DNA of 64,000 bases from Bacteroidales bacterium (GTDB lineage Bacteria; Bacteroidota; Bacteroidia; Bacteroidales; Lentimicrobiaceae), in contig JAEUTG010000029.1 in the NCBI GenBank assembly GCA_016788045.1, positions 62,001 through 126,000 on the forward strand, written 5' to 3'. The position numbers were made by a program, and so were the translations under genes. Below the pieces are notes generated by a model, which was not told where the DNA came from, ran no database searches, and saw nothing but the letters and a program-made list of their open reading frames with translations. Below, piece by piece: positions 1 through 64,000 of the stretch; positions within the stretch are counted from its first letter, which is position 1; each line of letters begins with the position of its first letter.

Positions 1-183
1 CGCAACGAAATTGTCTCACTTCTCAAGCGCATGAGCATTAAATCGGGAGAGCATTATTTCAGACCGGCCGACAACTGTGTGGTGATCGATAAGCTGTTCA
101 GCCTGCTGGCCTACCTTTACCGCGAAAAAGGCGAAGCAACAAAAGCCGCCCGGGCCGACCATCTCCGCAGCTCACTGCTTTAG
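1..183 (+). CDS. C-terminal end of an unidentified protein (partial)
   Basis: An open frame enters from the left edge and stops with TAG at 181-183, giving the last 60 residues of a protein. The fragment has an amphipathic, helix-rich composition ending ARADHLRSSLL, which could be the last helices of a TPR or similar helical-repeat protein. The fragment is too short to name a family. It is convergent with purC, with a hairpin at 214-255 between them. Confidence 0.6.
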   Translation, partial: RNEIVSLLKRMSIKSGEHYFRPADNCVVIDKLFSLLAYLYREKGEATKAARADHLRSSLL

Positions 184-213
184 GAAATTCTGCTGTATTT
201 TCTGAACCGCATT

Positions 214-255
214 GCAAAAACAATCCCCGCCATGAAATTCACAGCGGGGATTTTG
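214..255 (-). terminator. Hairpin terminator between convergent genes
   Basis: AATCCCCGC (222-230) pairs with GCGGGGATT (244-252) across a 13-nt loop. On the minus strand the stem is followed by TTGTTTTTG, so it best fits factor-independent termination of purC. A short T run on the plus strand may also serve the gene ending at 183. Confidence 0.6.
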
Positions 256-283
256 CATGATATCCGTAGCCGGATTAAGCTTT

Positions 284-1246
284 TTAGCGGTAATAGGCCG
301 TGATAAACTTCAGGATGTTGTTTTCAACCCTTGCCGGTACATCGCTGATGTCGGAACGTTCGAAGGCTGAGCCGGTGATGCTCTCGTACAGCTCGATGTA
401 TCGTTCAGAAACCTGGTTTACGAAAAGGTCGGTCATTTCGGGCATCTGCTGTCCTTCTTTTCCCTGGAAGTTATTGGCAATCAGCCATTCGCGAACAAAT
501 TCCTTGGAGAGCTGTTTCTGGGCCTCGCCGGCAGCCTGACGGCGTTCGTAGCCTTCAAGGTAGAAATAGCGGGAAGAGTCGGGCGTGTGAATCTCGTCGA
601 TCAGGAAGATTTCGTTGTCGTCCTTACCGAATTCGTACTTGGTATCCACCAGAATGAGTCCCATCTGGGCAGCCATTTCGGTGCCCCGCTGGTACAAGCG
701 GCGGGTGTAGTCCTCAAGTTTCAGGTATTCCTCTTCTGAAACCAGCCCGGTGCGCAGAATCTCCTCGCGGGAGATGTCTTCATCGTGCCCGACGCTGGCC
801 TTGGTAGTGGGGGTGATGATGGGTTCCGGGAAACGGTCGTTTTCCTTCATGCCATCGGGCATGGCAATCCCACAGATGCTGCGCTTTCCTTCCTTGTATT
901 CACGCCAGGCATGTCCCGAAAGGTAGCCGCGGATCACCATTTCCACCTTGAAGGGTTCGCAGAAACGGCCAACCGTAACCATGGGGTCGGGCGTGGCGAT
1001 CTTCCAGTTGGGCAGAATGTCGGCTGTAGCATCGAGGAATTTCGAGGCAATCTGGTTCAGCACCTGGCCTTTGTACGGAATACCTTTTGGCAACACCACA
1101 TCGAAGGCTGAAATCCGGTCGGTGGTAACCATAATGAGCAGTTCCCCTTTTATGTTGTACACATCGCGTACCTTGCCCACGTATAGCGAGGTTTGTCCCG
1201 GAAGGGTGAAATTTGTTTTGGTGATGGCGTTTGACATTTTCAGCAT
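284..1246 (-). CDS. purC: Phosphoribosylaminoimidazole-succinocarboxamide synthase
   Basis: SAICAR synthetase joins CAIR and aspartate using ATP in de novo purine synthesis in the cytosol. The N-terminal GKVRDVY motif and [13 protein letters not shown] are hallmark PurC sequences, and the ATP-grasp-like core continues through VDTKYEFG and [13 protein letters not shown]. At up to 320 aa it is the long form common in Bacteroidetes rather than the ~240-aa enterobacterial form. Two in-frame ATGs, at 1246 and 1237 (MLKMSNAI), are possible starts; no Shine-Dalgarno decides between them and I saw no TAnnTTTG box upstream. The gene stands alone here, but purE, hpt and adk lie at the other end of the window. 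Confidence 0.95.
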
Positions 1247-1370
1247 GATGATTTGATTGTTAGAGCAATAAACACTTGATTGAACGCTTTGATCAATGAA
1301 TGATAAAAAGTTTTAAGCTTGAGTCCATTTCGAAAACTGGTTTTTTGACACCAAACCACGGAAACACAAA

Positions 1371-1397
1371 CCTGTCTGCTTGACGCAGTCAGGCGGG
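1371..1397. repeat. Small palindromic insert nested in MITE copy 1
   Basis: CCTGTCTGCTTGACGCAG followed by TCAGGCGGG is an imperfect palindrome. It is absent from the equivalent site of MITE copy 2 and present in copy 3 at 62927-62953. Confidence 0.7.
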
Positions 1398-1441
1398 AAT
1401 TCACCAATTTTAACGCAATGAGATATAATACTCAGTGTAAT

Positions 1442-1474
1442 CCTTTTTCCCCTGTATCCTCCAGGCAGATAGGG
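1442..1474. repeat. Second nested palindromic insert in MITE copy 1
   Basis: This CCTTTTTCCCCTG...CAGGCAGATAGGG segment matches the better preserved insert at 62998-63034 in copy 3 and is absent from copy 2. Its arms are weaker than those of the first insert. Confidence 0.5.
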
Positions 1475-1539
1475 CATGATTGGTGTCCTGGTGTCCTGGT
1501 GTCAAATCTTTTTTTTTTTTTTGACTTTTCGAAGCAGGC

Positions 1540-3258
1540 TCAAGCTTCCAGCCAAAGGTAACCGTAGGGTGGCAGGGTAAACGGAGTTTGCACCACCTTG
1601 TTGGTGAACAGTTCGGTAAACTCGGTATTGCCGTCTTCGATGGCTTTGATGGTGATCTCCTTGTCGGACAGGTTGTTGATCACCAGCACCCTTTCGCCGG
1701 GCATTGACCTGAAATAGGCCAGCAATGGCTTCTCACTTCCTGAGCGCGGGGTGATTTCGATGGTTGCCCATTCTTTACTGCCCCGGCCGAACACAGGCCA
1801 CTGGTTGCGCACGGCGATCTGTGTTTTCAGGGCGTTGTTCACCTGTGCCGTAAGCGATGCCGGATTTGCCAGTTCATGTTCAGCGGCTGCCCAGTCGAGG
1901 GGGCCACGTACAAAATAGCGGGTGTCGTCTTTGCCGGTTTCCAGTTTGAAACTCTCATAGAACTTCTCGTTGTTGAGCTTGCCGAACTCGTCGCCGTAAT
2001 AGATGATTGGGGTTCCGGGTAAGGTGAGCATGATGCTGTATGCCAGGGCAATTTTACGGGGGTCACGGTCAAGCAATTCAGCCAGGCGGGCTGAGATGCC
2101 TTCACCAACCCTGAAATCCCAGCGCGGGTCTTTGCAGTAATGCCCGTGGATGATGGCCCTGTCTTCCGGGGTGACCATCTCCAGCGTGAGTTCATCGTGC
2201 AGACGAAGGAACATAAACCATTGGTTTTCTGAGCTTATTTCAGGCGTCACCGATGGGTTGAGGATATTGTGCACCGGTTCGGCATCCTGAACGGCCAGCG
2301 CTTTGAAGATCATGGGCATAAGCGGGAAGTGATATCCGGCGTGGCATTCGTCGCCATTACCGAAGTATTTCACCACCTCCTTCGGAGGCTGACATGCTTC
2401 GGCAAGCAGGAGGGTATTGGGGCGCACATGGTCGAGCACAGCCCTGAAGATTTTGATGATGGTGTGGGTTTGTGGCAGGTTCTCGCAATCGGTTCCTTCT
2501 TCTTTCCAGATATAAGGGATGGCATCGGCCCTGAAGCCATCCAGCCCCTGGCTGAGCCAGAAGAGCAGTATGCGCGAGACCTCGATCAGCACATCAGGGT
2601 TTTTGTAGTTGAGGTCGGGCTGGAACTCGAAAAAGCGGTGGAAGAAATACCATTCACCGTCTTTCTCCCAGTTGCTGGGACACATGCCTTTGAACAGCAG
2701 ACGGGTCTCCTTATACCGGTTGGTGTCTTTGTTCCAGATGTAATAATCCCGGTAAGGGTTGCCGGGCCCTTTGCGTGACTCCACAAACCAGGGGTGTTCT
2801 TCAGAAGTATGGTTCATGGCGATGTCGAAGATTACCCGGATGTCGCGGGAATGGGCTTCGGCCAGAAAGTCGCGGAAGGCCTGCTGCTTGACGGTTGCTT
2901 CTGTGTTGGGGTCAAAGCCGAACAACTCAGCCCGGATGTTGCGGTAATCGCGGATGTCGAACCCGGCATCGCGCATGGGCGAATCGAGGATAGGCAGAAG
3001 CCACAGACAGTTGACGCCCAGCGATTTCAGGTGGTCGAGTTTTTCAGTGAGACCATTGAAGGTGCCGGCAAAAAAATCAACATAGAGCGAATAAATAACT
3101 GCATCTTTGTACCAGCCCTCAGGCTGGGCATCAAAGGGCGTATCTTTTTTTGCATTTTCGAGTTCCTCCAGCAGGACTTCCAGTTTCCCGAGGTGTTCAC
3201 TTCCCGGATAGAGCTCCTGCCAGGCGGATTTGATTCTTTCTAAAGGGTTGGTAATCAT
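1540..3258 (-). CDS. GH13 trehalose-synthase-like enzyme (maltose glucosyltransferase)
   Basis: A cytosolic GH13 enzyme of 572 aa without signal peptide. Its motifs match the TreS subfamily (maltose to trehalose isomerisation) rather than plain amylases: GLDGFRADAIPY followed by EGTDCENLPQTH, YFGNGDECHAGYHFPLMP, and LHDELTLEMV. By family knowledge the catalytic residues are D245 (nucleophile), E287 (acid/base) and D355. Length is close to bacterial TreS. Region IV reads LRLHDELT where the family normally has NHDELT, so the usual Asn is replaced by Leu. The frame opens at 3387, but that start overlaps the divergent gene; I chose the ATG at 3258 (MITNPLER) because a TAAATTTG -7 box lies 38 nt upstream. 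The stop codon lies inside the end of a MITE. The secreted neopullulanase at 4812 could supply maltose. Another alpha-glucan-active specificity is possible. Confidence 0.85.
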   Translation of the reverse strand: MITNPLERIKSAWQELYPGSEHLGKLEVLLEELENAKKDTPFDAQPEGWYKDAVIYSLYVDFFAGTFNGLTEKLDHLKSLGVNCLWLLPILDSPMRDAGFDIRDYRNIRAELFGFDPNTEATVKQQAFRDFLAEAHSRDIRVIFDIAMNHTSEEHPWFVESRKGPGNPYRDYYIWNKDTNRYKETRLLFKGMCPSNWEKDGEWYFFHRFFEFQPDLNYKNPDVLIEVSRILLFWLSQGLDGFRADAIPYIWKEEGTDCENLPQTHTIIKIFRAVLDHVRPNTLLLAEACQPPKEVVKYFGNGDECHAGYHFPLMPMIFKALAVQDAEPVHNILNPSVTPEISSENQWFMFLRLHDELTLEMVTPEDRAIIHGHYCKDPRWDFRVGEGISARLAELLDRDPRKIALAYSIMLTLPGTPIIYYGDEFGKLNNEKFYESFKLETGKDDTRYFVRGPLDWAAAEHELANPASLTAQVNNALKTQIAVRNQWPVFGRGSKEWATIEITPRSGSEKPLLAYFRSMPGERVLVINNLSDKEITIKAIEDGNTEFTELFTNKVVQTPFTLPPYGYLWLEA

Positions 3259-3296
3259 TTGTATAATAGGTTTTGGTGGTTTGCTGGCTTGTTTTG

Positions 3297-3304
3297 CAAA
3301 TTTA
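3297..3304 (-). promoter_or_regulatory. Bacteroidetes -7 box (TAAATTTG) for the GH13 gene
   Basis: TAAATTTG on the minus strand matches the Bacteroidetes -7 consensus TAnnTTTG. Its position downstream of the longer open frame's start supports the ATG at 3258 as the true start. Confidence 0.5.
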
Positions 3305-3378
3305 ATTTTTATTGGCCTGTTAACCATGCACGATTTGTTTTTTAATTTAGTAACGCCAACCACCCTGAAAACACTGAA

Positions 3379-4626
3379 ATGAATCACTTAACTCTTGTAC
3401 ACCGGATTTGCAGGCGGCTGGTTCCGTGGCTGTTGGTTTTTTCTGTTTTGCCGGTGTGGGGGCAGTTTAATCAGTTTGTGCTGCCCTATGGGAAGAACAG
3501 GGTGACGGTAAATTTTGAAAATTTCGACAACCTGGTGGTGGTCGATGCTATGATCAGCGATTCCATCCCCGTAAGGCTGATTGTCGACAGTGGGGTAGAG
3601 GGGGTGGTGATCACCGACATGGATGTGGTGAATGAACTGGCCGGACGTTGCGTGCGCAGTTTCAGGGTCAATGCTCCAGGCACCATTGAGGTGCTGGAGG
3701 CGTGTATCACCAGTCCGGTATCGATTTCACTGAAGGGCCTGGTTCCATCGTTGTTTAACCTGATTATGCTCAATCAGGACTATTTTTCGCTGGAGCAATA
3801 CATTGGAACCAAGGTTCACGGCCTGATCGGAATCGACAAATTCAGGAACATGGTTGTGACCACCGATTACGACCGCAATGTGCTTACTTTTCAGGAGCCT
3901 TCCACCTACCGGCTGCCTGCCAGGGCGCAGGTGATCCCCATCAGCACCAGTCGCGGCAAGCCTCACATGACTTCGCGTGTGGAGCTCGACGATGGCCGCA
4001 TCATTGATGTCTGGCTCATGATCGACTCTGGGGCCAACCACCCGTTGTTGCTCGAAAACGACAGCCTTGGTGACTACAAGCCCCTGAAATCGGTGGAAGC
4101 AGTTATCGGGAAAGGGCTGGCCGGCAGCATGCACGGACGGTTTGCCCGTATCGGCTGGATGACATTGGGAAATTTCAGGCTCGACAACGTAATTACATCC
4201 TTCACCGATGATTACATGCCTGGCAGTAATGAGGCAGTGGAAGGCAGGCACGGAACCCTCGGGGCGGGCGCGCTGTCGCGGTTTGTGGTCACCTTCGACT
4301 ACTCACGCGAGCGGATGATCCTGCGCAAAGGCAATAAGTTCAGGCAACCGTTTGAATACAACATGAGCGGCATCACCTTCCGGACTATTGAATCACACTT
4401 CAATGTGTTTGAAATCAGCGATATTATCAAGAACTCCCCAGCCGATGAAGCGGGACTAAAGCCAGGAGATATCCTGCTTTCGATCGACAGCAAGAGTACC
4501 CTGACCATGAAGCTGGGAGAGGTTAACCGGTTGCTGAGCGAAAAGGAGGGCGCCCGGGTATCCCTGCTCATCAGTCGTGACGGAAAGACTGAACATGTTC
4601 GGCTGAAGCTGAAAAAGCTGATCTGA
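3379..4626 (+). CDS. Exported retropepsin-like aspartyl protease with PDZ domain
   Basis: A 415-aa protein with an N-terminal signal sequence (hydrophobic stretch at residues 15-27, ending VWGQ). Two aspartyl-protease half-domains each carry the D-S-G motif: IVDSG (D70) and MIDSG (D216). Two active-site motifs in one chain mean it can act as a pepsin-like monomer. A C-terminal PDZ domain (about residues 330-412, with SPADEAGLKPGDILLSI) probably binds peptide tails. Such proteins are periplasmic in Bacteroidetes and their substrates are generally unknown. It is divergent from the GH13 gene with 120 bp between. Nothing in the neighbourhood fixes its role. Confidence 0.85.
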   Translation: MNHLTLVHRICRRLVPWLLVFSVLPVWGQFNQFVLPYGKNRVTVNFENFDNLVVVDAMISDSIPVRLIVDSGVEGVVITDMDVVNELAGRCVRSFRVNAPGTIEVLEACITSPVSISLKGLVPSLFNLIMLNQDYFSLEQYIGTKVHGLIGIDKFRNMVVTTDYDRNVLTFQEPSTYRLPARAQVIPISTSRGKPHMTSRVELDDGRIIDVWLMIDSGANHPLLLENDSLGDYKPLKSVEAVIGKGLAGSMHGRFARIGWMTLGNFRLDNVITSFTDDYMPGSNEAVEGRHGTLGAGALSRFVVTFDYSRERMILRKGNKFRQPFEYNMSGITFRTIESHFNVFEISDIIKNSPADEAGLKPGDILLSIDSKSTLTMKLGEVNRLLSEKEGARVSLLISRDGKTEHVRLKLKKLI

Positions 4627-4766
4627 ATTCATCTCCGCAGACAACGGTATTTGTTGTAACCCTATTCGGCTGATAATCAGTTGCAGGGCGTCGGATTTTA
4701 ACTTGAACAGACTGGTTTATTGATCATTACCAGAAGGTTTTCCCCATTCAATCCGTTGTTTTTGTG

Positions 4767-4774
4767 TATTTTTG
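4767..4774 (+). promoter_or_regulatory. -7 box (TATTTTTG) for the neopullulanase
   Basis: TATTTTTG matches TAnnTTTG and lies 37 nt before the ATG at 4812, in the 185-bp gap after the protease gene. It suggests this gene has its own transcript. Confidence 0.5.
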
Positions 4775-4811
4775 CTTCGTATAAAACCGATATTAATTCA
4801 CTCATTCCTCC

Positions 4812-6695
4812 ATGAAAATTTCGTTGCGACCCCATTCCCTAAGTTTCATCAGCAGCCTTTTTCTTCTGATTTTATTTTCCGGCAGCCTCCTGGCTCAAAC
4901 CAGACCTGTAAATGAGTTCAGGATTGAACCACCTTTCTGGTGGGCAGGAATGCAATGCAGCAAACTACAGTTACTTGTACATGCGAAAGATGTTTCCGGT
5001 TTGAAAGCAGTTGTGAACTATCCCGGTATTACCATTCAGGATCAGGTAAGTGTTGAAAATCCCAATTACCTGTTCATCAATCTGCTGCTGGATAAAGACC
5101 TGAAGCCGGGAAGCTTTGACCTGCAGTTCATGGCAAAGGGTAAGGTGGTCAGGTCATACCGTTATGAGATGAAACAGCGCGTGGCAGGTTCTGCATCCCG
5201 CAAGGGATTTACCCCTTCGGATGTCATCTACCTGTTGATGCCTGATCGTTTTGCCAATGGCAATCCGGCCAACGACAGCATGCCCGGCATGCTTGAAAAG
5301 CCTGACCGCAGCAAGCCGCTGGGCCGTCATGGCGGCGACCTGGCGGGTATCCGGAAACACCTGGGATATATCAGCGAACTTGGCTTCACCGCCCTCTGGC
5401 CGAATCCGGTACTTGAGAACAACAATGCTGCCCAGTCTTACCACGGGTATGCCATCACTGATTTCTATAAGGTTGATCCACGTTTGGGTACCAACGAAGA
5501 GTACCTTGAGCTGATTGCTGATGCCCATGCCAAAGGGCTGAAAGTGATTATGGATATGGTTTTCAACCACTGCGGCATCAACCACTGGTTTATCAACGAT
5601 CTGCCCATGAAAAACTGGATACACCAGTTCCCGCAATACACCCGCTCAAATTTCAGGGCTGAGTCTGTTACCGATCTTTATGCAGCGGAAGCTGACCGAA
5701 ACCGCATGCTGCAGGGGTGGTTCGACCGCAACATGCCCGACCTGGATCAGCGCAACCCGTTTCTGAGGGAATATCTGATCCAGAACAGCATCTGGTGGAT
5801 AGAATACAGCGGCATCGATGGAATCCGCCTCGATACCCAACCCTACCCTTACAAGGAAATGATGGCAGAATGGACGAAACGGGTAAATGCCGAGTATCCC
5901 GACTTTACCATCGTTGGCGAAGCCTGGCTGCAGAAGGAGTCCATGACATCTTATTATCAGAAAGACACAGAGCTGGGCGACGGTTACAATTCAGGTCTGC
6001 ATTCGGTGACAGATTTCCCGCTGTACAATGCCACCACCAGGGCCTTTACCGAAAATGAAGGCTGGACTGAAGGCATGGCCCGCCTTTACTACGTGCTGGC
6101 ACAGGATTTTCTTTATGCAAACCCATCGTACCTGCTGACATTTCTCGACAACCACGACCTCAACAGGTATTACAATACCATTGGTAACGATTTGAAAGCC
6201 ATGAAGATGGCACTTACTTTCCTGCTTACCACCCGCGGAATTCCTCAGATTTATTACGGCACTGAGCTGCTGATGGACGGACAGGAACATGTAAACCACG
6301 GAGAGATCAGGAAAGATTTTCCGGGAGGGTGGCCCGGCGACAGCATCAATGCCTTTACACCTCAGGGCAGAACCAATGAGCAGAATGAAGTCTTTAACCA
6401 CCTGCAGCGCCTGCTTCAGTGGCGTAAAGACAACGAGGTGATTTCACAGGGCAGCCTGAAGCACTTTGTGCCTGAAGACGGCGTTTATGTCTATTTCAGA
6501 ACGAAGGGAGACCAAAAGGTGATGGTGATTATCAACCGGAACCCTGAACAAAAGGTGCTGAAGACCAGCAGATACGAAGAATGTATCAACGGGTATGCTA
6601 CTGCCTTCGAAGTGCTGACAGGCCGTCTGGTCAGCCTTTCGGGTGAAGTGGTGTTACCGGCCCGTACTGCCCTGGTATATGAACTGAAGAAGTAA
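4812..6695 (+). CDS. Secreted GH13 neopullulanase / cyclomaltodextrinase (SusA-like)
   Basis: A 627-aa exported enzyme with signal peptide (residues 1-28, ending LLAQ). Domains in order: an N-terminal cyclomaltodextrinase-type beta domain (about 33-130, starting FRIEPPFWWAGM), the GH13 barrel (about 145-540) and a C-terminal beta domain. Catalytic residues by motif: D341 in GIDGIRLDTQPY, E370 in IVGEAW, D449 in LDNHDLNRYY; region I is MVFNHCG. The family hydrolyses pullulan and maltooligosaccharides in the periplasm, like Bacteroides SusA. It lies close to a TreS-like enzyme, which fits maltose as product, but no SusCD pair is present in the window. Confidence 0.92.
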   Translation: MKISLRPHSLSFISSLFLLILFSGSLLAQTRPVNEFRIEPPFWWAGMQCSKLQLLVHAKDVSGLKAVVNYPGITIQDQVSVENPNYLFINLLLDKDLKPGSFDLQFMAKGKVVRSYRYEMKQRVAGSASRKGFTPSDVIYLLMPDRFANGNPANDSMPGMLEKPDRSKPLGRHGGDLAGIRKHLGYISELGFTALWPNPVLENNNAAQSYHGYAITDFYKVDPRLGTNEEYLELIADAHAKGLKVIMDMVFNHCGINHWFINDLPMKNWIHQFPQYTRSNFRAESVTDLYAAEADRNRMLQGWFDRNMPDLDQRNPFLREYLIQNSIWWIEYSGIDGIRLDTQPYPYKEMMAEWTKRVNAEYPDFTIVGEAWLQKESMTSYYQKDTELGDGYNSGLHSVTDFPLYNATTRAFTENEGWTEGMARLYYVLAQDFLYANPSYLLTFLDNHDLNRYYNTIGNDLKAMKMALTFLLTTRGIPQIYYGTELLMDGQEHVNHGEIRKDFPGGWPGDSINAFTPQGRTNEQNEVFNHLQRLLQWRKDNEVISQGSLKHFVPEDGVYVYFRTKGDQKVMVIINRNPEQKVLKTSRYEECINGYATAFEVLTGRLVSLSGEVVLPARTALVYELKK

Positions 6696-6745
6696 ATCCA
6701 CCCCGGGATTAAGACATATTTGTTTCCGGAAACCTTTAGCAGCCG

Positions 6746-7564
6746 GTGAAACCAAAGCCCCGTCCGAAACGCAGGAAAAAATCACCAGCCAGGCTTTGGC
6801 TGGTCTTAGGGCTGTCAGGCTTGCTCCTGATTTTCGCAGGACCATCCCTGTACCGTTTTTCGGTAGCCTTTTTCAACAGTGGTTTTTCGATTTCGGAAGC
6901 TGAGCAGTACCATAACCTGAAGAATTTCGGGGTGCCGGTACCTTCAGGGTATAAGGTGCATGGCATTGATGTTTCGCATCATCAGGGCCGTATCAACTGG
7001 AAAGAGGTGGATACGATGAACGTGAACGGTATTACCATCGAGTTCGCCTTCCTGAAGGCCAGCGAAGGCATCACACGGCAGGATCTGCAGTTTCAGCGAA
7101 ACTGGAAGAAAGCCGGTGAAGCGGGCATTCTCAGGGGTGCCTATCATTTCTATCATCCCACGCGCGATGCGGCAGCCCAGGCACGTAACTTCATTGCACA
7201 GGTTAAGCTTGAACCCGGTGATCTGCCTCCGGTGCTCGACATCGAGAAAAGCAACCGGCGATCGAAAAAGGAAATTGTAGAAGGCGCCCTCGAATGGTGC
7301 CGTTTGGTGGAAGAACACTACAAGGTAAAACCCATCATTTATACAAGTCCTGGGTTTTACGACAAATATCTGGCCGATGATTTTGAGGATTATCCGCTCT
7401 GGATTGCCCATTATTACAAAGAGATACCCCGCATGCATCACCGGAAATGGCATTTCTGGCAGCACACCGACAAGGCTAGAATCAACGGAATCAGCGGTGG
7501 CGTTGACCTCAACGTGTTCAACGGCAGCCTTTCAAAACTGAAACGGATGTGTATAGAGGATTGA
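6746..7564 (+). CDS. GH25 lysozyme-like muramidase, membrane-anchored
   Basis: A 272-aa GH25 (Chalaropsis-type lysozyme) protein. A very basic N-terminus (KPKPRPKRRKK) precedes one membrane helix (about residues 16-34), so the enzyme is probably tethered outside the cytoplasmic membrane. The catalytic domain has HGIDVSHHQG (D75), FLKASEG (E107), GAYHFYHP and PVLDIE, the acidic residues expected for GH25. It would cleave the MurNAc-GlcNAc bond of peptidoglycan. The only plausible start is GTG at 6746; no Met codon occurs before the catalytic domain. It follows the neopullulanase by 50 bp and could be co-transcribed with it. Confidence 0.9.
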   Translation: MKPKPRPKRRKKSPARLWLVLGLSGLLLIFAGPSLYRFSVAFFNSGFSISEAEQYHNLKNFGVPVPSGYKVHGIDVSHHQGRINWKEVDTMNVNGITIEFAFLKASEGITRQDLQFQRNWKKAGEAGILRGAYHFYHPTRDAAAQARNFIAQVKLEPGDLPPVLDIEKSNRRSKKEIVEGALEWCRLVEEHYKVKPIIYTSPGFYDKYLADDFEDYPLWIAHYYKEIPRMHHRKWHFWQHTDKARINGISGGVDLNVFNGSLSKLKRMCIED

Positions 7565-7643
7565 CTGCCTGCCGGCATTGCCGGAAGACTGATACGATGA
7601 TTTGGTAATTTCAGAAATTGGCTGAGTGAAGTCCCCGCAGGTA

Positions 7644-10628
7644 ATGGAAAACGAAATGACAACCACAGAATTTGAATTGATTGGAATCCTCAGAAAATCA
7701 GTTCCCTTTGGCTTTGTTATTTATCCCTATCTGGCTGTAAAAAATGATGCCGGATACCTGAGTGTATACGAAAGGCTTTCTTCCCTGAATGCTGGTACAG
7801 CAAATGGCCTGACCGATATTGCCATAGAACTCACAGAGATCACCGCACAGCTTGACCCCCAGGCCCTGGTTAAGAAGTTCTCGAAAAAAGCCCTTTCACC
7901 TAAGGAATTTTACGAGAAGGCCGGCGACAAGCAGATCAATCAGGTGATCCGGCCATATACCGACACCCTGCTGGTCCGGCAGATTGAACTCTTCAGGCAA
8001 CATTCCATTCCTTTGTTTCACGATGGCAGAATGCCCAACCTGTACCCAGAGGACCGTATCCCCTTTTGCGAAGAAAAGGTCGCCCCGCAACTCAGGTTCC
8101 GCAGAACCGGCAGCGGCACACTTTACACCCTGAAAATCCGGGTAGGAGCCCAATTGCTCGATCTTCAGCATTCCGGAAATATGGTCCTTACCGTTTCTCC
8201 CTGTTACCTTGTTTCAAGACAGGGCCTGATAAAATTCGGGGACGAAATTACCGGAAAAATGCTGCAGCCTTTTCTCGTAAAAGAAAGCATCGACATCCCG
8301 AAAAGGATGGAAAACGATTACTTCAGCCGGTTTATCCGGAAGCTGGTCAGCCGTTGTGAAATCGAAGCTGAGGGTTTTGAGGTGAGGGATGAAGATGTGC
8401 AACCGATACCGGTGCTTACACTCGAAAACGACTGGCGCAATCAGCCGGTATTGGTTCTTGCGTTCAGGTATGGTGAGAAAATGATCCTTGCTGATCACCC
8501 CCGGAAGATATCAACAGACCTGAAATCGGATGATAACGGATTTGTATTTGTCAGGGTGAAACGGAAAACAACACCCGAAAAGCAGTGGGAGTCAAAGCTG
8601 GGTGCTTATGACCTCGTGAAAACAGGCTCTGCCTTCAGAAAGGAAGTTTCAGGAAGGAGTTTTACGCTCTACGAAATGGTGTTCTGGTTATCAGAGCATA
8701 TTGCCGGGCTTACCGGAGATGGCTTTGTGATTGAACAGAACCTTGACCAGCAGTTCTGTCTGGATAAAGGAACACTGACTGTTTCCCTGGGTAAAGCCAA
8801 CGACTGGTATGACCTTAGTGCAATCGTGAATGCAGGTGGATTTTCCATCCCGTTTATCCGCTTCAGGGATCACATTCTGAAAGGCCAGCGCGGGTTTCAG
8901 CTTCCTGACGACCGGACCTTTATCATCCCTGAACCCTGGTTTGCACGGTATCAGCCGTTGATGCACCATGTGAGCGCCCAGTCTGAAGGCATGCAGGTGG
9001 CCCGTCATCATTATCGACTGCTCGTTGATTTCAGTTTTCCTGAAATAAATGACATAATGGCACGGGAGTCTACCCCGGAACCGATGAAACCGCCCGAACT
9101 GAAGGAAGTGGTACTCAGGCCATACCAGCTCTATGGGTTTGCCTGGATGAAACGGCACGAAAGGTCGGGTTTCGGGGCTTTACTGGCCGATGACATGGGT
9201 TTGGGAAAAACTATACAGGTGACCGGGCTGTTGGTTTCATATTACGAATCAGTGGTCGGCAACACCGGCAGACCGGCCACAGAACCGGAACGAAAACCTG
9301 TTTCAGCAGGGGCACAGCTCAGTATTTTCGATACACCGGATGAACCCGGTACTGTGAGATTACCGGTTACCGCACAAGCGAAGCTCCCTGTAGTCAACCT
9401 TCCATGCAGCCTGGTTGTCATGCCTGCTTCGCTTATTTTTAACTGGCTGTATGAAATGAATCGGTTGGCGCCCTGGTTGAAGGTTAATGTGGTTACCTCA
9501 GGCAAACACCTCAGCAGGAGGAACTTCAGCCACAATACCATAGTGCTAACTACCTACGGGATGGTCAGAAACCACATCGGTTTCTTTGAAGAAATCAGCT
9601 ACGGGTATGTGGTGCTCGACGAGAGCCAGGGAATCAAGAATCCGGCCTCGAAAACCACCATGGCAATCTTCAGGCTGAGGGCTGTACATCGCATTGCCAT
9701 GACCGGGACTCCTGTTGAGAACAGGCTTTCTGATCTGTGGTCGCAGATGCACTTCCTCAATCCGGGCATTCTCGGAAGTTTGCAGCAGTTCAATGATTCC
9801 TACGCTTCCATGCTGACTTCAGATCTGAACCATCCTGCAGGAACAGCCCTGCTAAACCTGATTCAACCCTTCATTCTGCGTCGCACCAAAGAAGAAGTCG
9901 CCCCTGAACTGCCCCGGCTTACCGAAACGGTGAGCTACTGTACGATGAATGATGATCAGACGGAGCTTTATGAACGGGAGAAAGCCAGGATCAGAAATCA
10001 CCTGTTGGCTGCTGAAGGGGAGACCTTTGGCGTAAATACATCGGTGATTGTGCTGAGAGCGCTGATGCAACTCCGGCAGATAGCCAATCATCCGCTGCTG
10101 GCAGATGCCGGTACATCCACAGGAAGCGGTAAATTCGATGAGGTGGCGCTCAAGCTTGAAACCCTGGTTGGAGAGGGGCGCAAGGTGCTGGTGTTCTCAT
10201 CCTTTGTAAGGCATCTGAAGCTCTACGAAAATTGGTGTACAGAAAAAGGTGTTGGATATACCATGCTCACGGGGGCAACCACCAACAGGGAGAAAGTCGT
10301 GAAGTCGTTCAGGGAAGATAAAAGGAAACTTGTATTCCTGATTTCACTGAAAGCCGGAGGCACAGGACTGAACCTTACCGAAGCCGATTATGTGTTTATT
10401 CTCGATCCATGGTGGAACCCGGCGGCTGAGATGCAGGCCGTCAGCAGGGCCCACAGGATAGGGCAGGACAAGAAAGTGTTTGTGTACCGGTTTATCTCAA
10501 CGGGCACCGTTGAGGAAAAAATATTGATCCTGCAGCAGCAGAAAACCCGGCTGGCACAGGCTTTTGTAAAGACTCAACAAGTTTTTGAGGGTCTTAGGAT
10601 GGAGGAGATTATGGAGATGTTTGAATAG
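7644..10628 (+). CDS. SNF2-family DEAD/H-type ATPase/helicase
   Basis: About 994 aa. The first ~480 residues are an uncharacterised N-terminal region. The SNF2 motor follows: LRPYQLYGFAWM, Walker A ADDMGLGKT (K522), motif II VVLDESQ (DESQ variant), motif III MTGTPVENRLSDLW, then the second RecA lobe with KAGGTGLNLTEADYV and motif VI QAVSRAHRIGQ. These proteins translocate on double-stranded DNA and remodel protein-DNA complexes; bacterial versions are RapA/HepA-like in motor but usually of unknown target. The frame is open from a GTG at 7626; ATG 7644 (MENEMTTTEF) or 7656 is more likely. It precedes the repeat array at 10778. Confidence 0.9.
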   Translation: MENEMTTTEFELIGILRKSVPFGFVIYPYLAVKNDAGYLSVYERLSSLNAGTANGLTDIAIELTEITAQLDPQALVKKFSKKALSPKEFYEKAGDKQINQVIRPYTDTLLVRQIELFRQHSIPLFHDGRMPNLYPEDRIPFCEEKVAPQLRFRRTGSGTLYTLKIRVGAQLLDLQHSGNMVLTVSPCYLVSRQGLIKFGDEITGKMLQPFLVKESIDIPKRMENDYFSRFIRKLVSRCEIEAEGFEVRDEDVQPIPVLTLENDWRNQPVLVLAFRYGEKMILADHPRKISTDLKSDDNGFVFVRVKRKTTPEKQWESKLGAYDLVKTGSAFRKEVSGRSFTLYEMVFWLSEHIAGLTGDGFVIEQNLDQQFCLDKGTLTVSLGKANDWYDLSAIVNAGGFSIPFIRFRDHILKGQRGFQLPDDRTFIIPEPWFARYQPLMHHVSAQSEGMQVARHHYRLLVDFSFPEINDIMARESTPEPMKPPELKEVVLRPYQLYGFAWMKRHERSGFGALLADDMGLGKTIQVTGLLVSYYESVVGNTGRPATEPERKPVSAGAQLSIFDTPDEPGTVRLPVTAQAKLPVVNLPCSLVVMPASLIFNWLYEMNRLAPWLKVNVVTSGKHLSRRNFSHNTIVLTTYGMVRNHIGFFEEISYGYVVLDESQGIKNPASKTTMAIFRLRAVHRIAMTGTPVENRLSDLWSQMHFLNPGILGSLQQFNDSYASMLTSDLNHPAGTALLNLIQPFILRRTKEEVAPELPRLTETVSYCTMNDDQTELYEREKARIRNHLLAAEGETFGVNTSVIVLRALMQLRQIANHPLLADAGTSTGSGKFDEVALKLETLVGEGRKVLVFSSFVRHLKLYENWCTEKGVGYTMLTGATTNREKVVKSFREDKRKLVFLISLKAGGTGLNLTEADYVFILDPWWNPAAEMQAVSRAHRIGQDKKVFVYRFISTGTVEEKILILQQQKTRLAQAFVKTQQVFEGLRMEEIMEMFE

Positions 10629-10652
10629 GTGATTTAAGTAAAAAAGCGAAAG

Positions 10653-10679
10653 CCTGCCTACCAGCTACAGGCTGACAGG
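10653..10679. repeat. Small CCTGCCTG-type palindrome
   Basis: CCTGCCTACCAG...AGGCTGACAGG forms an imperfect inverted repeat just after the SNF2 gene. It belongs by sequence to the same small palindrome family as 1371-1397, 18406-18437 and 62927-62953. Confidence 0.45.
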
Positions 10680-10777
10680 TAAAAAGTAAAAAATTCCTTC
10701 TTTGACGATGGGTTGTTTGTTTATATGCTTTTCTCCTGCAAGCAGCGTTCTGAGCAATGAGTTGAAATCAGATTTCC

Positions 10778-13012
10778 GTTGGTGGCGGGGTCGGATGTTG
10801 GCAGAATTCACGATACGAATGGGAGATTCGACCCCGGCGGGGTCGAATGTTTATAGAATAACGAGAATGGTAAGGCCTACGACCCCAGCGGGGTCGCATG
10901 TTTATAGAAATGGCGATTTCAGATTGGATTCCGACCCCGGCGGGGTCGAATGAAAAATGACAGCACCGGGAATTAAATTTTTTCTTCGGGGCGAGGAATT
11001 CAGAACCAAATTACAGGGGGAATGTACGACCCCGCTGGGGTCGGGAATTTCTATCTTGTTCATGTTTTCTATAAACATATGACTCCTCCGGAGTCAGGCA
11101 TCCAGGTGCCGCATTCGTTTTTGCCCCCCCCCCTGAGGGATCAGATGTTTATAGATTATCAGGAATGGTAAAGATATCGACCCCAGCGGGGTCGCATGTT
11201 CATAGAAATGGCGATTTCAGATTGGATTCCGACCCTGGCGGGGTCGAATGAAAAATGACAGCACCGGGAATTAATTTTTTCATTTCGGGGAGCGGAATTC
11301 TGAACCAAATTACAGGGGGAATGTACGACCCCGCTGGGGTCGGGAATATCTATCCTGTTCATTTTTTCAATAAACATATGACTCCTCCGGAGTCGGGCAT
11401 ACAGGTGCCGCATTCGTATTTGCCCCCCTGCGGGGTCAGATGTTAATAGAATATCGGGAATGGTTATGATATCGAACCCAGCGGGGTCACATGTTTATAG
11501 CAATGGCGATTCCAGATTGGTTTGCGACCCCGCCGGGGTCGAATGTAAATGACAAACCGGGAATTATATTTTTTATTTCGGCCGCGGAATTCAGAACCAA
11601 ATTGCAGGGGGAATGTACGACCTCGCTGGGGTCGGGAATTTCTATCCTGTTCATGTTTTCTATAAACATATGACTCTTCCGGAGTCAGGCATCCAGGTGC
11701 CGCATTCGTATTTGCCCCCCTGCGGGGCCAGGTGTTAATAGAATATCGGGAATGGTAAGGATATCGAACCCAGCGGAGTCGCATGTTTATAGCAATGGCG
11801 ATTCCAGATTGGTTTGCGACCCTGGCGGGGTCGAATGTAAAATGACAGCACCGGGAATTAAATTTTTTCTTCGGGGCGCGGAATTCAGAACCATATTGCA
11901 GGGGGAATATACGACCCCGCTGGGGTCGGGAAATTCTATCCTGTTCATGTTTTCTATAAACATATGACTCCTCCGGAGTCGGGCATACAGGTGCCGCATT
12001 CGTTTTTGCCCCCCTGCGGGGTCAGATGTTAATAGAATATCGGGAATGGTTATGATATCGAACCCAGCGGGGTCACATGTTTATAGCAACGGCGATTCCA
12101 GATTGGTTTGCGACCCCGCCGGGGTCGAATGTAAATGACAAACCGGGAATTATATTTTTTATTTCGGCCGCGGAATTCAGAACCAAATTGCAGGGGGAAT
12201 ATACGACCCCGCGGGGGTCGGGAAATTCTATCCTGTTCATGTTTTCTATAAACATATGACTCCTTCGGAGTCGGGCATACAGGTACCGCATTCGTTTTTT
12301 CCCCCTTGCGGGGTCAGATGTTTATAGATTATCGGGAATGGTAAGGATATCGACCCCAGCGGGGTCACATGTTTATAGCAATGGCGATTTCAGATTGGTT
12401 TCCGACCCCGGATGGGTCGAATGTAAAATGACAGCACCGGGAATTAAATTTTTTCTTCGTGGCGAGGAATTCAGAATCAAATTGCAGGGGGAATGTACGA
12501 CCCCGCGGGGGTCGGGAAATTCTATCCTGTTCATGTTTTCTATAAACATATGACTCCTCCGGAGTCGGGCATCCAGGTGCCGCATTCGTTTTTGCCCCCC
12601 TGCGGGATCAGATGTTTATAGATTATCGGGAATGGTAAGGATATCGACCCCGCCGGGGTCACATGTTTATAGCAATGGCGATTTCAGATTGGTTCCCGAC
12701 CCCGCCGGGGTCGAATGTAAATGACAAACCGGGAATTATTTTTTTTATTTCGGCCGAGGAATTCAGAATCAAATTGCAGGGGGAATGTACGACCCCGCTG
12801 GGGTCGGGAATATCTATCCTGTTCATGTTTTCTATAAACATATGACTCCTCCGGAGTCAGGTATCCAGTTGCCGCATTCGTTTTTGCCCCCCTGCCGGGT
12901 CAGATGTTAATAGAATATCGGGAGTGGTAATGATATCGACCCCAGCGGGGTCGCATATTTATATAAATGGCGATTCCAGATTGGTTCCCGACCCCGGCGG
13001 GGTCGAATGCTT
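10778..13012. repeat. Hairpin tandem array A (about 293-bp units, no transposase)
   Basis: A non-coding array of seven complete units and partial units at both ends. Units start with the first palindrome at 10880, 11178, 11473, 11765, 12059, 12351, 12645 and 12937 (periods 292-298). In unit 1 the palindromes lie at 10880 (P1, followed by CATGTTTATAG), 10932 (P2), 11027 (P3) and 11081 (P4, preceded by TTCTATAAACAT). P1-P3 have GACCCC/GGGGTC arms and P4 has GACTCC/GGAGTC arms around a ~3-nt loop. A fifth half-palindrome (GCCCCCCTGCGGGGTCAGATG type) lies about 50 nt after P4. Two spacer variants alternate from 11473, giving an exact 586-bp higher-order period. Short open frames cross it on both strands but are by-products of the repeats. 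It has the same layout as array B at 57706-60177. Confidence 0.9.
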
Positions 13013-13112
13013 TTTTATAACAATCTGTGGGATTCGCGTCAGCCCTTTTGCGTTAACCAAAGGCATGCCAACCTTCAAAAATCATGAGCTCCCTGGTATC
13101 CTCTGCCATCTT

Positions 13113-14279
13113 TCATTTAAAGCCCGCTTCCAGTTGTTCCAGGGCTTTTTGCAGGGTGGCGCGCGGGCAGGCCAGGTTCATCCGCATATAGCCTGAACCA
13201 CCCGGCCCGAATTGTGTGCCTTCGTTCAAACCCAGGCCGGCCTTTTCAATCATGAACTTCTTCAGCTCCGCATCATTCATGCCTGTGGCCCTGAAATCAA
13301 GCCAGGCCATGTAGGTGGCTTCCGGACGGATAACCGTTACCTGCGGAAGTCTTTCGTCGGCAAAATCCATCAGCAGCTGAATATTCCCATCGATGTAATC
13401 CAGTAACTGCCCGAGCCAGGCATCACCATGGGTGTAGGCGGCTTCAGCAGCCACATTGCCGAACAGGTTGCCCATTTCAATGTGCAGCGCATCCAGCACC
13501 TTTCGGAACTTCTTCATGAGCATCGGATTGCTGATGATAACCGAAGAGGTAGCCATCCCCGCCAGGTTGAAGGTCTTGCTCGGAGCAACCATGGTAACGG
13601 TATTGGCGGCCGTTTCGGGTGAAAGCCCGGCCAGCACCGTATGTGTATAACCCCTGTTAACCAGGTCGCTGTGGATCTCATCTGAAACCATCAGCACCCC
13701 GTACTGGTTACAGAGATCAGCCAGCTTTCCAAGCTCCTCTCTCGACCAGGCATTCCCGCCCGGATTGTGGGGGTTGCTCAGAATGATCATAGCAGCCCCT
13801 GCACGGCAGTGTTTTTCCAGGTCTTCATAATCCATTCGATAGCGGCCGTTTTCTATAATCAGCTGGTTGTACACCAGCCTGCGGCCATGGTCTTTTACCG
13901 CACCGAAAAACGGAAAATAGACCGGCGGCTGCACAATGATGCGGTCGCGGCGGCGGGTAAAAGCCAGCACCGCCATGTTTACGGCCGGAACGATGCCAGG
14001 GGAGAAGGCGATCCAATCGCGTTTTACCTCCCAGTTATGACGGCGTTTCAACCAGGCGGTCAGCGAAGTGAAATAGGAATCCGGTCGTATGGAATACCCC
14101 AGTATCTCATGTTCTGCCCTGTTGCGGATGGCATCCATAATAAAGTCAGGGGTGCGGAAATCCATATCGGCTACCCACATGGGAAGTACCTCTTCCGTCC
14201 CGAAAAAGAAATTCCGAAGATCATATTTTACACAGGCCGTGTTGCTGCGGTCTACGATTTCATCAAAATTGTATCTCAT
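13113..14279 (-). CDS. MalY/PatB-family PLP enzyme (cystathionine beta-lyase / aminotransferase)
   Basis: A fold-type I PLP enzyme of 388 aa. The start RYNFDEIVDR...VLPMWVADMDF is typical of the MalY/PatB subgroup. ILSNPHNPGGNAW is the PLP-pocket Asn motif, VSDEIHSDL the conserved Asp, and VAPSKTFNLAG contains the Schiff-base lysine. The known reaction is beta-cleavage of cystathionine or cysteine S-conjugates to pyruvate, ammonia and a thiol; some members act as aminotransferases. The frame extends to 14363, with Met codons at 14297 and 14279. I prefer 14279 because a TACTTTTG -7 box at 14304-14311 would leave almost no leader for 14297 and because the protein then begins like its relatives. 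It is divergent from the deiminase gene. Confidence 0.9.
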   Translation of the reverse strand: MRYNFDEIVDRSNTACVKYDLRNFFFGTEEVLPMWVADMDFRTPDFIMDAIRNRAEHEILGYSIRPDSYFTSLTAWLKRRHNWEVKRDWIAFSPGIVPAVNMAVLAFTRRRDRIIVQPPVYFPFFGAVKDHGRRLVYNQLIIENGRYRMDYEDLEKHCRAGAAMIILSNPHNPGGNAWSREELGKLADLCNQYGVLMVSDEIHSDLVNRGYTHTVLAGLSPETAANTVTMVAPSKTFNLAGMATSSVIISNPMLMKKFRKVLDALHIEMGNLFGNVAAEAAYTHGDAWLGQLLDYIDGNIQLLMDFADERLPQVTVIRPEATYMAWLDFRATGMNDAELKKFMIEKAGLGLNEGTQFGPGGSGYMRMNLACPRATLQKALEQLEAGFK

Positions 14280-14303
14280 ACTTGCTGTTTTGTCCATCCC
14301 CGG

Positions 14304-14311
14304 CAAAAGTA
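14304..14311 (-). promoter_or_regulatory. -7 box (TACTTTTG) for the malY-like gene
   Basis: TACTTTTG on the minus strand, 25 nt before the ATG at 14279. It argues against the upstream Met codons as starts. Confidence 0.5.
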
Positions 14312-14431
14312 GGAATTCTGAAGTTACCGGACCAACGTCTCCAGACTGCTCCATCAGAGCCATGGCGGCAAAAAAGCAGGATATTGTAATCTGGCAGTTA
14401 ACCTGGTGAAAATGTGTACACCAAAGTTTAT

Positions 14432-14439
14432 TACTTTTG
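14432..14439 (+). promoter_or_regulatory. -7 box (TACTTTTG) for the deiminase gene
   Basis: TACTTTTG lies 22 nt before the ATG at 14462. With the box at 14304-14311 it makes a divergent promoter pair in this 182-bp gap. Confidence 0.55.
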
Positions 14440-14451
14440 AAGAAATTGAAA

Positions 14452-14457
14452 AGGAGG
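14452..14457 (+). promoter_or_regulatory. Strong Shine-Dalgarno (AGGAGG)
   Basis: A perfect AGGAGG sits 4 nt before the ATG at 14462. This is unusual here: no other gene I examined in this window has a comparable site. Confidence 0.6.
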
Positions 14458-14461
14458 AGTT

Positions 14462-16114
14462 ATGTCCATGAATCGAACGGGGTTGATGCTGATGATACTT
14501 TTCTGCGGGCTGGTCGTCAGTGCCCAGCGTCGCATGGTGGCTGAGTGGGAACCGGCCTTCGGAACCCTGATCCGCTGGCCCCTGGGGATTCCGGGTGACC
14601 TGGTGGTTGAACTGGCCCGGCATGATTCTGTTTATGTGTTGGTCGAGAATCCCGGACAACAGGCACAGGCCACCGCTACGTTTCAGTCGTATGGGGTGAA
14701 TATGAACCATTGCCGGTTTTTGGAGGCCGACACCTACTCACACTGGACCCGCGACTGGGGCCCGCATTACGTGTTTGATGAGAACGGCAATGCCGGCATA
14801 GCCGACCCGCTTTTCGATGGCTACCCCTGGGTGCCCGGATGCAACGGCAACCAGTCGTTGACCTCCCCGGAAAGCATCCTCGGCTACGAAGAGGATGATG
14901 CCGTGAATGCCGCTCTGGCCGGAGCCTTTGGCCTGCCACTGATTGAATTTCCGGCTTACCTCACTGGTGGAAACATCATGACCGATGGGCAGGGTCTGGC
15001 TTATTCCACACAACAGATGCTTGATGAGAGCGAGACTTTCTGCAACCAGACCTGTTTTATGGCCAATGCGGCCGGTTTGCTGGGACTGACAGATTATTCC
15101 ATTGCTTCCAATCCGGAAGTGTATGGCATTCAGCATATTGACTGTTATGCCAAACTGCTGGATGAGGAGACTGTGCTTGTAAAAAAACTTCCGGCAGGGC
15201 ACCCTGAATATGAATGTGTTGAAGACCTGGCCAACTTTTTCCGGGACCAGACCACCTGCTATGGCCGTAATTATACCGTGCACCGGATCTTCTGCCCGGT
15301 GATCACCGGCGATGAAGTGCCGGCATATACCAATTCACTGATCCTGAATCATAAGGTACTGGTTCCCCTCTTTGGTATTGAGGAGGATGAACAAGCCCTG
15401 CAAACCTACCGCGACCTGATGCCTGGTTATCAGGTGGTGGGCTTTACCGGTAGCTGGTATTATTACGATGCCCTGCATTGCCGCACCATGGGCATCTTTG
15501 ACCCTGAAATGCTGTACATCCGGCACAAAGCACCGAAACTGGCCGCTGCCGGTGTGTCGTGCCGGTTAGCAGCCCGCGTAACCGATTACAGCCAGTCCGG
15601 ACTGATGGGCGACAGCCTTTTCCTTTACTGGAAACCGGAAGGATTGTTCCCATGGAACCGTGAACTTCTTACGGTGCTTCCCGGAACCGACAGCCTGGTT
15701 GCCTGGGTGCCCGGATTAGCCGATGGTGCCGGAATCCGTTACTATTTCTCGTTGGCTGATTCGTCGGGGAGGTACGAGACGCTTCCGCGCACCGCGCCGG
15801 CCAGCCATTTTTCACTTGAATTTACCGATTTGCTGACTGGTATTCCGGAACAGGGAACAACAGATGAACTCCTGATATATACACAACCCTTCAGCAGTCA
15901 GCTGAGTTTCCGATACACTCCCCGGTCAGAGGGTATGGTGACCGCCAAACTGCTGGATATTTCGGGAAGAACCCTGCGCGAAACCCGGAAGCCGGCCAAT
16001 GGTAAAGAGCTGCTGGATTTTGTTTGGGAGACGTCCGGACTTGGGAGAGGCTGTTACTTTCTCCGGATAACATCCGGTAACCGTATCCTGAGTACGAAAG
16101 TGATCAAGCAATAA
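14462..16114 (+). CDS. Secreted peptidylarginine-deiminase-like enzyme with T9SS C-terminal domain
   Basis: A 550-aa exported guanidino-modifying enzyme of the agmatine deiminase/PPAD superfamily. Parts in order: short signal peptide (1-20, ending VVSAQ), deiminase fold (about 21-355), an Ig-like domain (about 365-465) and a type IX secretion sorting domain (about 475-550, with LLDISGRTL and a GCYFLRI strand near the end). By comparison from memory with Porphyromonas PPAD, the catalytic set is complete: D98 (TRDWG), H225 and D227 (QHIDCY), N291 (TNSLILN) and C340 (ALHCRT). Total length and domain order also match PPAD (about 556 aa). No arginine is seen where PPAD has its substrate-carboxylate arginines, so specificity may differ: protein arginine, free arginine or agmatine. 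The start is fixed by the AGGAGG and -7 box upstream. Confidence 0.9.
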   Translation: MSMNRTGLMLMILFCGLVVSAQRRMVAEWEPAFGTLIRWPLGIPGDLVVELARHDSVYVLVENPGQQAQATATFQSYGVNMNHCRFLEADTYSHWTRDWGPHYVFDENGNAGIADPLFDGYPWVPGCNGNQSLTSPESILGYEEDDAVNAALAGAFGLPLIEFPAYLTGGNIMTDGQGLAYSTQQMLDESETFCNQTCFMANAAGLLGLTDYSIASNPEVYGIQHIDCYAKLLDEETVLVKKLPAGHPEYECVEDLANFFRDQTTCYGRNYTVHRIFCPVITGDEVPAYTNSLILNHKVLVPLFGIEEDEQALQTYRDLMPGYQVVGFTGSWYYYDALHCRTMGIFDPEMLYIRHKAPKLAAAGVSCRLAARVTDYSQSGLMGDSLFLYWKPEGLFPWNRELLTVLPGTDSLVAWVPGLADGAGIRYYFSLADSSGRYETLPRTAPASHFSLEFTDLLTGIPEQGTTDELLIYTQPFSSQLSFRYTPRSEGMVTAKLLDISGRTLRETRKPANGKELLDFVWETSGLGRGCYFLRITSGNRILSTKVIKQ

Positions 16115-16171
16115 ACCGGCTCTGACCAACCCTTGTTTGCAGTGATCAACCATTCAGGACGTATCAAAGTG

Positions 16172-16624
16172 ATGGTAATTATGGAGATTATGAGAGCCGC
16201 GAGAAACACAATTGAATCCATTGCCCCTTGTGGCCTCAACTGCACTACCTGCTATGCTTATCAGCGGTCAAAGAATACCTGTCCTGGTTGTCGGGGTGAA
16301 AGCAATACAAAACCAGCCTACTGCCACCGGTGCATTATCGCGAATTGTCCTTCTCTGGCAGAAACAGCTTCCGGTTACTGCTATGATTGTGCCAATTTCC
16401 CCTGTAAACGGCTGAAACAACTGGATCGCCGCTACCGGCTGAAATACCATACCGGCCTGATTCAGAACCTGCTCGACCTGAAGAACATGGGCCCGGAAGC
16501 GTTTCAATTGCGTGAGCAACAGCGCTATACCTGCCGGAACTGCGGTGCCTGGCTGTGTGTGCACTCCAACACTTGTCCGGAATGCAAAGCGCCGTTTCCC
16601 GGAACCCTCGAAATAAACCATTGA
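16172..16624 (+). CDS. DUF3795-like cysteine-rich zinc-binding protein
   Basis: About 150 aa with fourteen or more Cys, in sets such as CGLNCTTC, CPGC, CHRC, CYDC and, near the C-terminus, CRNCGAW and CPECKAPF. The IAPCGLNC start of the domain is typical of DUF3795 proteins, which are small presumed metal-binding proteins of unknown function; the last ~40 residues look like an added zinc ribbon. The frame is open from a TTG at 16133; ATGs at 16172, 16181 and 16190 are all possible starts. It is downstream of the deiminase gene on the same strand. Confidence 0.7.
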   Translation: MVIMEIMRAARNTIESIAPCGLNCTTCYAYQRSKNTCPGCRGESNTKPAYCHRCIIANCPSLAETASGYCYDCANFPCKRLKQLDRRYRLKYHTGLIQNLLDLKNMGPEAFQLREQQRYTCRNCGAWLCVHSNTCPECKAPFPGTLEINH

Positions 16625-16752
16625 ATTATTGCAGTCTGCACCTGATAAACGGGGATCTTCAAGCTTCAGGCTCCGGGCTCATGGCTTCAACCTCAGGATA
16701 AGCTGGTTGCTGGCCAAAAACCCCGGCCCCTATGAGATTCGTAACAGGAAAC

Positions 16753-17265
16753 TTATTCAACAGGTTTTCTTACCACCGGGAAATACAGCTCAGCCATTGT
16801 TTCACCTTCGTATCCTGAGCTGCGGTAGTTTGCCAGAAATGCCTGATCGTACCGGATAAAGAGCAAGCCTGAATGGTTCTGCATGTAGCCGTTCTCCGGA
16901 GCCCATTCTTCCATCATGGTTTTCAGCAGTTTCAGCACATCCTGATTTCCTTTCTTTGAAAAACGTACACAGGCATAGAGCGATGCAGGCACCTTCACCA
17001 ACGAAAGCCCATCCGGAAGCACTTCCGTTGCTCCTGTCAGGGAAGCAATGGTATAATCAAGGTCCGGAGAGTCTGGCTTTTTGTCGAAAATGCACAGGTA
17101 TTCCTCATTCAGCCTGCCGGGAACCTGGCTGAGCCGGTCGGCCAGAACGGTGTCGTGGAAAAACGGGGGGATTTCGGCTGCCTGCCGGTTGCCGGCAAAG
17201 CTTGTTCTGAGCATAAAGCCCACTGCAGTGAATTCGCTTTTTCTGATTACGCTGATCTCTTCCAT
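16753..17265 (-). CDS. GyrI-like / AraC effector-binding-domain protein
   Basis: A 170-aa single-domain protein. It opens ISVIRKSEFTAVGFMLRTSF and has a paired beta-alpha-beta-beta pattern ending MAELYFPVVRK, which is the GyrI-like small-molecule-binding (SOUL/AraC effector-binding) fold. No DNA-binding domain is present. Stand-alone members bind or hydrolyse small hydrophobic or cationic compounds, or inhibit gyrase in the case of E. coli SbmC. The ligand cannot be told from sequence. It converges on the DUF3795-like gene with 128 bp between; nothing notable is seen in that gap. Confidence 0.7.
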   Translation of the reverse strand: MEEISVIRKSEFTAVGFMLRTSFAGNRQAAEIPPFFHDTVLADRLSQVPGRLNEEYLCIFDKKPDSPDLDYTIASLTGATEVLPDGLSLVKVPASLYACVRFSKKGNQDVLKLLKTMMEEWAPENGYMQNHSGLLFIRYDQAFLANYRSSGYEGETMAELYFPVVRKPVE

Positions 17266-17675
17266 GGTATTCTATGATTTAGAGTTGATTGGTCCGGCCC
17301 GAGGAGGCAGATGAGTTATTTTACATTCTGTATTTCAGGGCTGTGCGGCAAAGATATTTCCGGAATACAGCCGGTAAAAATCTTTTCTTGTTGAATCCCG
17401 GTTTTTGATCCCTGAAAGGCAGAAAAACTGTATGTAATTGCAACCTGCCTTTTTTTGTACATTTATCCTTCAGTTCGGATGTTGTTCTTTTTTTACAGAC
17501 AATGCGTTAACCTGTGCCCTGATGAATGCACCGGAGTTGGAGATTTAAAATCTGACATTCTGTAAGTTATTCAGGAATCAGGACAAGCTGTTGGCAGCAA
17601 ATCTGACAAAAACGCAACTTCCTGAATTCAGTTTCCGGGCCTTTTTACTCCGGAGTAAATATTCACAGCGTGTTT
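17266..17675. other. Intergenic region, no recognised feature
   Basis: About 410 bp between divergent genes. I see no conserved open frame, clear hairpin or repeat. Short frames crossing it lack codon character. Confidence 0.5.
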
Positions 17676-18290
17676 ATGGAACCAAAGACAGATCAGTCAC
17701 AGATAGATTTTACCATTCACCCGGAGGATTTAGCGGGCTCATTTGCCCGGATTGCCGACCATCTGATGAACCGTTGCAAGCTTAGGGTGGCATCGGCGTA
17801 TTATCGCCTAGCGGAGATTGAATTTTATTACCAGAGCGGACTTCATCCTGATAAATACATTCACGGGCACGAAATGCAGCAGGAGTGTGGTCGCTGGTAT
17901 TTCCACGGCTCGGGCCTCGACATAACATTCGGCGATGGCGCGGCTTATGGAGGAATCCTGATCAGGGCCGTCCACAAAATAACAGACAGAACATACATCT
18001 ACGGGCCTATCCGCTGTTTGACCGATTTCTTTTCCAACCTGTCCTCTGTTTCCGGGTCGGAGTGTTTCTTCGGGCTGGTGGAGGCTGAACACGGAGAATT
18101 TGTGACGGAAAAACCAATCGCCGCGCCGAGGGTGGGGCTCAATCCGGCGAAAGACAAGGATTATTACAACGCCCTTTACCGCTTTCTCATCATGCCGCGC
18201 CGGATGCATGCTGAAAAATACCGCATCGCCGAAGCCATGCGGCAGCAGGGTGGGTATTCCGACGAGGAGATCAGGCTGGTGTGCGGCTAA
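17676..18290 (+). CDS. Conserved protein of unknown function
   Basis: A 204-aa protein without signal peptide or membrane segment. Motifs include YYQSGLHPDKYIHGHEMQ, WYFHGSGLDITFGDG and GGILIRAV, then a conserved-looking C-terminal helix pair. The pattern resembles conserved hypothetical proteins of Bacteroidetes that I loosely associate with the 3-methyladenine glycosylase (MPG) fold. I cannot confirm this and give no function. A GTG at 17670 and the ATG at 17676 are adjacent in-frame starts; ATG is preferred. Confidence 0.6.
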   Translation: MEPKTDQSQIDFTIHPEDLAGSFARIADHLMNRCKLRVASAYYRLAEIEFYYQSGLHPDKYIHGHEMQQECGRWYFHGSGLDITFGDGAAYGGILIRAVHKITDRTYIYGPIRCLTDFFSNLSSVSGSECFFGLVEAEHGEFVTEKPIAAPRVGLNPAKDKDYYNALYRFLIMPRRMHAEKYRIAEAMRQQGGYSDEEIRLVCG

Positions 18291-18405
18291 GATTAAGCAA
18301 CAAAGACAATGATCAACCTTGTACAGGCACACATTTTACATACCTCCTGCCTCTTACCTCTGAACTCAGCCCTCCGGCTTCAGATGGCCAGTTTAAAAAC
18401 CTCAC

Positions 18406-18437
18406 GCCTGTCTGCCTGTGCATACAGGCAGGCAAGG
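18406..18437. repeat. Small palindrome (GCCTGTCTGCC type)
   Basis: GCCTGTCTGCCTGTGCATAC followed by AGGCAGGCAAGG forms a near-perfect hairpin of the same family as the inserts in MITE copies 1 and 3. Confidence 0.6.
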
Positions 18438-18448
18438 ACGCTATGACC

Positions 18449-18477
18449 CGCCTGCACTGCGTTTCAGTGGGCAGGCG
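18449..18477. repeat. Small palindrome (CGCCTGCACTG type)
   Basis: CGCCTGCACTG pairs with CAGTGGGCAGGCG around a short CGTTT loop, 12 nt after the previous palindrome. The arms share the CCTGC/GCAGG core. Confidence 0.55.
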
Positions 18478-18534
18478 CAAAGTTCTTTTGAACTTTTAAT
18501 TCCTAAAACTCTAATTATTCATACTTCCTATCTC

Positions 18535-18597
18535 TGACCTCCGACCTCCGACCTCCGACTTCCGACCTCCGACTTCTGACCTCCGACTTCTGACCTC
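18535..18597. repeat. Heptanucleotide tandem repeat, 9 units
   Basis: Nine uninterrupted copies of YGACYTC (variants CGACCTC, CGACTTC, TGACCTC). The variants are interspersed rather than random. It lies 33 nt before the -7 box of the GH2 gene. Confidence 0.85.
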
Positions 18598-18629
18598 CGT
18601 TTTCCGTTTGCCATATCCTCGCGAATCAC

Positions 18630-18637
18630 TACCTTTG
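18630..18637 (+). promoter_or_regulatory. -7 box (TACCTTTG) for the GH2 gene
   Basis: TACCTTTG matches TAnnTTTG, 65 nt before the ATG at 18703. The heptamer repeat sits just upstream, near where a -33 element or activator site would lie. Confidence 0.5.
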
Positions 18638-18702
18638 AAACTGTCTGCCGCGACTGAAACCTCGTCCCGCGAAGGCCTTTTATCTTCCCGAAAATTGTGT
18701 TT

Positions 18703-21129
18703 ATGAGAAACCGCATCTTTCTGTTAGTCATGGTGTTGGCCATTGCAAGCCTCACCTCTGCCCAACCCCGGGTTGTTACCGGTCTTACTTCGTGGAAATT
18801 CACCCGCAACGACGATTTGTCAGCATCCGTTCCCGGTTTCGACGACAGCTCATGGCAAAGCGTTACCGTTCCCCATGATTGGGCTATTTACGGGCCTTTC
18901 GACAAGGAGATCGATAAGCAGACGGTGCGTATCGTACAGAACAATGAAGAACAGGCTTCAGAAAAAACCGGTCGTACTGGCGCCCTCCCATTTACCGGCA
19001 CGGGATGGTACCGCACCACCTTCAGTCTGCCCGGCGAACTCAGCAGCAAACAGGTGCTCATCACCTTCGATGGTGCCATGAGCAACGCACGTGTCTTTGT
19101 CAATGGCAAAGAAGCCGGCAGCAGGCCCTATGGCTACAGCTATTTCTGGTTCGACATCAGCAACCTCGTGAAACCCGGCGATGGCAATGTAGTGGCCGTG
19201 CGTCTCGAAAATCTGCCCTTCTCTTCACGCTGGTATCCCGGTGCCGGCCTCTACCGCAAGGTAAACCTGATCGTAAAAGACCAGTCCTCTTTCGCCCACT
19301 GGGGGCACTTCATCACCACTCCTTTTGTCTCGGATGAAACTGCCCGGGTCAACATCCGGTCAAGGGTTCAGGGAGAAAACCTGAGTATTCGTACCCTTAT
19401 CCGTGATGCCGGCGGCAACATCATTGCAGAGAACCAGTGTACTACCCGGTTTGGCGATGACATGATCCAGGACATTGCCATAAAAAATCCCCGGCGCTGG
19501 AGTCCAGAAACCCCGGTCCTTTATACTGCCGAATTCAGCCTCTATGCCAACGGGGAGTTGTGCGATTCGGAGACCGTGCGGTTTGGCATCCGAGAGATCC
19601 GCTATTCGGCGGAGAAGGGTTTTGAGCTCAACGGACAGCCAACGAAGTTCAAAGGCGTATGTCTGCACCACGATCTGGGCCCCCTCGGCGCTGCGGTGAA
19701 CCGTGCTGCCCTCCGCCGTCAGCTTACCATACTCAAAGACCTGGGCTGCAATGCCATCCGTTCGTCCCACAACATGCCTTCGATGGAGCAGCTGGAGCTC
19801 TGCGACGAAATGGGTTTCCTCTTCCTGGCCGAGAGTTTTGATGAGTGGAAACTACCAAAGGTTGAAAACGGATACAATCTTTATTTCGATGACTGGGCTG
19901 AAAAGGATGTGGAAAACCTGGTGCGGGCCACCCGCAACCATCCCTGTATCGTGATGTGGAGCGCCGGTAACGAGGTGCCCGATCAATGGGGGAGTGCCGG
20001 CGTAAAACGGGCACACTGGCTTCAGGAAGTTTTCCACCGCGAAGACCCTACCCGCCCTGTAACCGTGGGCATGGACCAGGTGAAAGCCGTGATGGAGAGC
20101 GGCTTCGGGGCCCTGCTCGATGTGCCGGGACTGAACTACCGCACCCAACTTTATGAAGAGGCCTATGACAAATTTCCCCAGGGTTTTGTGCTGGGCTCTG
20201 AAACCGCCTCCACTGTCAGTTCGCGGGGGGTGTATAAGTTTCCGGTGGTGAAGGCCGCCGGGGTAACCTATCCCGACAGGCAGTGTTCTTCGTACGACCT
20301 CGAATACTGCAACTGGTCGAACATCCCTGAGGAAGACTTTGTGCTGCAGGACGACAAGCCCTGGGTGATCGGTGAGTTTGTGTGGACTGGCTTCGACTAC
20401 CTCGGAGAGCCGACACCTTACGACAACTACTGGCCTTCGCGCAGCTCCTATTTCGGCATCTGCGACCTGGCCGGACTGCCTAAAGACCGTTACTACCTCT
20501 ACCGCAGCCGCTGGAACCAGAGCGAATCCACCCTGCACATCCTGCCACACTGGAACTGGCCCGGGCGCGAAGGGGAGGTTACCCCCGTGTTCGTTTATAC
20601 CGGCTATCCTGCCGCTGAGCTTTTTGTAAACGGCAAAAGCCAGGGGATGCAGCGCAAGCACAACGGCTCAGTACTCAACCGCTACCGCCTGATGTGGAAC
20701 GAGGTGACCTACGAACCCGGCACCCTGAAGGTGGTGGCATACGACGAAGCCGGAAAACCGGTTGCCGAAGCAGCGGTGCACACCGCCGGCAAGCCTTACC
20801 GCATTGTACTGGAGGCCGACCGTACCACCCTGGCTGCCGATGGCGAAGACCTCTGCTACGTAACCGCCACCATTGTTGACAAGGAAGGCAACCCCTGTCC
20901 CCTCGCTGACAATACCCTGACCGCCGTGGTAAGCGGTGCCGCAGGATTCCGGGCCCTCTGCAACGGCGATGCCACCAGCCTCGAGCTGTTTCACCTCAAC
21001 CGGATGAAAGCCTTTAACGGCAAGCTGGTGGTGACCCTTCAGGCCGGCAGCAAACCCGGCCCTGCCACCCTGAGCCTCACTGCCAAAGGCCTGAAAGCAG
21101 GACGCATTGAGCTGAAGGTAGGGGAGTAG
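18703..21129 (+). CDS. Exported GH2 beta-galactosidase-like glycosidase
   Basis: An 808-aa glycosidase with signal peptide (1-20, ending LTSAQ). Domains: GH2 sugar-binding jelly roll (about 25-200, with SVPHDWAIYGPF-like motif), Ig-like linker (about 205-300), TIM barrel (about 305-600), then a DUF4982-type domain and a C-terminal Ig-like domain (Glyco_hydro2_C5 type). The acid/base is E424 in SAGNEVPDQW and the nucleophile E558 in GEFVWTGFDYLG. Such enzymes act on beta-galactosides or other beta-linked glycans in the periplasm; exact substrate is open. ATG 18703 is chosen over GTG 18697. The gene is GC-rich compared with what follows. Released galactose would feed the gal locus at 50-55 kb. 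Confidence 0.9.
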   Translation: MRNRIFLLVMVLAIASLTSAQPRVVTGLTSWKFTRNDDLSASVPGFDDSSWQSVTVPHDWAIYGPFDKEIDKQTVRIVQNNEEQASEKTGRTGALPFTGTGWYRTTFSLPGELSSKQVLITFDGAMSNARVFVNGKEAGSRPYGYSYFWFDISNLVKPGDGNVVAVRLENLPFSSRWYPGAGLYRKVNLIVKDQSSFAHWGHFITTPFVSDETARVNIRSRVQGENLSIRTLIRDAGGNIIAENQCTTRFGDDMIQDIAIKNPRRWSPETPVLYTAEFSLYANGELCDSETVRFGIREIRYSAEKGFELNGQPTKFKGVCLHHDLGPLGAAVNRAALRRQLTILKDLGCNAIRSSHNMPSMEQLELCDEMGFLFLAESFDEWKLPKVENGYNLYFDDWAEKDVENLVRATRNHPCIVMWSAGNEVPDQWGSAGVKRAHWLQEVFHREDPTRPVTVGMDQVKAVMESGFGALLDVPGLNYRTQLYEEAYDKFPQGFVLGSETASTVSSRGVYKFPVVKAAGVTYPDRQCSSYDLEYCNWSNIPEEDFVLQDDKPWVIGEFVWTGFDYLGEPTPYDNYWPSRSSYFGICDLAGLPKDRYYLYRSRWNQSESTLHILPHWNWPGREGEVTPVFVYTGYPAAELFVNGKSQGMQRKHNGSVLNRYRLMWNEVTYEPGTLKVVAYDEAGKPVAEAAVHTAGKPYRIVLEADRTTLAADGEDLCYVTATIVDKEGNPCPLADNTLTAVVSGAAGFRALCNGDATSLELFHLNRMKAFNGKLVVTLQAGSKPGPATLSLTAKGLKAGRIELKVGE

Positions 21130-21160
21130 CGGTAGGAGATAAGGTATTTTGTGCTTTCTC

Positions 21161-21223
21161 AAACGATGCCCCCTTTTTTTGAAACGATGCATATCTTTTC
21201 CAAAACGATGCTTATCTTTTCTC
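21161..21223. repeat. Three-copy 21-bp tandem repeat
   Basis: AAACGATGC occurs at 21161, 21182 and 21203, each followed by a pyrimidine-rich tail (ATATCTTTTC or similar). Spacing is exactly 21 bp, two helical turns. It is just downstream of the GH2 gene. Confidence 0.7.
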
Positions 21224-21487
21224 TGAACGTTGTATTTCTTTAAAGTGAGGTGAATATTCCGACAAATCATGCTGATAATTCCGGTCAAAAACAGGCCACT
21301 ACAAGTTGTGGTAAAGCAGAACTTTTCACAGATGACGGTGCCAGACTTCCGGCAGGCAGATGGCGAATTGTTATCTCAGGTTTGGCGCAAATCTTTTGTA
21401 TATGTTTTTAAATGTCATGTTAAGTTTTATTAATTTAACCTGTTGTGCGGTTAAATATTTAAATCACTGATAATAAGTGCTTTTGTA

Positions 21488-21526
21488 GTCAATGTCATGT
21501 TGAGCGAAGTCGAAACAGACATTGAC
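21488..21526. repeat. Hairpin enclosing TTGAGCGAAGTCGAA
   Basis: GTCAATGTC (21488-21496) and GACATTGAC (21518-21526) form a perfect 9-bp inverted repeat. The 21-nt loop contains TTGAGCGAAGTCGAA, a sequence I recall as dispersed in many Bacteroidetes genomes. Confidence 0.65.
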
Positions 21527-21792
21527 TTCATCCACACTATCAAAATGTTATGTTTGTAACCGCAAAACGCGTTAATTTAGCTATATTCTTCTGCACTTTG
21601 TTTTCATAAAGCCTTGAACTGTGCATATCTCCGGAATGATTATCCTGGAATAAGCGGTTAAAAGCGATTGCTATTTTGTAGGCAACGGATTAAGAAACAG
21701 TGGATTGCGGTGAAAGTGATCCATTCGTAAAAGTGGAAGAAGGAGTTGCGGGTATACAATTTTTGGCCTTCATTTTAAGACACGAAACCCAA

Positions 21793-22647
21793 ATGGATAC
21801 AAACCAAGCTCTTACGCTCCTAAAAGACAAAAAATGGAAAGAACTTTTTACAGTTTTAGAGAATGATTTTGTCTTTAAAGAGTTGATAAATGACAGTGTT
21901 TTCAAAGAACTTTTTGAGCGTTATTTAATTCCTGAGATTCTTACAAACCTTAATGTTGAAAATGAAGAACACTTTCTGATTTTAAGTAAGCTGCATAATA
22001 TCCATAATTCAACTCAAAAAAATTTCAAACTAAATAATGAGCAGCACTTGCAACTGACTTTAGAATTAGTTAAAATAAATAGAGATTATCACCTTGCAAA
22101 ACATCATCCCGAAAACCCAATTTGTAGAGAAATAATTGAAGAATTTGAAGAGATCGCAGAAAAGAAATCTAAAGAGGATTCTGATAGTGCAATCCTAAAG
22201 AAGAAACTAGACATTCAAGAGTTTAAAGAAACTAATCAGATTTTCTCAAATGGTTCAATTTTCAAATCCCCACAAGAGCTTGAATTTTATAATGCTGCAA
22301 ATAAAGTGTTTGAAGGATATTTAATATTACCCAATGCAGCATTATCTACAGTATTACCAAGCATTCTATTTGGGCCAGAAGTTAAATATGACAATTGGTT
22401 TTATTTAACAACTACCGTTGATTGTGTAATTGTAGAAACTAAATCGTTTTCCCCTATTCATTTTTTTGAACTTGATAGTAAGCGACACGATTCGGAAGAG
22501 CAGAAAGAAAAAGACAAAATCAAGAATAATTTGATAACTGCAGCGGGACATAAACTACATAGAATAAGAAAAAGAGGATTTGAAAGCAGTGCAAAAAGTT
22601 CTAATTATTTCGAAGTTTACCTAAGAAAAATAAAAAACGAAGGCTAA
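21793..22647 (+). CDS. Candidate PD-(D/E)XK nuclease (DUF2726-like C-terminus)
   Basis: About 284 aa from ATG 21793 (MDTNQALTLLKDKKW); the frame is open from 21700. It is very AT-rich and Lys/Glu-rich. The N-terminal ~150 residues are helical and unrecognised. The C-terminal ~110 residues resemble DUF2726-type nucleases: SPQELEFYNAANKVF, then ILPNAALSTVLPSI, VDCVIVETKS (acidic residue on a strand), FFELDSKRHDSEEQKEKDKIKNN (ExD/K-type motif, here quoted only in part: FELDSK), and a final basic strand KLHRIRKR. This order fits a Vsr-like PD-(D/E)XK core, but the assignment is by eye. Such nucleases often act in defence or DNA repair; no partner gene is adjacent. It lies in an AT-rich island beside a transposase remnant. 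Confidence 0.55.
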   Translation: MDTNQALTLLKDKKWKELFTVLENDFVFKELINDSVFKELFERYLIPEILTNLNVENEEHFLILSKLHNIHNSTQKNFKLNNEQHLQLTLELVKINRDYHLAKHHPENPICREIIEEFEEIAEKKSKEDSDSAILKKKLDIQEFKETNQIFSNGSIFKSPQELEFYNAANKVFEGYLILPNAALSTVLPSILFGPEVKYDNWFYLTTTVDCVIVETKSFSPIHFFELDSKRHDSEEQKEKDKIKNNLITAAGHKLHRIRKRGFESSAKSSNYFEVYLRKIKNEG

Positions 22648-22791
22648 CAAACGCTATAGCAAATGCGGGTATGCGTGTTCGTTGAAACATTTGAAATCTT
22701 AACCTACATTTGTGCTGGCAGACAGTTGAGCAACAATTTAATCCCACAGTTGCAATAGCATCGGCCGTTGAACTACACCCTGAATATGGCC

Positions 22792-23098
22792 ATGACCAAA
22801 AAATTCAACAACAAATACCGTAGTGAATCGCACCGAAGACCCGGCTGGGATTATTCTTCAGATGGCCTTTATTTTCTGACCATTGTAACGTAACACAGGG
22901 TGTGTAACCCGGGTGAAGTTGTCACAACCAACGGACATGCACATTGGCAGTTCTCCGGATTTGGAAAAATCGTTGAAGCCGGATGGTACCGGTCATTTGA
23001 GATCCGGGAGGAATTGGTTATGCCTTATGGATTTCCGGTGATATCAGGGATTTATCAAACCGACATAGGTATAAAAGACAGTATGGGAAATGGTATTT
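22792..23098 (+). pseudogene. Remnant of a REP-associated-type tyrosine transposase
   Basis: ATG at 22792 starts MTKKFNNKYRSESHRR...GLYFLTIVT, the N-terminus typical of one group of REP-associated Y1 transposases (RAYT). An in-frame TAA at 22891 interrupts it. The same frame then continues with HRVCNPGEVV...GFGKIVEAGWYRSFEIREEL, matching the next part of the family, and degrades after about 23040. The stop looks like a single CAA to TAA change. The HUH histidines and catalytic tyrosine are missing, so it is inactive. It is a different subgroup from the intact transposase at 58664. Confidence 0.7.
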
Positions 23099-23327
23099 AA
23101 CAAACCTGACAGACTTGTCATTGTCTTTTTAGAATTACCTGTGCCCACTAACAAGTGCTGTTTTGCATGCCTGGCGGTCATCTGTGGGCCAGGCTTTTGC
23201 TATTCTATCAGGCTTTTGTACTTTTATGGGCAGAAAAAGTTTCGAGAACCCGGCCTGATATAAAGCTCTAAACGCTGATATAATTATAGGAAAGCCCAGC
23301 AAATCATTAACATAACCGTAAATTGAT

Positions 23328-25427
23328 ATGAAATTTTTCAAACTATTTATATTACTCCACCTGCCAGCAATTGTTGTTTCCGGACAAAATTCAGATACAA
23401 CACTTATACAATCAGATACCTCATGTTTCAGAACTACGAATGCGTTTCTGGTAAATCAGAAAAACTATGAGACATTGAATAACTCATTTATAACAGGAAA
23501 TTCTTTTGCAATAATCAGAAGTCAGGATAATCCGGCGGTTTTAATTGATGGCATACCGGTAAATCCAATCCTGGTTAACAATACACATTACCGGGAGTTT
23601 TTAGGGCCCGTTAATTTGTTGTCATTTGACATTCAAGGTATAAATGTACGTACCCTGCAAAATGAAGATAAAATTATTTCCGGTAATTATAATAACGCAA
23701 TAAACTTTCATACTGATGAAATTAAAACTGGCAATAGTTCACCTCAATTTGAAGTGAACAACTTTACAACATTCGCATATCAGGATATTGACTCGGCTGG
23801 ATTTTCATCAATCTTCAGTTTTAAAGCACAAAAAAGTTATGAAAAATTCGGGTATAGACTTTCCGTTAACAATGGTTTTCAAAATGATTACATTCCCGAA
23901 AATGGTCTTCAGAGATATAGTGGAAATGTAAAGCTGATATACAATCCCAATAAGCAACTTTTATTAACAGGTTTTTTGGATTATACCAATTTTCTTGATT
24001 TTAAAAGAAAAGACGAAAACAATCTGAAATCAAACAGGTTATTGGCTTATATCAACACTCATTTGACTTTAACAGATTGGTTGTCTCTCTATGGAGTATA
24101 TAGTTTCAATAAACTCTCAGATATTTCAGAAAGAGACTTGAAGTTGGAGGATAAAAACTGGTATGGTGAATATTACACGAAAAGTTATTTTGAGAAAAAT
24201 AATTATAAGTATTCATCAAACTTTTTCGACTTTGGATTTCGCTTCAACAAGAAATTTATTCAGAGTACTTTCATTAATATCAAATTGGGGTACAATCTGA
24301 ATAGCCTTAAATACTTCATTGAGAATGAAATAGTTTACAAGTATTCGGATGGAGTTTACGGTGAATCATGGTTCAACTCTGAACCAGAGGAAGCAGAAAA
24401 AGTCTTATACACTGCATTAAAATTGCATAATAAATACATTGCATTTAGTTATTTGCTGAATAAAACTTATTATGGATTCAATAAATTATCTTTTAAAGAG
24501 AATGAGAATAATACATTTTCTAATCATCTAGTATCATTGAACTTTGATTTAGTTAAAAATAGTGACAAGATTATCAATCATATCGCGGTAAACGCAACTT
24601 ATGGAAGGTTAGCAAACTATTCTATTATAATGCGAACAATAAGGATTAACCCTGTTCCGGGTTATAAGGAACCTGAGTGGACAACACCTTTTAGTAATGA
24701 TAATATTGAATTGGATTTTTTAAGTTCATTTTATAAAAACAGGATTGATATTGATTTTTCATTGTACTATAAGAATTATAGTAAATATTATCATCTCTTT
24801 AAGTATTATACACCGGGTGGAATATTTAGTTCTGCAGATAATATCGGAAAGGTAACTAAGAAAGGGTATGATTTGAATGGAAATTTTTGGATTATTAAAA
24901 ATAATTCCATGGATTGGATACTGGGTGTTTCTTTATGTGAAAGTATAATAGAGCCGGAGAAAAATGAAGAGCTGATATTTCAGTTAGCAGATACCACCAT
25001 TGGCAATAGAATCATATCAATAGTCAGTAATATACGTTATAAGAGATTTAGGTATTTCATTGAATTTGAGAGTAAGAATGGTTATGATGTAAACCTGTAC
25101 AAGAATAATTTTTCTGTATCTGAACCCTTTTCATATGGGGAAAGAAGTCAGATTTCAGGAGTCAATAATTCAGGTATCCCAAGTTCAGTGATAATCGAGA
25201 ATAATTTTGGGTATATAACAGATGCTGACTATTTTATTTTAAAACGAATGGGATTAGAATACCAAACAAGGAGTAATGCAAAAGGTCAATATTTTGTAAT
25301 CGGTATTCAGTATAATAAAATGAGAAGAGTTTATCTGTTTATTAACGATACGGAAAAATATCAGGAGCAGTTTCAGCGGCCATCTTTTTTTAATGCAGTA
25401 AGTTTATCATTAAAAATACACTTATAA
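23328..25427 (+). CDS. Outer-membrane beta-barrel, TonB-dependent-receptor-like
   Basis: A 699-aa protein with signal peptide (1-20, ending VVSGQ). Residues about 60-130 resemble a reduced TonB-receptor plug (NPAVLIDGIPVNP, DIQGINVRTL). The rest is a long series of alternating aromatic beta strands ending in a C-terminal strand SLSLKIHL, as in outer-membrane barrels. There is no clear carboxypeptidase-like N-terminal domain and no TonB box can be named, so active transport is uncertain. Codon use is strongly AT-rich compared with the rest of the window, which suggests recent transfer. No SusD partner follows. Confidence 0.65.
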   Translation: MKFFKLFILLHLPAIVVSGQNSDTTLIQSDTSCFRTTNAFLVNQKNYETLNNSFITGNSFAIIRSQDNPAVLIDGIPVNPILVNNTHYREFLGPVNLLSFDIQGINVRTLQNEDKIISGNYNNAINFHTDEIKTGNSSPQFEVNNFTTFAYQDIDSAGFSSIFSFKAQKSYEKFGYRLSVNNGFQNDYIPENGLQRYSGNVKLIYNPNKQLLLTGFLDYTNFLDFKRKDENNLKSNRLLAYINTHLTLTDWLSLYGVYSFNKLSDISERDLKLEDKNWYGEYYTKSYFEKNNYKYSSNFFDFGFRFNKKFIQSTFINIKLGYNLNSLKYFIENEIVYKYSDGVYGESWFNSEPEEAEKVLYTALKLHNKYIAFSYLLNKTYYGFNKLSFKENENNTFSNHLVSLNFDLVKNSDKIINHIAVNATYGRLANYSIIMRTIRINPVPGYKEPEWTTPFSNDNIELDFLSSFYKNRIDIDFSLYYKNYSKYYHLFKYYTPGGIFSSADNIGKVTKKGYDLNGNFWIIKNNSMDWILGVSLCESIIEPEKNEELIFQLADTTIGNRIISIVSNIRYKRFRYFIEFESKNGYDVNLYKNNFSVSEPFSYGERSQISGVNNSGIPSSVIIENNFGYITDADYFILKRMGLEYQTRSNAKGQYFVIGIQYNKMRRVYLFINDTEKYQEQFQRPSFFNAVSLSLKIHL

Positions 25428-25704
25428 GACAGGATACAAGAACCTTTCTTTATGGACATTGTCCTTTCCTGCAGAAGGAATCTCAGAACATATTCATTGT
25501 CAGGGGTTCAGAATCAATAATTCCCCACTGCCCGCACAAAGACTGCCCGCAGTAAAGCCGCCTGGACGCAGGATTCCGGGTCTGCTGGAAAAATCATTCG
25601 GTTACAGAAAAAAGATCACATTTCACTTGCTTTCACATGATTAATTACTTATCTTCGCCCCGACCTGAAAAGGTTTTGGTTTACGCCAAAAGTCAATTCG
25701 CGTT

Positions 25705-25746
25705 GACAAAAAAAAAGCTTCCCGCCCGGGAAGCTTTTTTTTTGTC
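25705..25746. terminator. Bidirectional factor-independent terminator
   Basis: A perfect inverted repeat with 19-nt arms: GAC, nine A, GCTTCCC, a GCCC loop, GGGAAGC, nine T, GTC. A GC-rich 7-bp stem is flanked by A and T tracts on both sides, so it can work on either strand. It ends the AT-rich island transcript. Confidence 0.9.
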
Positions 25747-25950
25747 AGGGCAGGGGACCGTCGTACCGCAGCAATGCTGTTCTTGGTGAACATATATTGC
25801 AACAGTCCCTTATTTCTCTGTGGTTTTTCTGATTTCTGCAGGTTTCACGCTGTAAAAGAAACCTGATGTGGTTTCACTGCTCATTTGCGATGGGCTTGTC
25901 AGGGGACAACCATTCCCCATTCTCAGGAATTACTATGTTAATTCTTAACC

Positions 25951-26105
25951 TTGCGCCTGCTCCGAAAAGTCAAAAAAGAAGATTTGACACCAAGCACCAG
26001 AGCACCAGTTTGCACAAAGTATTGTATTTCATTACATTAAACTTGGTGAGTTCTTGTGTTTTCGTGGTCTGGTGTCAAAAAAAACAGTTTTCGGAGGTTA
26101 CTCAA
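25951..26105 (-). repeat. MITE-like dispersed element, copy 2 (inverted, short form)
   Basis: Read on the minus strand it matches copies 1 and 3 from TTGAGTAACCTCCGAAAACTG to GACTTTTCGGAGCAGGCGCAA. It lacks both small palindromic inserts seen in copies 1 and 3, leaving 155 bp. It is therefore either the uninterrupted form or a product of clean deletion. Confidence 0.8.
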
Positions 26106-26475
26106 CCTTTAAACTTTTCTTTCCGGATATTCATGCCCATGATCCGGGTATTTCATCTGCAGGCTTCCTGGTGTTATACCTGATTCGCTGATTATGACTG
26201 GGTTGTTTCCAATGCAATTTGGTGATTGCCCTGAATTTGAATTTAAATTGTAAATCTGTATTTTTACAGAAATTGATTGTTATTGCCGGAGTAACCGGGT
26301 AATTTCAATGCATCATTCAGCCAGTACAACATGGCCGGATGACCAATAGGGTAAGCGAAATGACTGACCTGCTGCCAGCCTTCAATGCCACGCCCGGCAG
26401 CAGGCTTACTGGATTGCTGAATACCCCTGATATGATGAGGTCAACGGATTTATTCAACTGAACAATAAAAGAAAA

Positions 26476-29400
26476 ATGATGGAGGCAGGGTATTTTTCAG
26501 AGATCTTCCAGGCGGCTCCCCTCGGATTTGCATTACTCGGGACTGAAGCGGGCGAAAACGCCGCATCGCCGGAATATCGTTTTATTGAGGTTAATCCTGC
26601 TTTTGAACAGTTGACCGGTATTCATAAGGAGAAACTGGCCGGACTTACAGTGAATCAGGCGTTGTCAGCTGATGATAACTCGCTATCCGGATGGTACAAC
26701 CTGTTCAAAAGGCTGGAGACCAGTAACGGAAGCGTGCAGTTTGTGCATCCGCTTTCAAGCACCGGCCGGTATTTCGCAGTCAATACATGGCGCACGGGGG
26801 AAACAGCTATTGCTGTTACCCTGACTGAAATACCTGCCGGGAGTGTAACCGGGCAGCCCGGCAACCTGCTGGAAGCCTACCACCATGCATTCTGGGACAA
26901 CAATCTCTACGGCGTGATGATTGCCGGTAAGAAGGGTAATTATGTGGATGCCAATGACGAAGCCTGCAGGATGACAGGATACAGTCGTACAGAACTGAAA
27001 AGCATGAACCTTTTCCAGGTGATAGACCCTGAGATGGAAGAGGAGGCCGGAAGGCACTTCGGACAGCTCAGCGAAACCGGAAAGGCTTACGGCGAAATTG
27101 CCTACCGCACCAGGTCGGGCGAAAAGCGCTGGTGGAACCTTGTGGCAACCAGAGTCTCTGACGACTTCTTTCTCGGGCTGCACGAAGACATAACCGACAG
27201 GAAACAGGCTCAGGAAGAGCTCCGGCGGCGTGAGATTCAGTTCAACGCCCTGCTGCAAAACTCCTTTGATACCATTGTATTGCTTGATGAGCAGGGGATA
27301 CAGCGGTATGTAAGTGCTTCCTGCGAACGGGTACACGGGTATTCACCGGCTGAACTGACCGGAATTCCCGTGATTGAACAGTTGTTACATCCCGATGACC
27401 GTGAGATTGCTACAACGGCATTTCAGGAAATTTTGAAGACCGGTGAGGGGCGTGCCCAATACCGCCATAAACGAAAAGGCGGAGGATGGGTGTATCTTGA
27501 GGCCCGGGGCACCAATCAGCTGAATAACCCCGAAATTGCCGGTGTGGTGCTGAATGTTCGTGACATCACAGCGCAGAAGGAGGTGGAGCAGGGATTGAAG
27601 GATAATGAACTGAAATACCGGCTGTTGTTTGAGAACTCAGTAGATGCCATTTTCCTGATGAAAGGTGACCGTTTTATTGACTGTAACCTGCGCACCCTGG
27701 AAATCTTCGGCTGCCAGGTGCCGGGTCAGATCATTGGTCAGACACCTTTTGCGTTCTCCCCTGAAAACCAGCCGAATGGCAGGGATTCGCGGGGCTACGC
27801 CGCTGAGAAAATTGAAATGGCCAATGCCGGACATACCCAGATTTTTGAATGGGTACACACAAGGCTGGATGGTACTCCCTTTCTGGCCGAAGTTAAGCTC
27901 AACAGGCTTGAACTGAACCAAGAGGTATTTCTTCAGGCCATTGTGCGCGATATATCGGAACGCAGGCAGGCTGAAGAAGCCCTGGCAGCGAGTGAGGAAA
28001 GGTTCAGGAGCGTGTTGAACAATGTTTCTACGGTGGCGGTGCAGGGTTATTCTATGGATGGGACAGTGAAATACTGGAACAAGGCTTCGGAAGCCTTCTA
28101 TGGATATACCACTGCTGAAGCTTTGGGATGCAGACTTACCGACCTTATCATCCCACCGCACATGACTGACTATGTATCGGATGCCATCCGGCATATGGCG
28201 GAAACCGGAGAGGTAATCCCGGCTTCTGAACTTGAGCTGATCCGGAAGGACAGATCGGTGATCCCGGTTTATTCATCCCATGTAATCGTCCGGATTCCCG
28301 GTAAGGATCCCGAATTCTATTGCATTGATGTTGACCTTTCTGCATACAGGCAGGCCGGGGAGGTGATCAGGGAAGAACGCATGCGCCTTGCCGGGATCAT
28401 CGAAGGAACGAATGCCGGCACCTGGGAGTGGAATGTTAAGACTGGTGAAACAGTATACAACGAACGCTGGGCAGAGATTGTCGGCTATACCCTTGAAGAA
28501 TTAAGACCGTTTTCGAGTGAAACCTGGAAGAATCTGGTGCATCCCGATGACCTGAAAGTCAGTATGGAAGTGCTGGCGCGGCATTTTTCCGGCAAAACCG
28601 ACATTTACGAATGTGAAACACGGATGTTGCACAAAAACGGCGAGTGGGTCTGGATTCATGACCGTGGGAAGGTCTTTACCTGGAGCAGCGATGGCAAACC
28701 GCTGATGATGCTGGGCTCCCACACCGACATTACCAGCCGTAAAAAGTCGGAAGAAAAGCTGTTTGAACTGGCGCAGGTGAGTGCCGCGAGCAGTGATTAT
28801 ATCGTGATTATTGGTGCTGATTTCAGGTACCGCTTTGCCAATGAAGTATATCTGAAAGCCCGGCAGCTTAAGCCTGAGGAGATCGTCGGACATCACATGC
28901 GCGATGTGGTAGGCAACGAAAAGTTTGAAGAACTGGGCCGGCCTCAGGTTGAAGCTGCCCTGAGGGGCGAGAATGTGGAGTCGCTGGAGACCACCGACCT
29001 GGGCAGAAATGAACTTCATTACCTGCACGTGCATGTTACTCCCTATCGCGAGGCCGATGGAACCATAACCGGTGTGGTAATGTCGGGCCGCGACATCACC
29101 GAAATCAAACTGGCTGAAGAAGAGCTCAAGGCGAGTGAGAAGAAATATCAGGAGCTCTCAACCCTGCTGCGTCTGCTCGCCGACAATATGCCCGATATGC
29201 TTTGGGCAAAGAACCTGAACAGAGAATACATCTTTGCAAACAGGGCCATCTGCAGCAAACTGCTGAATACCAGTGAAACCAATGAGCCACTCGGAAAGAA
29301 CGATTTGTTTTTCGCCTTACGTGAGCGAAAAGCCCATCCTGACAATCCCGCATGGCATACCTTCGGGGAAATATGCAGGGATTCCGATTCCGTTACCCTC

Positions 29401-31638
29401 GAAGCCATGCAGCCCATGCAGTTTGATGAGTACGGCAATGTGAAGGGGCAGTTCCTGTTTCTTGATGTGCACAAGGCGCCACTGTTCGATGATCAGGGAC
29501 AACTGATCGGGGTAGTCGGCTCAGCCAGGGATGTTACAGCGGCGAAAGAAGCCGAAAATCAGCTCCGGAAGCTATCACAGGCTGTGGAGCAAAGCCCGGC
29601 CAGCGTAATCATAACCGATGCGAAAGGGAAGATAGAATACGTAAATCCGAAGTTTGCGAAATCCACAGGGTATGCCCCGGAAGAAGCACTTGGGAGGTAT
29701 GCACTGAACTTACTGTCGGAAAATCCACAGAAGGATGTGCCTGAAGAAATGCTGGACAGCCTGTCTGCCGGGAATGAATGGAAAGGCGAGCTCTTCAGCA
29801 GGAGAAAGAATGGTGAGCTTTTCTGGGAGTCGGTGCACATCACCCCGATTACAAACGATCAGCAGGAATTGGCCCATTTTCTTGCAGTGGCTGAGGATAT
29901 CACCGAGAGAAAAGCACTGGAAAAAAACCTCAGGCATCAGAGTCAGCTGCGCGAGTTGCTGATGGAAATCTCTTCGGGTTTCATCAATATTTCTTTCGGT
30001 AAGGTCAATGACTCGGTGAACGAAGCTCTTATGAAAATGGCCCGCTTTGTCAATGCCGACCGAGCCTATACCTTTGATTACGACTGGGAACAGGATGTAT
30101 GCAACAATATTTACGAATGGTGTGCAGAGGGAATCAGTGCAGAAATAGATAACCTGCAGCTGGTTCCGCTTTCGATGATGCAGGACTGGGTAGAAGCACA
30201 CCGCAGCGGCGAGCCCATGTACGTATCGGATGTATTCAGCCTTCCACACGGTGCGGTAAGGGAGATTCTCGAGCCGCAGGGAATTAAAAGTGTACTTTCT
30301 GTTCCCATGATGAATGAAGGAGAATGTATCGGCTTTGTAGGATTTGATTCGGTGAGGGAGCACCATATTTATTCCGGCACCGAGGTTCAGTTGCTGAAGG
30401 TGTTTGCCCAATTGCTGGCCAATGTGAAACTGCGTAAGGAAATGGTGGGGATGTTGCTGGATGCCAAAGATAAAGCCGAGGAGAGCGACCGACTCAAATC
30501 AGCATTTCTGGCCAATATGAGTCACGAAATCCGTACCCCGATGAACGGCATTCTCGGTTTTGCCGATCTGCTGAAAGAACCACGCCTTTCGGGCGACAAG
30601 CAACAGGAGTACATCGAGATCATTAAGGAAAGCGGTAAGCGGATGCTCAACATAATCAACGACATCATCGATATTTCGAAGATAGAAGCTGGTTCAATGA
30701 AGCTGAACATGACAGAAACGGATGTTCTGGAGCAGATCGGTTTCATTTTCACTTTTTTTAAACCGGAAGCCGAAGCCAAGGGGCTGCTGCTTACGCTGAA
30801 GAAGGGACTCACGCACAGCGAAGGCAGGATTACTACCGATCGGGAGAAACTTTATGCCATACTCACGAATCTGGTGAAAAATGCCATTAAATATACCGAG
30901 AAGGGTGAAATTGAAATTGCCTGTTTTCGTAAGGGTAACTTCCTTGAGTTCTCTGTGAAGGATACCGGTATCGGTATTCCGGAAAACCGGCAGCAGGCTG
31001 TTTTTGAGCGGTTTATACAGGCCGACATTGATGACCGGATGGCTCTTCAGGGAGCCGGCCTGGGTCTGGCCATCACAAAGGCCTACATCGGGATGATGGG
31101 CGGCGAAATATGGCTCGAGAGTAAGCCGGGAGCCGGTTCCGTTTTCTATTTTACCCTACCCTGGTTGGATAAGGTGGGTAAAGGTAGTGACGAAGAAGCA
31201 AAAGCAATTGATTCCGGGACAGATACTTCTATCTCTGATTTAATGGTTCTGATTGTTGAGGACGACCCGGTATCAGAAACCCTGCTGGAAATAGGTCTGG
31301 CAAAAACCGGCTGCCGCATACTGAAAGCAGCCGCCGGTTCCGATGCTGTTGAAATCGCCCGGAACAACCCGGAAATCAGCCTGATATTAATGGATATCCG
31401 CCTGCCCGGAATGAACGGACTTGAAGCCACACAAAAGATCAGGCAATTCAACAGGGAGGTGATTGTCATTGCCCAGACAGCTTACGGGCTGGCCGGTGAC
31501 AGAGAAAAAGCCCTGGAAAGCGGCTGCAACGACTACATAGCGAAGCCAATCATTATGACCGAACTTCTTACTATAATCAATAAGCATCTGAATGCCAAAA
31601 AAGAGGAGAATCCTGTAATGGATTCTCCGGTTGATTGA
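26476..31638 (+). CDS. Large hybrid sensor histidine kinase with multiple PAS domains
   Basis: A 1720-aa cytoplasmic hybrid kinase. I count about eight to nine PAS/PAC modules from residue 1 to about 1150 (PAC ends such as HEDITDRKQAQEEL, VRDITAQKEVE, GSHTDITSRKKSEEK, VAEDITERKALEK), then a GAF domain (about 1160-1325), a short coiled coil, HisKA with MSHEIRTPMNG (H1350), HATPase with NAIKYTE and DTGIGIP plus GAGLGLAI, and a receiver domain with LILMDIRLPG (D1640). No membrane segment is visible. It probably senses redox or small ligands through PAS/GAF and relays phosphate internally. There is no output domain, so an Hpt protein elsewhere is likely. Its kinase core closely resembles that at 38287. 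Confidence 0.93.
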   Translation: MMEAGYFSEIFQAAPLGFALLGTEAGENAASPEYRFIEVNPAFEQLTGIHKEKLAGLTVNQALSADDNSLSGWYNLFKRLETSNGSVQFVHPLSSTGRYFAVNTWRTGETAIAVTLTEIPAGSVTGQPGNLLEAYHHAFWDNNLYGVMIAGKKGNYVDANDEACRMTGYSRTELKSMNLFQVIDPEMEEEAGRHFGQLSETGKAYGEIAYRTRSGEKRWWNLVATRVSDDFFLGLHEDITDRKQAQEELRRREIQFNALLQNSFDTIVLLDEQGIQRYVSASCERVHGYSPAELTGIPVIEQLLHPDDREIATTAFQEILKTGEGRAQYRHKRKGGGWVYLEARGTNQLNNPEIAGVVLNVRDITAQKEVEQGLKDNELKYRLLFENSVDAIFLMKGDRFIDCNLRTLEIFGCQVPGQIIGQTPFAFSPENQPNGRDSRGYAAEKIEMANAGHTQIFEWVHTRLDGTPFLAEVKLNRLELNQEVFLQAIVRDISERRQAEEALAASEERFRSVLNNVSTVAVQGYSMDGTVKYWNKASEAFYGYTTAEALGCRLTDLIIPPHMTDYVSDAIRHMAETGEVIPASELELIRKDRSVIPVYSSHVIVRIPGKDPEFYCIDVDLSAYRQAGEVIREERMRLAGIIEGTNAGTWEWNVKTGETVYNERWAEIVGYTLEELRPFSSETWKNLVHPDDLKVSMEVLARHFSGKTDIYECETRMLHKNGEWVWIHDRGKVFTWSSDGKPLMMLGSHTDITSRKKSEEKLFELAQVSAASSDYIVIIGADFRYRFANEVYLKARQLKPEEIVGHHMRDVVGNEKFEELGRPQVEAALRGENVESLETTDLGRNELHYLHVHVTPYREADGTITGVVMSGRDITEIKLAEEELKASEKKYQELSTLLRLLADNMPDMLWAKNLNREYIFANRAICSKLLNTSETNEPLGKNDLFFALRERKAHPDNPAWHTFGEICRDSDSVTLEAMQPMQFDEYGNVKGQFLFLDVHKAPLFDDQGQLIGVVGSARDVTAAKEAENQLRKLSQAVEQSPASVIITDAKGKIEYVNPKFAKSTGYAPEEALGRYALNLLSENPQKDVPEEMLDSLSAGNEWKGELFSRRKNGELFWESVHITPITNDQQELAHFLAVAEDITERKALEKNLRHQSQLRELLMEISSGFINISFGKVNDSVNEALMKMARFVNADRAYTFDYDWEQDVCNNIYEWCAEGISAEIDNLQLVPLSMMQDWVEAHRSGEPMYVSDVFSLPHGAVREILEPQGIKSVLSVPMMNEGECIGFVGFDSVREHHIYSGTEVQLLKVFAQLLANVKLRKEMVGMLLDAKDKAEESDRLKSAFLANMSHEIRTPMNGILGFADLLKEPRLSGDKQQEYIEIIKESGKRMLNIINDIIDISKIEAGSMKLNMTETDVLEQIGFIFTFFKPEAEAKGLLLTLKKGLTHSEGRITTDREKLYAILTNLVKNAIKYTEKGEIEIACFRKGNFLEFSVKDTGIGIPENRQQAVFERFIQADIDDRMALQGAGLGLAITKAYIGMMGGEIWLESKPGAGSVFYFTLPWLDKVGKGSDEEAKAIDSGTDTSISDLMVLIVEDDPVSETLLEIGLAKTGCRILKAAAGSDAVEIARNNPEISLILMDIRLPGMNGLEATQKIRQFNREVIVIAQTAYGLAGDREKALESGCNDYIAKPIIMTELLTIINKHLNAKKEENPVMDSPVD

Positions 31639-31789
31639 AAGTTAATGGTATTCCGTTTATTTATCACTTTTCGCTGTGTGGATTAGGCAACAATGCTTCC
31701 GGAATGAAAAGGACCCTAAGGGTTATTCTGTGCAGGGCTGTCAGAGATCAAATCACATACCCTCACCTGTTCTTGTCTTTTTTTCAGCA

Positions 31790-32608
31790 TTAAGGGCAGA
31801 CAACATTCATGAGGTTTTCGTCCCAACAATGCCAATTCTGATCGCCGAAGTGAAGCTGGTCTTTAACATGGCCGGTGCGGTTAACGGAGTTCCATTCAAT
31901 GTTTGTAGTATTGTCAGTAGAATTGATGTAAATGTTGTAAAAACGGTCGTAAGCAGTTAAGGCTGTTCCGTACCAGATGTTGGATCCGTTTTCCGGATTA
32001 CCGGTTTTGATGTTGGTGTAGCGGATGTCGGCTGTGCCATTGGAGAAGTTGTTCCAGTCGATGCGCAGCAGGTCAACCGGATTTTCCGGGCTTTCGGCCA
32101 GTATCCAGTATCCGCTGGTGAGGTTGAGGGCTGAACTGCCATGATACCATAGGAAATCGGAGTATGACCCGGATTTTGTAATCCTCATTGCCCATTCAAC
32201 CTGGGTACCCTCTATCGCACCGGTCAGCTCGGCTTCATACACGGCAAAGCCTGCATTGAAATTGTACGACCAGGTCCAGTTGTTTTCATCCGGGTGATAA
32301 ACAGCCTCATGGTTAAATGCTTCTACATAGGAGGCAACGGGAACTGCCAATCCTACCGTGATAACAGTATTCCAGACGGCGACGTTTAAGTAAGAGAAGC
32401 CCCAATTGGAATAGCTGTCGGCAACACCTGTTGATTTCAAGGTATCGCCGGCATCAGAGAAGCTGCCAAAGTCCATAATAAAAGCAGATTGTGGTGGAAC
32501 TTCCGGTGCGGTTTTTTCATCTTTATCTTTCTTGCAGCTGGTTGTAGTCACCACCAACAATGCCATCAGGCTCACAATAGCCCTGAAATTGAATTTTGGA
32601 ATTTTCAT
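31790..32608 (-). CDS. Predicted surface or periplasmic lipoprotein of unknown function
   Basis: About 272 aa from ATG 32608 (MKIPKFNFRA). It has a lipoprotein signal: a hydrophobic stretch, then VVTTTSC with lipidation Cys followed by KKDKDEK. The mature part is Trp- and Tyr-rich beta-sheet sequence (ENNWTWSYNFNAGFAVYEAEL, quoted only as the repeated aromatic pattern), as in small jelly-roll or lipocalin-like lipoproteins. I recognise no family. The frame extends to 32683 but the upstream part has no signal character. It lies between two hybrid kinases that face away from it on one side and share its strand on the other. Confidence 0.6.
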   Translation of the reverse strand: MKIPKFNFRAIVSLMALLVVTTTSCKKDKDEKTAPEVPPQSAFIMDFGSFSDAGDTLKSTGVADSYSNWGFSYLNVAVWNTVITVGLAVPVASYVEAFNHEAVYHPDENNWTWSYNFNAGFAVYEAELTGAIEGTQVEWAMRITKSGSYSDFLWYHGSSALNLTSGYWILAESPENPVDLLRIDWNNFSNGTADIRYTNIKTGNPENGSNIWYGTALTAYDRFYNIYINSTDNTTNIEWNSVNRTGHVKDQLHFGDQNWHCWDENLMNVVCP

Positions 32609-32839
32609 CAGCGTTTCGATTTGTTTGTTATTAAACGTAACCAGGGTTCTTTTATTGAATCCGACCGGTTTGCAACTCGACATGATAAGTCAGGATTCAT
32701 CACGGAGGTAGGGATTTATCACAAAATCCAGAAAAGGTTACAGGACCAGCATCTGGCGCAATGCGATTCATTCCTGTACTGATTCCCGGGTTTCTGGCTC
32801 TGTGGCCTGCATCCCGGGTATAGTGATATTACCGCTCTT

Positions 32840-35800
32840 TCAGCTAACCCTGCGGTTCAGGTTTCGTTTAATGAGATCGGTTATTTTTGCAGCATCAAAG
32901 GGTTTCGGGATGTAGTCATCAAAGCCTGATTCCAGAGCCTTTCTTCGTTCCCCTTCGAGGGCATAGGCTGTCTGGGCAACAATTACCACATCGCTGTTAA
33001 ACTCCCTTATTCTGCGTGTAGCTTCGTATCCGTCCATCTCCGGCATCTTGATGTCCATCAGCACAAAACTGATGCTTTGGTCACGCAGGCAAAGCTCAAC
33101 CGCTTCGGTACCGGTGCCTGCCCTGATGACCGACCGGCAAATCGGCGTGAAGATTTTCTGAAGCAATCTGAAGCTGATTTCATCGTCCTCAGCCACCAGC
33201 ACCGTGCCGTTGAGCAGCAGGTTCTGCTCTCTGCTTTCCTCATCAGGGAGTTTTTGTTCGGTCGGAATATCTGCCGCTTTCCAGGGTATGGTGAAGCGGA
33301 ACGTTGATCCGGCTCTCTCCATTGATTCAACCCTGATTTGGCCACCGAGCATTTCTACATAGGCTCTGGAGATCGACAGTCCGAGGCCGGATCCTTCGTA
33401 AGGCCGGGTAATGTTGAGATCGGCCTGCACAAAGCGTTCAAATATTGCCTCAAGCCGGTCAGCCGGAATGCCAATACCTGTATCGCTGACATAGAATTCA
33501 AGCATGCCACCCCTTGCTTTGTAACCAAACGTCACCGATCCTCTCTGTGTAAACTTTACTGCATTGCGTATCAGGTTGATAAGAATACTATCGAGTTTGT
33601 TTTTATCGGTAATAATGGTGGCCCTGTCATCGGGAAGGGGTGTAGTGCACGATAGTTGCAATCCTTTCTGGGCCGCTTGCAGTTCGAAGAAGTTGTAAAG
33701 GAAGCGCAGCATTTCATTGACATTGGCTTCTGATTCGACCACTGCCACCGCGCCGGTCTCAATGCTTGAAATCTCAATCAGGTCGTTGATGGTATTCAGC
33801 ATGCGGTCGCCGCTCTGACGGATGATTTCGATGTATTCAGCCCTGTCTGACTCTGTGATATCGGGGGTTTCGAGCAGACCGGCAAAGCCAAGAATCCCAT
33901 TCATCGGGGTGCGTATCTCATGGCTCATGTTGGTGAGAAAGGCTGACTTCAGTCGTTCACTCTCCTCAGCTTTTTCTTTGGCTTTAAGCAGCCTCTCCTC
34001 AGCTAGTTTGCGCTCATGGATGTCACGGAAGTTGATGCTGATTCCCTCGAGGTCAGGTACATTCAGGAGGTTACTGAAGGTGCTCTCAATCCATTTCCAA
34101 TCACCATTTTTGTGAAGGAAACGATATTCAAGGGTAGGAATATAGGATGGATCATTGATTACCTTTGTCAGTTCCGCAATTACATGTGGCAGATCGTCAG
34201 GGTGGGTGAGGAGGTTTGCGTCAGCACCGGGAACTTCATCTGATGTGTATCCGAAAATCCTTTCTACGGAGGGGCTTACGTAGGTAAATCGCCCGCTGAC
34301 ATCCACCAGAACAATGCCATCCGGTGCATTTTCAATGAGAGAACGGTATCTTTTTTCAGTTCTCAGTATCTTTTCCTCGGCCCGTTTACGGTCGGTGATG
34401 TTACGGATCACAGCAATCACTTCATCGGTGCCGCTTGGGACCATCCTTGCTTCAAAATCCTGAATACCCATGCCTGGGATATCCATCTGATAATCAATAG
34501 TATTCAGGCTGAGTTTGGAAAGGGTTCTTTCGATTTCATTGTCGATCAGGGTCGCCAGGTCGGGTGGCATGATTTCCTTGTTGGTTCTGCCGATAAGGGG
34601 GTTTTCCTGGTCGTAAAGCACTCTGGTTTCAGCCTGGTAATCGAGTATCCGGCCTTCACGGCTCACCCTGAACATGAGGTCGGGGATGGCATTCAGCATC
34701 GCCTGTGCCCGGGTCTCACTCTGGCGCAGCTTTTCAGCAGCCAGTTTTTTGTCAGTTACATCGGCTATAAATCCATGCCAGGTTATGCTGCCATCGGCTT
34801 CTTTGACCGGCATCGACTGACCTCCGATCCAGACTTCTCCCTTCACAGGATGCTGGTAACGGAATTCATCCTGCCACATCTCCATGGTTTCTGCTGATCG
34901 GTTGATGGACTCAACAACATGACTGAGATCATCGGGATGAACTTTGGAAAATACCGGGGACATATCATCTTTAATAGCCAGAGGATCTATGCCGTAAACG
35001 TCATAAGCTGCGTAACTGGCATAGGGCATACTGGTGGTTCCGTCGAGGCTCTGGTGAAACGAACAGATGATACCTGGAGCTGAAGCTGTGATTTTATCGA
35101 ATAACTCTTTCTGAATCCTTAGTTTTTCCTCAGCATTCACCCTCGCTGAAATGTCGTTGTATGTGATGATCACACCAAACTGCCCCAGCGGATCCGGAGC
35201 CGCGGTAACGTTGATCCAGGTAATACTCTGATCGGGTTTTACAACACCCATTTCAACATTTTCAACTCTTTTGCCGGTTTTTAGCGCTATTACGCTGGCA
35301 AATTCTTCAGGGTTCATCGGCTTCCCGTCTGGCCGGATTATCTCCCATTCCCTGTCATAAATCTCCCGGCCAAGCTGTTCTTCCCGGGTGAGTCCAAGTA
35401 ATTTTTCAGCATTGGAATTGGTTTCAGATATTTTACCATCCTGGTCGGAGACAGTAATGCCAAGCGGGAAGTTATCGAATAGGGTTTTGTATTTGGAAAG
35501 TGTTTTGCGGATGGATTCTTCCGCCTTTTTTCTTTCAGTAAGATCGGTGACAAAGGCATAGTAATGTGAGATGCTGCCTGCATCGCTGAAAACCGGATGA
35601 ACCACCAGCTCCACCGGAACCCGGATACCTGACTTGTGAATATACTCTTTTTCGTATGTTATGGATTTTCCCGTGCTGGCAATCCCGTCAAGGTATTTCT
35701 TTTCAGGTTCCAGAAATTCAGGAGGTGTGAGTACCTCGTTCCATTTAATGTTTCTGAGTTCATCTCCGGTGTAGCCTGTCAGTTTTTCAAAAGCCAGGTT

Positions 35801-36649
35801 ATGCATCCCAAGGCGCCCGTCAGGATAACCTACACTGATGGCTACTGAGGCATCTCGGACCAGGTTTGCGAGAAACAATTCTCTGTCAAGGCTGTTGTGG
35901 AGTTCTTTCTCGGCGAGTATGCGGCCTGAAATGTCGACCGAAAGAATGAAAAGGCCCTCCATTGCAGGCTGTATGCTCAGCTCAAACCAGGCTTCGCTAC
36001 CATCAGGATATATAAAGTGGTTGTCAAAGCGTCTGGCCTCACGCGACTTCATGCAATGCGATAAGGTAAGGAACAGTTCAGTGTCTTCGATTCCCGGGTA
36101 GACTTCCATCATGGTTTTACCTATGAGTTCACCGGAGGCTTGGTGTCCATGAGCGGCAGCTGCCTTGTTCAGGTATTTGTATCTCCAGTCGTAACCAATG
36201 ATCTGACAACCCTGGAGCATCGAATCAAGCACCCTTCCGAAACGCGATTCATCTTCCGATGATGAAGAATTTGATTCCCTGAATAGCAGGACAGCCCCGA
36301 AAGGGTTCTTGCCAGGGTGTGCTAAAGGGGTTGCGGTTCCTGATAATCCAACAGGTAATTTAGCGGACGATGGCTGTTTTACACCTGAACTTTTCCAGCT
36401 GAATGGTCCATGGCTGAGGGCGTGAGCTACTGTTTTTTCAATGACTTCACCTGATTCAAGTGAGATGCTGCCGAGTAAAGTACTGATGTGTTTGCCGTAT
36501 GACCCGCTGTTGCTGAAACCACAGAGGTTTTCTGCACCTGCATTCATTGTGAGGATGCAATCGTTCAGATCAATCGTTATCAGTGCTTCCTGCAGCGAAT
36601 TAATGATGGCATCGGAGAAATGCTCATCGGCTGATGTAACCCTTTTCAT
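32840..36649 (-). CDS. PAS-rich hybrid sensor histidine kinase
   Basis: A 1269-aa soluble hybrid kinase. About six to seven PAS/PAC modules fill residues 1 to about 885 (PAC-like ends VTDLTERKKAEES, ITYNDISARVNAEE, IADVTDKKLAAEK, RNITDRKRAEEK, NFRDIHERKLAEE). HisKA follows with MSHEIRTPMNG (H910), then HATPase with NAVKFTQ, DTGIGIP and GSGLGLSI, and a C-terminal receiver with VLMDIKMPEMDG (D1199). No membrane helix or output domain is visible. It shares the kinase-receiver architecture of the proteins at 26476 and 38287 but is more distant from them than they are from each other. It may be monocistronic. Confidence 0.93.
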   Translation of the reverse strand: MKRVTSADEHFSDAIINSLQEALITIDLNDCILTMNAGAENLCGFSNSGSYGKHISTLLGSISLESGEVIEKTVAHALSHGPFSWKSSGVKQPSSAKLPVGLSGTATPLAHPGKNPFGAVLLFRESNSSSSEDESRFGRVLDSMLQGCQIIGYDWRYKYLNKAAAAHGHQASGELIGKTMMEVYPGIEDTELFLTLSHCMKSREARRFDNHFIYPDGSEAWFELSIQPAMEGLFILSVDISGRILAEKELHNSLDRELFLANLVRDASVAISVGYPDGRLGMHNLAFEKLTGYTGDELRNIKWNEVLTPPEFLEPEKKYLDGIASTGKSITYEKEYIHKSGIRVPVELVVHPVFSDAGSISHYYAFVTDLTERKKAEESIRKTLSKYKTLFDNFPLGITVSDQDGKISETNSNAEKLLGLTREEQLGREIYDREWEIIRPDGKPMNPEEFASVIALKTGKRVENVEMGVVKPDQSITWINVTAAPDPLGQFGVIITYNDISARVNAEEKLRIQKELFDKITASAPGIICSFHQSLDGTTSMPYASYAAYDVYGIDPLAIKDDMSPVFSKVHPDDLSHVVESINRSAETMEMWQDEFRYQHPVKGEVWIGGQSMPVKEADGSITWHGFIADVTDKKLAAEKLRQSETRAQAMLNAIPDLMFRVSREGRILDYQAETRVLYDQENPLIGRTNKEIMPPDLATLIDNEIERTLSKLSLNTIDYQMDIPGMGIQDFEARMVPSGTDEVIAVIRNITDRKRAEEKILRTEKRYRSLIENAPDGIVLVDVSGRFTYVSPSVERIFGYTSDEVPGADANLLTHPDDLPHVIAELTKVINDPSYIPTLEYRFLHKNGDWKWIESTFSNLLNVPDLEGISINFRDIHERKLAEERLLKAKEKAEESERLKSAFLTNMSHEIRTPMNGILGFAGLLETPDITESDRAEYIEIIRQSGDRMLNTINDLIEISSIETGAVAVVESEANVNEMLRFLYNFFELQAAQKGLQLSCTTPLPDDRATIITDKNKLDSILINLIRNAVKFTQRGSVTFGYKARGGMLEFYVSDTGIGIPADRLEAIFERFVQADLNITRPYEGSGLGLSISRAYVEMLGGQIRVESMERAGSTFRFTIPWKAADIPTEQKLPDEESREQNLLLNGTVLVAEDDEISFRLLQKIFTPICRSVIRAGTGTEAVELCLRDQSISFVLMDIKMPEMDGYEATRRIREFNSDVVIVAQTAYALEGERRKALESGFDDYIPKPFDAAKITDLIKRNLNRRVS

Positions 36650-36956
36650 GATATCGGGTTTTAGTGATGGAACGGAGAGAAATATACTCCGTGAAATCCT
36701 GTGATAACTGCCTTTTTATTTATCACACCTCAGCAGTCATGTAACCTGAGAAACAGGTAGTGCTCATTAGTTTCCAATAATAGTGATTTCTTTACTCTTT
36801 TCAAAGCCAAAAATGAAAAAAATGGGCGCTGATGCTGCAGATCCCTGATTGCTGAATGGCCCTGCAGGCAAATTATGTGTTTTTTTACTTGTTCAACTGG
36901 TTCAACAAAACAGATGCCTACCTGTTGTAAGGCATATTGTTTTTGATTTTTACTCC
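36650..36956. other. Divergent intergenic region, nothing recognised
   Basis: About 307 bp between the divergent kinase and esterase genes. An open frame continues upstream of the esterase start, but it has no signal or family character. No clear -7 box or repeat was found. Confidence 0.4.
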
Positions 36957-38114
36957 ATGAGACATATCTCCGCGATCCTTTCCATTTGCCTCATTTTTAA
37001 CACATTTGCCGGGTTTGGGCAGAAGATAGATACACTGAGTATCAGGTCGGAAGCCCTTCAGGAGCAACGACTTGTTTATGTGTATTTACCTGAGTTTTAC
37101 CGTTATCAGTCTGATTCTGTGAAATTGCCTGTGATCTGCATTCTTGACGGGCAGCATGAGTGGTTTGTGAATCCGGTATTAAGTACACTCCGGTATCTTC
37201 AATACACACACGAAATCCCTCAGTCAATCGTGGTGGTTGTCCCTCATACCGACAGGGTTAAGGAATGCGCGATTGACAGTGTGGGCAGGGAACAGCCATT
37301 GCATATTTTTCTTACCCGGGAACTTGAAGAATCGCTACAGTCATACAATCCCGGGAGCTACCGTATGCTGATCGGCCATTCTTTTTCTGCCTCTTTCAGT
37401 CTGCACGCTTTGCTGCTGAGCCCGGACTTTTTTGCTGCCGTTATTGCCAACTTACCCCTCGATGAACTGGAGAAACTGATCGTGGCTTTGGAATCGGTGA
37501 AGGAAAACAGCAGCGGGAAAATTGCCCTTTCGGTGGGTGGAATGGCCAGAGATAAAGATTTCTATCACCGGCGGGTTTATAACCAGCTGAAATCCGGATA
37601 CCCGTCATTTTTCAGCAGCATCGGATTGTTCGAGGCTGACCAGTCGGCGCACAATGCAGTGCCTGTTGTTGCGGTGCCGCAGTTGTTGATGCACTTTTTT
37701 TCTGGCTTCAGCAGCAGGTATAGTCATATTGCGGCTGTTGACAGTGAGTACCGCCTGATCGAAGAGCCGGGGACGGTAGATGAAGAATTGGAACGAATCG
37801 GCAAAGCATCCAGGCTGTCAGGCTTTCCGTATCCTCCGGAGTTACCCGAAATAAACGGAATTGCTTCACGGTATCTGTCAGGCGGATATAATTCCCATGC
37901 CATTGGTGTGTATGAATCGGGAGTAAAGTATTTTCCGGCTTATTACGAATTTCATTTGTACCTTTATGAACTGCTGCTTCCTGAAGAACCCGGAAGGGCA
38001 AAGCAACATCTGCTGAAGGCTAAGAAACTGATCGAAACGATTGAACCTGATGGAGTTGAGAAACTCACACTGCTTAAGGAAATCGGAGCAGCAATCAGCA
38101 AACAGGGCTGGTAA
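36957..38114 (+). CDS. Exported alpha/beta-hydrolase, esterase D/BesA-like
   Basis: About 385 aa from ATG 36957 (MRHISAILS), which begins a signal peptide ending FAGFGQ. The fold is the putative-esterase (PF00756) type: YVYLPEFYR, CILDGQHEWF, then the nucleophile elbow IGHSFSASFSL with Ser in GHSFS. The catalytic His probably lies in the QSAHNAVPV region. The last ~100 residues look helical and TPR-like. Relatives hydrolyse siderophore or sugar esters; the substrate here is unknown. The frame opens at 36849, but the upstream part would hide the signal peptide. It lies between two sensor kinases. Confidence 0.8.
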   Translation: MRHISAILSICLIFNTFAGFGQKIDTLSIRSEALQEQRLVYVYLPEFYRYQSDSVKLPVICILDGQHEWFVNPVLSTLRYLQYTHEIPQSIVVVVPHTDRVKECAIDSVGREQPLHIFLTRELEESLQSYNPGSYRMLIGHSFSASFSLHALLLSPDFFAAVIANLPLDELEKLIVALESVKENSSGKIALSVGGMARDKDFYHRRVYNQLKSGYPSFFSSIGLFEADQSAHNAVPVVAVPQLLMHFFSGFSSRYSHIAAVDSEYRLIEEPGTVDEELERIGKASRLSGFPYPPELPEINGIASRYLSGGYNSHAIGVYESGVKYFPAYYEFHLYLYELLLPEEPGRAKQHLLKAKKLIETIEPDGVEKLTLLKEIGAAISKQGW

Positions 38115-38286
38115 CAGCAATCCAGTGTGGTTCGCATTCATTTTTGTGAAAAATTGAAGATTTTTGCATTACAATAAAGTCGGATGCTGATTAATTGTTT
38201 TGTTTTCCTGCCTGGTCAGGATTTTTGTTCGGACAACCCGGGTTGTTTACTTCAAGGTTGTAATGTTTGAGCGTGATTGTGTTTGA

Positions 38287-40179
38287 ATGCTATTGGATTT
38301 CAGGGAACAGACAAGCAGCGGTATGGCGGCACACAACATGATTTTCAACAGGCTTACCCTCGCCTTCCCGGGTAAGGATGAAGCTTCGTTCAGGGAAAGA
38401 TATTTTCACGATTCCATCAATCAGTTCAGGATCTCTTTTATTCTGGTAACACTGCTTTATGCAGTATTCGGTTATCTCGATACACTGATCGTTCCTGAAC
38501 ATGCTGCCTTGTTTCATGCCATCCGGTATTTTTTCATTGTTCCGCTGCTTTCCCTGGTTCTGCTGATCTCATTTACCCCGGTTTTCCGAAAAACGTGGCA
38601 GTTGCTGCTGCTCATCAGTGTGGTTGCCGGTGGGGCCGGAATCAGCATTATGACGATGAAAGCTCCCGACAACTATGCATATTACGCAGGTCTTATGCTG
38701 GTATTCTCTGCCGGTTATTTCTTTATCAAACTCCGTTTCCTGATGGCAACCGTAGCCGGATGGGCCATTCTTCTTATCTACAATCTTGGGGCGATCTATT
38801 ATGCCGATACCTCCTGGCCTGTGCTGCTGAGTAACAATTTCTTTTTTGTGAGTGCCAACCTTATTGGCATGTTTGCCGCCTACAGCATTGAATTCTACAC
38901 ACGACGGAACTACTTTCTGAATCAGAAACTTGATCAGGAAAAGCTGCTGATTGAAGAATATAACCGCAACCTGGGGCTACAGGTTGCCGAACGCACCAGC
39001 GAACTGAACAAAGCAAAGGAGAAAGCTGAGGAAAGCGACCGGCTTAAATCAGCCTTTCTGGCCAACATGAGCCACGAAATCCGCACACCTATGAACGGGA
39101 TTCTCGGATTTGCCGACCTGTTGAAACAACCGGACCTTGCAGGGGAGAAAATGCATGAATACCTTGAAATTATTGAGAAGAGCGGGGTGCGTATGCTCAA
39201 CATCATCAACGATATTGTTGACATCTCAAAGATTGAAGCAGGATTGATGAAGGTGGATGTGTCGGTAACAAACCTGAATGAGCAGCTGGAGGATATTTTC
39301 CGCTTTTTCCGCCCTGAAGCTGAGGCCAGAGGCCTGAGGTTTAACCTGGTGAGGATACTTCCGGCTGAACAGGCCGTTCTGACCACCGACCGCGAAAAGG
39401 TATTCGCCATACTGAGCAACCTGGTTAAGAATGCGATCAAATACACCGAGACCGGTTTTATAGAATTCGGTTGTGAATTCAGGGATGAGATGCTGGTCTT
39501 TTTTGTGAAGGATACAGGCATCGGAATTCCGGAAAGCAGACAGCAGGCAGTTTTTGAACGTTTTATTCAGGCCGATATTGAAGACAAGCGGGCATATCAG
39601 GGTGCCGGTCTCGGTCTGGCGATCTCACGTTCCTATGCTGAGATGCTGGGAGGTAAAATCTGGTTGAAGAGCAAAGAAAGGGAAGGCTCGGTATTTTACT
39701 TCAGTTTGCCGGCCAATAAGGGATTAACCAGTGGTTTCAAAGCTCCAAAGACAGCACCGGGAGTGTTGAAAGCTGCTGAGGTTGACAAACTGAGTATTCT
39801 GATTGTTGATGACGATGAAACTTCCGGCATGCTGCTTTCGGTGAACGCCCTTCCTTTCAGCAGGGAAGTTATAAAGGCCCGCAACGGAGCCGAGGCTGTT
39901 GATATTTGCCGTAATAATCCCCAGCTTGATCTGATCCTGATGGATATTCTGATGCCGGAAATGGGCGGCTATGAAGCCACCCGCCAGATCAGGCTGTTCA
40001 ATAAAAATGTAATCATCATTGCCCAGACTGCCTACGCTCTGGCGGGAGACCAGGCTAAATCCCTGGATGCGGGTTGCAATGATTATCTTTCCAAACCCAT
40101 TCAGAAAAAAGCATTGCTCGATCTCATCCATAAGTATTTCGGCCATAGGGCCGGAGTTGAGGCTCAAACCAACCAATAA
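38287..40179 (+). CDS. Membrane-bound hybrid sensor histidine kinase
   Basis: A 630-aa kinase. About six hydrophobic helices fill residues 55-215 and form the sensor; no PAS domain is present. A coiled coil (about 220-255) leads to HisKA with MSHEIRTPMNG (H263), HATPase with NAIKYTE, DTGIGIP and GAGLGLAI, and a receiver with LILMDILMPEMGG (D553). Its kinase core is strikingly close to that of the 1720-aa kinase at 26476, down to SRQQAVFERFIQADI-like stretches. Together with the kinase at 32840 this suggests local duplication and sensor swapping. Confidence 0.92.
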   Translation: MLLDFREQTSSGMAAHNMIFNRLTLAFPGKDEASFRERYFHDSINQFRISFILVTLLYAVFGYLDTLIVPEHAALFHAIRYFFIVPLLSLVLLISFTPVFRKTWQLLLLISVVAGGAGISIMTMKAPDNYAYYAGLMLVFSAGYFFIKLRFLMATVAGWAILLIYNLGAIYYADTSWPVLLSNNFFFVSANLIGMFAAYSIEFYTRRNYFLNQKLDQEKLLIEEYNRNLGLQVAERTSELNKAKEKAEESDRLKSAFLANMSHEIRTPMNGILGFADLLKQPDLAGEKMHEYLEIIEKSGVRMLNIINDIVDISKIEAGLMKVDVSVTNLNEQLEDIFRFFRPEAEARGLRFNLVRILPAEQAVLTTDREKVFAILSNLVKNAIKYTETGFIEFGCEFRDEMLVFFVKDTGIGIPESRQQAVFERFIQADIEDKRAYQGAGLGLAISRSYAEMLGGKIWLKSKEREGSVFYFSLPANKGLTSGFKAPKTAPGVLKAAEVDKLSILIVDDDETSGMLLSVNALPFSREVIKARNGAEAVDICRNNPQLDLILMDILMPEMGGYEATRQIRLFNKNVIIIAQTAYALAGDQAKSLDAGCNDYLSKPIQKKALLDLIHKYFGHRAGVEAQTNQ

Positions 40180-40297
40180 GCTGTCAGACATTAACCCAGC
40201 ACCCATCGCCGGTTTTCATTCCCCCGATCAGCCGTCCGCGTTAACATAGCCCGGAGGCTTCCTTGCTTGTGGTTGCCGATAAATGAAAGGAATGTTC

Positions 40298-40305
40298 TAT
40301 TTTTG
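40298..40305 (+). promoter_or_regulatory. -7 box (TATTTTTG)
   Basis: TATTTTTG lies 18 nt before the ATG at 40324 and marks an independent start of transcription for the PEP/pyruvate-binding gene. Confidence 0.55.
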
Positions 40306-40323
40306 TGAATATAACATTCCATT

Positions 40324-43300
40324 ATGCCAAATTCTCCTTACGCCCTGCTTTCAAAGAAATATTACTTTGACGATACGGCTTTCACCAGCCTGATGAAGAA
40401 GCGCATCTACAATGTACTGCTGATTGCCAGCAACTATGATTCCTTTGTGCTTGAAGGCGACGGGCGCATCGATGAACAGATATTCAATGAGTATGTATCG
40501 CTCAGTCTCCGCTATCCTCCACAGTTTATTCAGGTCTCTTCGGAGCATGAGGCCCTGGTAGCCATTGAAAATCAGCATATAGATCTGATTATCACCATGC
40601 TCAGCATGGGCAAGAGCGACAGTTTCGATTCAGCCCGCAGGCTGAAAAACATGTTCCCCAATATTCCCATCGTTGTGCTGACCTCCTTTTCGCGCGAGGT
40701 TACGCTCACCATTGCCAATGAAGACCTTTCGGCTATTGACTATGTGTTCTGCTGGCTGGGCAATGCCGATATCCTGCTGGCCATTATCAAGCTGATCGAA
40801 GACAAGATGAATGCGGAGCACGACATTCTGGATGTGGGGGTTCAGGCTATTCTGCTCGTGGAAGACTCCATCCGGTTTTATTCGAGCTACCTGCCCAACA
40901 TATACAAAATTATCTTCAAGCAGTCGAAAGCTTTCATGACAGAAGGCATCAACGAGCACCAGATGATGCTGCGCATGCGCGGAAGACCGAAAATTCTGCT
41001 CGCCACCAACTACGAACAGGCGGTGGAGTATTACGAAAAGTATAAAAACAACCTGCTGGGCATCATCACCGACACCTCCTATCCGCGAAACGGTAAGGAA
41101 GATCCGATGGCCGGCGTTCGTTTGATAGAGAAAATCAAACGCGACGATGAGTTTATCCCGCTGCTGATGCAGTCGAGCGATCTGTCGAACCAGGCACTGG
41201 CAAGAGAGCGCAGGGCCGGCTTTATTCATAAGCTGTCGCACACCCTGTCGATCGAACTCCGGAATTTTATTATTCAGTTTTTCGCCTTTGGTGATTTTGT
41301 CTTTACTGATCCCGAAACGAAGAATGAAGTAGCCAGGGCAGCCGATCTTAAAGGACTTCAGCAGCGTATATTCGAGATTCCCGACAGTTCGCTGGAGTAC
41401 CATGTTTACCGCAATCATATCTCAAAATGGCTTTACGCCAGGGCCTTATTCCCGCTGGCAGAGCTGTTCCGCGACCTCAGACCGGGCGATTTTCAGGATC
41501 TCGACGAAATCAGGCGTTTTATCTTTGATGCCATTGCCACCTTCAGGCTCAACAAAGCCCGCGGTATCATCGCTGAATTTAACCGGGAAAGTTTCGATGA
41601 GTACCTGAGTTTCACCCGGGTAGGGCAGGGCTCTATCGGAGGAAAAGCCCGTGGTCTGGCTTTTCTCGACAGCATGATCAAGCGCAACCGCCTGCTCGAC
41701 AAATGGCCCGATGTGCTGGTTACCATTCCACGCACTGTGGTGTTGGGAGCCGACATCTTCGATGAGTTTATGGAAGACAACAGCCTCTATGAAATTGCTC
41801 TTTCCGGGGCCAGTGATGAAGAGATTCTCGACAACTTTATTGCTGCCCGTCTCCCTTTCAGACTGCACGAAGACCTTTATACCTTTATCAGTGTCGTGAA
41901 GAAACCCATTGCCGTGCGCTCGTCGAGTATGCTTGAAGATTCCTACTATCAGCCTTTTGCCGGAATCTACTCTACCTACATGGTGCCCAATTTTGCCAAC
42001 GACGAACGGCTTACCATCGAGAACCTCAGCAATGCCATCAAGAGCGTTTATGCATCAGCATTTTATAAAGACTCAAAGGCTTATATGCTGGCCACCTCCA
42101 ATGTGATTGATGAGGAGAAAATGGCCATTGTGCTGCAGGAGGTTACCGGTTCCCAGTATGGAGACCGTTTTTATCCTACCCTTTCGGGTGTTGCACGATC
42201 CATCAACTTTTACCCGATTGCCCCGGAAAAGCCTGAAGACGGCATCGCCAACATTGCCCTTGGGCTTGGCAAGTACATTGTGGATGGCGGCCTCACCCTG
42301 AGGTTTTCCCCGCGCTTTCCCCGCAAGGTACTTCAGCTGTCTACTCCGGAACTGGCATTGCGCGAAACCCAGAAACACTTCTATGCCCTAGATCTCCGGC
42401 CGGGAAGTTTTACCCCGGCAGTTGACGATGCCTGCAACCTGCAGAAGCTTACCCTTCAGGAAGCCGAGAAAGACGGATCGCTGAGGAATGTCGCATCCAC
42501 CTTTGACTATGAGAGTCATATGTTGCGTGAAGGTATGTTCGGAGAAGGTAAACGCATCATTACATTCTCCAACGTATTGATGCACAATGTTTTTCCGCTT
42601 GCCGAAATTCTGGCAACCGTGCTGGAAACGGGGCAGCGGGAAATGAGTAAACCCGTGGAAATTGAATTTGCGGTCGACCTTAACCGGCAGAATGGACAGC
42701 CTGTGGTTTTCAATCTGTTGCAGATCAGGCCCATTGTGGATAACCGGGAAGCCATCGAGGCCCACCTTGAGGAGGTGAAGGAGGAAGATACCCTCATTTA
42801 TACCCATTCTGCCCTTGGCAATGGCATCATCCGCGATATTCACGATTTCGTGTATGTGAGGCCTGAGTCATTTAATCCTGCAGTAAACAAGGAAACAGCA
42901 ATTAAAGTTGGTGAGCTCAACGATCGGTTTCTGGCCGAAAAGAAGAATTACGTGCTGGTTGGCCCAGGACGCTGGGGCAGCAGCGATCCATGGCTCGGAA
43001 TTCCCGTAAAATGGCCCCAGATTTCCGCAGCAAGGGTCATCGTGGAATCGGGACTTGAGCACTACCGCATAGATCCCAGCCAGGGTACCCATTTCTTCCA
43101 GAACCTCACCTCATTCAGGGTCGGATACTTCACCATCAACCCCTTTATTCAGGATGGATTTTATGATCTTGGGTATCTTTCCGGACAGAAAGCTGTGTAT
43201 GAGGATGAATACATCCGGCACATCCGGTTTGAGCATCCCATTACCATCATGATCGATGGAAAAAAGAACCTGGGTGCCGTGTTGAAACCCCGCATAAAAG

Positions 43301-43332
43301 CAGAAGGAGATCAGGATCTATCAGATCAGTGA
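40324..43332 (+). CDS. Receiver-like/PEP-pyruvate-binding (PPDK N-terminal) fusion protein
   Basis: A 1002-aa cytoplasmic protein. Residues about 18-150 resemble a receiver fold (NVLLIASNYDSF, DLIITMLSMGKSD, IVVLTSF). Residues about 175-325 form a second, with AILLVEDS and IITDTSYP, which keeps the acidic pair and an Asp at the phospho-acceptor place. From about 430 to 810 is the ATP-grasp domain of PEP synthase / pyruvate phosphate dikinase: VGQGSIGGKARGLAFL, IAVRSSSMLED, and FNLLQIRPI at its end. The phosphohistidine and PEP-binding domains are absent, so it cannot be a complete PEP synthase. The C-terminal ~150 residues have GPGRWGSSDPWLG. Such proteins are common but unexplained in Bacteroidetes; a regulated phosphotransfer or ligand-binding role is inference. 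It converges on pstB with 5 bp between. Confidence 0.85.
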   Translation: MPNSPYALLSKKYYFDDTAFTSLMKKRIYNVLLIASNYDSFVLEGDGRIDEQIFNEYVSLSLRYPPQFIQVSSEHEALVAIENQHIDLIITMLSMGKSDSFDSARRLKNMFPNIPIVVLTSFSREVTLTIANEDLSAIDYVFCWLGNADILLAIIKLIEDKMNAEHDILDVGVQAILLVEDSIRFYSSYLPNIYKIIFKQSKAFMTEGINEHQMMLRMRGRPKILLATNYEQAVEYYEKYKNNLLGIITDTSYPRNGKEDPMAGVRLIEKIKRDDEFIPLLMQSSDLSNQALARERRAGFIHKLSHTLSIELRNFIIQFFAFGDFVFTDPETKNEVARAADLKGLQQRIFEIPDSSLEYHVYRNHISKWLYARALFPLAELFRDLRPGDFQDLDEIRRFIFDAIATFRLNKARGIIAEFNRESFDEYLSFTRVGQGSIGGKARGLAFLDSMIKRNRLLDKWPDVLVTIPRTVVLGADIFDEFMEDNSLYEIALSGASDEEILDNFIAARLPFRLHEDLYTFISVVKKPIAVRSSSMLEDSYYQPFAGIYSTYMVPNFANDERLTIENLSNAIKSVYASAFYKDSKAYMLATSNVIDEEKMAIVLQEVTGSQYGDRFYPTLSGVARSINFYPIAPEKPEDGIANIALGLGKYIVDGGLTLRFSPRFPRKVLQLSTPELALRETQKHFYALDLRPGSFTPAVDDACNLQKLTLQEAEKDGSLRNVASTFDYESHMLREGMFGEGKRIITFSNVLMHNVFPLAEILATVLETGQREMSKPVEIEFAVDLNRQNGQPVVFNLLQIRPIVDNREAIEAHLEEVKEEDTLIYTHSALGNGIIRDIHDFVYVRPESFNPAVNKETAIKVGELNDRFLAEKKNYVLVGPGRWGSSDPWLGIPVKWPQISAARVIVESGLEHYRIDPSQGTHFFQNLTSFRVGYFTINPFIQDGFYDLGYLSGQKAVYEDEYIRHIRFEHPITIMIDGKKNLGAVLKPRIKAEGDQDLSDQ

Positions 43333-43337
43333 ACAGT

Positions 43338-44156
43338 CTAGTTCCCGTCGATGAGGTAGGCCCTGAGTTCATCACTCTGAGGATGACTGAACAGGTCGGA
43401 CGGACTGCCTTGCTCCACGATGCGGCCATCGCACATGAAGATTACATGGTCGGCCAGCCTGATGGCCTGCCGCAGCACATGGGTGACCAGTACAATGGTG
43501 TAATGGCGTTTCATCTCTCTGAAAAGGTGTTCAATTATTTTGCTGGAGATAGGGTCGAGGGCTGAAGTGGGCTCATCGGCGAGGATAATGGCGGGTTTTA
43601 CAGCCAGCCCGCGGGCAAGGCATAGCCGTTGTTGCTGCCCGATCGACAGGCTGGTGGCAGGCGCATTCAGCCGGTTTTTTACTTCATCCCATAAACCTAC
43701 TTCACGAAGGTGCTTTTCAACGCTGAAATCGATCAGTTTTCTGTCACGTATCCCTTTTATTTTCAATCCGTACGCAACATTTTTATAAATCGAAACAGGC
43801 AAAGGGTAGGGCCTTTGTGAAAGTAAACCCATTTTCTGACGGATGGCCGGTATGTTGTGGGTTGTGTTCAGGATGTCGTCATTGCCTATATAGATGTTGC
43901 CGCTTACCTTCAGCTCCTTATATAAATCAGTGAGCTTGTTCATACATTTCAGCAGTGTCGTTTTACCGCAACCTGAAGGCCCCAGCAACACTGTTATCCG
44001 ATTTGAAGGGATTTCTAGGTTAATGTCCCGGAGGATATGGTGGTCACCGGCATAAACATTCAGGTGGCTAACTGTCAGAACGTTGCTGTCAGTTGGAGTC
44101 AGGGGTGACATGGTGGCCTGATCTTTTTTTGCGTGGAGGAGTTCTGAACTGAACAT
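43338..44156 (-). CDS. pstB: Phosphate ABC transporter ATP-binding protein
   Basis: A 272-aa ATPase of the high-affinity phosphate importer. Walker A is GPSGCGKTT, the ABC signature LSIGQQQRL and Walker B IILADEPTSALD; a C-terminal FSHPQSDELRAYL tail is PstB-like. The ATG at 44156 is 3 nt after the pstA stop, which supports this start, though an internal Met (MSPLTPTD, 44111) gives the more usual ~257-aa length. It is the last gene of the porin-pstS-pstC-pstA-pstB operon; phoU does not follow. Confidence 0.95.
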   Translation of the reverse strand: MFSSELLHAKKDQATMSPLTPTDSNVLTVSHLNVYAGDHHILRDINLEIPSNRITVLLGPSGCGKTTLLKCMNKLTDLYKELKVSGNIYIGNDDILNTTHNIPAIRQKMGLLSQRPYPLPVSIYKNVAYGLKIKGIRDRKLIDFSVEKHLREVGLWDEVKNRLNAPATSLSIGQQQRLCLARGLAVKPAIILADEPTSALDPISSKIIEHLFREMKRHYTIVLVTHVLRQAIRLADHVIFMCDGRIVEQGSPSDLFSHPQSDELRAYLIDGN

Positions 44157-44159
44157 AGA

Positions 44160-45014
44160 TTACCGGAGGTTGGTTCTGGAGTACTTTTTTGCCATAAAGC
44201 GTGCTGAAAAGCTGAGGAGCAGAATGATGAGGGTAAGGATAACTGCCGAGGCAAAAGCTCTTTCCCTCACTTCGGGTATTGGTGATCCCAGCTGAAAGAA
44301 GATGGCCAGGGGGAGGGTGGCGGCCGGTTCATCAAGGTTCACCGGTACATTATCGGTGTATCCGGCGGTGAACAGGACCGAAGCAGCGTCACCGATTCCA
44401 CGGCCGAATGACAGCAGTACCGCGGTAATGAATCCAGGGAAACCTTGTCTGAAAATAACTTTAAAAGCCGTTTCAGTGCGGGTAGAGCCCAGAGCCAGCG
44501 AAGCCTCATACAAACCCCTGGGAATGGTACTCAATACCTCGTCGAAAGTCCGGACCATGATGGGGGAGATGAGCAGCGCAACAGTAATGATGCCTGCCAG
44601 GAGGGAAGCATTCATACCGAAAAACAACATCAGTGTGAAACCAAAGGCCCCGTAAACGATCGAAGGGATGCCCCAGAGTGCATCGAGGAAATAGCGGATG
44701 GTGTTTTGGGTTTTGCGGTGCCTGATGAGCTGAACATTGATGTAAAGTGCAGCTGGTAGTCCGATAAAGATGGCTATGAGCGTGGCACCAACTGCAATAT
44801 AGAGCGATCCGGCAATGGCATTCAGCACTCCGCCTTCGCCGCCGTAGTAATAACCCCCACGGGGTGTTTTCAGGATCATATCAGGGTTCAGCGCATTGAA
44901 ACCCTTCACGAAAACAACCCCGATGATGAACATCAGCACCAGAATGAGGGAATACGTCATAAAGGCTGAGAGAAAAACAAAGATTTTCTCCTCAATGATT
45001 TTTATTCTCCTCAT
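44160..45014 (-). CDS. pstA: Phosphate ABC transporter permease
   Basis: A 284-aa inner-membrane permease with about six helices. The EAA-type cytoplasmic loop (LYEASLALGSTRTETAFKVI) contacts PstB. Its start overlaps the pstC stop by 4 nt (45011-45014), indicating translational coupling, and pstB follows after 3 nt. Confidence 0.94.
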   Translation of the reverse strand: MRRIKIIEEKIFVFLSAFMTYSLILVLMFIIGVVFVKGFNALNPDMILKTPRGGYYYGGEGGVLNAIAGSLYIAVGATLIAIFIGLPAALYINVQLIRHRKTQNTIRYFLDALWGIPSIVYGAFGFTLMLFFGMNASLLAGIITVALLISPIMVRTFDEVLSTIPRGLYEASLALGSTRTETAFKVIFRQGFPGFITAVLLSFGRGIGDAASVLFTAGYTDNVPVNLDEPAATLPLAIFFQLGSPIPEVRERAFASAVILTLIILLLSFSARFMAKKYSRTNLR

Positions 45015-45898
45015 TGTTTTCTGGTTTTATGAATCAGGTATCTGAATATCATATTGAAAATCAGGATAATGATTAGCAGGAGGAAGGCCGCGAACATCAA
45101 CGCTGAGTCATACATCGGGATGGAGAGCATTTCACCGTAGTTGTTGGCAATCAGCGCTGGCAGCGGATAAGCCGCATCGAAAGGATTGCCCGATACTTTT
45201 ACAACATTGCCAACCACCATCATTACCGCGATGGTTTCCCCGAAGGCTTTTGCAATTCCGAGTCCGTAGGCTGAGATGATGCCGGGGTAGTTTCCGCGGA
45301 TTACCACGTGTTTGACCGATTCCCAGCGGGTAGCCCCCATTGAAAGAGAAGCCTCAATCAACCCGGCTGGTACGGTTCTGAACACCTCGATCAGCATATT
45401 CAGAATATAGGGGATGCACATGATGGCGAGCACGATCCCTCCTGACAGAATAGAGTACCCGGCAGAAGAGGTGCCGAACGCCGGTGCGATGTTGCCGGCA
45501 ACCAGCGGCACTACGATCAGCACCCCCCACACACCGTAGATCACAGAAGGCAACCCGGCAAGAACATCAATCACGGGATGCATGGTGCGGATCAGCCACT
45601 GGGAAGAAAACTGGGTAAGGTAGATGGCCGACAGCAGGCAAACCGGCAAAGTGAACAGAAATGAGAGCAGTGTTACATAAAGAGAGCCGGTTATGTAAGG
45701 CCGGAATCCGAACCGGCCTTCTGAAGGTGCCCAATCGGCTGAAAAAACCAGGCTAAAGAAGGATTGCTGATCGAACAAGGGGGAGGCCTTCAGGTAAAGC
45801 CCTGTCCCAATAACCAGCGGCAAAGCCAGAATGGTTACGAGGGAGGTGATCATCCAGAGGCCGTTTGCCTTATCTGCCAGTATTCGTTTCAGCAACAT
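45011..45898 (-). CDS. pstC: Phosphate ABC transporter permease
   Basis: A 295-aa inner-membrane permease, six predicted helices, with the coupling loop LIEASLSMGATRWESVKHV. It pairs with PstA to form the phosphate channel. Thirty-four bp separate it from pstS upstream. Length is typical of PstC. Confidence 0.94.
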   Translation of the reverse strand: MLLKRILADKANGLWMITSLVTILALPLVIGTGLYLKASPLFDQQSFFSLVFSADWAPSEGRFGFRPYITGSLYVTLLSFLFTLPVCLLSAIYLTQFSSQWLIRTMHPVIDVLAGLPSVIYGVWGVLIVVPLVAGNIAPAFGTSSAGYSILSGGIVLAIMCIPYILNMLIEVFRTVPAGLIEASLSMGATRWESVKHVVIRGNYPGIISAYGLGIAKAFGETIAVMMVVGNVVKVSGNPFDAAYPLPALIANNYGEMLSIPMYDSALMFAAFLLLIIILIFNMIFRYLIHKTRKQ

Positions 45899-45932
45899 AT
45901 GATCTTCAGATTTCAGCGGGTTCCGTTGTTTG

Positions 45933-46883
45933 TTACTTCAGCTTCTCCAGGTATTCACTGATTTTAGCCCCGTCAATAGGAACGTAACCGGCTTCGGTTA
46001 CATATTTCTGCCCGTCGGTAAGGCACCACCGGATAAAGTCAAGGGTAGCCTGTTTTGCTGGCTTTCCTTTGGCAACGAAATACAACTCGCGGGCCGGAGG
46101 GGAGGGGTATTTGCCAGTGGCAATGGCATCCAGCACGTCGTAAAAGTTTTCGTAAAAGGCTTCATCCGGATCAATGATGCGGTTGCCGTTGATGTCGATG
46201 GGGACCACCTCAATCCCGGGGCGTTTTTTGCCGGTAGTGATGTCGTACACATAGGCCGTATTGTTGTATCCGATACTCAGCTTGTCTTTTGAAACGGCTT
46301 CAGCAAGGCCGGGGTCGCCGTAAACACCGATTCCGGTGAGGTTCTCCTGTTTTCCACCCAGGTATTTTGCCCAGGTTTCGGCGGCACCGCAGGCATCAGA
46401 CCGGGTGAGAACCACCACTTTTGACTTTGCTGAAGCTGGCTTTCCGGTGTTCAGCAATTTGTTCCAGTCTTTGGGTGTGGCATCGGTGAATACTGAAGCA
46501 AAATCACGCTGCATCAGACCTTTCTGCCGGATTTCGGGAAGGAAGGGATTCTCAGCATTGATGGTAGGAATAACTGCATCAATGGTGAGTCCGACCCACC
46601 ATACCCCTTTGGCTTTTTCTTCAGCCGTTATTTCTCTCGAAAACATTCCCAGATCAACGGTTCCTGCCAGGGCATCGGCCATTCCTTTGCCTGCTCCGCC
46701 CCCCGAAACGTTGAAGCGTATATCCGGGTTAAGTTTCTGGTATTCTTCGGTCCATTTAACCACAAGGGGATAAAGGGCAAATGCCCCTGAAAGACTGATG
46801 GTCTGATCTTTCTTTTTCTGTGAGGCACAGGAAGCAGCCAGAATGGCTATCATAAGTGCCAGGGCGGTGATGTTTCTTTTCAT
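45933..46883 (-). CDS. pstS: Phosphate-binding lipoprotein
   Basis: A 316-aa solute-binding protein that captures phosphate and delivers it to PstCA. It has a lipoprotein signal (ILAASC with lipid Cys, then ASQKKKD). Binding motifs include SLSGAFALYPLV, VSGGGAGKGM and DLGMFSREI, followed by VVLTRSDACGAAETWAKYL in the second lobe. Only 3 nt separate it from the porin gene upstream, so the two are co-translated. Confidence 0.93.
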   Translation of the reverse strand: MKRNITALALMIAILAASCASQKKKDQTISLSGAFALYPLVVKWTEEYQKLNPDIRFNVSGGGAGKGMADALAGTVDLGMFSREITAEEKAKGVWWVGLTIDAVIPTINAENPFLPEIRQKGLMQRDFASVFTDATPKDWNKLLNTGKPASAKSKVVVLTRSDACGAAETWAKYLGGKQENLTGIGVYGDPGLAEAVSKDKLSIGYNNTAYVYDITTGKKRPGIEVVPIDINGNRIIDPDEAFYENFYDVLDAIATGKYPSPPARELYFVAKGKPAKQATLDFIRWCLTDGQKYVTEAGYVPIDGAKISEYLEKLK

Positions 46884-46886
46884 GAC

Positions 46887-48167
46887 TTATTTTTCCTGAT
46901 TAATGGTTTGCCGGAATAGTTCCGGGGTCAATGTCAGCTGAACATAAAAAAACTGAGAGAATTTACTGTCCGCAACCGATTGGATTGTTTCAAGGGTACT
47001 GGAAGGGAGGAAGAAGCAATAACCGTTTTCGAGTTCACCCCAGGCAGCAAATTTAAACCGGAAGATGAGGTCATTTTCAATGCCGATGTGTTTGTCAGCG
47101 GGTGTGGAAGGGTTGGTGCGGGCCAGTGAAAAGGCATGCGCAATGTTTCTCATGCTTACTTTGTCGCTGAACCGGTAATCAAGCCATAAGTAATAGTCGG
47201 CCAGCCCTCCCTGACGGGTATCCGTTGCGAAAGACCTGAAGTAATCCATATACCCGAAATAACGGTGGGTGTTGCCATAGAGAATGTCAAACAAATGGTC
47301 GGTCGAGCCTTTGGTTATTGTTTTGCTGTTGCCCGAAAGGTAGCCGAATCCCAGTCCCGGGGTAAAACGTTTCAGTCTGAACGAAACATCTGCGTCGGCA
47401 AGGAAAGCATTCACTTTGTTGCCCTGTCGGTTTTTGCCATACTGGTAATAAACATTGCCCCAGAAATTGATCGTTTCATTTTTATACTCGCTGTAAATGC
47501 CTGTGGTGTGCCTGAAATTCAATGGATTGGTAGTATCTGTTCTGGTAACACCTGTTGAAAGATGGAGCAGCGAAAACTTCAGGTTGTTGTTAAAACTGCG
47601 GTTTAACCAGACGAAGTTCAGTGATTTTATCCTGGAAGTGGGATAGGGATTACCACTCAGTGCATCGCTCAGCGTGTTCCAGGAGGCGCCGGCATGCAGG
47701 TTGAACTTGCCCGGTTTTAGCCTGACCACCAGAGCATCATAGCTGATTCCGTTCTGATTCCAGTTGCGGTCGCCCAGCAACCGCCTGTTATCGTACACCA
47801 GTTGCTGCCGGCCGGCAGAAATCCATGCTTTTGAGCCTATGCTTATTTCTGCATAGGCTTCGAAAAGATCGAGGGAAGGATTGTCACCGACACCGTTACT
47901 CATTTTGGCCTGATCACCCCAAAGACGAACATCCTGGGGGGTGAAGCGCAATTTCATGGTTTTGCTTTCATACACAAAGCTCAATCTGGTCCGCTGGGAT
48001 ACCAGAAAAGCAGGATCTGAACCCATGGCGGCCAGTTTCTGGTATCCGTCGCGTATTTCGGCACGACTGCGCAACTGGGTTTCAACCCTGAACTGGGCAT
48101 TTGAATCAAGACTCGCTGTGAATAACAAAGCTGACAGAGACAGCAGGAAGGCTAAAGGGGCTTTCAT
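46887..48167 (-). CDS. Outer-membrane porin (Alginate_exp-like) heading the pst operon
   Basis: A 426-aa outer-membrane barrel with signal peptide (1-25, ending DSNAQ). The body starts FRVETQLRSRAEIRDGYQ and has strands such as LRFTPQDVRLWGDQ and ISAGRQQLVYDNRRLLGDRNW, quoted in part, typical of the alginate-export-like porin family. Being first in the operon with 3 nt to pstS, it is probably the outer-membrane route for phosphate under limitation; this is inferred from position, as OprP/PhoE do that job elsewhere. A -7 box lies at 48190-48197. Confidence 0.8.
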   Translation of the reverse strand: MKAPLAFLLSLSALLFTASLDSNAQFRVETQLRSRAEIRDGYQKLAAMGSDPAFLVSQRTRLSFVYESKTMKLRFTPQDVRLWGDQAKMSNGVGDNPSLDLFEAYAEISIGSKAWISAGRQQLVYDNRRLLGDRNWNQNGISYDALVVRLKPGKFNLHAGASWNTLSDALSGNPYPTSRIKSLNFVWLNRSFNNNLKFSLLHLSTGVTRTDTTNPLNFRHTTGIYSEYKNETINFWGNVYYQYGKNRQGNKVNAFLADADVSFRLKRFTPGLGFGYLSGNSKTITKGSTDHLFDILYGNTHRYFGYMDYFRSFATDTRQGGLADYYLWLDYRFSDKVSMRNIAHAFSLARTNPSTPADKHIGIENDLIFRFKFAAWGELENGYCFFLPSSTLETIQSVADSKFSQFFYVQLTLTPELFRQTINQEK

Positions 48168-48189
48168 CGGGCAGAATTTCTTTACCCGA

Positions 48190-48197
48190 CAAAAGTA
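48190..48197 (-). promoter_or_regulatory. -7 box (TACTTTTG) for the porin-pst operon
   Basis: TACTTTTG on the minus strand, 22 nt before the porin ATG at 48167. I did not find a sequence I could call a Pho box upstream. Confidence 0.55.
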
Positions 48198-48298
48198 TTT
48201 TTATTTAATTTGCTGAAAAACAGTGTTTATGCGTAATAAAACCCTACGTCTAAAAGCGTATGGGATAGAACAGAGTGCCAACTTATGGGAGAAAGGAG

Positions 48299-48940
48299 TC
48301 AGACTTCGGCGATCCCGCTGCGAATCGCAAACATCACCAGTCCGGCGGTATTCTTCGAGCCGGTTTTGAGCAACAGGTTTTCGCGGTGCTTGTCGACTGT
48401 GCGTTTGCTGAGATTCAGAAGCGCGGCAATCTCCTGGTTTGAATAGCCCTGACAGATGCGGTAAAGCACCTCTTCTTCTCGACCCGTAAGTTCGTTTTTT
48501 CTCACAGGCACCTGCCTCCGGTTGATGCTTTTCAGGATGCCGTCGAGGATTTCAGGTGAGAAATAGTTATGGCCGGAAACCACGTTTCTGATGCATTCTT
48601 CCACGTCCTGTATGCTCGAGTTCTTCAGCATAAATCCCCGGGCTCCTGCCTCAATCATCCGGGTGTAATACTCCTCTTCGGCAAACATCGACAGGGCAAC
48701 GATTGCCAGATCAGGATACTTCTGCAGAACCTTTACAGTTGCCTCCATGCCATTCATAACCGGCATGTTGATGTCCATGAACACCAGACCTGGTTTATGA
48801 CCTTCAATCTGACGAAGAAATTCTTCACCATTGGCCGATTCAACGATTTCTGAGACAAACGGAAGGGGTTTCAGCAACATACCCAGACCCTCGCGGAACA
48901 GCTTGTGATCATCAACCAGAAATACAGAGAATGATTCCAT
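48299..48940 (-). CDS. NarL/FixJ-type response regulator
   Basis: A 213-aa regulator. The receiver domain (1-120) has LVDDHKLFREG, phospho-acceptor in LVFMDINMP, and the Lys in FMLKNSS. The LuxR-type helix-turn-helix (about 147-210) reads ELTGREEEVLYRICQGYSNQ with SKRTVDKHR as recognition region. It follows its probable kinase partner by 18 nt on the same strand, so the two form a two-component system. Proximity to the pst operon suggests, but does not show, a link to phosphate. Confidence 0.92.
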   Translation of the reverse strand: MESFSVFLVDDHKLFREGLGMLLKPLPFVSEIVESANGEEFLRQIEGHKPGLVFMDINMPVMNGMEATVKVLQKYPDLAIVALSMFAEEEYYTRMIEAGARGFMLKNSSIQDVEECIRNVVSGHNYFSPEILDGILKSINRRQVPVRKNELTGREEEVLYRICQGYSNQEIAALLNLSKRTVDKHRENLLLKTGSKNTAGLVMFAIRSGIAEV

Positions 48941-48958
48941 ACGAGTGCTCTTTTGCCG

Positions 48959-49918
48959 TTAATCTCCGTGCTGCTTGTCGCAGATGGTAACTTTAACCCT
49001 CATGCCTTCACGGGGAATACTGCTGATTTCAATGGTTCCGTTGAGTGATTTTATCCGTGATTTCATGTTGGCAAATCCCATTCCCGTTTCTGCAAGGTCT
49101 GCGATTGCCGGGTTGAAACCAACGCCATCGTCAAAGTATTCCAGGTGGAAAGTACCTGATGTCTCCTCAAGCGAAATGTAGATTTTTCCTGCTCCGGAAT
49201 GCCTTAATGAGTTGGTAATCAGTTCGCATACTACCCTGTAAAGTACAACTTCTGTGTTGTAGCTGTACCTGCGGTTGCCGGTATTAGTCTGAAAGTTGAT
49301 CACCGGGCTATCCTGGCTGCTGATTTTTGTAATGAAGGACTGGATGGCCTTGCTTAATCCGAAGTTGTTGAGAATGTGCGGGCTGAGTTTGTTGGAGATT
49401 TCTTTCAGCGATACAATGGATTCATCAATCAGTTTATCGGCGTTCGCCAGTATTTCTTTCTCTTCAGGGCTGTTTTGTCCCCGCAGGCTTCCTGAAATCG
49501 CCATCTTGACTGAAGAGAGGAGGGGTCCGAGCCCATCGTGCAACTCTGTCGAAAAGTTCTGCCTTTCTTTCTCTTCGGTTCGTAAAATGGCTGACAATAC
49601 GCGTGATTCATTTTCTTTACGCAGCTCGTCCATCCGTTTCTGAATATTGAAGATGCGCTTGATGAAAATAAGGCTTCCGAGCATCAGGATGGAGATCACC
49701 ACTCCTGTCCAGGTGCTCAGCATGCCTGATATAAAACTGCTTTCCTTGTCGAGTAGCTGGAAAAGTTCAAATACCCTGCGGAAAGCCATCAGCAGGAATC
49801 CTGCAGAAATCAGCCACCAGGCGATGTTTGTCCGGGTACGACGTGTCAGCGAAATGGCGATGATGGCCGCAGCAAACTGAAGAATGATGGAAAGGATAAG
49901 GGCTATTTTAACTGTCAT
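48959..49918 (-). CDS. NarX/DesK-type sensor histidine kinase
   Basis: A 319-aa kinase. Three hydrophobic helices (about 5-22, 32-50, 68-88) form a small membrane sensor with little periplasmic sequence. A coiled coil follows, then the HisKA_3 motif FSTELHDGLGPLLSSVK with phospho-His in ELHDG. HATPase_c ends with YFDDGVGFNP and GMGFANMKSRI. It sits directly before the NarL-type regulator gene. The stimulus is unknown; intramembrane sensing is likely from the topology. Confidence 0.9.
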   Translation of the reverse strand: MTVKIALILSIILQFAAAIIAISLTRRTRTNIAWWLISAGFLLMAFRRVFELFQLLDKESSFISGMLSTWTGVVISILMLGSLIFIKRIFNIQKRMDELRKENESRVLSAILRTEEKERQNFSTELHDGLGPLLSSVKMAISGSLRGQNSPEEKEILANADKLIDESIVSLKEISNKLSPHILNNFGLSKAIQSFITKISSQDSPVINFQTNTGNRRYSYNTEVVLYRVVCELITNSLRHSGAGKIYISLEETSGTFHLEYFDDGVGFNPAIADLAETGMGFANMKSRIKSLNGTIEISSIPREGMRVKVTICDKQHGD

Positions 49919-49962
49919 TGCTGCGGCTTTCTGGATTGTTTCCCGTTAAAGGTAACGTATTC

Positions 49963-51009
49963 TCAGATCAGTCCGAACCTGAAAATGGTTGTACTTTCAA
50001 AAGTCTCGCCCGGCTTCAGCCTGGTAGACGGAAAGTGCGGATGGTTGGGAGAGTCAGGGTAGTGCTGGGTTTCAAGGGCAACGCCCATGTAGCGTCCGTA
50101 GCTGACTCCCGCATGGCCATTAACTTCCGGAATGTAATAGCCGGTATATACATGCACCGCCGGCTGATCTGTAAATACTTCCACCTTCCGGCCGGAGGTC
50201 TCTTCCGATAACCTGGCGGCGAAGGTGAGGCTGCCAGCTTCGCTCCCAAGAGCAAAACCGGTGTCGTAGCCATCGGGCAGCCCGTCAATATCCCTGCCGA
50301 TGGTTTTTTCGCGGGAAAAATCGAAAACAGAACCAGTGATATCCTGAATATTTCCCGTGGGAATAAGGTTTAAGCTTTCAATCTGTCTGCTGCTGTTAAC
50401 CAGAAGCCGGTGCCCCAGTATATTCTCCCTGCAGCTGCTCAGGTTGAAATAGGTGTGGTTGGTCAGGTTAAGTATGGTTGTCTGGTCGGTGGTCGCTTTG
50501 AAACTGATGAGCAGTTCGTTCTTTTCTGAAAGCATGTATTTCACGGTTACTTTCAGGTTGCCGGGATATCCCTCTTCAAGATGCTGGCTAAGGTAACACA
50601 GTTCTACGCCTTTACCCTCCGGGTTTTCGATCATTTGTCCGTCCCAGACCTGCTTGTCAAACCCCCGGATACCGCCGTGCAGTGCGTTCCCGCCATTGTT
50701 CACGGCCAGTGTGTAAGTATTCCCTTCAAGGGTGAACCGGCCTTTGGCGATGCGGTTGGCATACCGCCCTGCGATACAGCCGAAATAGGGGCAATTCGCT
50801 ATATAATTGTCTGAAAGGTAATCGGCTGCACGGTCGAATCCCAGGGCAATTTCAGAAAATACACCTGAGGCATCAATGGTTCTGATCGATGTAATGATAG
50901 CCCCGTAGTTGGTCACCGATACCGATGTACCGTGACTGTTCTGAAAGGTAAATAACTTCAGTTCTTTGCCATCCGGACCGGTGCCCCAGGCGTTCGTTGT
51001 TGTGATCAT
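49963..51009 (-). CDS. galM: Aldose 1-epimerase (galactose mutarotase)
   Basis: A 348-aa cytosolic mutarotase interconverting alpha and beta anomers of galactose or glucose. Motifs: NYGAIITSI, RYANRIAKG, NGGNALHGGIRGFDKQVW (active-site His region) and NHTYFNLS; the acid residue is in LETQHYPDSPNHP-type sequence near the C-terminus. The first ATG at 51009 is chosen; the frame also offers a TTG at 51012. It is divergent from the GntR regulator, galK and sugar permease, so it belongs to a galactose locus. Confidence 0.95.
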   Translation of the reverse strand: MITTTNAWGTGPDGKELKLFTFQNSHGTSVSVTNYGAIITSIRTIDASGVFSEIALGFDRAADYLSDNYIANCPYFGCIAGRYANRIAKGRFTLEGNTYTLAVNNGGNALHGGIRGFDKQVWDGQMIENPEGKGVELCYLSQHLEEGYPGNLKVTVKYMLSEKNELLISFKATTDQTTILNLTNHTYFNLSSCRENILGHRLLVNSSRQIESLNLIPTGNIQDITGSVFDFSREKTIGRDIDGLPDGYDTGFALGSEAGSLTFAARLSEETSGRKVEVFTDQPAVHVYTGYYIPEVNGHAGVSYGRYMGVALETQHYPDSPNHPHFPSTRLKPGETFESTTIFRFGLI

Positions 51010-51025
51010 CAATTGATTTTTGCAG

Positions 51026-51033
51026 CAAAGATA
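51026..51033 (-). promoter_or_regulatory. -7 box (TATCTTTG) for galM
   Basis: TATCTTTG on the minus strand, 16 nt before the galM ATG. Confidence 0.5.
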
Positions 51034-51211
51034 TGATCAAAAGTTTGTTTCAGGGATGACGTTTTTATTAAATCATTTGATTCGGAATTTCTGACAAAGA
51101 AACCTCAGAAATATACAATCCTGTTCTAAACGGAATGGCTGTTTTGCTTACAGCCTCCCTGGAGGTAAAGCAGAATTTGCTGCAGTTTTGGTTTCAGATC
51201 ATGAAAATTCT

Positions 51212-51219
51212 TAGGTTTG
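51212..51219 (+). promoter_or_regulatory. -7 box (TAGGTTTG) for the GntR regulator
   Basis: TAGGTTTG matches TAnnTTTG and lies 46 nt before the ATG at 51266. With 51026-51033 it gives divergent promoters in the 256-bp gap. Confidence 0.4.
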
Positions 51220-51265
51220 TATTCGGGCTGGCTGATAAGAATGTCGGAACAGCAGCTGAAGGCAA

Positions 51266-52264
51266 ATGGATATCTTTTTTATCGACGATGCTGCCGGAGT
51301 TCCCAAATACCGGCAACTGATCAATTCGTTTTACGCTTCGCTGGAAGCCGGGCGTCTTCAACGGGGCGACAGGCTGCCATCGCTGAATGAAGTCTGTGCC
51401 GCGTATTCCCTGTCGCGCGACACCGTGCTTCAGGCATTCAACGAGCTGAAGTCACTGGGGGTTATCCTGGCTGTTCCCGGTAAGGGCTATTATGTTGACA
51501 GGCCCGAACTCAGGCCCGAACGCAATGTTTTTTTGCTTTTCGATGAACTCAATGTTTTTAAAGAAGATATTTACAATGCCTTTCTCGAACATCTGAACAA
51601 AGAAACAAGGGTGGATATTTTCTTTCACCACTTCAATCTCAGGGTGTATCATGAGCAGATTATGAATGCCGCCGGCAAATACAGCGATTACATCCTAATG
51701 CCGGCAACCTTCAACCACACGGCTGAAATTACTGCCCGCCTTCCGGCCGACAGGGTAATTATACTTGACAGGCTTAAACCTGAACTGCTGACCTATCCGT
51801 GTATTTATCAGGATTTTGAAGCCGATGTACTGGATGGTTTGAACGAAGCCCTTCCATTGCTGCTCAGATATAAGAAATTGATTATGGTGCATCCGGGTGG
51901 TAAGGAACCGGAAGAGAGACTCACCGGTTTCAGAAAATTCTGTTCCACCCATAACCTGAGCTGCAACGTGTTACGTAACACTGACAAATGCAAACCGGCA
52001 GCGGGAGAGATTTATCTTGTGGTGGCTGATCGTCACCTGGTTTCCCTGGTTAAAAAATGTGGTGAAGCCGGGCTGGTACTGGGTCGGGATGTCGGACTGA
52101 TTTCATTCAACGACACTGTTCTCAAGGAGGTGGTAGCCGGAGGTATCACCACCATTTCCACTGATTTCAGGGAGTTGGGCCGTTTACTGGCCCGGATGGT
52201 TGAAACCCGCACATACCGGCAGATCCGGAACGCTTCGGGACTAATTTTACGCAATACCTTATAG
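51266..52264 (+). CDS. GntR-family regulator with LacI-like sensor domain
   Basis: A 332-aa repressor or activator. The N-terminal GntR winged helix (about 10-80) has KYRQLINSFYASLEAG, LPSLNEVCAAYSLSRDTVLQAF and GVILAVPGKGYYV. The C-terminal ~250 residues form a periplasmic-binding-protein-like sugar sensor (LLFDEL, YILMPATFNH, GRDVGLISFNDT, GITTISTDFRELG), as in AraR-type regulators. Its position between galM and galK makes galactose or a relative the likely effector. Probable target: the repeat and inverted repeat at 52346-52369 over the galK transcription start. Confidence 0.88.
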   Translation: MDIFFIDDAAGVPKYRQLINSFYASLEAGRLQRGDRLPSLNEVCAAYSLSRDTVLQAFNELKSLGVILAVPGKGYYVDRPELRPERNVFLLFDELNVFKEDIYNAFLEHLNKETRVDIFFHHFNLRVYHEQIMNAAGKYSDYILMPATFNHTAEITARLPADRVIILDRLKPELLTYPCIYQDFEADVLDGLNEALPLLLRYKKLIMVHPGGKEPEERLTGFRKFCSTHNLSCNVLRNTDKCKPAAGEIYLVVADRHLVSLVKKCGEAGLVLGRDVGLISFNDTVLKEVVAGGITTISTDFRELGRLLARMVETRTYRQIRNASGLILRNTL

Positions 52265-52335
52265 CTGATTTCAACACACTGATTTAAAAAATCTTAAGGA
52301 ATGGAAAAATCATTCATTTCGTAAGATTAATCCCT

Positions 52336-52343
52336 TATATTTG
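52336..52343 (+). promoter_or_regulatory. -7 box (TATATTTG) for galK
   Basis: TATATTTG matches TAnnTTTG and lies 44 nt before the galK ATG, directly before the candidate operator. Confidence 0.6.
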
Positions 52344-52345
52344 CA

Positions 52346-52369
52346 CCTACCAGTACCTACCAGTTGGTA
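52346..52369 (+). promoter_or_regulatory. Candidate gal operator
   Basis: CCTACCAGTA (52346-52355) is directly repeated as CCTACCAGTT (52356-52365), and TACCAGTTGGTA (52358-52369) is an inverted repeat with a 2-nt centre. It overlaps the expected transcription start of galK, where a bound GntR-type protein would block initiation. Confidence 0.5.
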
Positions 52370-52387
52370 ACTTAAAAACAGCGAAAC

Positions 52388-53548
52388 ATGAATACAGAAG
52401 AATTGAAAAGCAGATTTATCGAAAAATATGGTGAAGGCCCGGTGAGTGGCTATTTTGCTCCGGGACGGGTAAACCTGATCGGCGAACATACCGATTACAA
52501 TGGCGGGTTTGTATTTCCATGCGCGTTGAGTTTCGGAAATTACGTCCTGATACGGAAGACAGACCGCAGTACTTTCCGGTTTGCTTCGCTCAACATGCCT
52601 TTTGAGGCAGAACTCAGTGCCGGAGAACTCACGAAACCGGTAGGGAAGGAGTGGGTAAACTACCCGGTAGGAGTGTTTGCACAGTTTCTGAAAAGGGGAC
52701 TGGAATTCAGCAGGGGGGCCGACCTGCTTTTTTACGGTGATGTACCAGCCGGCGCCGGACTGTCGTCTTCGGCAGCCCTCGAAGTTGCCACAGGGGTGGC
52801 CATCAACGATATATATGGATTCAACCTCGACAGGCTCGATATCGTGCGTATGAGTCAGAAAGCCGAACATGAATTTGCAGGGGTCATGTGCGGAATCATG
52901 GATCAGTTTGCTTCCGGTATGGGGAAAAAGGATCATGCCGTGTATCTTAACTGTGATACCCTTGATTATGAGCTTGTTCCGGTTTTGCTAAACGGGGTGA
53001 AAATAGTTATCAGCAATACCAACAGCCCGCATAAACTCGATTCAGGCAAATACAACGAAAGGGTGGCAGAGTGCCAGGCTGCCGTGAAAGCCATCAGTGC
53101 CCATAAACCGGTTACAGCATTGGGCGAATTGACGCCTGAAGAGTTTTTTAGTATAAGTGACAAGATTGAGGATGCTGTTGTAAGGGCACGTGCCCGTCAT
53201 GTAGTCACGGAGATTCACCGAACCAACGAGGCTGTCAGCTGTCTGAAAGCCGGCGATCTGATCAGGTTTGGTCAACTGATGAATGCCTCGCACACTTCAC
53301 TGAAGACTGATTACGAGGTAACCGGTCATGAACTGGATACCATGGTTGACGAAGCAATGAAAATACCCGGGGTCATCGGTACCCGTATGACCGGTGGCGG
53401 ATTTGGCGGATGTACTGTAAGCCTGGTGAGGGATGAAGCTGTTGATCATTTTATTACGTCTGTAGGCGCAGCTTACCAGGAGAAAACAGGACTGATGCCT
53501 GCTTTTTATGTAGCAGAAATCGGTGATGGTGGTAAGAAACTTTTTTAA
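52388..53548 (+). CDS. galK: Galactokinase
   Basis: A 386-aa GHMP kinase that phosphorylates galactose at C1, first step of the Leloir pathway. Motifs: GRVNLIGEHTDYNGG (substrate binding), GAGLSSSAALE (ATP loop), MDQFASGMG (with the catalytic Asp) and MTGGGFGGCTVSLV near the end. Length is typical. The sugar permease follows 57 bp downstream on the same strand. galT and galE are not in the window. Confidence 0.97.
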   Translation: MNTEELKSRFIEKYGEGPVSGYFAPGRVNLIGEHTDYNGGFVFPCALSFGNYVLIRKTDRSTFRFASLNMPFEAELSAGELTKPVGKEWVNYPVGVFAQFLKRGLEFSRGADLLFYGDVPAGAGLSSSAALEVATGVAINDIYGFNLDRLDIVRMSQKAEHEFAGVMCGIMDQFASGMGKKDHAVYLNCDTLDYELVPVLLNGVKIVISNTNSPHKLDSGKYNERVAECQAAVKAISAHKPVTALGELTPEEFFSISDKIEDAVVRARARHVVTEIHRTNEAVSCLKAGDLIRFGQLMNASHTSLKTDYEVTGHELDTMVDEAMKIPGVIGTRMTGGGFGGCTVSLVRDEAVDHFITSVGAAYQEKTGLMPAFYVAEIGDGGKKLF

Positions 53549-53605
53549 TAACTCCGGTGGGAATTTAGTCAGAAATCAGTATTCAGCTTGTTAAAACCAT
53601 TTGTT

Positions 53606-54832
53606 ATGTCAAAATCAAAGAACAACCGTTTTTTGTTTCCGCTGATCGTAATGGCCGTGTTGTTTTTTCTGCTCGGTTTTATCACCACGATGAACAATTC
53701 GCTGATTGAGTATCTCAGCAAGGCCTTCTTGCTCAACGAGGTTGAGAAGCAGCTGATCAATACCTTTTTTTACGGAGCTTATGTTTTGTCGGTCCCTGTA
53801 GGGTTTCTGATCAACAGGCTTGGTTATAAGAGGGGGGTGCTCGCCGGTCTGGCCCTCGTGGTGGCAGGATTTTTCCTGAGCATACCGGCTGTTGGCATGG
53901 GTTATTATGGTTTTCTCAGTGCCGTATCGGTGTTTGCCATTGGTATAGTGATTCTGCAGGTGGCAGCCAACCCCTATGTGAATGCCCTCGGATCGCCCGA
54001 AACAGCGGCCAGCCGGCTCACGCTGACCAATGCGCTGAACTCGGTGGCTACGGTGATCGCGCCGATCTTTGTTTCCATGATCATCGTTTCTGCCGATTCC
54101 GGTTCCGGAAACCTGGATCCAAAAGCGGTACAGACACCCTTTGCCGGCATCGGCATTGTTACCCTGCTGATCCTGGTGGTGATGTTCTTTCTCAAACTGC
54201 CTGAAATCTCCAGCGGTGAAGAGAATACCAGCAACGACGGATCCTCCGGATACAAAAGCAGTGCATTCAGATACACCCATATGTGGCTGGGCTCTCTGGC
54301 CATCTTCTTCTATATGGGGGTTGAGATCGGTATTCCCAGTTTTTTTGCCGATTATTCAGTCAGCCTGGGATTTTCATTTGATTCAGTGGATAAAACCGAC
54401 CTTTTGAAATACTATTGGGGAGGACTGATGGTCGGCCGTGTGCTGGGCATTTTTATCCTGCGCAAATTTGCACCAGGCCGCATTCTGAGCCTCAGTGCAG
54501 CGGGTGCAGCCCTGTTTGTTGCTGCTTCCCTGCTCATCGGAGGCGGTGACCTGAAAACCCTCTCCCTGGCCTTGTTCCTCGGATCCGGATTGTTTCACTC
54601 CATTATGTGGCCTGTCATCTTTAACCTCTCACTCGAAGACCTCGGACCTCATGCAAAGGTGGGTTCAGGGGTAATAGCCACATCGGTGATCGGCGCTGCC
54701 CTGCTGCCTCCGCTTATGGGTGCTGTTCAGCACAGTTCGGCAGGCAGTGGCCTTGTACTGGCCATTTCATGCTTGTTTATCTACTATGCTTACCTCATAT
54801 TTTTTGCAGCCAAAGGCTCGAAAATCAGGTAA
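53606..54832 (+). CDS. Sugar MFS transporter (FHS family glucose/galactose permease)
   Basis: About 408 aa with twelve predicted membrane helices. LGFITTMNNSLIEYL near the start, GFLINRLGYKRG, and VAANPYVNALGSPETAASRLTLTNA-type signature (quoted in part: ANPYVNALG) are typical of FucP/GluP-like sugar:proton symporters. The frame opens with TTG at 53588, but ATG at 53606 (MSKSKNNR) is the likely start. Position after galK supports galactose or glucose as substrate. Confidence 0.92.
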   Translation: MSKSKNNRFLFPLIVMAVLFFLLGFITTMNNSLIEYLSKAFLLNEVEKQLINTFFYGAYVLSVPVGFLINRLGYKRGVLAGLALVVAGFFLSIPAVGMGYYGFLSAVSVFAIGIVILQVAANPYVNALGSPETAASRLTLTNALNSVATVIAPIFVSMIIVSADSGSGNLDPKAVQTPFAGIGIVTLLILVVMFFLKLPEISSGEENTSNDGSSGYKSSAFRYTHMWLGSLAIFFYMGVEIGIPSFFADYSVSLGFSFDSVDKTDLLKYYWGGLMVGRVLGIFILRKFAPGRILSLSAAGAALFVAASLLIGGGDLKTLSLALFLGSGLFHSIMWPVIFNLSLEDLGPHAKVGSGVIATSVIGAALLPPLMGAVQHSSAGSGLVLAISCLFIYYAYLIFFAAKGSKIR

Positions 54833-54983
54833 ACAGACATCATCATCACATAGGTTGATACCATCCGTCAATCCTGCCTGACAGCCAGAATGGTTTGTTT
54901 ATCAGGGGTTGGCGGATGTCTTTTTTTCATGCTGCGAAGCGCAGGTGATGATTCCAGGCAACAACAGCACATAGCTCAGTTGC

Positions 54984-56729
54984 TTATTCATCCTGAGTCT
55001 GATTCATTTCCTCCGCAGTTGTTCCGTTGGTTGGCTGGTCAGCCCCGGCATTATCAAAATCGGGCCGGGCAGATTTCATACAGTAACGGTTGAGTGCTTC
55101 TGCTGCAGGCTTGAAACCAAGTTTTAGCGCTTGTGAGAAGTCAGCGCAGGCCTTGCTGAAGTCTCCGGTCTGGTAAACGGCTACGCCGCGGTTGTAGTAA
55201 GCTTCTGCATAATCGGGTTTAATGCGGATGGCTTCTTCAAAATCACCGATGGCGGCACCCAGGTTTCCGGCCTTCCCGTGTAGTATTCCGCGGTTGTTGA
55301 GTGCGAGCAGGTAGTTGCTGTTCCGGCTGAGTGCCAGATTGTAGTATTGCATGGCTTCAGTGGTTTCATTGGCTGCATCGTGGTAATTGGCCAGGTAAAA
55401 ATAGCCATGGGCCATGTCGGCATCTGACCGTTTTTTCTCAATCACATCAATGAGCAGCGTCGGGGTGTCGTGCCAGGTTCGTACCCGTTGATAGCTGCCG
55501 GCGAAGAGCAACAGCAGCAGCATACCGGCGGCTGACAGCATCAGCCTGTAATTGCCCTTGCTGATTTCGTCCCGTGAACCGGCAAACTTCTGAACAACGC
55601 GTGCGATCAGCAGAAAAAGTCCAAGGTAGGGAAGATAGGTATAACGGTCAGCAACAATAAATATCCTCGACCAGAACAAGGGCAAAACCATGGAAATACT
55701 CAGCAGAAAAAACAGACTCCCGAATAGTATTTCTTTACGGTAGTTCCGGGCAAACCACCATGACGCTGCCGGCAGCAAGGGCAGCAGGGCTGCTGTATAA
55801 ACATAAGCAGGAAGCATGCCGTTCTTTAATTCCGGAAAAGCATAAATGGCAGAAAGGTTCATTGGCAGCGCCAGTTTAATCAGATAAAAGGAGATGCCGT
55901 AAACAATCAGGAAGAATCGCTGCACCAGGGTGTATTCTTCCTCAAGGGCCGTTATGTGTCCGAACGATCCGGCTGCTTTTACCGCTACGATACCGAAAAT
56001 TACCGAAAGCACAAAGAAGGGAATTTTTTCTGCGAACAGCTTTATCCCTGGTTTTCTTCCGTGGAAATAATCAATGAGCAGAAGCAGGATCGGAAGGGTG
56101 GCTGCCATGGATTTGGAAAACAGCGAAAGGATGAAGAAAGTCAGGGCATAAAAATATGAAGATGATTTCAGGCCTTCGGTCAGGTATTTGTCGTAGAAAA
56201 TCAATGAAAGCAGGAAGAACACCGAATACATCAGGGTGCTTCTGGCAGATATCCATGCAATGGCTTCAACATGCATGGGATGTATGGCAAAGAGCAGGGC
56301 GGCCACTGTAGTCATCAGTAAACTTTTCGTCCAGCGTTTGGCCAGAAAGAAGACCAGAAGGGTATTGATCAGGTGCAGCAGGATGTTGGTGAGTATAAAC
56401 GGCCACGCGACAGGCCCCGAAAAGCGGTGGTTGACGGCAAAGCTCAGTAACGGGAGCGGCTGGTACATTCCGAGGTGATAATTGCTGAAAATGGCCTGTG
56501 TGTCAATGGGGCCCTGCGAGGCAACCACAGGATCAGACAGATATTCCCCGTCGTCCCAGCCAATCAGAAACCGGTTGTTCAGTGCGCCGGAAAACAAAAT
56601 GAAGGTCAGCACAAGCAAAGCAGTCAGGATCAGCTTTTCAGGCTGTGCTTCCTTAAGTAATGCAAGCCTGTTGATGCTGACACCTGCCTTGTGTTTTCCA
56701 TCCCTGCGTCTGTAGTTGTTTGAAGCCAT
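54984..56729 (-). CDS. Membrane GT-C-type glycosyltransferase-like protein with TPRs
   Basis: About 581 aa. Ten to eleven membrane helices fill residues 30-430. The first loop after helix 1 carries WDDGEYL, the acidic motif of GT-C-fold transferases that use lipid-linked sugars, and HPMHVEAIAWISARS is a second conserved loop motif. Three TPR repeats follow (about 460-565: AMQYYNLALSRNSNYLLALN, IGDFEEAIRIKPDYAEAYYN, CADFSQALKLGFKPAAE). This resembles TMTC/O-mannosyltransferase-like bacterial proteins of unproven activity. A TTG at 56765 opens the frame, but a TAACTTTG -7 box overlaps it, so ATG 56729 is used. It is convergent with the sugar permease. Confidence 0.75.
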   Translation of the reverse strand: MASNNYRRRDGKHKAGVSINRLALLKEAQPEKLILTALLVLTFILFSGALNNRFLIGWDDGEYLSDPVVASQGPIDTQAIFSNYHLGMYQPLPLLSFAVNHRFSGPVAWPFILTNILLHLINTLLVFFLAKRWTKSLLMTTVAALLFAIHPMHVEAIAWISARSTLMYSVFFLLSLIFYDKYLTEGLKSSSYFYALTFFILSLFSKSMAATLPILLLLIDYFHGRKPGIKLFAEKIPFFVLSVIFGIVAVKAAGSFGHITALEEEYTLVQRFFLIVYGISFYLIKLALPMNLSAIYAFPELKNGMLPAYVYTAALLPLLPAASWWFARNYRKEILFGSLFFLLSISMVLPLFWSRIFIVADRYTYLPYLGLFLLIARVVQKFAGSRDEISKGNYRLMLSAAGMLLLLLFAGSYQRVRTWHDTPTLLIDVIEKKRSDADMAHGYFYLANYHDAANETTEAMQYYNLALSRNSNYLLALNNRGILHGKAGNLGAAIGDFEEAIRIKPDYAEAYYNRGVAVYQTGDFSKACADFSQALKLGFKPAAEALNRYCMKSARPDFDNAGADQPTNGTTAEEMNQTQDE

Positions 56730-56762
56730 TTGAATGGTGTTTACATGATTCTCCGGGTTTTG

Positions 56763-56770
56763 CAAAGTTA
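56763..56770 (-). promoter_or_regulatory. -7 box (TAACTTTG)
   Basis: TAACTTTG on the minus strand, 33 nt before ATG 56729. It overlaps the upstream TTG and so rules that TTG out as a start if the box is real. Confidence 0.55.
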
Positions 56771-56882
56771 GGTCATATTCACTCAGTGCTGATGCGATGC
56801 TTGCTATAAAATGAGGCAGGCTCTGTTGTTTTGATGTATTGTATTTTTTTGGCTCAGCCTTTCATATAAGCCGTTGTATTTG

Positions 56883-56890
56883 TAGCTTTG
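56883..56890 (+). promoter_or_regulatory. -7 box (TAGCTTTG)
   Basis: TAGCTTTG lies 38 nt before the lipoprotein ATG at 56929. Confidence 0.5.
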
Positions 56891-56928
56891 TATGGACTTG
56901 AGACGCTAAACTTAAATGATATTGATCA

Positions 56929-57477
56929 ATGAAAAGAATCCTGGTTGTTTGTCTGGCAGTGTTGCCGGTTTTGGTTTTTAATTCATGCGGAAACAAAAAG
57001 GGGGAGATACTTACCCAAAGGATACAGTATGATGTTCCGGTGAAAACACCGGAAACTGATCTGGGCTGGTGGGTTCAGAACCTCGAAGGCCCGAAGCGTG
57101 AAAAGCTGGTGCAGGCCATTTTCACTTCAGCCAAAGCAGGAAAAGTGAAAATCTTCGATGTGATGTCGAACAAGCAGATGACACTGGAGCAGTTGCAGGA
57201 GCGGAGTGTACGCACCGAACTGCTTACCCTGCAGCGTCCTTATGCTCCATACGAAAACTTCGATACCATTGTGAAAAGGGAAATTCAGCTTTCTGATGTT
57301 TCGCGGCTCAGGTTTCTGGAAGAGTGGTACCTCAATGAAGAAACCGGGCTGATCACCAAAAAGGTTATTGCCGTTTGTCCCCTGGTTGAAAGCTATACCG
57401 AAACCGGTGAACTCAGGGGCTACAATCCGCTGTTCTGGCTCTCTTTCGCCAAAAAGTTTCCGTTGGAAGCGAAGTAG
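56929..57477 (+). CDS. Lipoprotein with weak GldN-like C-terminus
   Basis: A 182-aa lipoprotein: signal sequence to VFNSC with lipid Cys, then GNKKGE. The mature part is mixed alpha/beta. LRFLEEWYLNEETGLITKKVIAVCPL followed by GYNPLFWLSF recalls the end of the gliding/secretion protein GldN/PorN, which also has a deduced WYFD...IGIAPL...PLFW pattern. The resemblance is from memory and short; the protein could be unrelated. It is the last gene before hairpin array B. Confidence 0.55.
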   Translation: MKRILVVCLAVLPVLVFNSCGNKKGEILTQRIQYDVPVKTPETDLGWWVQNLEGPKREKLVQAIFTSAKAGKVKIFDVMSNKQMTLEQLQERSVRTELLTLQRPYAPYENFDTIVKREIQLSDVSRLRFLEEWYLNEETGLITKKVIAVCPLVESYTETGELRGYNPLFWLSFAKKFPLEAK

Positions 57478-58663
57478 GTAGATCATGACCTTTTTTCCAA
57501 GAAATTGGTCGGAGCCCCAATAGCACTGACATTCAGAGTTGAAGTCCTGAATCCGGACGAATTAATCAAAATGATAGATTGAATTTGTAATATTGAGCTT
57601 AATATGCTTAGTCATGGGCCAACCAAAAGAAATTCGATATTTTGCTGAGGCAGGTGTTCTGGCGGGTGAAATTGCTTTACCCGTTAAAGATATTTGATAA
57701 ACATTCGACCCCTCCGGGGTCGGAGCCTTATCCGATATGGTTATTTCAATAAATATATGACCCCTCCGGGGTCAGGCCAGGATTTCCGGGGTTGCGTTAT
57801 TAATTAAGAGCCTCTTTCGGGTTAAACGAACATTTTTAAGAACAATGATTTTGACTCCGGAGGAGTCAAATGTTTATAGAAGACATGAATGTAATAGAAA
57901 TGTGCGACCCCGGAGGGGTCGAATGTTGCCTGGATTCAATTTTCATTTTCCATGAAGATCGAAAAAGCTTTGAAGCAAATTCTTCTTTTCCATTGACATG
58001 CGACCCCTCTGGGGTCAGAGACCTGATTGTTATTTTAAGTTCTATAAGCATTTGACCCCTCTGGGGTCAGGTTGGCCTTTGTAAAATTGATTTTGATTAA
58101 ATAGCACATTTAGGTTAATCGAATATGCTCAACAAAAAGGATTTTGACTCCAGCGGAGTCATATGTTTTTGAAAAGCACGAATGTGGAAGAAATGTGCAA
58201 CCTCAGATGGGTCGAATGATACCTGCATTCAATTTTCCTTTTCAATTAAAACCAAAATAGCTCAAAAGCATATTTTTCCATACAATGAACATGCGACCCC
58301 TCTGGGGTCGGAGACCTGATTGTTATTTTAAGTTCTATAAGCATTTGACCCTTACGGGGTCGGGATAGTATTGTTGAGGTTAGTTATTTTTAAGTGCAAC
58401 ATTGGGATAACCGATTTTTTTTCAGAGCAGGGATTTGACTCCAGCGGAGTCAAATGTTTGTAGAAAAGCCCGAATGTGGAAGAAATGTGCGACCCCGGAG
58501 GGGTCGAATGTTTTCCCGGTGTCACATGTAATCCAATGCCCAATGTCAATCAATTAATCAATGATATACGTTCATTATTCTTCAAATGTTGTATCTTTCA
58601 GAATTATCAGAATTATGTTTCAGAAACTTCCCGTTATTTTTTCATTTATTAAAAATCATTATT

Positions 58664-59122
58664 ATGGCTGATACTTATTCGCAGATCTACATTCAAACCG
58701 TTTTTGCTGCGCAAAACCGGAATGCCCTGATTGGCATTTCCTGGGAAGAAGAATTATTCAAATATATCACTGGAATTGTGCAAAACAAGGGGCAAAAGAT
58801 GTTATCAATTAATGGAACCGCTGATCACATTCATTTTTTCATCGGAATGAAACCTTCGTGTTGCTTATCCGATCTGGTTCGTGAAATCAAAAAGTCATCA
58901 TCCTCTTTCGTTAAAGATAAAGGATTCTGTAAAAGCCGGTTTTCCTGGCAGGAAGGCTTTGGTGCTTTTTCTTATAGCTATTCACAGCTTAACGATGTGA
59001 TAAAGTATATAGAGAATCAAAAGCAGCACCATGCGAAAGTTGTTTTTAAGGAAGAATATCTATCCTTTCTGAATGCATTTGAGATTGAGTTTAAGAATGA
59101 TTATTTGTTTGAATGGATTTGA
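58664..59122 (+). CDS. IS200/RAYT-like single-tyrosine HUH transposase
   Basis: An intact 152-aa Y1 transposase that cuts and joins single-stranded DNA at hairpin ends. The HUH metal motif is H55-I-H57 in GTADHIHFFIG; the catalytic tyrosine is Y115 in VIKYIENQ with Gln119 four residues later, as in IS200/IS605 TnpA; FSWQEGFGAFSYS is a family signature. The frame opens at 58586, but MADTYSQIY at 58664 is the family start. No TnpB accompanies it. It replaces the ordinary 96-bp interior of a unit of array B, so those hairpins are its probable recognition ends. Whether it is better called IS200-like or REP-associated cannot be settled by eye. Confidence 0.9.
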   Translation: MADTYSQIYIQTVFAAQNRNALIGISWEEELFKYITGIVQNKGQKMLSINGTADHIHFFIGMKPSCCLSDLVREIKKSSSSFVKDKGFCKSRFSWQEGFGAFSYSYSQLNDVIKYIENQKQHHAKVVFKEEYLSFLNAFEIEFKNDYLFEWI

Positions 59123-59324
59123 TGAGATTTTGTGCCTTGAGGTGAATTTCACAGAACCTTTTAAAAACATAAAGCAACATACGACCCCGCTGGGGTCGGG
59201 GACCTGTTTGTCATTATCAATTCTATAAACATTTGACCCCTCCGGGGTCAGGATAGCCTTTCAGAGAATGTTTTTTAATTAAATGTCACATCCGGTAAAA
59301 CGAATGTTTTGAAATAGGGATTTT

Positions 59325-59340
59325 AACACCTTTGGAGTCA
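59325..59340. repeat. Scar-like single palindrome in array B (first)
   Basis: AACACCTTTGGAGTC is preceded by the sequence that normally leads into P1 and followed by AGGATGGCC, which normally follows P4. A whole P1-P4 unit is missing here. Confidence 0.6.
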
Positions 59341-60003
59341 GGATGGCCTTTCTGAGATTGATTTTGATTAAATAGCACATTTGGGTTAATCGAATATTTT
59401 CAACAACAAGGATTTTGACCCAGGAGGGGTCAAATGTTTATAGAGAACCTAGATATGACAGAAGTGTGCGACCCCTGATGGGTCGAATGTTACCTGCATT
59501 CAATTTTCCGTTTCAATTAAAGCCAAAATAGCTCAAAAGCATATTTTTTCCATACAATGGACATGCGACCCCTCTGGGGTCGGAGACCAGATTGTTATTG
59601 ATAATTCTATAAACATTTGACCCTTCCGGGTTCAGGTTGGCCTTTGTAAAATTGATTTTGATTAAATAGCACATTTGGGTTAATCGAATATTTTCAACAA
59701 CAAGGATTTTGACTCCAGCGGAGTCAAATGTTTTTAGAAAAGCACGAATGTGGAAGAAATGTGCAACCTCGGATGGGTCGAATGATACCTGCATTCAATT
59801 TTCCTTGTCAATTAAAACCAAAATAGCTCAAAAGCATATTTTTCCCATACAATGGACATGCGACCCCTTCTGGGGTCGGAGACATGATTGCTATTGTTAA
59901 TTCTATAAACATTTGACCCCTCCGGGGTCAGGATAGCCTTTCTGAGAATGCTTTTTGATAAAATGTCACATCCGGTAAAACGAATGTTTTGAAATAGGGA
60001 TTT

Positions 60004-60019
60004 TAACACCTTTGGAGTC
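60004..60019. repeat. Scar-like single palindrome in array B (second)
   Basis: The same junction as at 59325, within a ~680-bp segment that is duplicated (59182-59497 and 59861-60177), so it may be a copy of one event. Confidence 0.6.
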
Positions 60020-60341
60020 AGGATGGCCTTTATGAGATTGATTGCGATTAAATGCTGCAAACGGGTTAATCGAACATTTTCAAGAACTTTTATTTCGACT
60101 CCGGAGGAGTCAAATGTTTGTTGAAATACCCGAATGTTGAAAAAAAAGTGCGACCCCGGCGGGGTCGAATGATTGTTAAATTTCTTCACACATCAGTTGA
60201 ATCGGGCTTAGCCGATATCAGGTCCCAACCAGAATTATTCCGGCATTCTATTGCGTAGATGAAATCGCAGGGGAAATAGACTCACCTAAATCCTGAAACA
60301 GGTCATTTGTTCTCGTAAACTTTCCGGGCCTGATTTTTCAC

Positions 60342-60349
60342 TACTTTTG
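60342..60349 (+). promoter_or_regulatory. -7 box (TACTTTTG) for the M16 peptidase
   Basis: TACTTTTG lies 18 nt before ATG 60368 and overlaps the TTG that opens the frame at 60347, so ATG 60368 is the start. Confidence 0.6.
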
Positions 60350-60367
60350 CTCCCCAAAATCCGAGGA

Positions 60368-61594
60368 ATGCAATATCAGTTCCACACCCTCAGCAATGGC
60401 ATTCGCATCGTTCACCGTCCATCGGAAAGTCTGGTCGGGCATCTGGTGGTTATGATCAACACCGGAACCCGCGATGAAGAACACGGGGAGGAAGGTCTGG
60501 CCCATTTTATTGAGCATGTGATATTCAAAGGCACTCACAGCCGCAAGCTGCACCAGGTGCTCGGGCATCTGGAAAACATCGGAGCCGATCTGAATGCCTA
60601 CACCACAAAGGAAGAGACCTGCCTGCATGCTTCTTTCCTCAACGACCATTACCCCAGAGCTATTGCTTTCTTCGCAGACATACTTTTCAATTCAACCTTT
60701 CCTGAAAAAGAGATCGAAAAGGAAAAAGATGTGGTGCTTGACGAAATTAATTCCTATAAAGACTCCCCGGCTGAACTGATTTTCGATGAATTTGAGGAGA
60801 TGCTGTTCAAGGGTCATCCTCTGGGGAGGTCAATTCTCGGCACACCGGCCACGGTAAAGAAAATCAGCCGCAGCAAGATACTTTCTTTTATTTCCGGACA
60901 TTATCATACCGATCAGATTGTGATCAGTTCAGTCGGTAACCTGCCGTTTAATAAGCTGATCAAGATGGTTACCGCCGCATTCGGCTCAGCCGGGATCAAC
61001 CCGAGGACCAGCCCGCGCGAGATGTTCGTACCCCGACCGCCGGAACAGGTGGTGCAGCCCCGCAGGGTTTTTCAGACGCATTGCATCCTTGGGAATTATG
61101 CTTATGGTTATGGTCACCGCAACCGTACCGCCCTGGCCTTGCTCAACAACCTCCTTGGCGGACCGGCCATGAATTCAAGACTAAGTATGGCCCTGCGTGA
61201 GCGCAATGGCCTGTCGTACAATGTGGAATCGGTGTACACTCCTTATGCCGAAACCGGGTCGTTTATGGTGTATCTCGGAATTGACAATGGTTCGACGGAA
61301 CGCGCACTGGATCTTGTTTATAAGGAATTCAGAAAACTGATCGACAAAACCCTCGGGGTCATGCAGCTTCACACTGCCAAACAGCAGTTTATCGGTCAGC
61401 TGGCGATCTCTTTCGATTCGAACCTTAACGATGCCCTCTCCATGGCAAAGAGCATGCTGGTATACAATAATGTAGACACCCACGAAGTGCTCATCCGGAA
61501 AATCAATGCCCTCACTGCCAGTGAACTGCAAGAGGTAGCCAAAGAGGTTTTCAACATCAGTGACCTGAGTATGCTGGTGTATAAAAAACGCTGA
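60368..61594 (+). CDS. M16-family zinc metallopeptidase
   Basis: A 408-aa processing-peptidase-type protein with the inverted zinc motif H46-FIE-H50 (HFIEH) and the downstream Glu in VVLDEINSYKDSP. The second half has LSMALRERNGLSYNVESVYTPYAE, the glycine-rich-loop half typical of M16B. No signal peptide is visible. One chain of this length usually works as a homodimer degrading peptides. The O-methyltransferase gene begins 2 nt after its stop, so they are coupled. Confidence 0.92.
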   Translation: MQYQFHTLSNGIRIVHRPSESLVGHLVVMINTGTRDEEHGEEGLAHFIEHVIFKGTHSRKLHQVLGHLENIGADLNAYTTKEETCLHASFLNDHYPRAIAFFADILFNSTFPEKEIEKEKDVVLDEINSYKDSPAELIFDEFEEMLFKGHPLGRSILGTPATVKKISRSKILSFISGHYHTDQIVISSVGNLPFNKLIKMVTAAFGSAGINPRTSPREMFVPRPPEQVVQPRRVFQTHCILGNYAYGYGHRNRTALALLNNLLGGPAMNSRLSMALRERNGLSYNVESVYTPYAETGSFMVYLGIDNGSTERALDLVYKEFRKLIDKTLGVMQLHTAKQQFIGQLAISFDSNLNDALSMAKSMLVYNNVDTHEVLIRKINALTASELQEVAKEVFNISDLSMLVYKKR

Positions 61595-61596
61595 TT

Positions 61597-62265
61597 ATGG
61601 TGAAGCTACGCGAAAAGCCACAGTTTGAGACCACCCATCCTGACTTTGAACAGTATGCCCTTGATTATTCAACGTCCGAGCCCGAACTACTGGTGCGCCT
61701 TTCACGGGAAACCCATTTTGCATCTACGGTTCCGTCAATGCTCTCCGGCAATCTTCAGGGTTTGTTGCTGGGGATGATCAGCCAGATGATGCAGCCCGAA
61801 GCCATTCTTGAAATAGGAACCTTTACCGGATACTCGGCCATTTGCCTTGCCCGGGGACTGAAACCCGGTGGACAACTCATTACCATTGACAACAACCCTG
61901 AGTCAGAGGAAATTGCCGGCAGATTCTTTAATGAAGCAGGCTTCAGTCATGCTATCCGGCAGTTGACCGGCCATGCCCTGGATGTTCTCCCGGGATTGCC
62001 CGGCCCGTTTGATCTTGTCTTTATTGATGCCGACAAAGAGAACTACCTGAATTATTATGAAATGGTGTTCCCGAAAGTCCGCCAGGGTGGATTTATTATT
62101 GCCGACAATGTTTTCTGGTACGGAAAGGTCATAGATCCTGATGCATCACGTGACAAAGAAACTCAAGGGATTGCCCGTTTCAACGAATTCATCAGATCGC
62201 AGAGCAACATCGAACACCTGCTTCTGCCAGTCAGGGACGGACTGATGATGATCAGAAAAAAATAA
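61597..62265 (+). CDS. SAM-dependent O-methyltransferase
   Basis: A 222-aa class I methyltransferase of the caffeoyl-CoA / catechol O-methyltransferase type. Motif I is ILEIGTFTGYSA, followed by TIDNN, and metal-binding acidic residues appear in FIDADKENYLNYY and IIADNVFW. The acceptor is unknown. It follows the M16 peptidase by 2 nt. Confidence 0.9.
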   Translation: MVKLREKPQFETTHPDFEQYALDYSTSEPELLVRLSRETHFASTVPSMLSGNLQGLLLGMISQMMQPEAILEIGTFTGYSAICLARGLKPGGQLITIDNNPESEEIAGRFFNEAGFSHAIRQLTGHALDVLPGLPGPFDLVFIDADKENYLNYYEMVFPKVRQGGFIIADNVFWYGKVIDPDASRDKETQGIARFNEFIRSQSNIEHLLLPVRDGLMMIRKK

Positions 62266-62292
62266 GAAGAAAGCGAAGCTTACATCACCTGC

Positions 62293-62796
62293 TTAAACCT
62301 TAAAGTCGTAATTGATGGATTTCAGCTCCTCATTCGCCTTAACGATTTTAGACTTGAGTTCCTGTTTGAAGGCCAGCAGTTTGTTATAAAGCTCCTCATC
62401 GCTGGTTGCCAGCATCTGAACGGCGAGGATACCGGCATTTCTGGCACCATTGATGGCCACTGTAGCAACAGGAATTCCGGGAGGCATCTGAACCATGGCC
62501 AGCAGTGAGTCAAGGCCATCGAGTGATGCCTTTATCGGAACGGCAATAACCGGAACGGCGGTCATAGAAGCAATCACTCCCGCAAGATGTGCGGCCATAC
62601 CGGCACCGGCAATGACTACGCGGATTCCGCGATCGTAGGCTGATTTGCTGAAGGCTTCTACCTCATCGGGCGTGCGGTGAGCCGACAAGGCATTGATTTC
62701 AAAGGGAATCCTGAAATCGTTCAGAATTTCGGCAGCTTCCTTCATCACCGGTAAATCGGAGGTGCTGCCCATGATGATACTGACCCTGGGGTTCAT
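62293..62796 (-). CDS. purE: N5-carboxyaminoimidazole ribonucleotide mutase
   Basis: A 167-aa class I PurE, converting N5-CAIR to CAIR just before the PurC step. Motifs: GSTSDLPVM, SAHRTPDEV and AGAGMAAHLAGVIA. The frame opens with TTG at 62814; ATG 62796 (MNPRVSII) is the natural start. It is convergent with the methyltransferase. purC at the left end performs the following reaction; purK is not in the window. Confidence 0.96.
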   Translation of the reverse strand: MNPRVSIIMGSTSDLPVMKEAAEILNDFRIPFEINALSAHRTPDEVEAFSKSAYDRGIRVVIAGAGMAAHLAGVIASMTAVPVIAVPIKASLDGLDSLLAMVQMPPGIPVATVAINGARNAGILAVQMLATSDEELYNKLLAFKQELKSKIVKANEELKSINYDFKV

Positions 62797-62926
62797 GTGG
62801 CTTTTTTTTGGCAAATTAACGAAAAAACTTAAGACCTGGCTGTAATGAAATCAGCAGCGAATACAGAAAGAATGTTGAGTCCACTCCGAAAACTGTTTTT
62901 TTGACACCAAACCACGAAACCACAAA

Positions 62927-62953
62927 CCTGTCTGCTTGACGCAGTCAGGCAGG
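62927..62953. repeat. Small palindromic insert in MITE copy 3
   Basis: CCTGTCTGCTTGACGCAG followed by TCAGGCAGG. Nearly identical to 1371-1397; in copy 2 the flanks CACAA and GAACTCACC are directly joined. Confidence 0.75.
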
Positions 62954-62997
62954 AACTCACCAAGTTTATTGTAATGAAATACAATACTTTGTGTAAA

Positions 62998-63034
62998 CCT
63001 TTCTGCCCTGTATGCTCCAGGCAGACAAGGCAGG
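62998..63034. repeat. Second palindromic insert in MITE copy 3
   Basis: CCTTTCTGCC...GGCAGACAAGG arms enclose CTGTATGCTCCA; the segment is absent from copy 2 between AAA and TGGTG. Confidence 0.65.
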
Positions 63035-63124
63035 TTGGTGTTCTGGTGACTTGGTGTCAAATATTCTTTTTTGACTTTTCGGAGCAGGCTCAATGTTTAA
63101 ATTTTGAAGTCCGCAGAATAATTG

Positions 63125-63132
63125 TATTTTTG
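63125..63132 (+). promoter_or_regulatory. -7 box (TATTTTTG) for hpt
   Basis: TATTTTTG lies 21 nt before the hpt ATG, just beyond the end of MITE copy 3. Confidence 0.55.
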
Positions 63133-63153
63133 AACTGATTATAAAACCCGCGA

Positions 63154-63693
63154 ATGAAAGAAAAAATCAAGGTTAAGGACAAGGAATTCAGCGTCTTTAT
63201 CAAAGCTGCTGAGATTGACAAATCGGTAAGCCGGATTGCCGATGCCATTAATGAAGATCTGAAGGGAAAAGTTCCCCTGTTTCTGGTGGTACTGAACGGA
63301 GCTTTCATGTTTGCTGCCGATCTTATGAAAAAGATTAAAGTGGAAAACAACATCTCCTTTGTTAAGTTGTCGTCCTATTCCGGTACCCGCAGTACACAGG
63401 TGATCAATGAACTGATTGGTATCAATGAAGTGGTGAAAGGCCGCACAGTGGTGATTGTGGAAGATATCATCGATTCAGGACTTACCATCCGCCGGATGCT
63501 GGATAACCTGAACCAGCAGGAAGCCGCAGATGTGAAGGTTGCAACCCTGGTTTACAAACCCAATGCCTTTAAATCGGATTATAAAATTGATTACACCGGC
63601 TTTGAAATTCCCAACGATTTTATCCTGGGCTATGGCCTGGATTATGATGGTTTTGGCCGCAATCTGCCTGATATTTACAAGATAGTTGAATAA
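63154..63693 (+). CDS. hpt: Hypoxanthine phosphoribosyltransferase
   Basis: A 179-aa purine-salvage enzyme that makes IMP or GMP from hypoxanthine or guanine and PRPP. The PRPP-binding motif is VVIVEDIIDSGLT; VPLFLVVLNGAFMFAADL and IPNDFILGYGLDYDG are conserved family segments. adk follows 49 bp downstream on the same strand, a natural pairing for nucleotide salvage. Confidence 0.96.
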   Translation: MKEKIKVKDKEFSVFIKAAEIDKSVSRIADAINEDLKGKVPLFLVVLNGAFMFAADLMKKIKVENNISFVKLSSYSGTRSTQVINELIGINEVVKGRTVVIVEDIIDSGLTIRRMLDNLNQQEAADVKVATLVYKPNAFKSDYKIDYTGFEIPNDFILGYGLDYDGFGRNLPDIYKIVE

Positions 63694-63742
63694 GAATTTG
63701 CACTACTGTGTAATACAAAGCTTATAAATCAAATCATCTGTT

Positions 63743-64000
63743 ATGCTGAATATAGCACTGTTCGGACCTCCGGGCGCTGGAAAAGGAACACAGTCGGCCC
63801 TGTTGATTGAAAGGTATAACCTTGCCTACATCTCCACCGGCGATCTGCTTCGTTCCGAAATTGCTGAAGGAACAGAGCTGGGAAAAAAAGCCAGAGAGCT
63901 GATAGATCAGGGGTTGCTGGTTCCCGATGAACTGGTGGTAGAGCTGATAGAAAAAAAGATCGTTATGAGTGCCGGCAGAAACGGCATTCTTTTCGATGGT
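63743..64000 (+). CDS. adk: Adenylate kinase (5' part, runs off window)
   Basis: The first 86 residues of adenylate kinase (ATP + AMP to 2 ADP). The P-loop is FGPPGAGKGTQ, followed by ISTGDLLRSEI (AMP-binding) and GLLVPDELVVELI. The frame is intact to the window edge. Confidence 0.96.
   Translation, partial: MLNIALFGPPGAGKGTQSALLIERYNLAYISTGDLLRSEIAEGTELGKKARELIDQGLLVPDELVVELIEKKIVMSAGRNGILFDG

Follow-up and report, generated by a model that had tools for sequence, protein, structure and literature searches.

A probable REPtron-like partnership between a subclass 1.2 Y1 transposase and dispersed hairpin doublets in Bacteroidota

Introduction

Few bacterial repeats are as common as REP-type elements, and the spread of these elements by TnpA-REP enzymes is hard to prove. 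Such spread is known mostly from Proteobacteria and Cyanobacteria, with palindromes that carry a GTAG tag. In the insertion sequence IS608, the LE and RE hairpins point the same way, and each has a 5' foot. Guide sequences have been described elsewhere (PMC8266576), and the pattern recognized for TnpA-REP enzymes and their REPs comprises one gene, many gene-less hairpins, enzyme-matched specificity, and variable presence (PMC2817692, PMC8266576). Subclass 1.2 of the TnpA-Y1 enzymes was reported from Bacteroidetes and Cyanobacteria, and its entry for REP in the published survey is "no" (Quentin 2018, PMC6006769).

Here we describe a subclass 1.2 gene embedded in hairpin arrays in a 64-kb stretch of a Bacteroidales genome (the window, to which all coordinates refer). 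We consider it probable that the locus belongs to a REPtron-like system in Bacteroidota, in which a resident Y1 transposase of this subclass would mobilize or amplify hairpin doublets.

The transposase gene and its class

58664..59122, plus strand: Y1/HUH single-tyrosine transposase gene, supported by Pfam, alignment, profile, structure, and selection evidence

The reading frame is open from position 58586, and the ORF at 58586-59122 (plus strand) matches Pfam Y1_Tnp with an E-value of 2.8e-22. Homologues support a start at Met 58664, which together with the stop at 59122 yields a product of 152 aa. When aligned with 28 relatives, H55-x-H57, W95Q96, Y115, Q119, and H122H123 are invariant; residues 55-57 form the HUH motif, and the catalytic Tyr 115 lies within YIENQKQHH. 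A profile search of the PDB recovered ISDra2 TnpA (6e-11) and IS608 TnpA (5e-7), and phmmer with the single sequence gave no PDB match. The AlphaFold2 model of the 152-aa protein (pLDDT 86) includes C-terminal helices, and its closest Foldseek matches are the IS608 and ISDra2 TnpA-DNA complexes, followed by the REP-bound TnpA-REP structure 4er8. Comparison of the gene with its homologue in genome G198 gave a pS of 0.86 versus a pN of 0.12, which points to strong purifying selection.

The signature YxxxQxxHH (Y---Q--HH) plus HUH is that of TnpA-Y1 subclass 1.2, and further traits of that subclass are present: a core of ~150 aa with a short C-terminal domain, the YIxNQxxHH form of the signature, a host in Bacteroidota, low copy number, and several divergent paralogues per genome with low identity to one another. 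The RAYT (TnpA-REP) motif Y---NP(L/V)(R/K)xG is absent, and the NCBIfam RAYT model REP_Tyr_transpos scores only 21.9 bits, far under its cut-off of 80. There are 11 Y1-type genes in the source genome. Paralogue identities are 34-52%, and no second high-identity copy of the array transposase gene was found in that genome. Because the next Y1 is only 52% identical, the array transposase is, judged from the genome sequence, not a multicopy IS.

Hairpin arrays around the gene

The first-pass annotation of this DNA had described an intact Y1 HUH transposase with hairpins on both sides, and that description is upheld. The window contains 40 copies of the palindrome GACYCC-NNN-GGRGTC, compared with 0-1 per shuffle in 30 first-order shuffles. 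Genome-wide (4.7 Mb) there are 88 copies, and the reversed-pattern control gave 0; the true number may be higher because arrays break the assembly, which makes this count a minimum, as seen where contigs C8, C19, C57, and C46 of G000 begin or end inside arrays. Further copies reside on other contigs, several of them at contig ends (L108, L109, L247). The arrays and their boundaries in the window are as follows.

57697..58513: array to the left of the gene, made of three units of four hairpins (A B .. b a)
59175..60173: array to the right of the gene, with three more units, partly degenerate, with an internal 680-nt duplication
57687..57722, plus strand: left arm of the outer inverted repeat, 36 nt, 86% complementary to 60151-60186; bounds the array and gene
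60151..60186, minus strand: right arm of the outer inverted repeat, 36 nt, outermost hairpins
10784..13009: another array of this family, 7.4 x 292 nt with 90% matches, between two genes

The array at 10784-13009, which the first-pass annotation did not list, contains no transposase gene. Around the gene, direct-repeat spacings of 293, 293, and 294 nt confirm a unit of ~292 nt that is present three times on each side, with hairpins ordered P1-52-P2-94-P3-53-P4-96. The spacing had been called constant at first pass. The regularity is imperfect, with the duplication on the right and several degenerate hairpins (e.g., near 58199, 58347, 59321, and 59618). Separately, a short 7/14-bp tandem repeat (CTCCGAC) lies at 18532-18599. 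Gene-less array sites (L090, L091, L093, L094, L102-L105, and the array at 10784-13009) are mostly located between convergent genes, as judged by the longest flanking ORFs.

Once oriented by the foot, the hairpins fall into two types: A, with a closing C-G pair, and B, with a closing T-A pair. A and B share the same orientation, lie 51-53 nt apart, and carry ACAT one nucleotide 5' of each stem. Stems are perfect and 6-8 bp long, and loops are 3 nt. The doublets flanking the gene are listed here with the positions of their hairpins.

57700..57775, plus strand: doublet, A 57707, B 57759, spacing 52 nt
57852..57927, minus strand: inverted doublet, B 57853, A 57906; two hairpins folded, z -6.0
57995..58070, plus strand: doublet, A 58002, B 58054
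58145..58220, minus strand: inverted doublet, B 58146, A near 58199 degenerate
58288..58368, plus strand: doublet, A 58295, B near 58347 degenerate
58436..58513, minus strand: inverted doublet, B 58437, A 58491
59176..59250, plus strand: doublet, A 59183, B 59235
59416..59490, minus strand: inverted doublet, B 59417 GACCCAGGAGGGGTC, A 59470
59560..59635, plus strand: doublet, A 59567, B near 59618 degenerate
59710..59785, minus strand: inverted doublet, B 59711, A degenerate
59855..59930, plus strand: doublet, A 59862, B 59915
60096..60173, minus strand: inverted doublet, B 60097, A 60152

This layout invites comparison with an ordinary IS200/IS605 element whose subterminal hairpins were duplicated and whose decayed ends (MITE/PATE-like LE/RE remnants) would be the scattered doublets. 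The enzyme has the catalytic fold of IS608 and ISDra2, with HUH, Tyr, and the Y...Q motif, and it scores 56.8 against a cut-off of 55 with the NCBIfam IS200 model. Moreover, two same-orientation hairpins with a 5' foot constitute the arrangement of IS200/IS605 LE and RE, and the direct doublet is closer to it than to inverted REPs. Elements of this kind move as a gene together with its ends and exist in near-identical copies; subclass 1.1 IS average 4.8 copies at 99.4% identity (PMC6006769). In contrast, the system described here has a single gene copy, whose next relative is the 52% paralogue, for 88 hairpins, many of them gene-less. Its hairpins are repeated on both sides of the gene rather than one per end, and the protein has a C-terminal Q--HH extension. 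An origin of the doublets as decayed IS ends is therefore unlikely, and a resident enzyme with many hairpin partners is the reading that we favor.

A direct doublet as the dispersed unit

A profile was built from sites in four congeneric genomes, 22 in all, including a few that are orthologous between species. Its A part reads AACATNC-GACCCCnnnGGGGTC-G followed by ~20 variable nucleotides, and its B part reads TTTCTATAAACATNT-GACYCCnnnGGRGTC-A; the letters C-A-T served to orient the copies and are biased upward in this profile, and TTTCTATA and the stems are unaffected. The 22 sites have only the doublet in common, with information in the flanks at the background level of ~0.1-0.4 bit. When one doublet site was used as a BLAST query, dozens of other sites were recovered, and the alignments stop at the doublet edges. 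Because both the matches and the information content end there, the dispersed unit is evidently a direct doublet of ~75-80 bp and not the four-hairpin block of ~292 bp that had been taken as the basic unit at first pass. That block consists of two doublets in mutually inverted orientation.

The idea that the four-hairpin block itself transposes, which was the original proposal, has the regular 292-294-nt spacing of both window arrays in its favor, as well as single, isolated units of four hairpins at L091 in G198 and at L096/L101 in G198/G201. However, doublets also occur alone (L097/L099, L092, L213, L215), they adopt another order (b a ... A B) in L096/L101, and similarity between sites does not extend past their edges. 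We therefore give this proposal little credence and retain the doublet as the putative mobile unit.

When folded as single-stranded DNA, the minus strand of the doublet region at 57844-57930 forms two separate hairpins (z -6.0). An Rfam scan of the hairpins returned no family at threshold, and the sub-threshold matches, all to miRNAs, were regarded as chance. Intrinsic terminators were considered and rejected, as there is no T-run 3' of the hairpins. An unrelated second dispersed repeat (CACAAAAGCACAAAAAAACACC-like) was noticed in L097 around 1392-1450, and it recurs in G201 and G204.

Hairpins accompany and co-diverge with the enzyme

Homologous loci were taken from the best 80 of a GTDB scan, which included Draconibacterium, Lacihabitans, Flavobacterium, Chitinophagaceae, and some Ignavibacteria, and the 55 loci with full flanks were used. 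Repeated palindromes are present within 800 bp of the gene at 28 of these 55 loci and in none of the 55 distal windows located 2.4-3.2 kb from the gene (Fisher 7e-11); about half of the loci have no repeated palindrome under this strict criterion. Lack of association with REP-like elements is among the published traits of subclass 1.2, whereas a large part of the subclass has hairpin partners here. These partners contradict the published description of the subclass, not the sequence-based assignment of the transposase. Across the homologous loci, the spacing of neighboring hairpins peaks at 52 nt, and 230 of 320 stems are CC-closed.

Protein distance correlates with hairpin-arm distance (Mantel r=0.38, p<=0.0005; none of 2000 permutations was as high). 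Nearly all of the closest homologues (63-78% identity; order- and genus-level genomes) are flanked by doublets whose arms are related but altered, such as GACCTC, GATGCC, AATCCC, and TATCCC. The layout of A, spacer, TTTCTATAAACAT, and B is kept across genera while the B arms vary, and further clades carry a CTACC-type variant in place of TTTCTATAAACAT before hairpin B. In G073, G054, and G168, the arms of dispersed copies equal those beside the resident Y1. Distant Y1 paralogues within one genome are accompanied by different hairpins.

Other Y1 loci of the source genome also have palindromes of their own. At L002, L003, and L008 these are CCGTCCC/AATCCC/TGTGCC; ACAGGGC; and CCCGGGGC. L002, where hairpins CCGTCCC/AATCCC are found, is the paralogue with 52% identity to the array transposase. 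Two genes of the Y-NP class (L010, L011) have unrelated palindromes, CGCGTC and CAAGTC.

Among the 198 genomes of the order, CTAYAAACAT plus a hairpin was found in 19, and control matches were zero. A check for co-occurrence had been suggested at first pass, and its outcome is positive: the motif is present in 7 of 11 genomes with a Y1 of >=60% identity and in 12 of 187 others (p=6e-6). The specific association and the co-divergence are consistent with the earlier proposal that the hairpins are non-autonomous partners of an IS200-type Y1 enzyme. No viral contig searched carries both motif and hairpin, and a plasmid search returned distant Y1 relatives only.

Presence, absence, and turnover

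In congeners that show both neighbors of the locus (the gene at 56929 and the M16 peptidase gene), these genes are adjacent, 55-643 bp apart, and neither hairpins nor a Y1 gene is found between them. The Y1 gene and array are at another location in G198 (L061, L095). Hairpin totals are 98 in G198, 41 in G201, and 43 in G204. These three genomes have some old doublet sites in common, and elsewhere orthologous copy numbers differ (7, 2 or more, and 15 hairpins). A search for a base-precise empty site, using concatenated flanks against 19 congeners, found none; the clearest candidate, L091 in G198 versus G201/G204, differs by ~740 nt and not by one doublet.

One site exists in three states, with flanks that are 91-96% identical. 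The G198 site (L095) holds the Y1 gene with GACYCC arrays, its counterpart in G204 (L113) retains six hairpins from which the gene is gone, and that in G201 (L112, C93) holds a different Y1 (48%) among GGTGCAGCGCACC repeats. These states suggest that one enzyme/hairpin cassette was replaced by another. Arrays in many genomes that lack a related Y1 had been named at first pass as an observation that would refute a partnership. This applies in part: arrays or doublets without a close Y1 do exist in G201, G204, G065, and G094. Gene loss or replacement would explain those in G201 and G204. The doublets dispersed in G065 (L233-L237) and G094 (L228-L232) have an CTATAAACAT motif and no close Y1 homologue; they may be orphan families, or the gene may be missing from the assembly.

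That the hairpins are passive palindromic repeats (products of slippage or recombination, or terminator or REP-like host elements) in or beside which a transposase landed by chance is very unlikely, since the intergenic position of the arrays, often between convergent genes, their variable tandem copy number, and the genomes with arrays but no close Y1 are outweighed by an association seen again and again, at dozens of loci unrelated to one another, and in no distal window, by arms that co-diverge with the protein, by different hairpins at paralogous Y1 genes of one genome, and by the lack of both a T-run and an Rfam family.

Relationship to known systems

The partnership of enzyme and doublets resembles the TnpA-REP/RAYT systems with REPs or REPINs of E. 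coli, Stenotrophomonas, and Pseudomonas. In both cases, a single resident Y1 gene is flanked by perfect palindromes with a 5' tetranucleotide foot that are dispersed between genes and co-diverge with it, and the arrays described here are reminiscent of BIMEs. However, this enzyme has no Y-NP motif, its hairpins carry an ACAT-N foot rather than GT[AG]G, and its host phylum is Bacteroidota. The unit consists of two hairpins in direct orientation with a spacing of 52 nt rather than two inverted REPs, and inversion occurs only between doublets. The REPIN label of the first-pass annotation, which in the strict sense denotes a pair of inverted REPs with GTAG tags together with a RAYT of the Y-NP type, thus does not fit, and the system is neither REPIN nor RAYT by definition. 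TnpA-Y1 subclass 2.6, which is known from Bacteroidetes with "atypical secondary structures," likewise has flanking atypical hairpins copied elsewhere in the genome, but it is a different subclass with a Y-NP motif, and the Y-NP genes of this genome have unrelated hairpins.

Our best reading is a REPtron-like system built on a subclass 1.2 enzyme, which works like TnpA-REP systems without being a member. The name is chosen because one gene, many gene-less hairpins, enzyme-matched specificity, and variable presence recur here as in TnpA-REP/REP. Anatomy, gene association, co-divergence, sharp-edged dispersal, and polymorphism in presence and copy number are direct observations. By the proposed mechanism, a resident IS200/IS605-type Y1, single copy at this specificity, would recognize single-stranded hairpins, with the ACAT foot as a guide by analogy with IS608 and TnpA-REP. 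Similarly, nicking may occur within the conserved TTTCTATAAACAT that lies between the hairpins, or close to it. Doublets of ~75-80 bp would be mobilized or amplified by the enzyme and would accumulate, both in inverted pairs of ~292 bp and in tandem arrays. The enzyme may also build the arrays, but slippage or recombination alone may account for their tandem growth independently of it.

Implications

A literature search for hairpin partners of subclass 1.2, and for these hairpins or REPs in Bacteroidetes, found nothing relevant, with subscription literature partly outside its scope, and such partners are therefore provisionally new. The published classification (PMC6006769) has no REP for the subclass, and the first-pass suggestion of a class undescribed in Bacteroidetes stands within the literature searched.

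We lean modestly toward a broader interpretation, in which subclass 1.2 enzymes are IS200-like transposases that were domesticated independently, for a second time, as part of REPtron-like systems across Bacteroidota. ACAT would be its tag and the fixed 52-nt direct doublet its substrate, B hairpins would be enzyme-specific, and a genome could host several mutually exclusive doublet/enzyme pairs; this slight preference applies to these features jointly.

What we see looks like a resident enzyme spreading tiny non-coding elements, with mobilization by the enzyme read from sequence patterns. It would add another Y1 branch to those with one gene and many hairpins. The tag of this branch is different and the geometry of its doublets is rigid, and the published survey listed no REP for subclass 1.2 in this phylum. 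The variable B hairpin versus the constant ACAT provides a natural mutational series for how Y1 enzymes choose their hairpins and cut sites.
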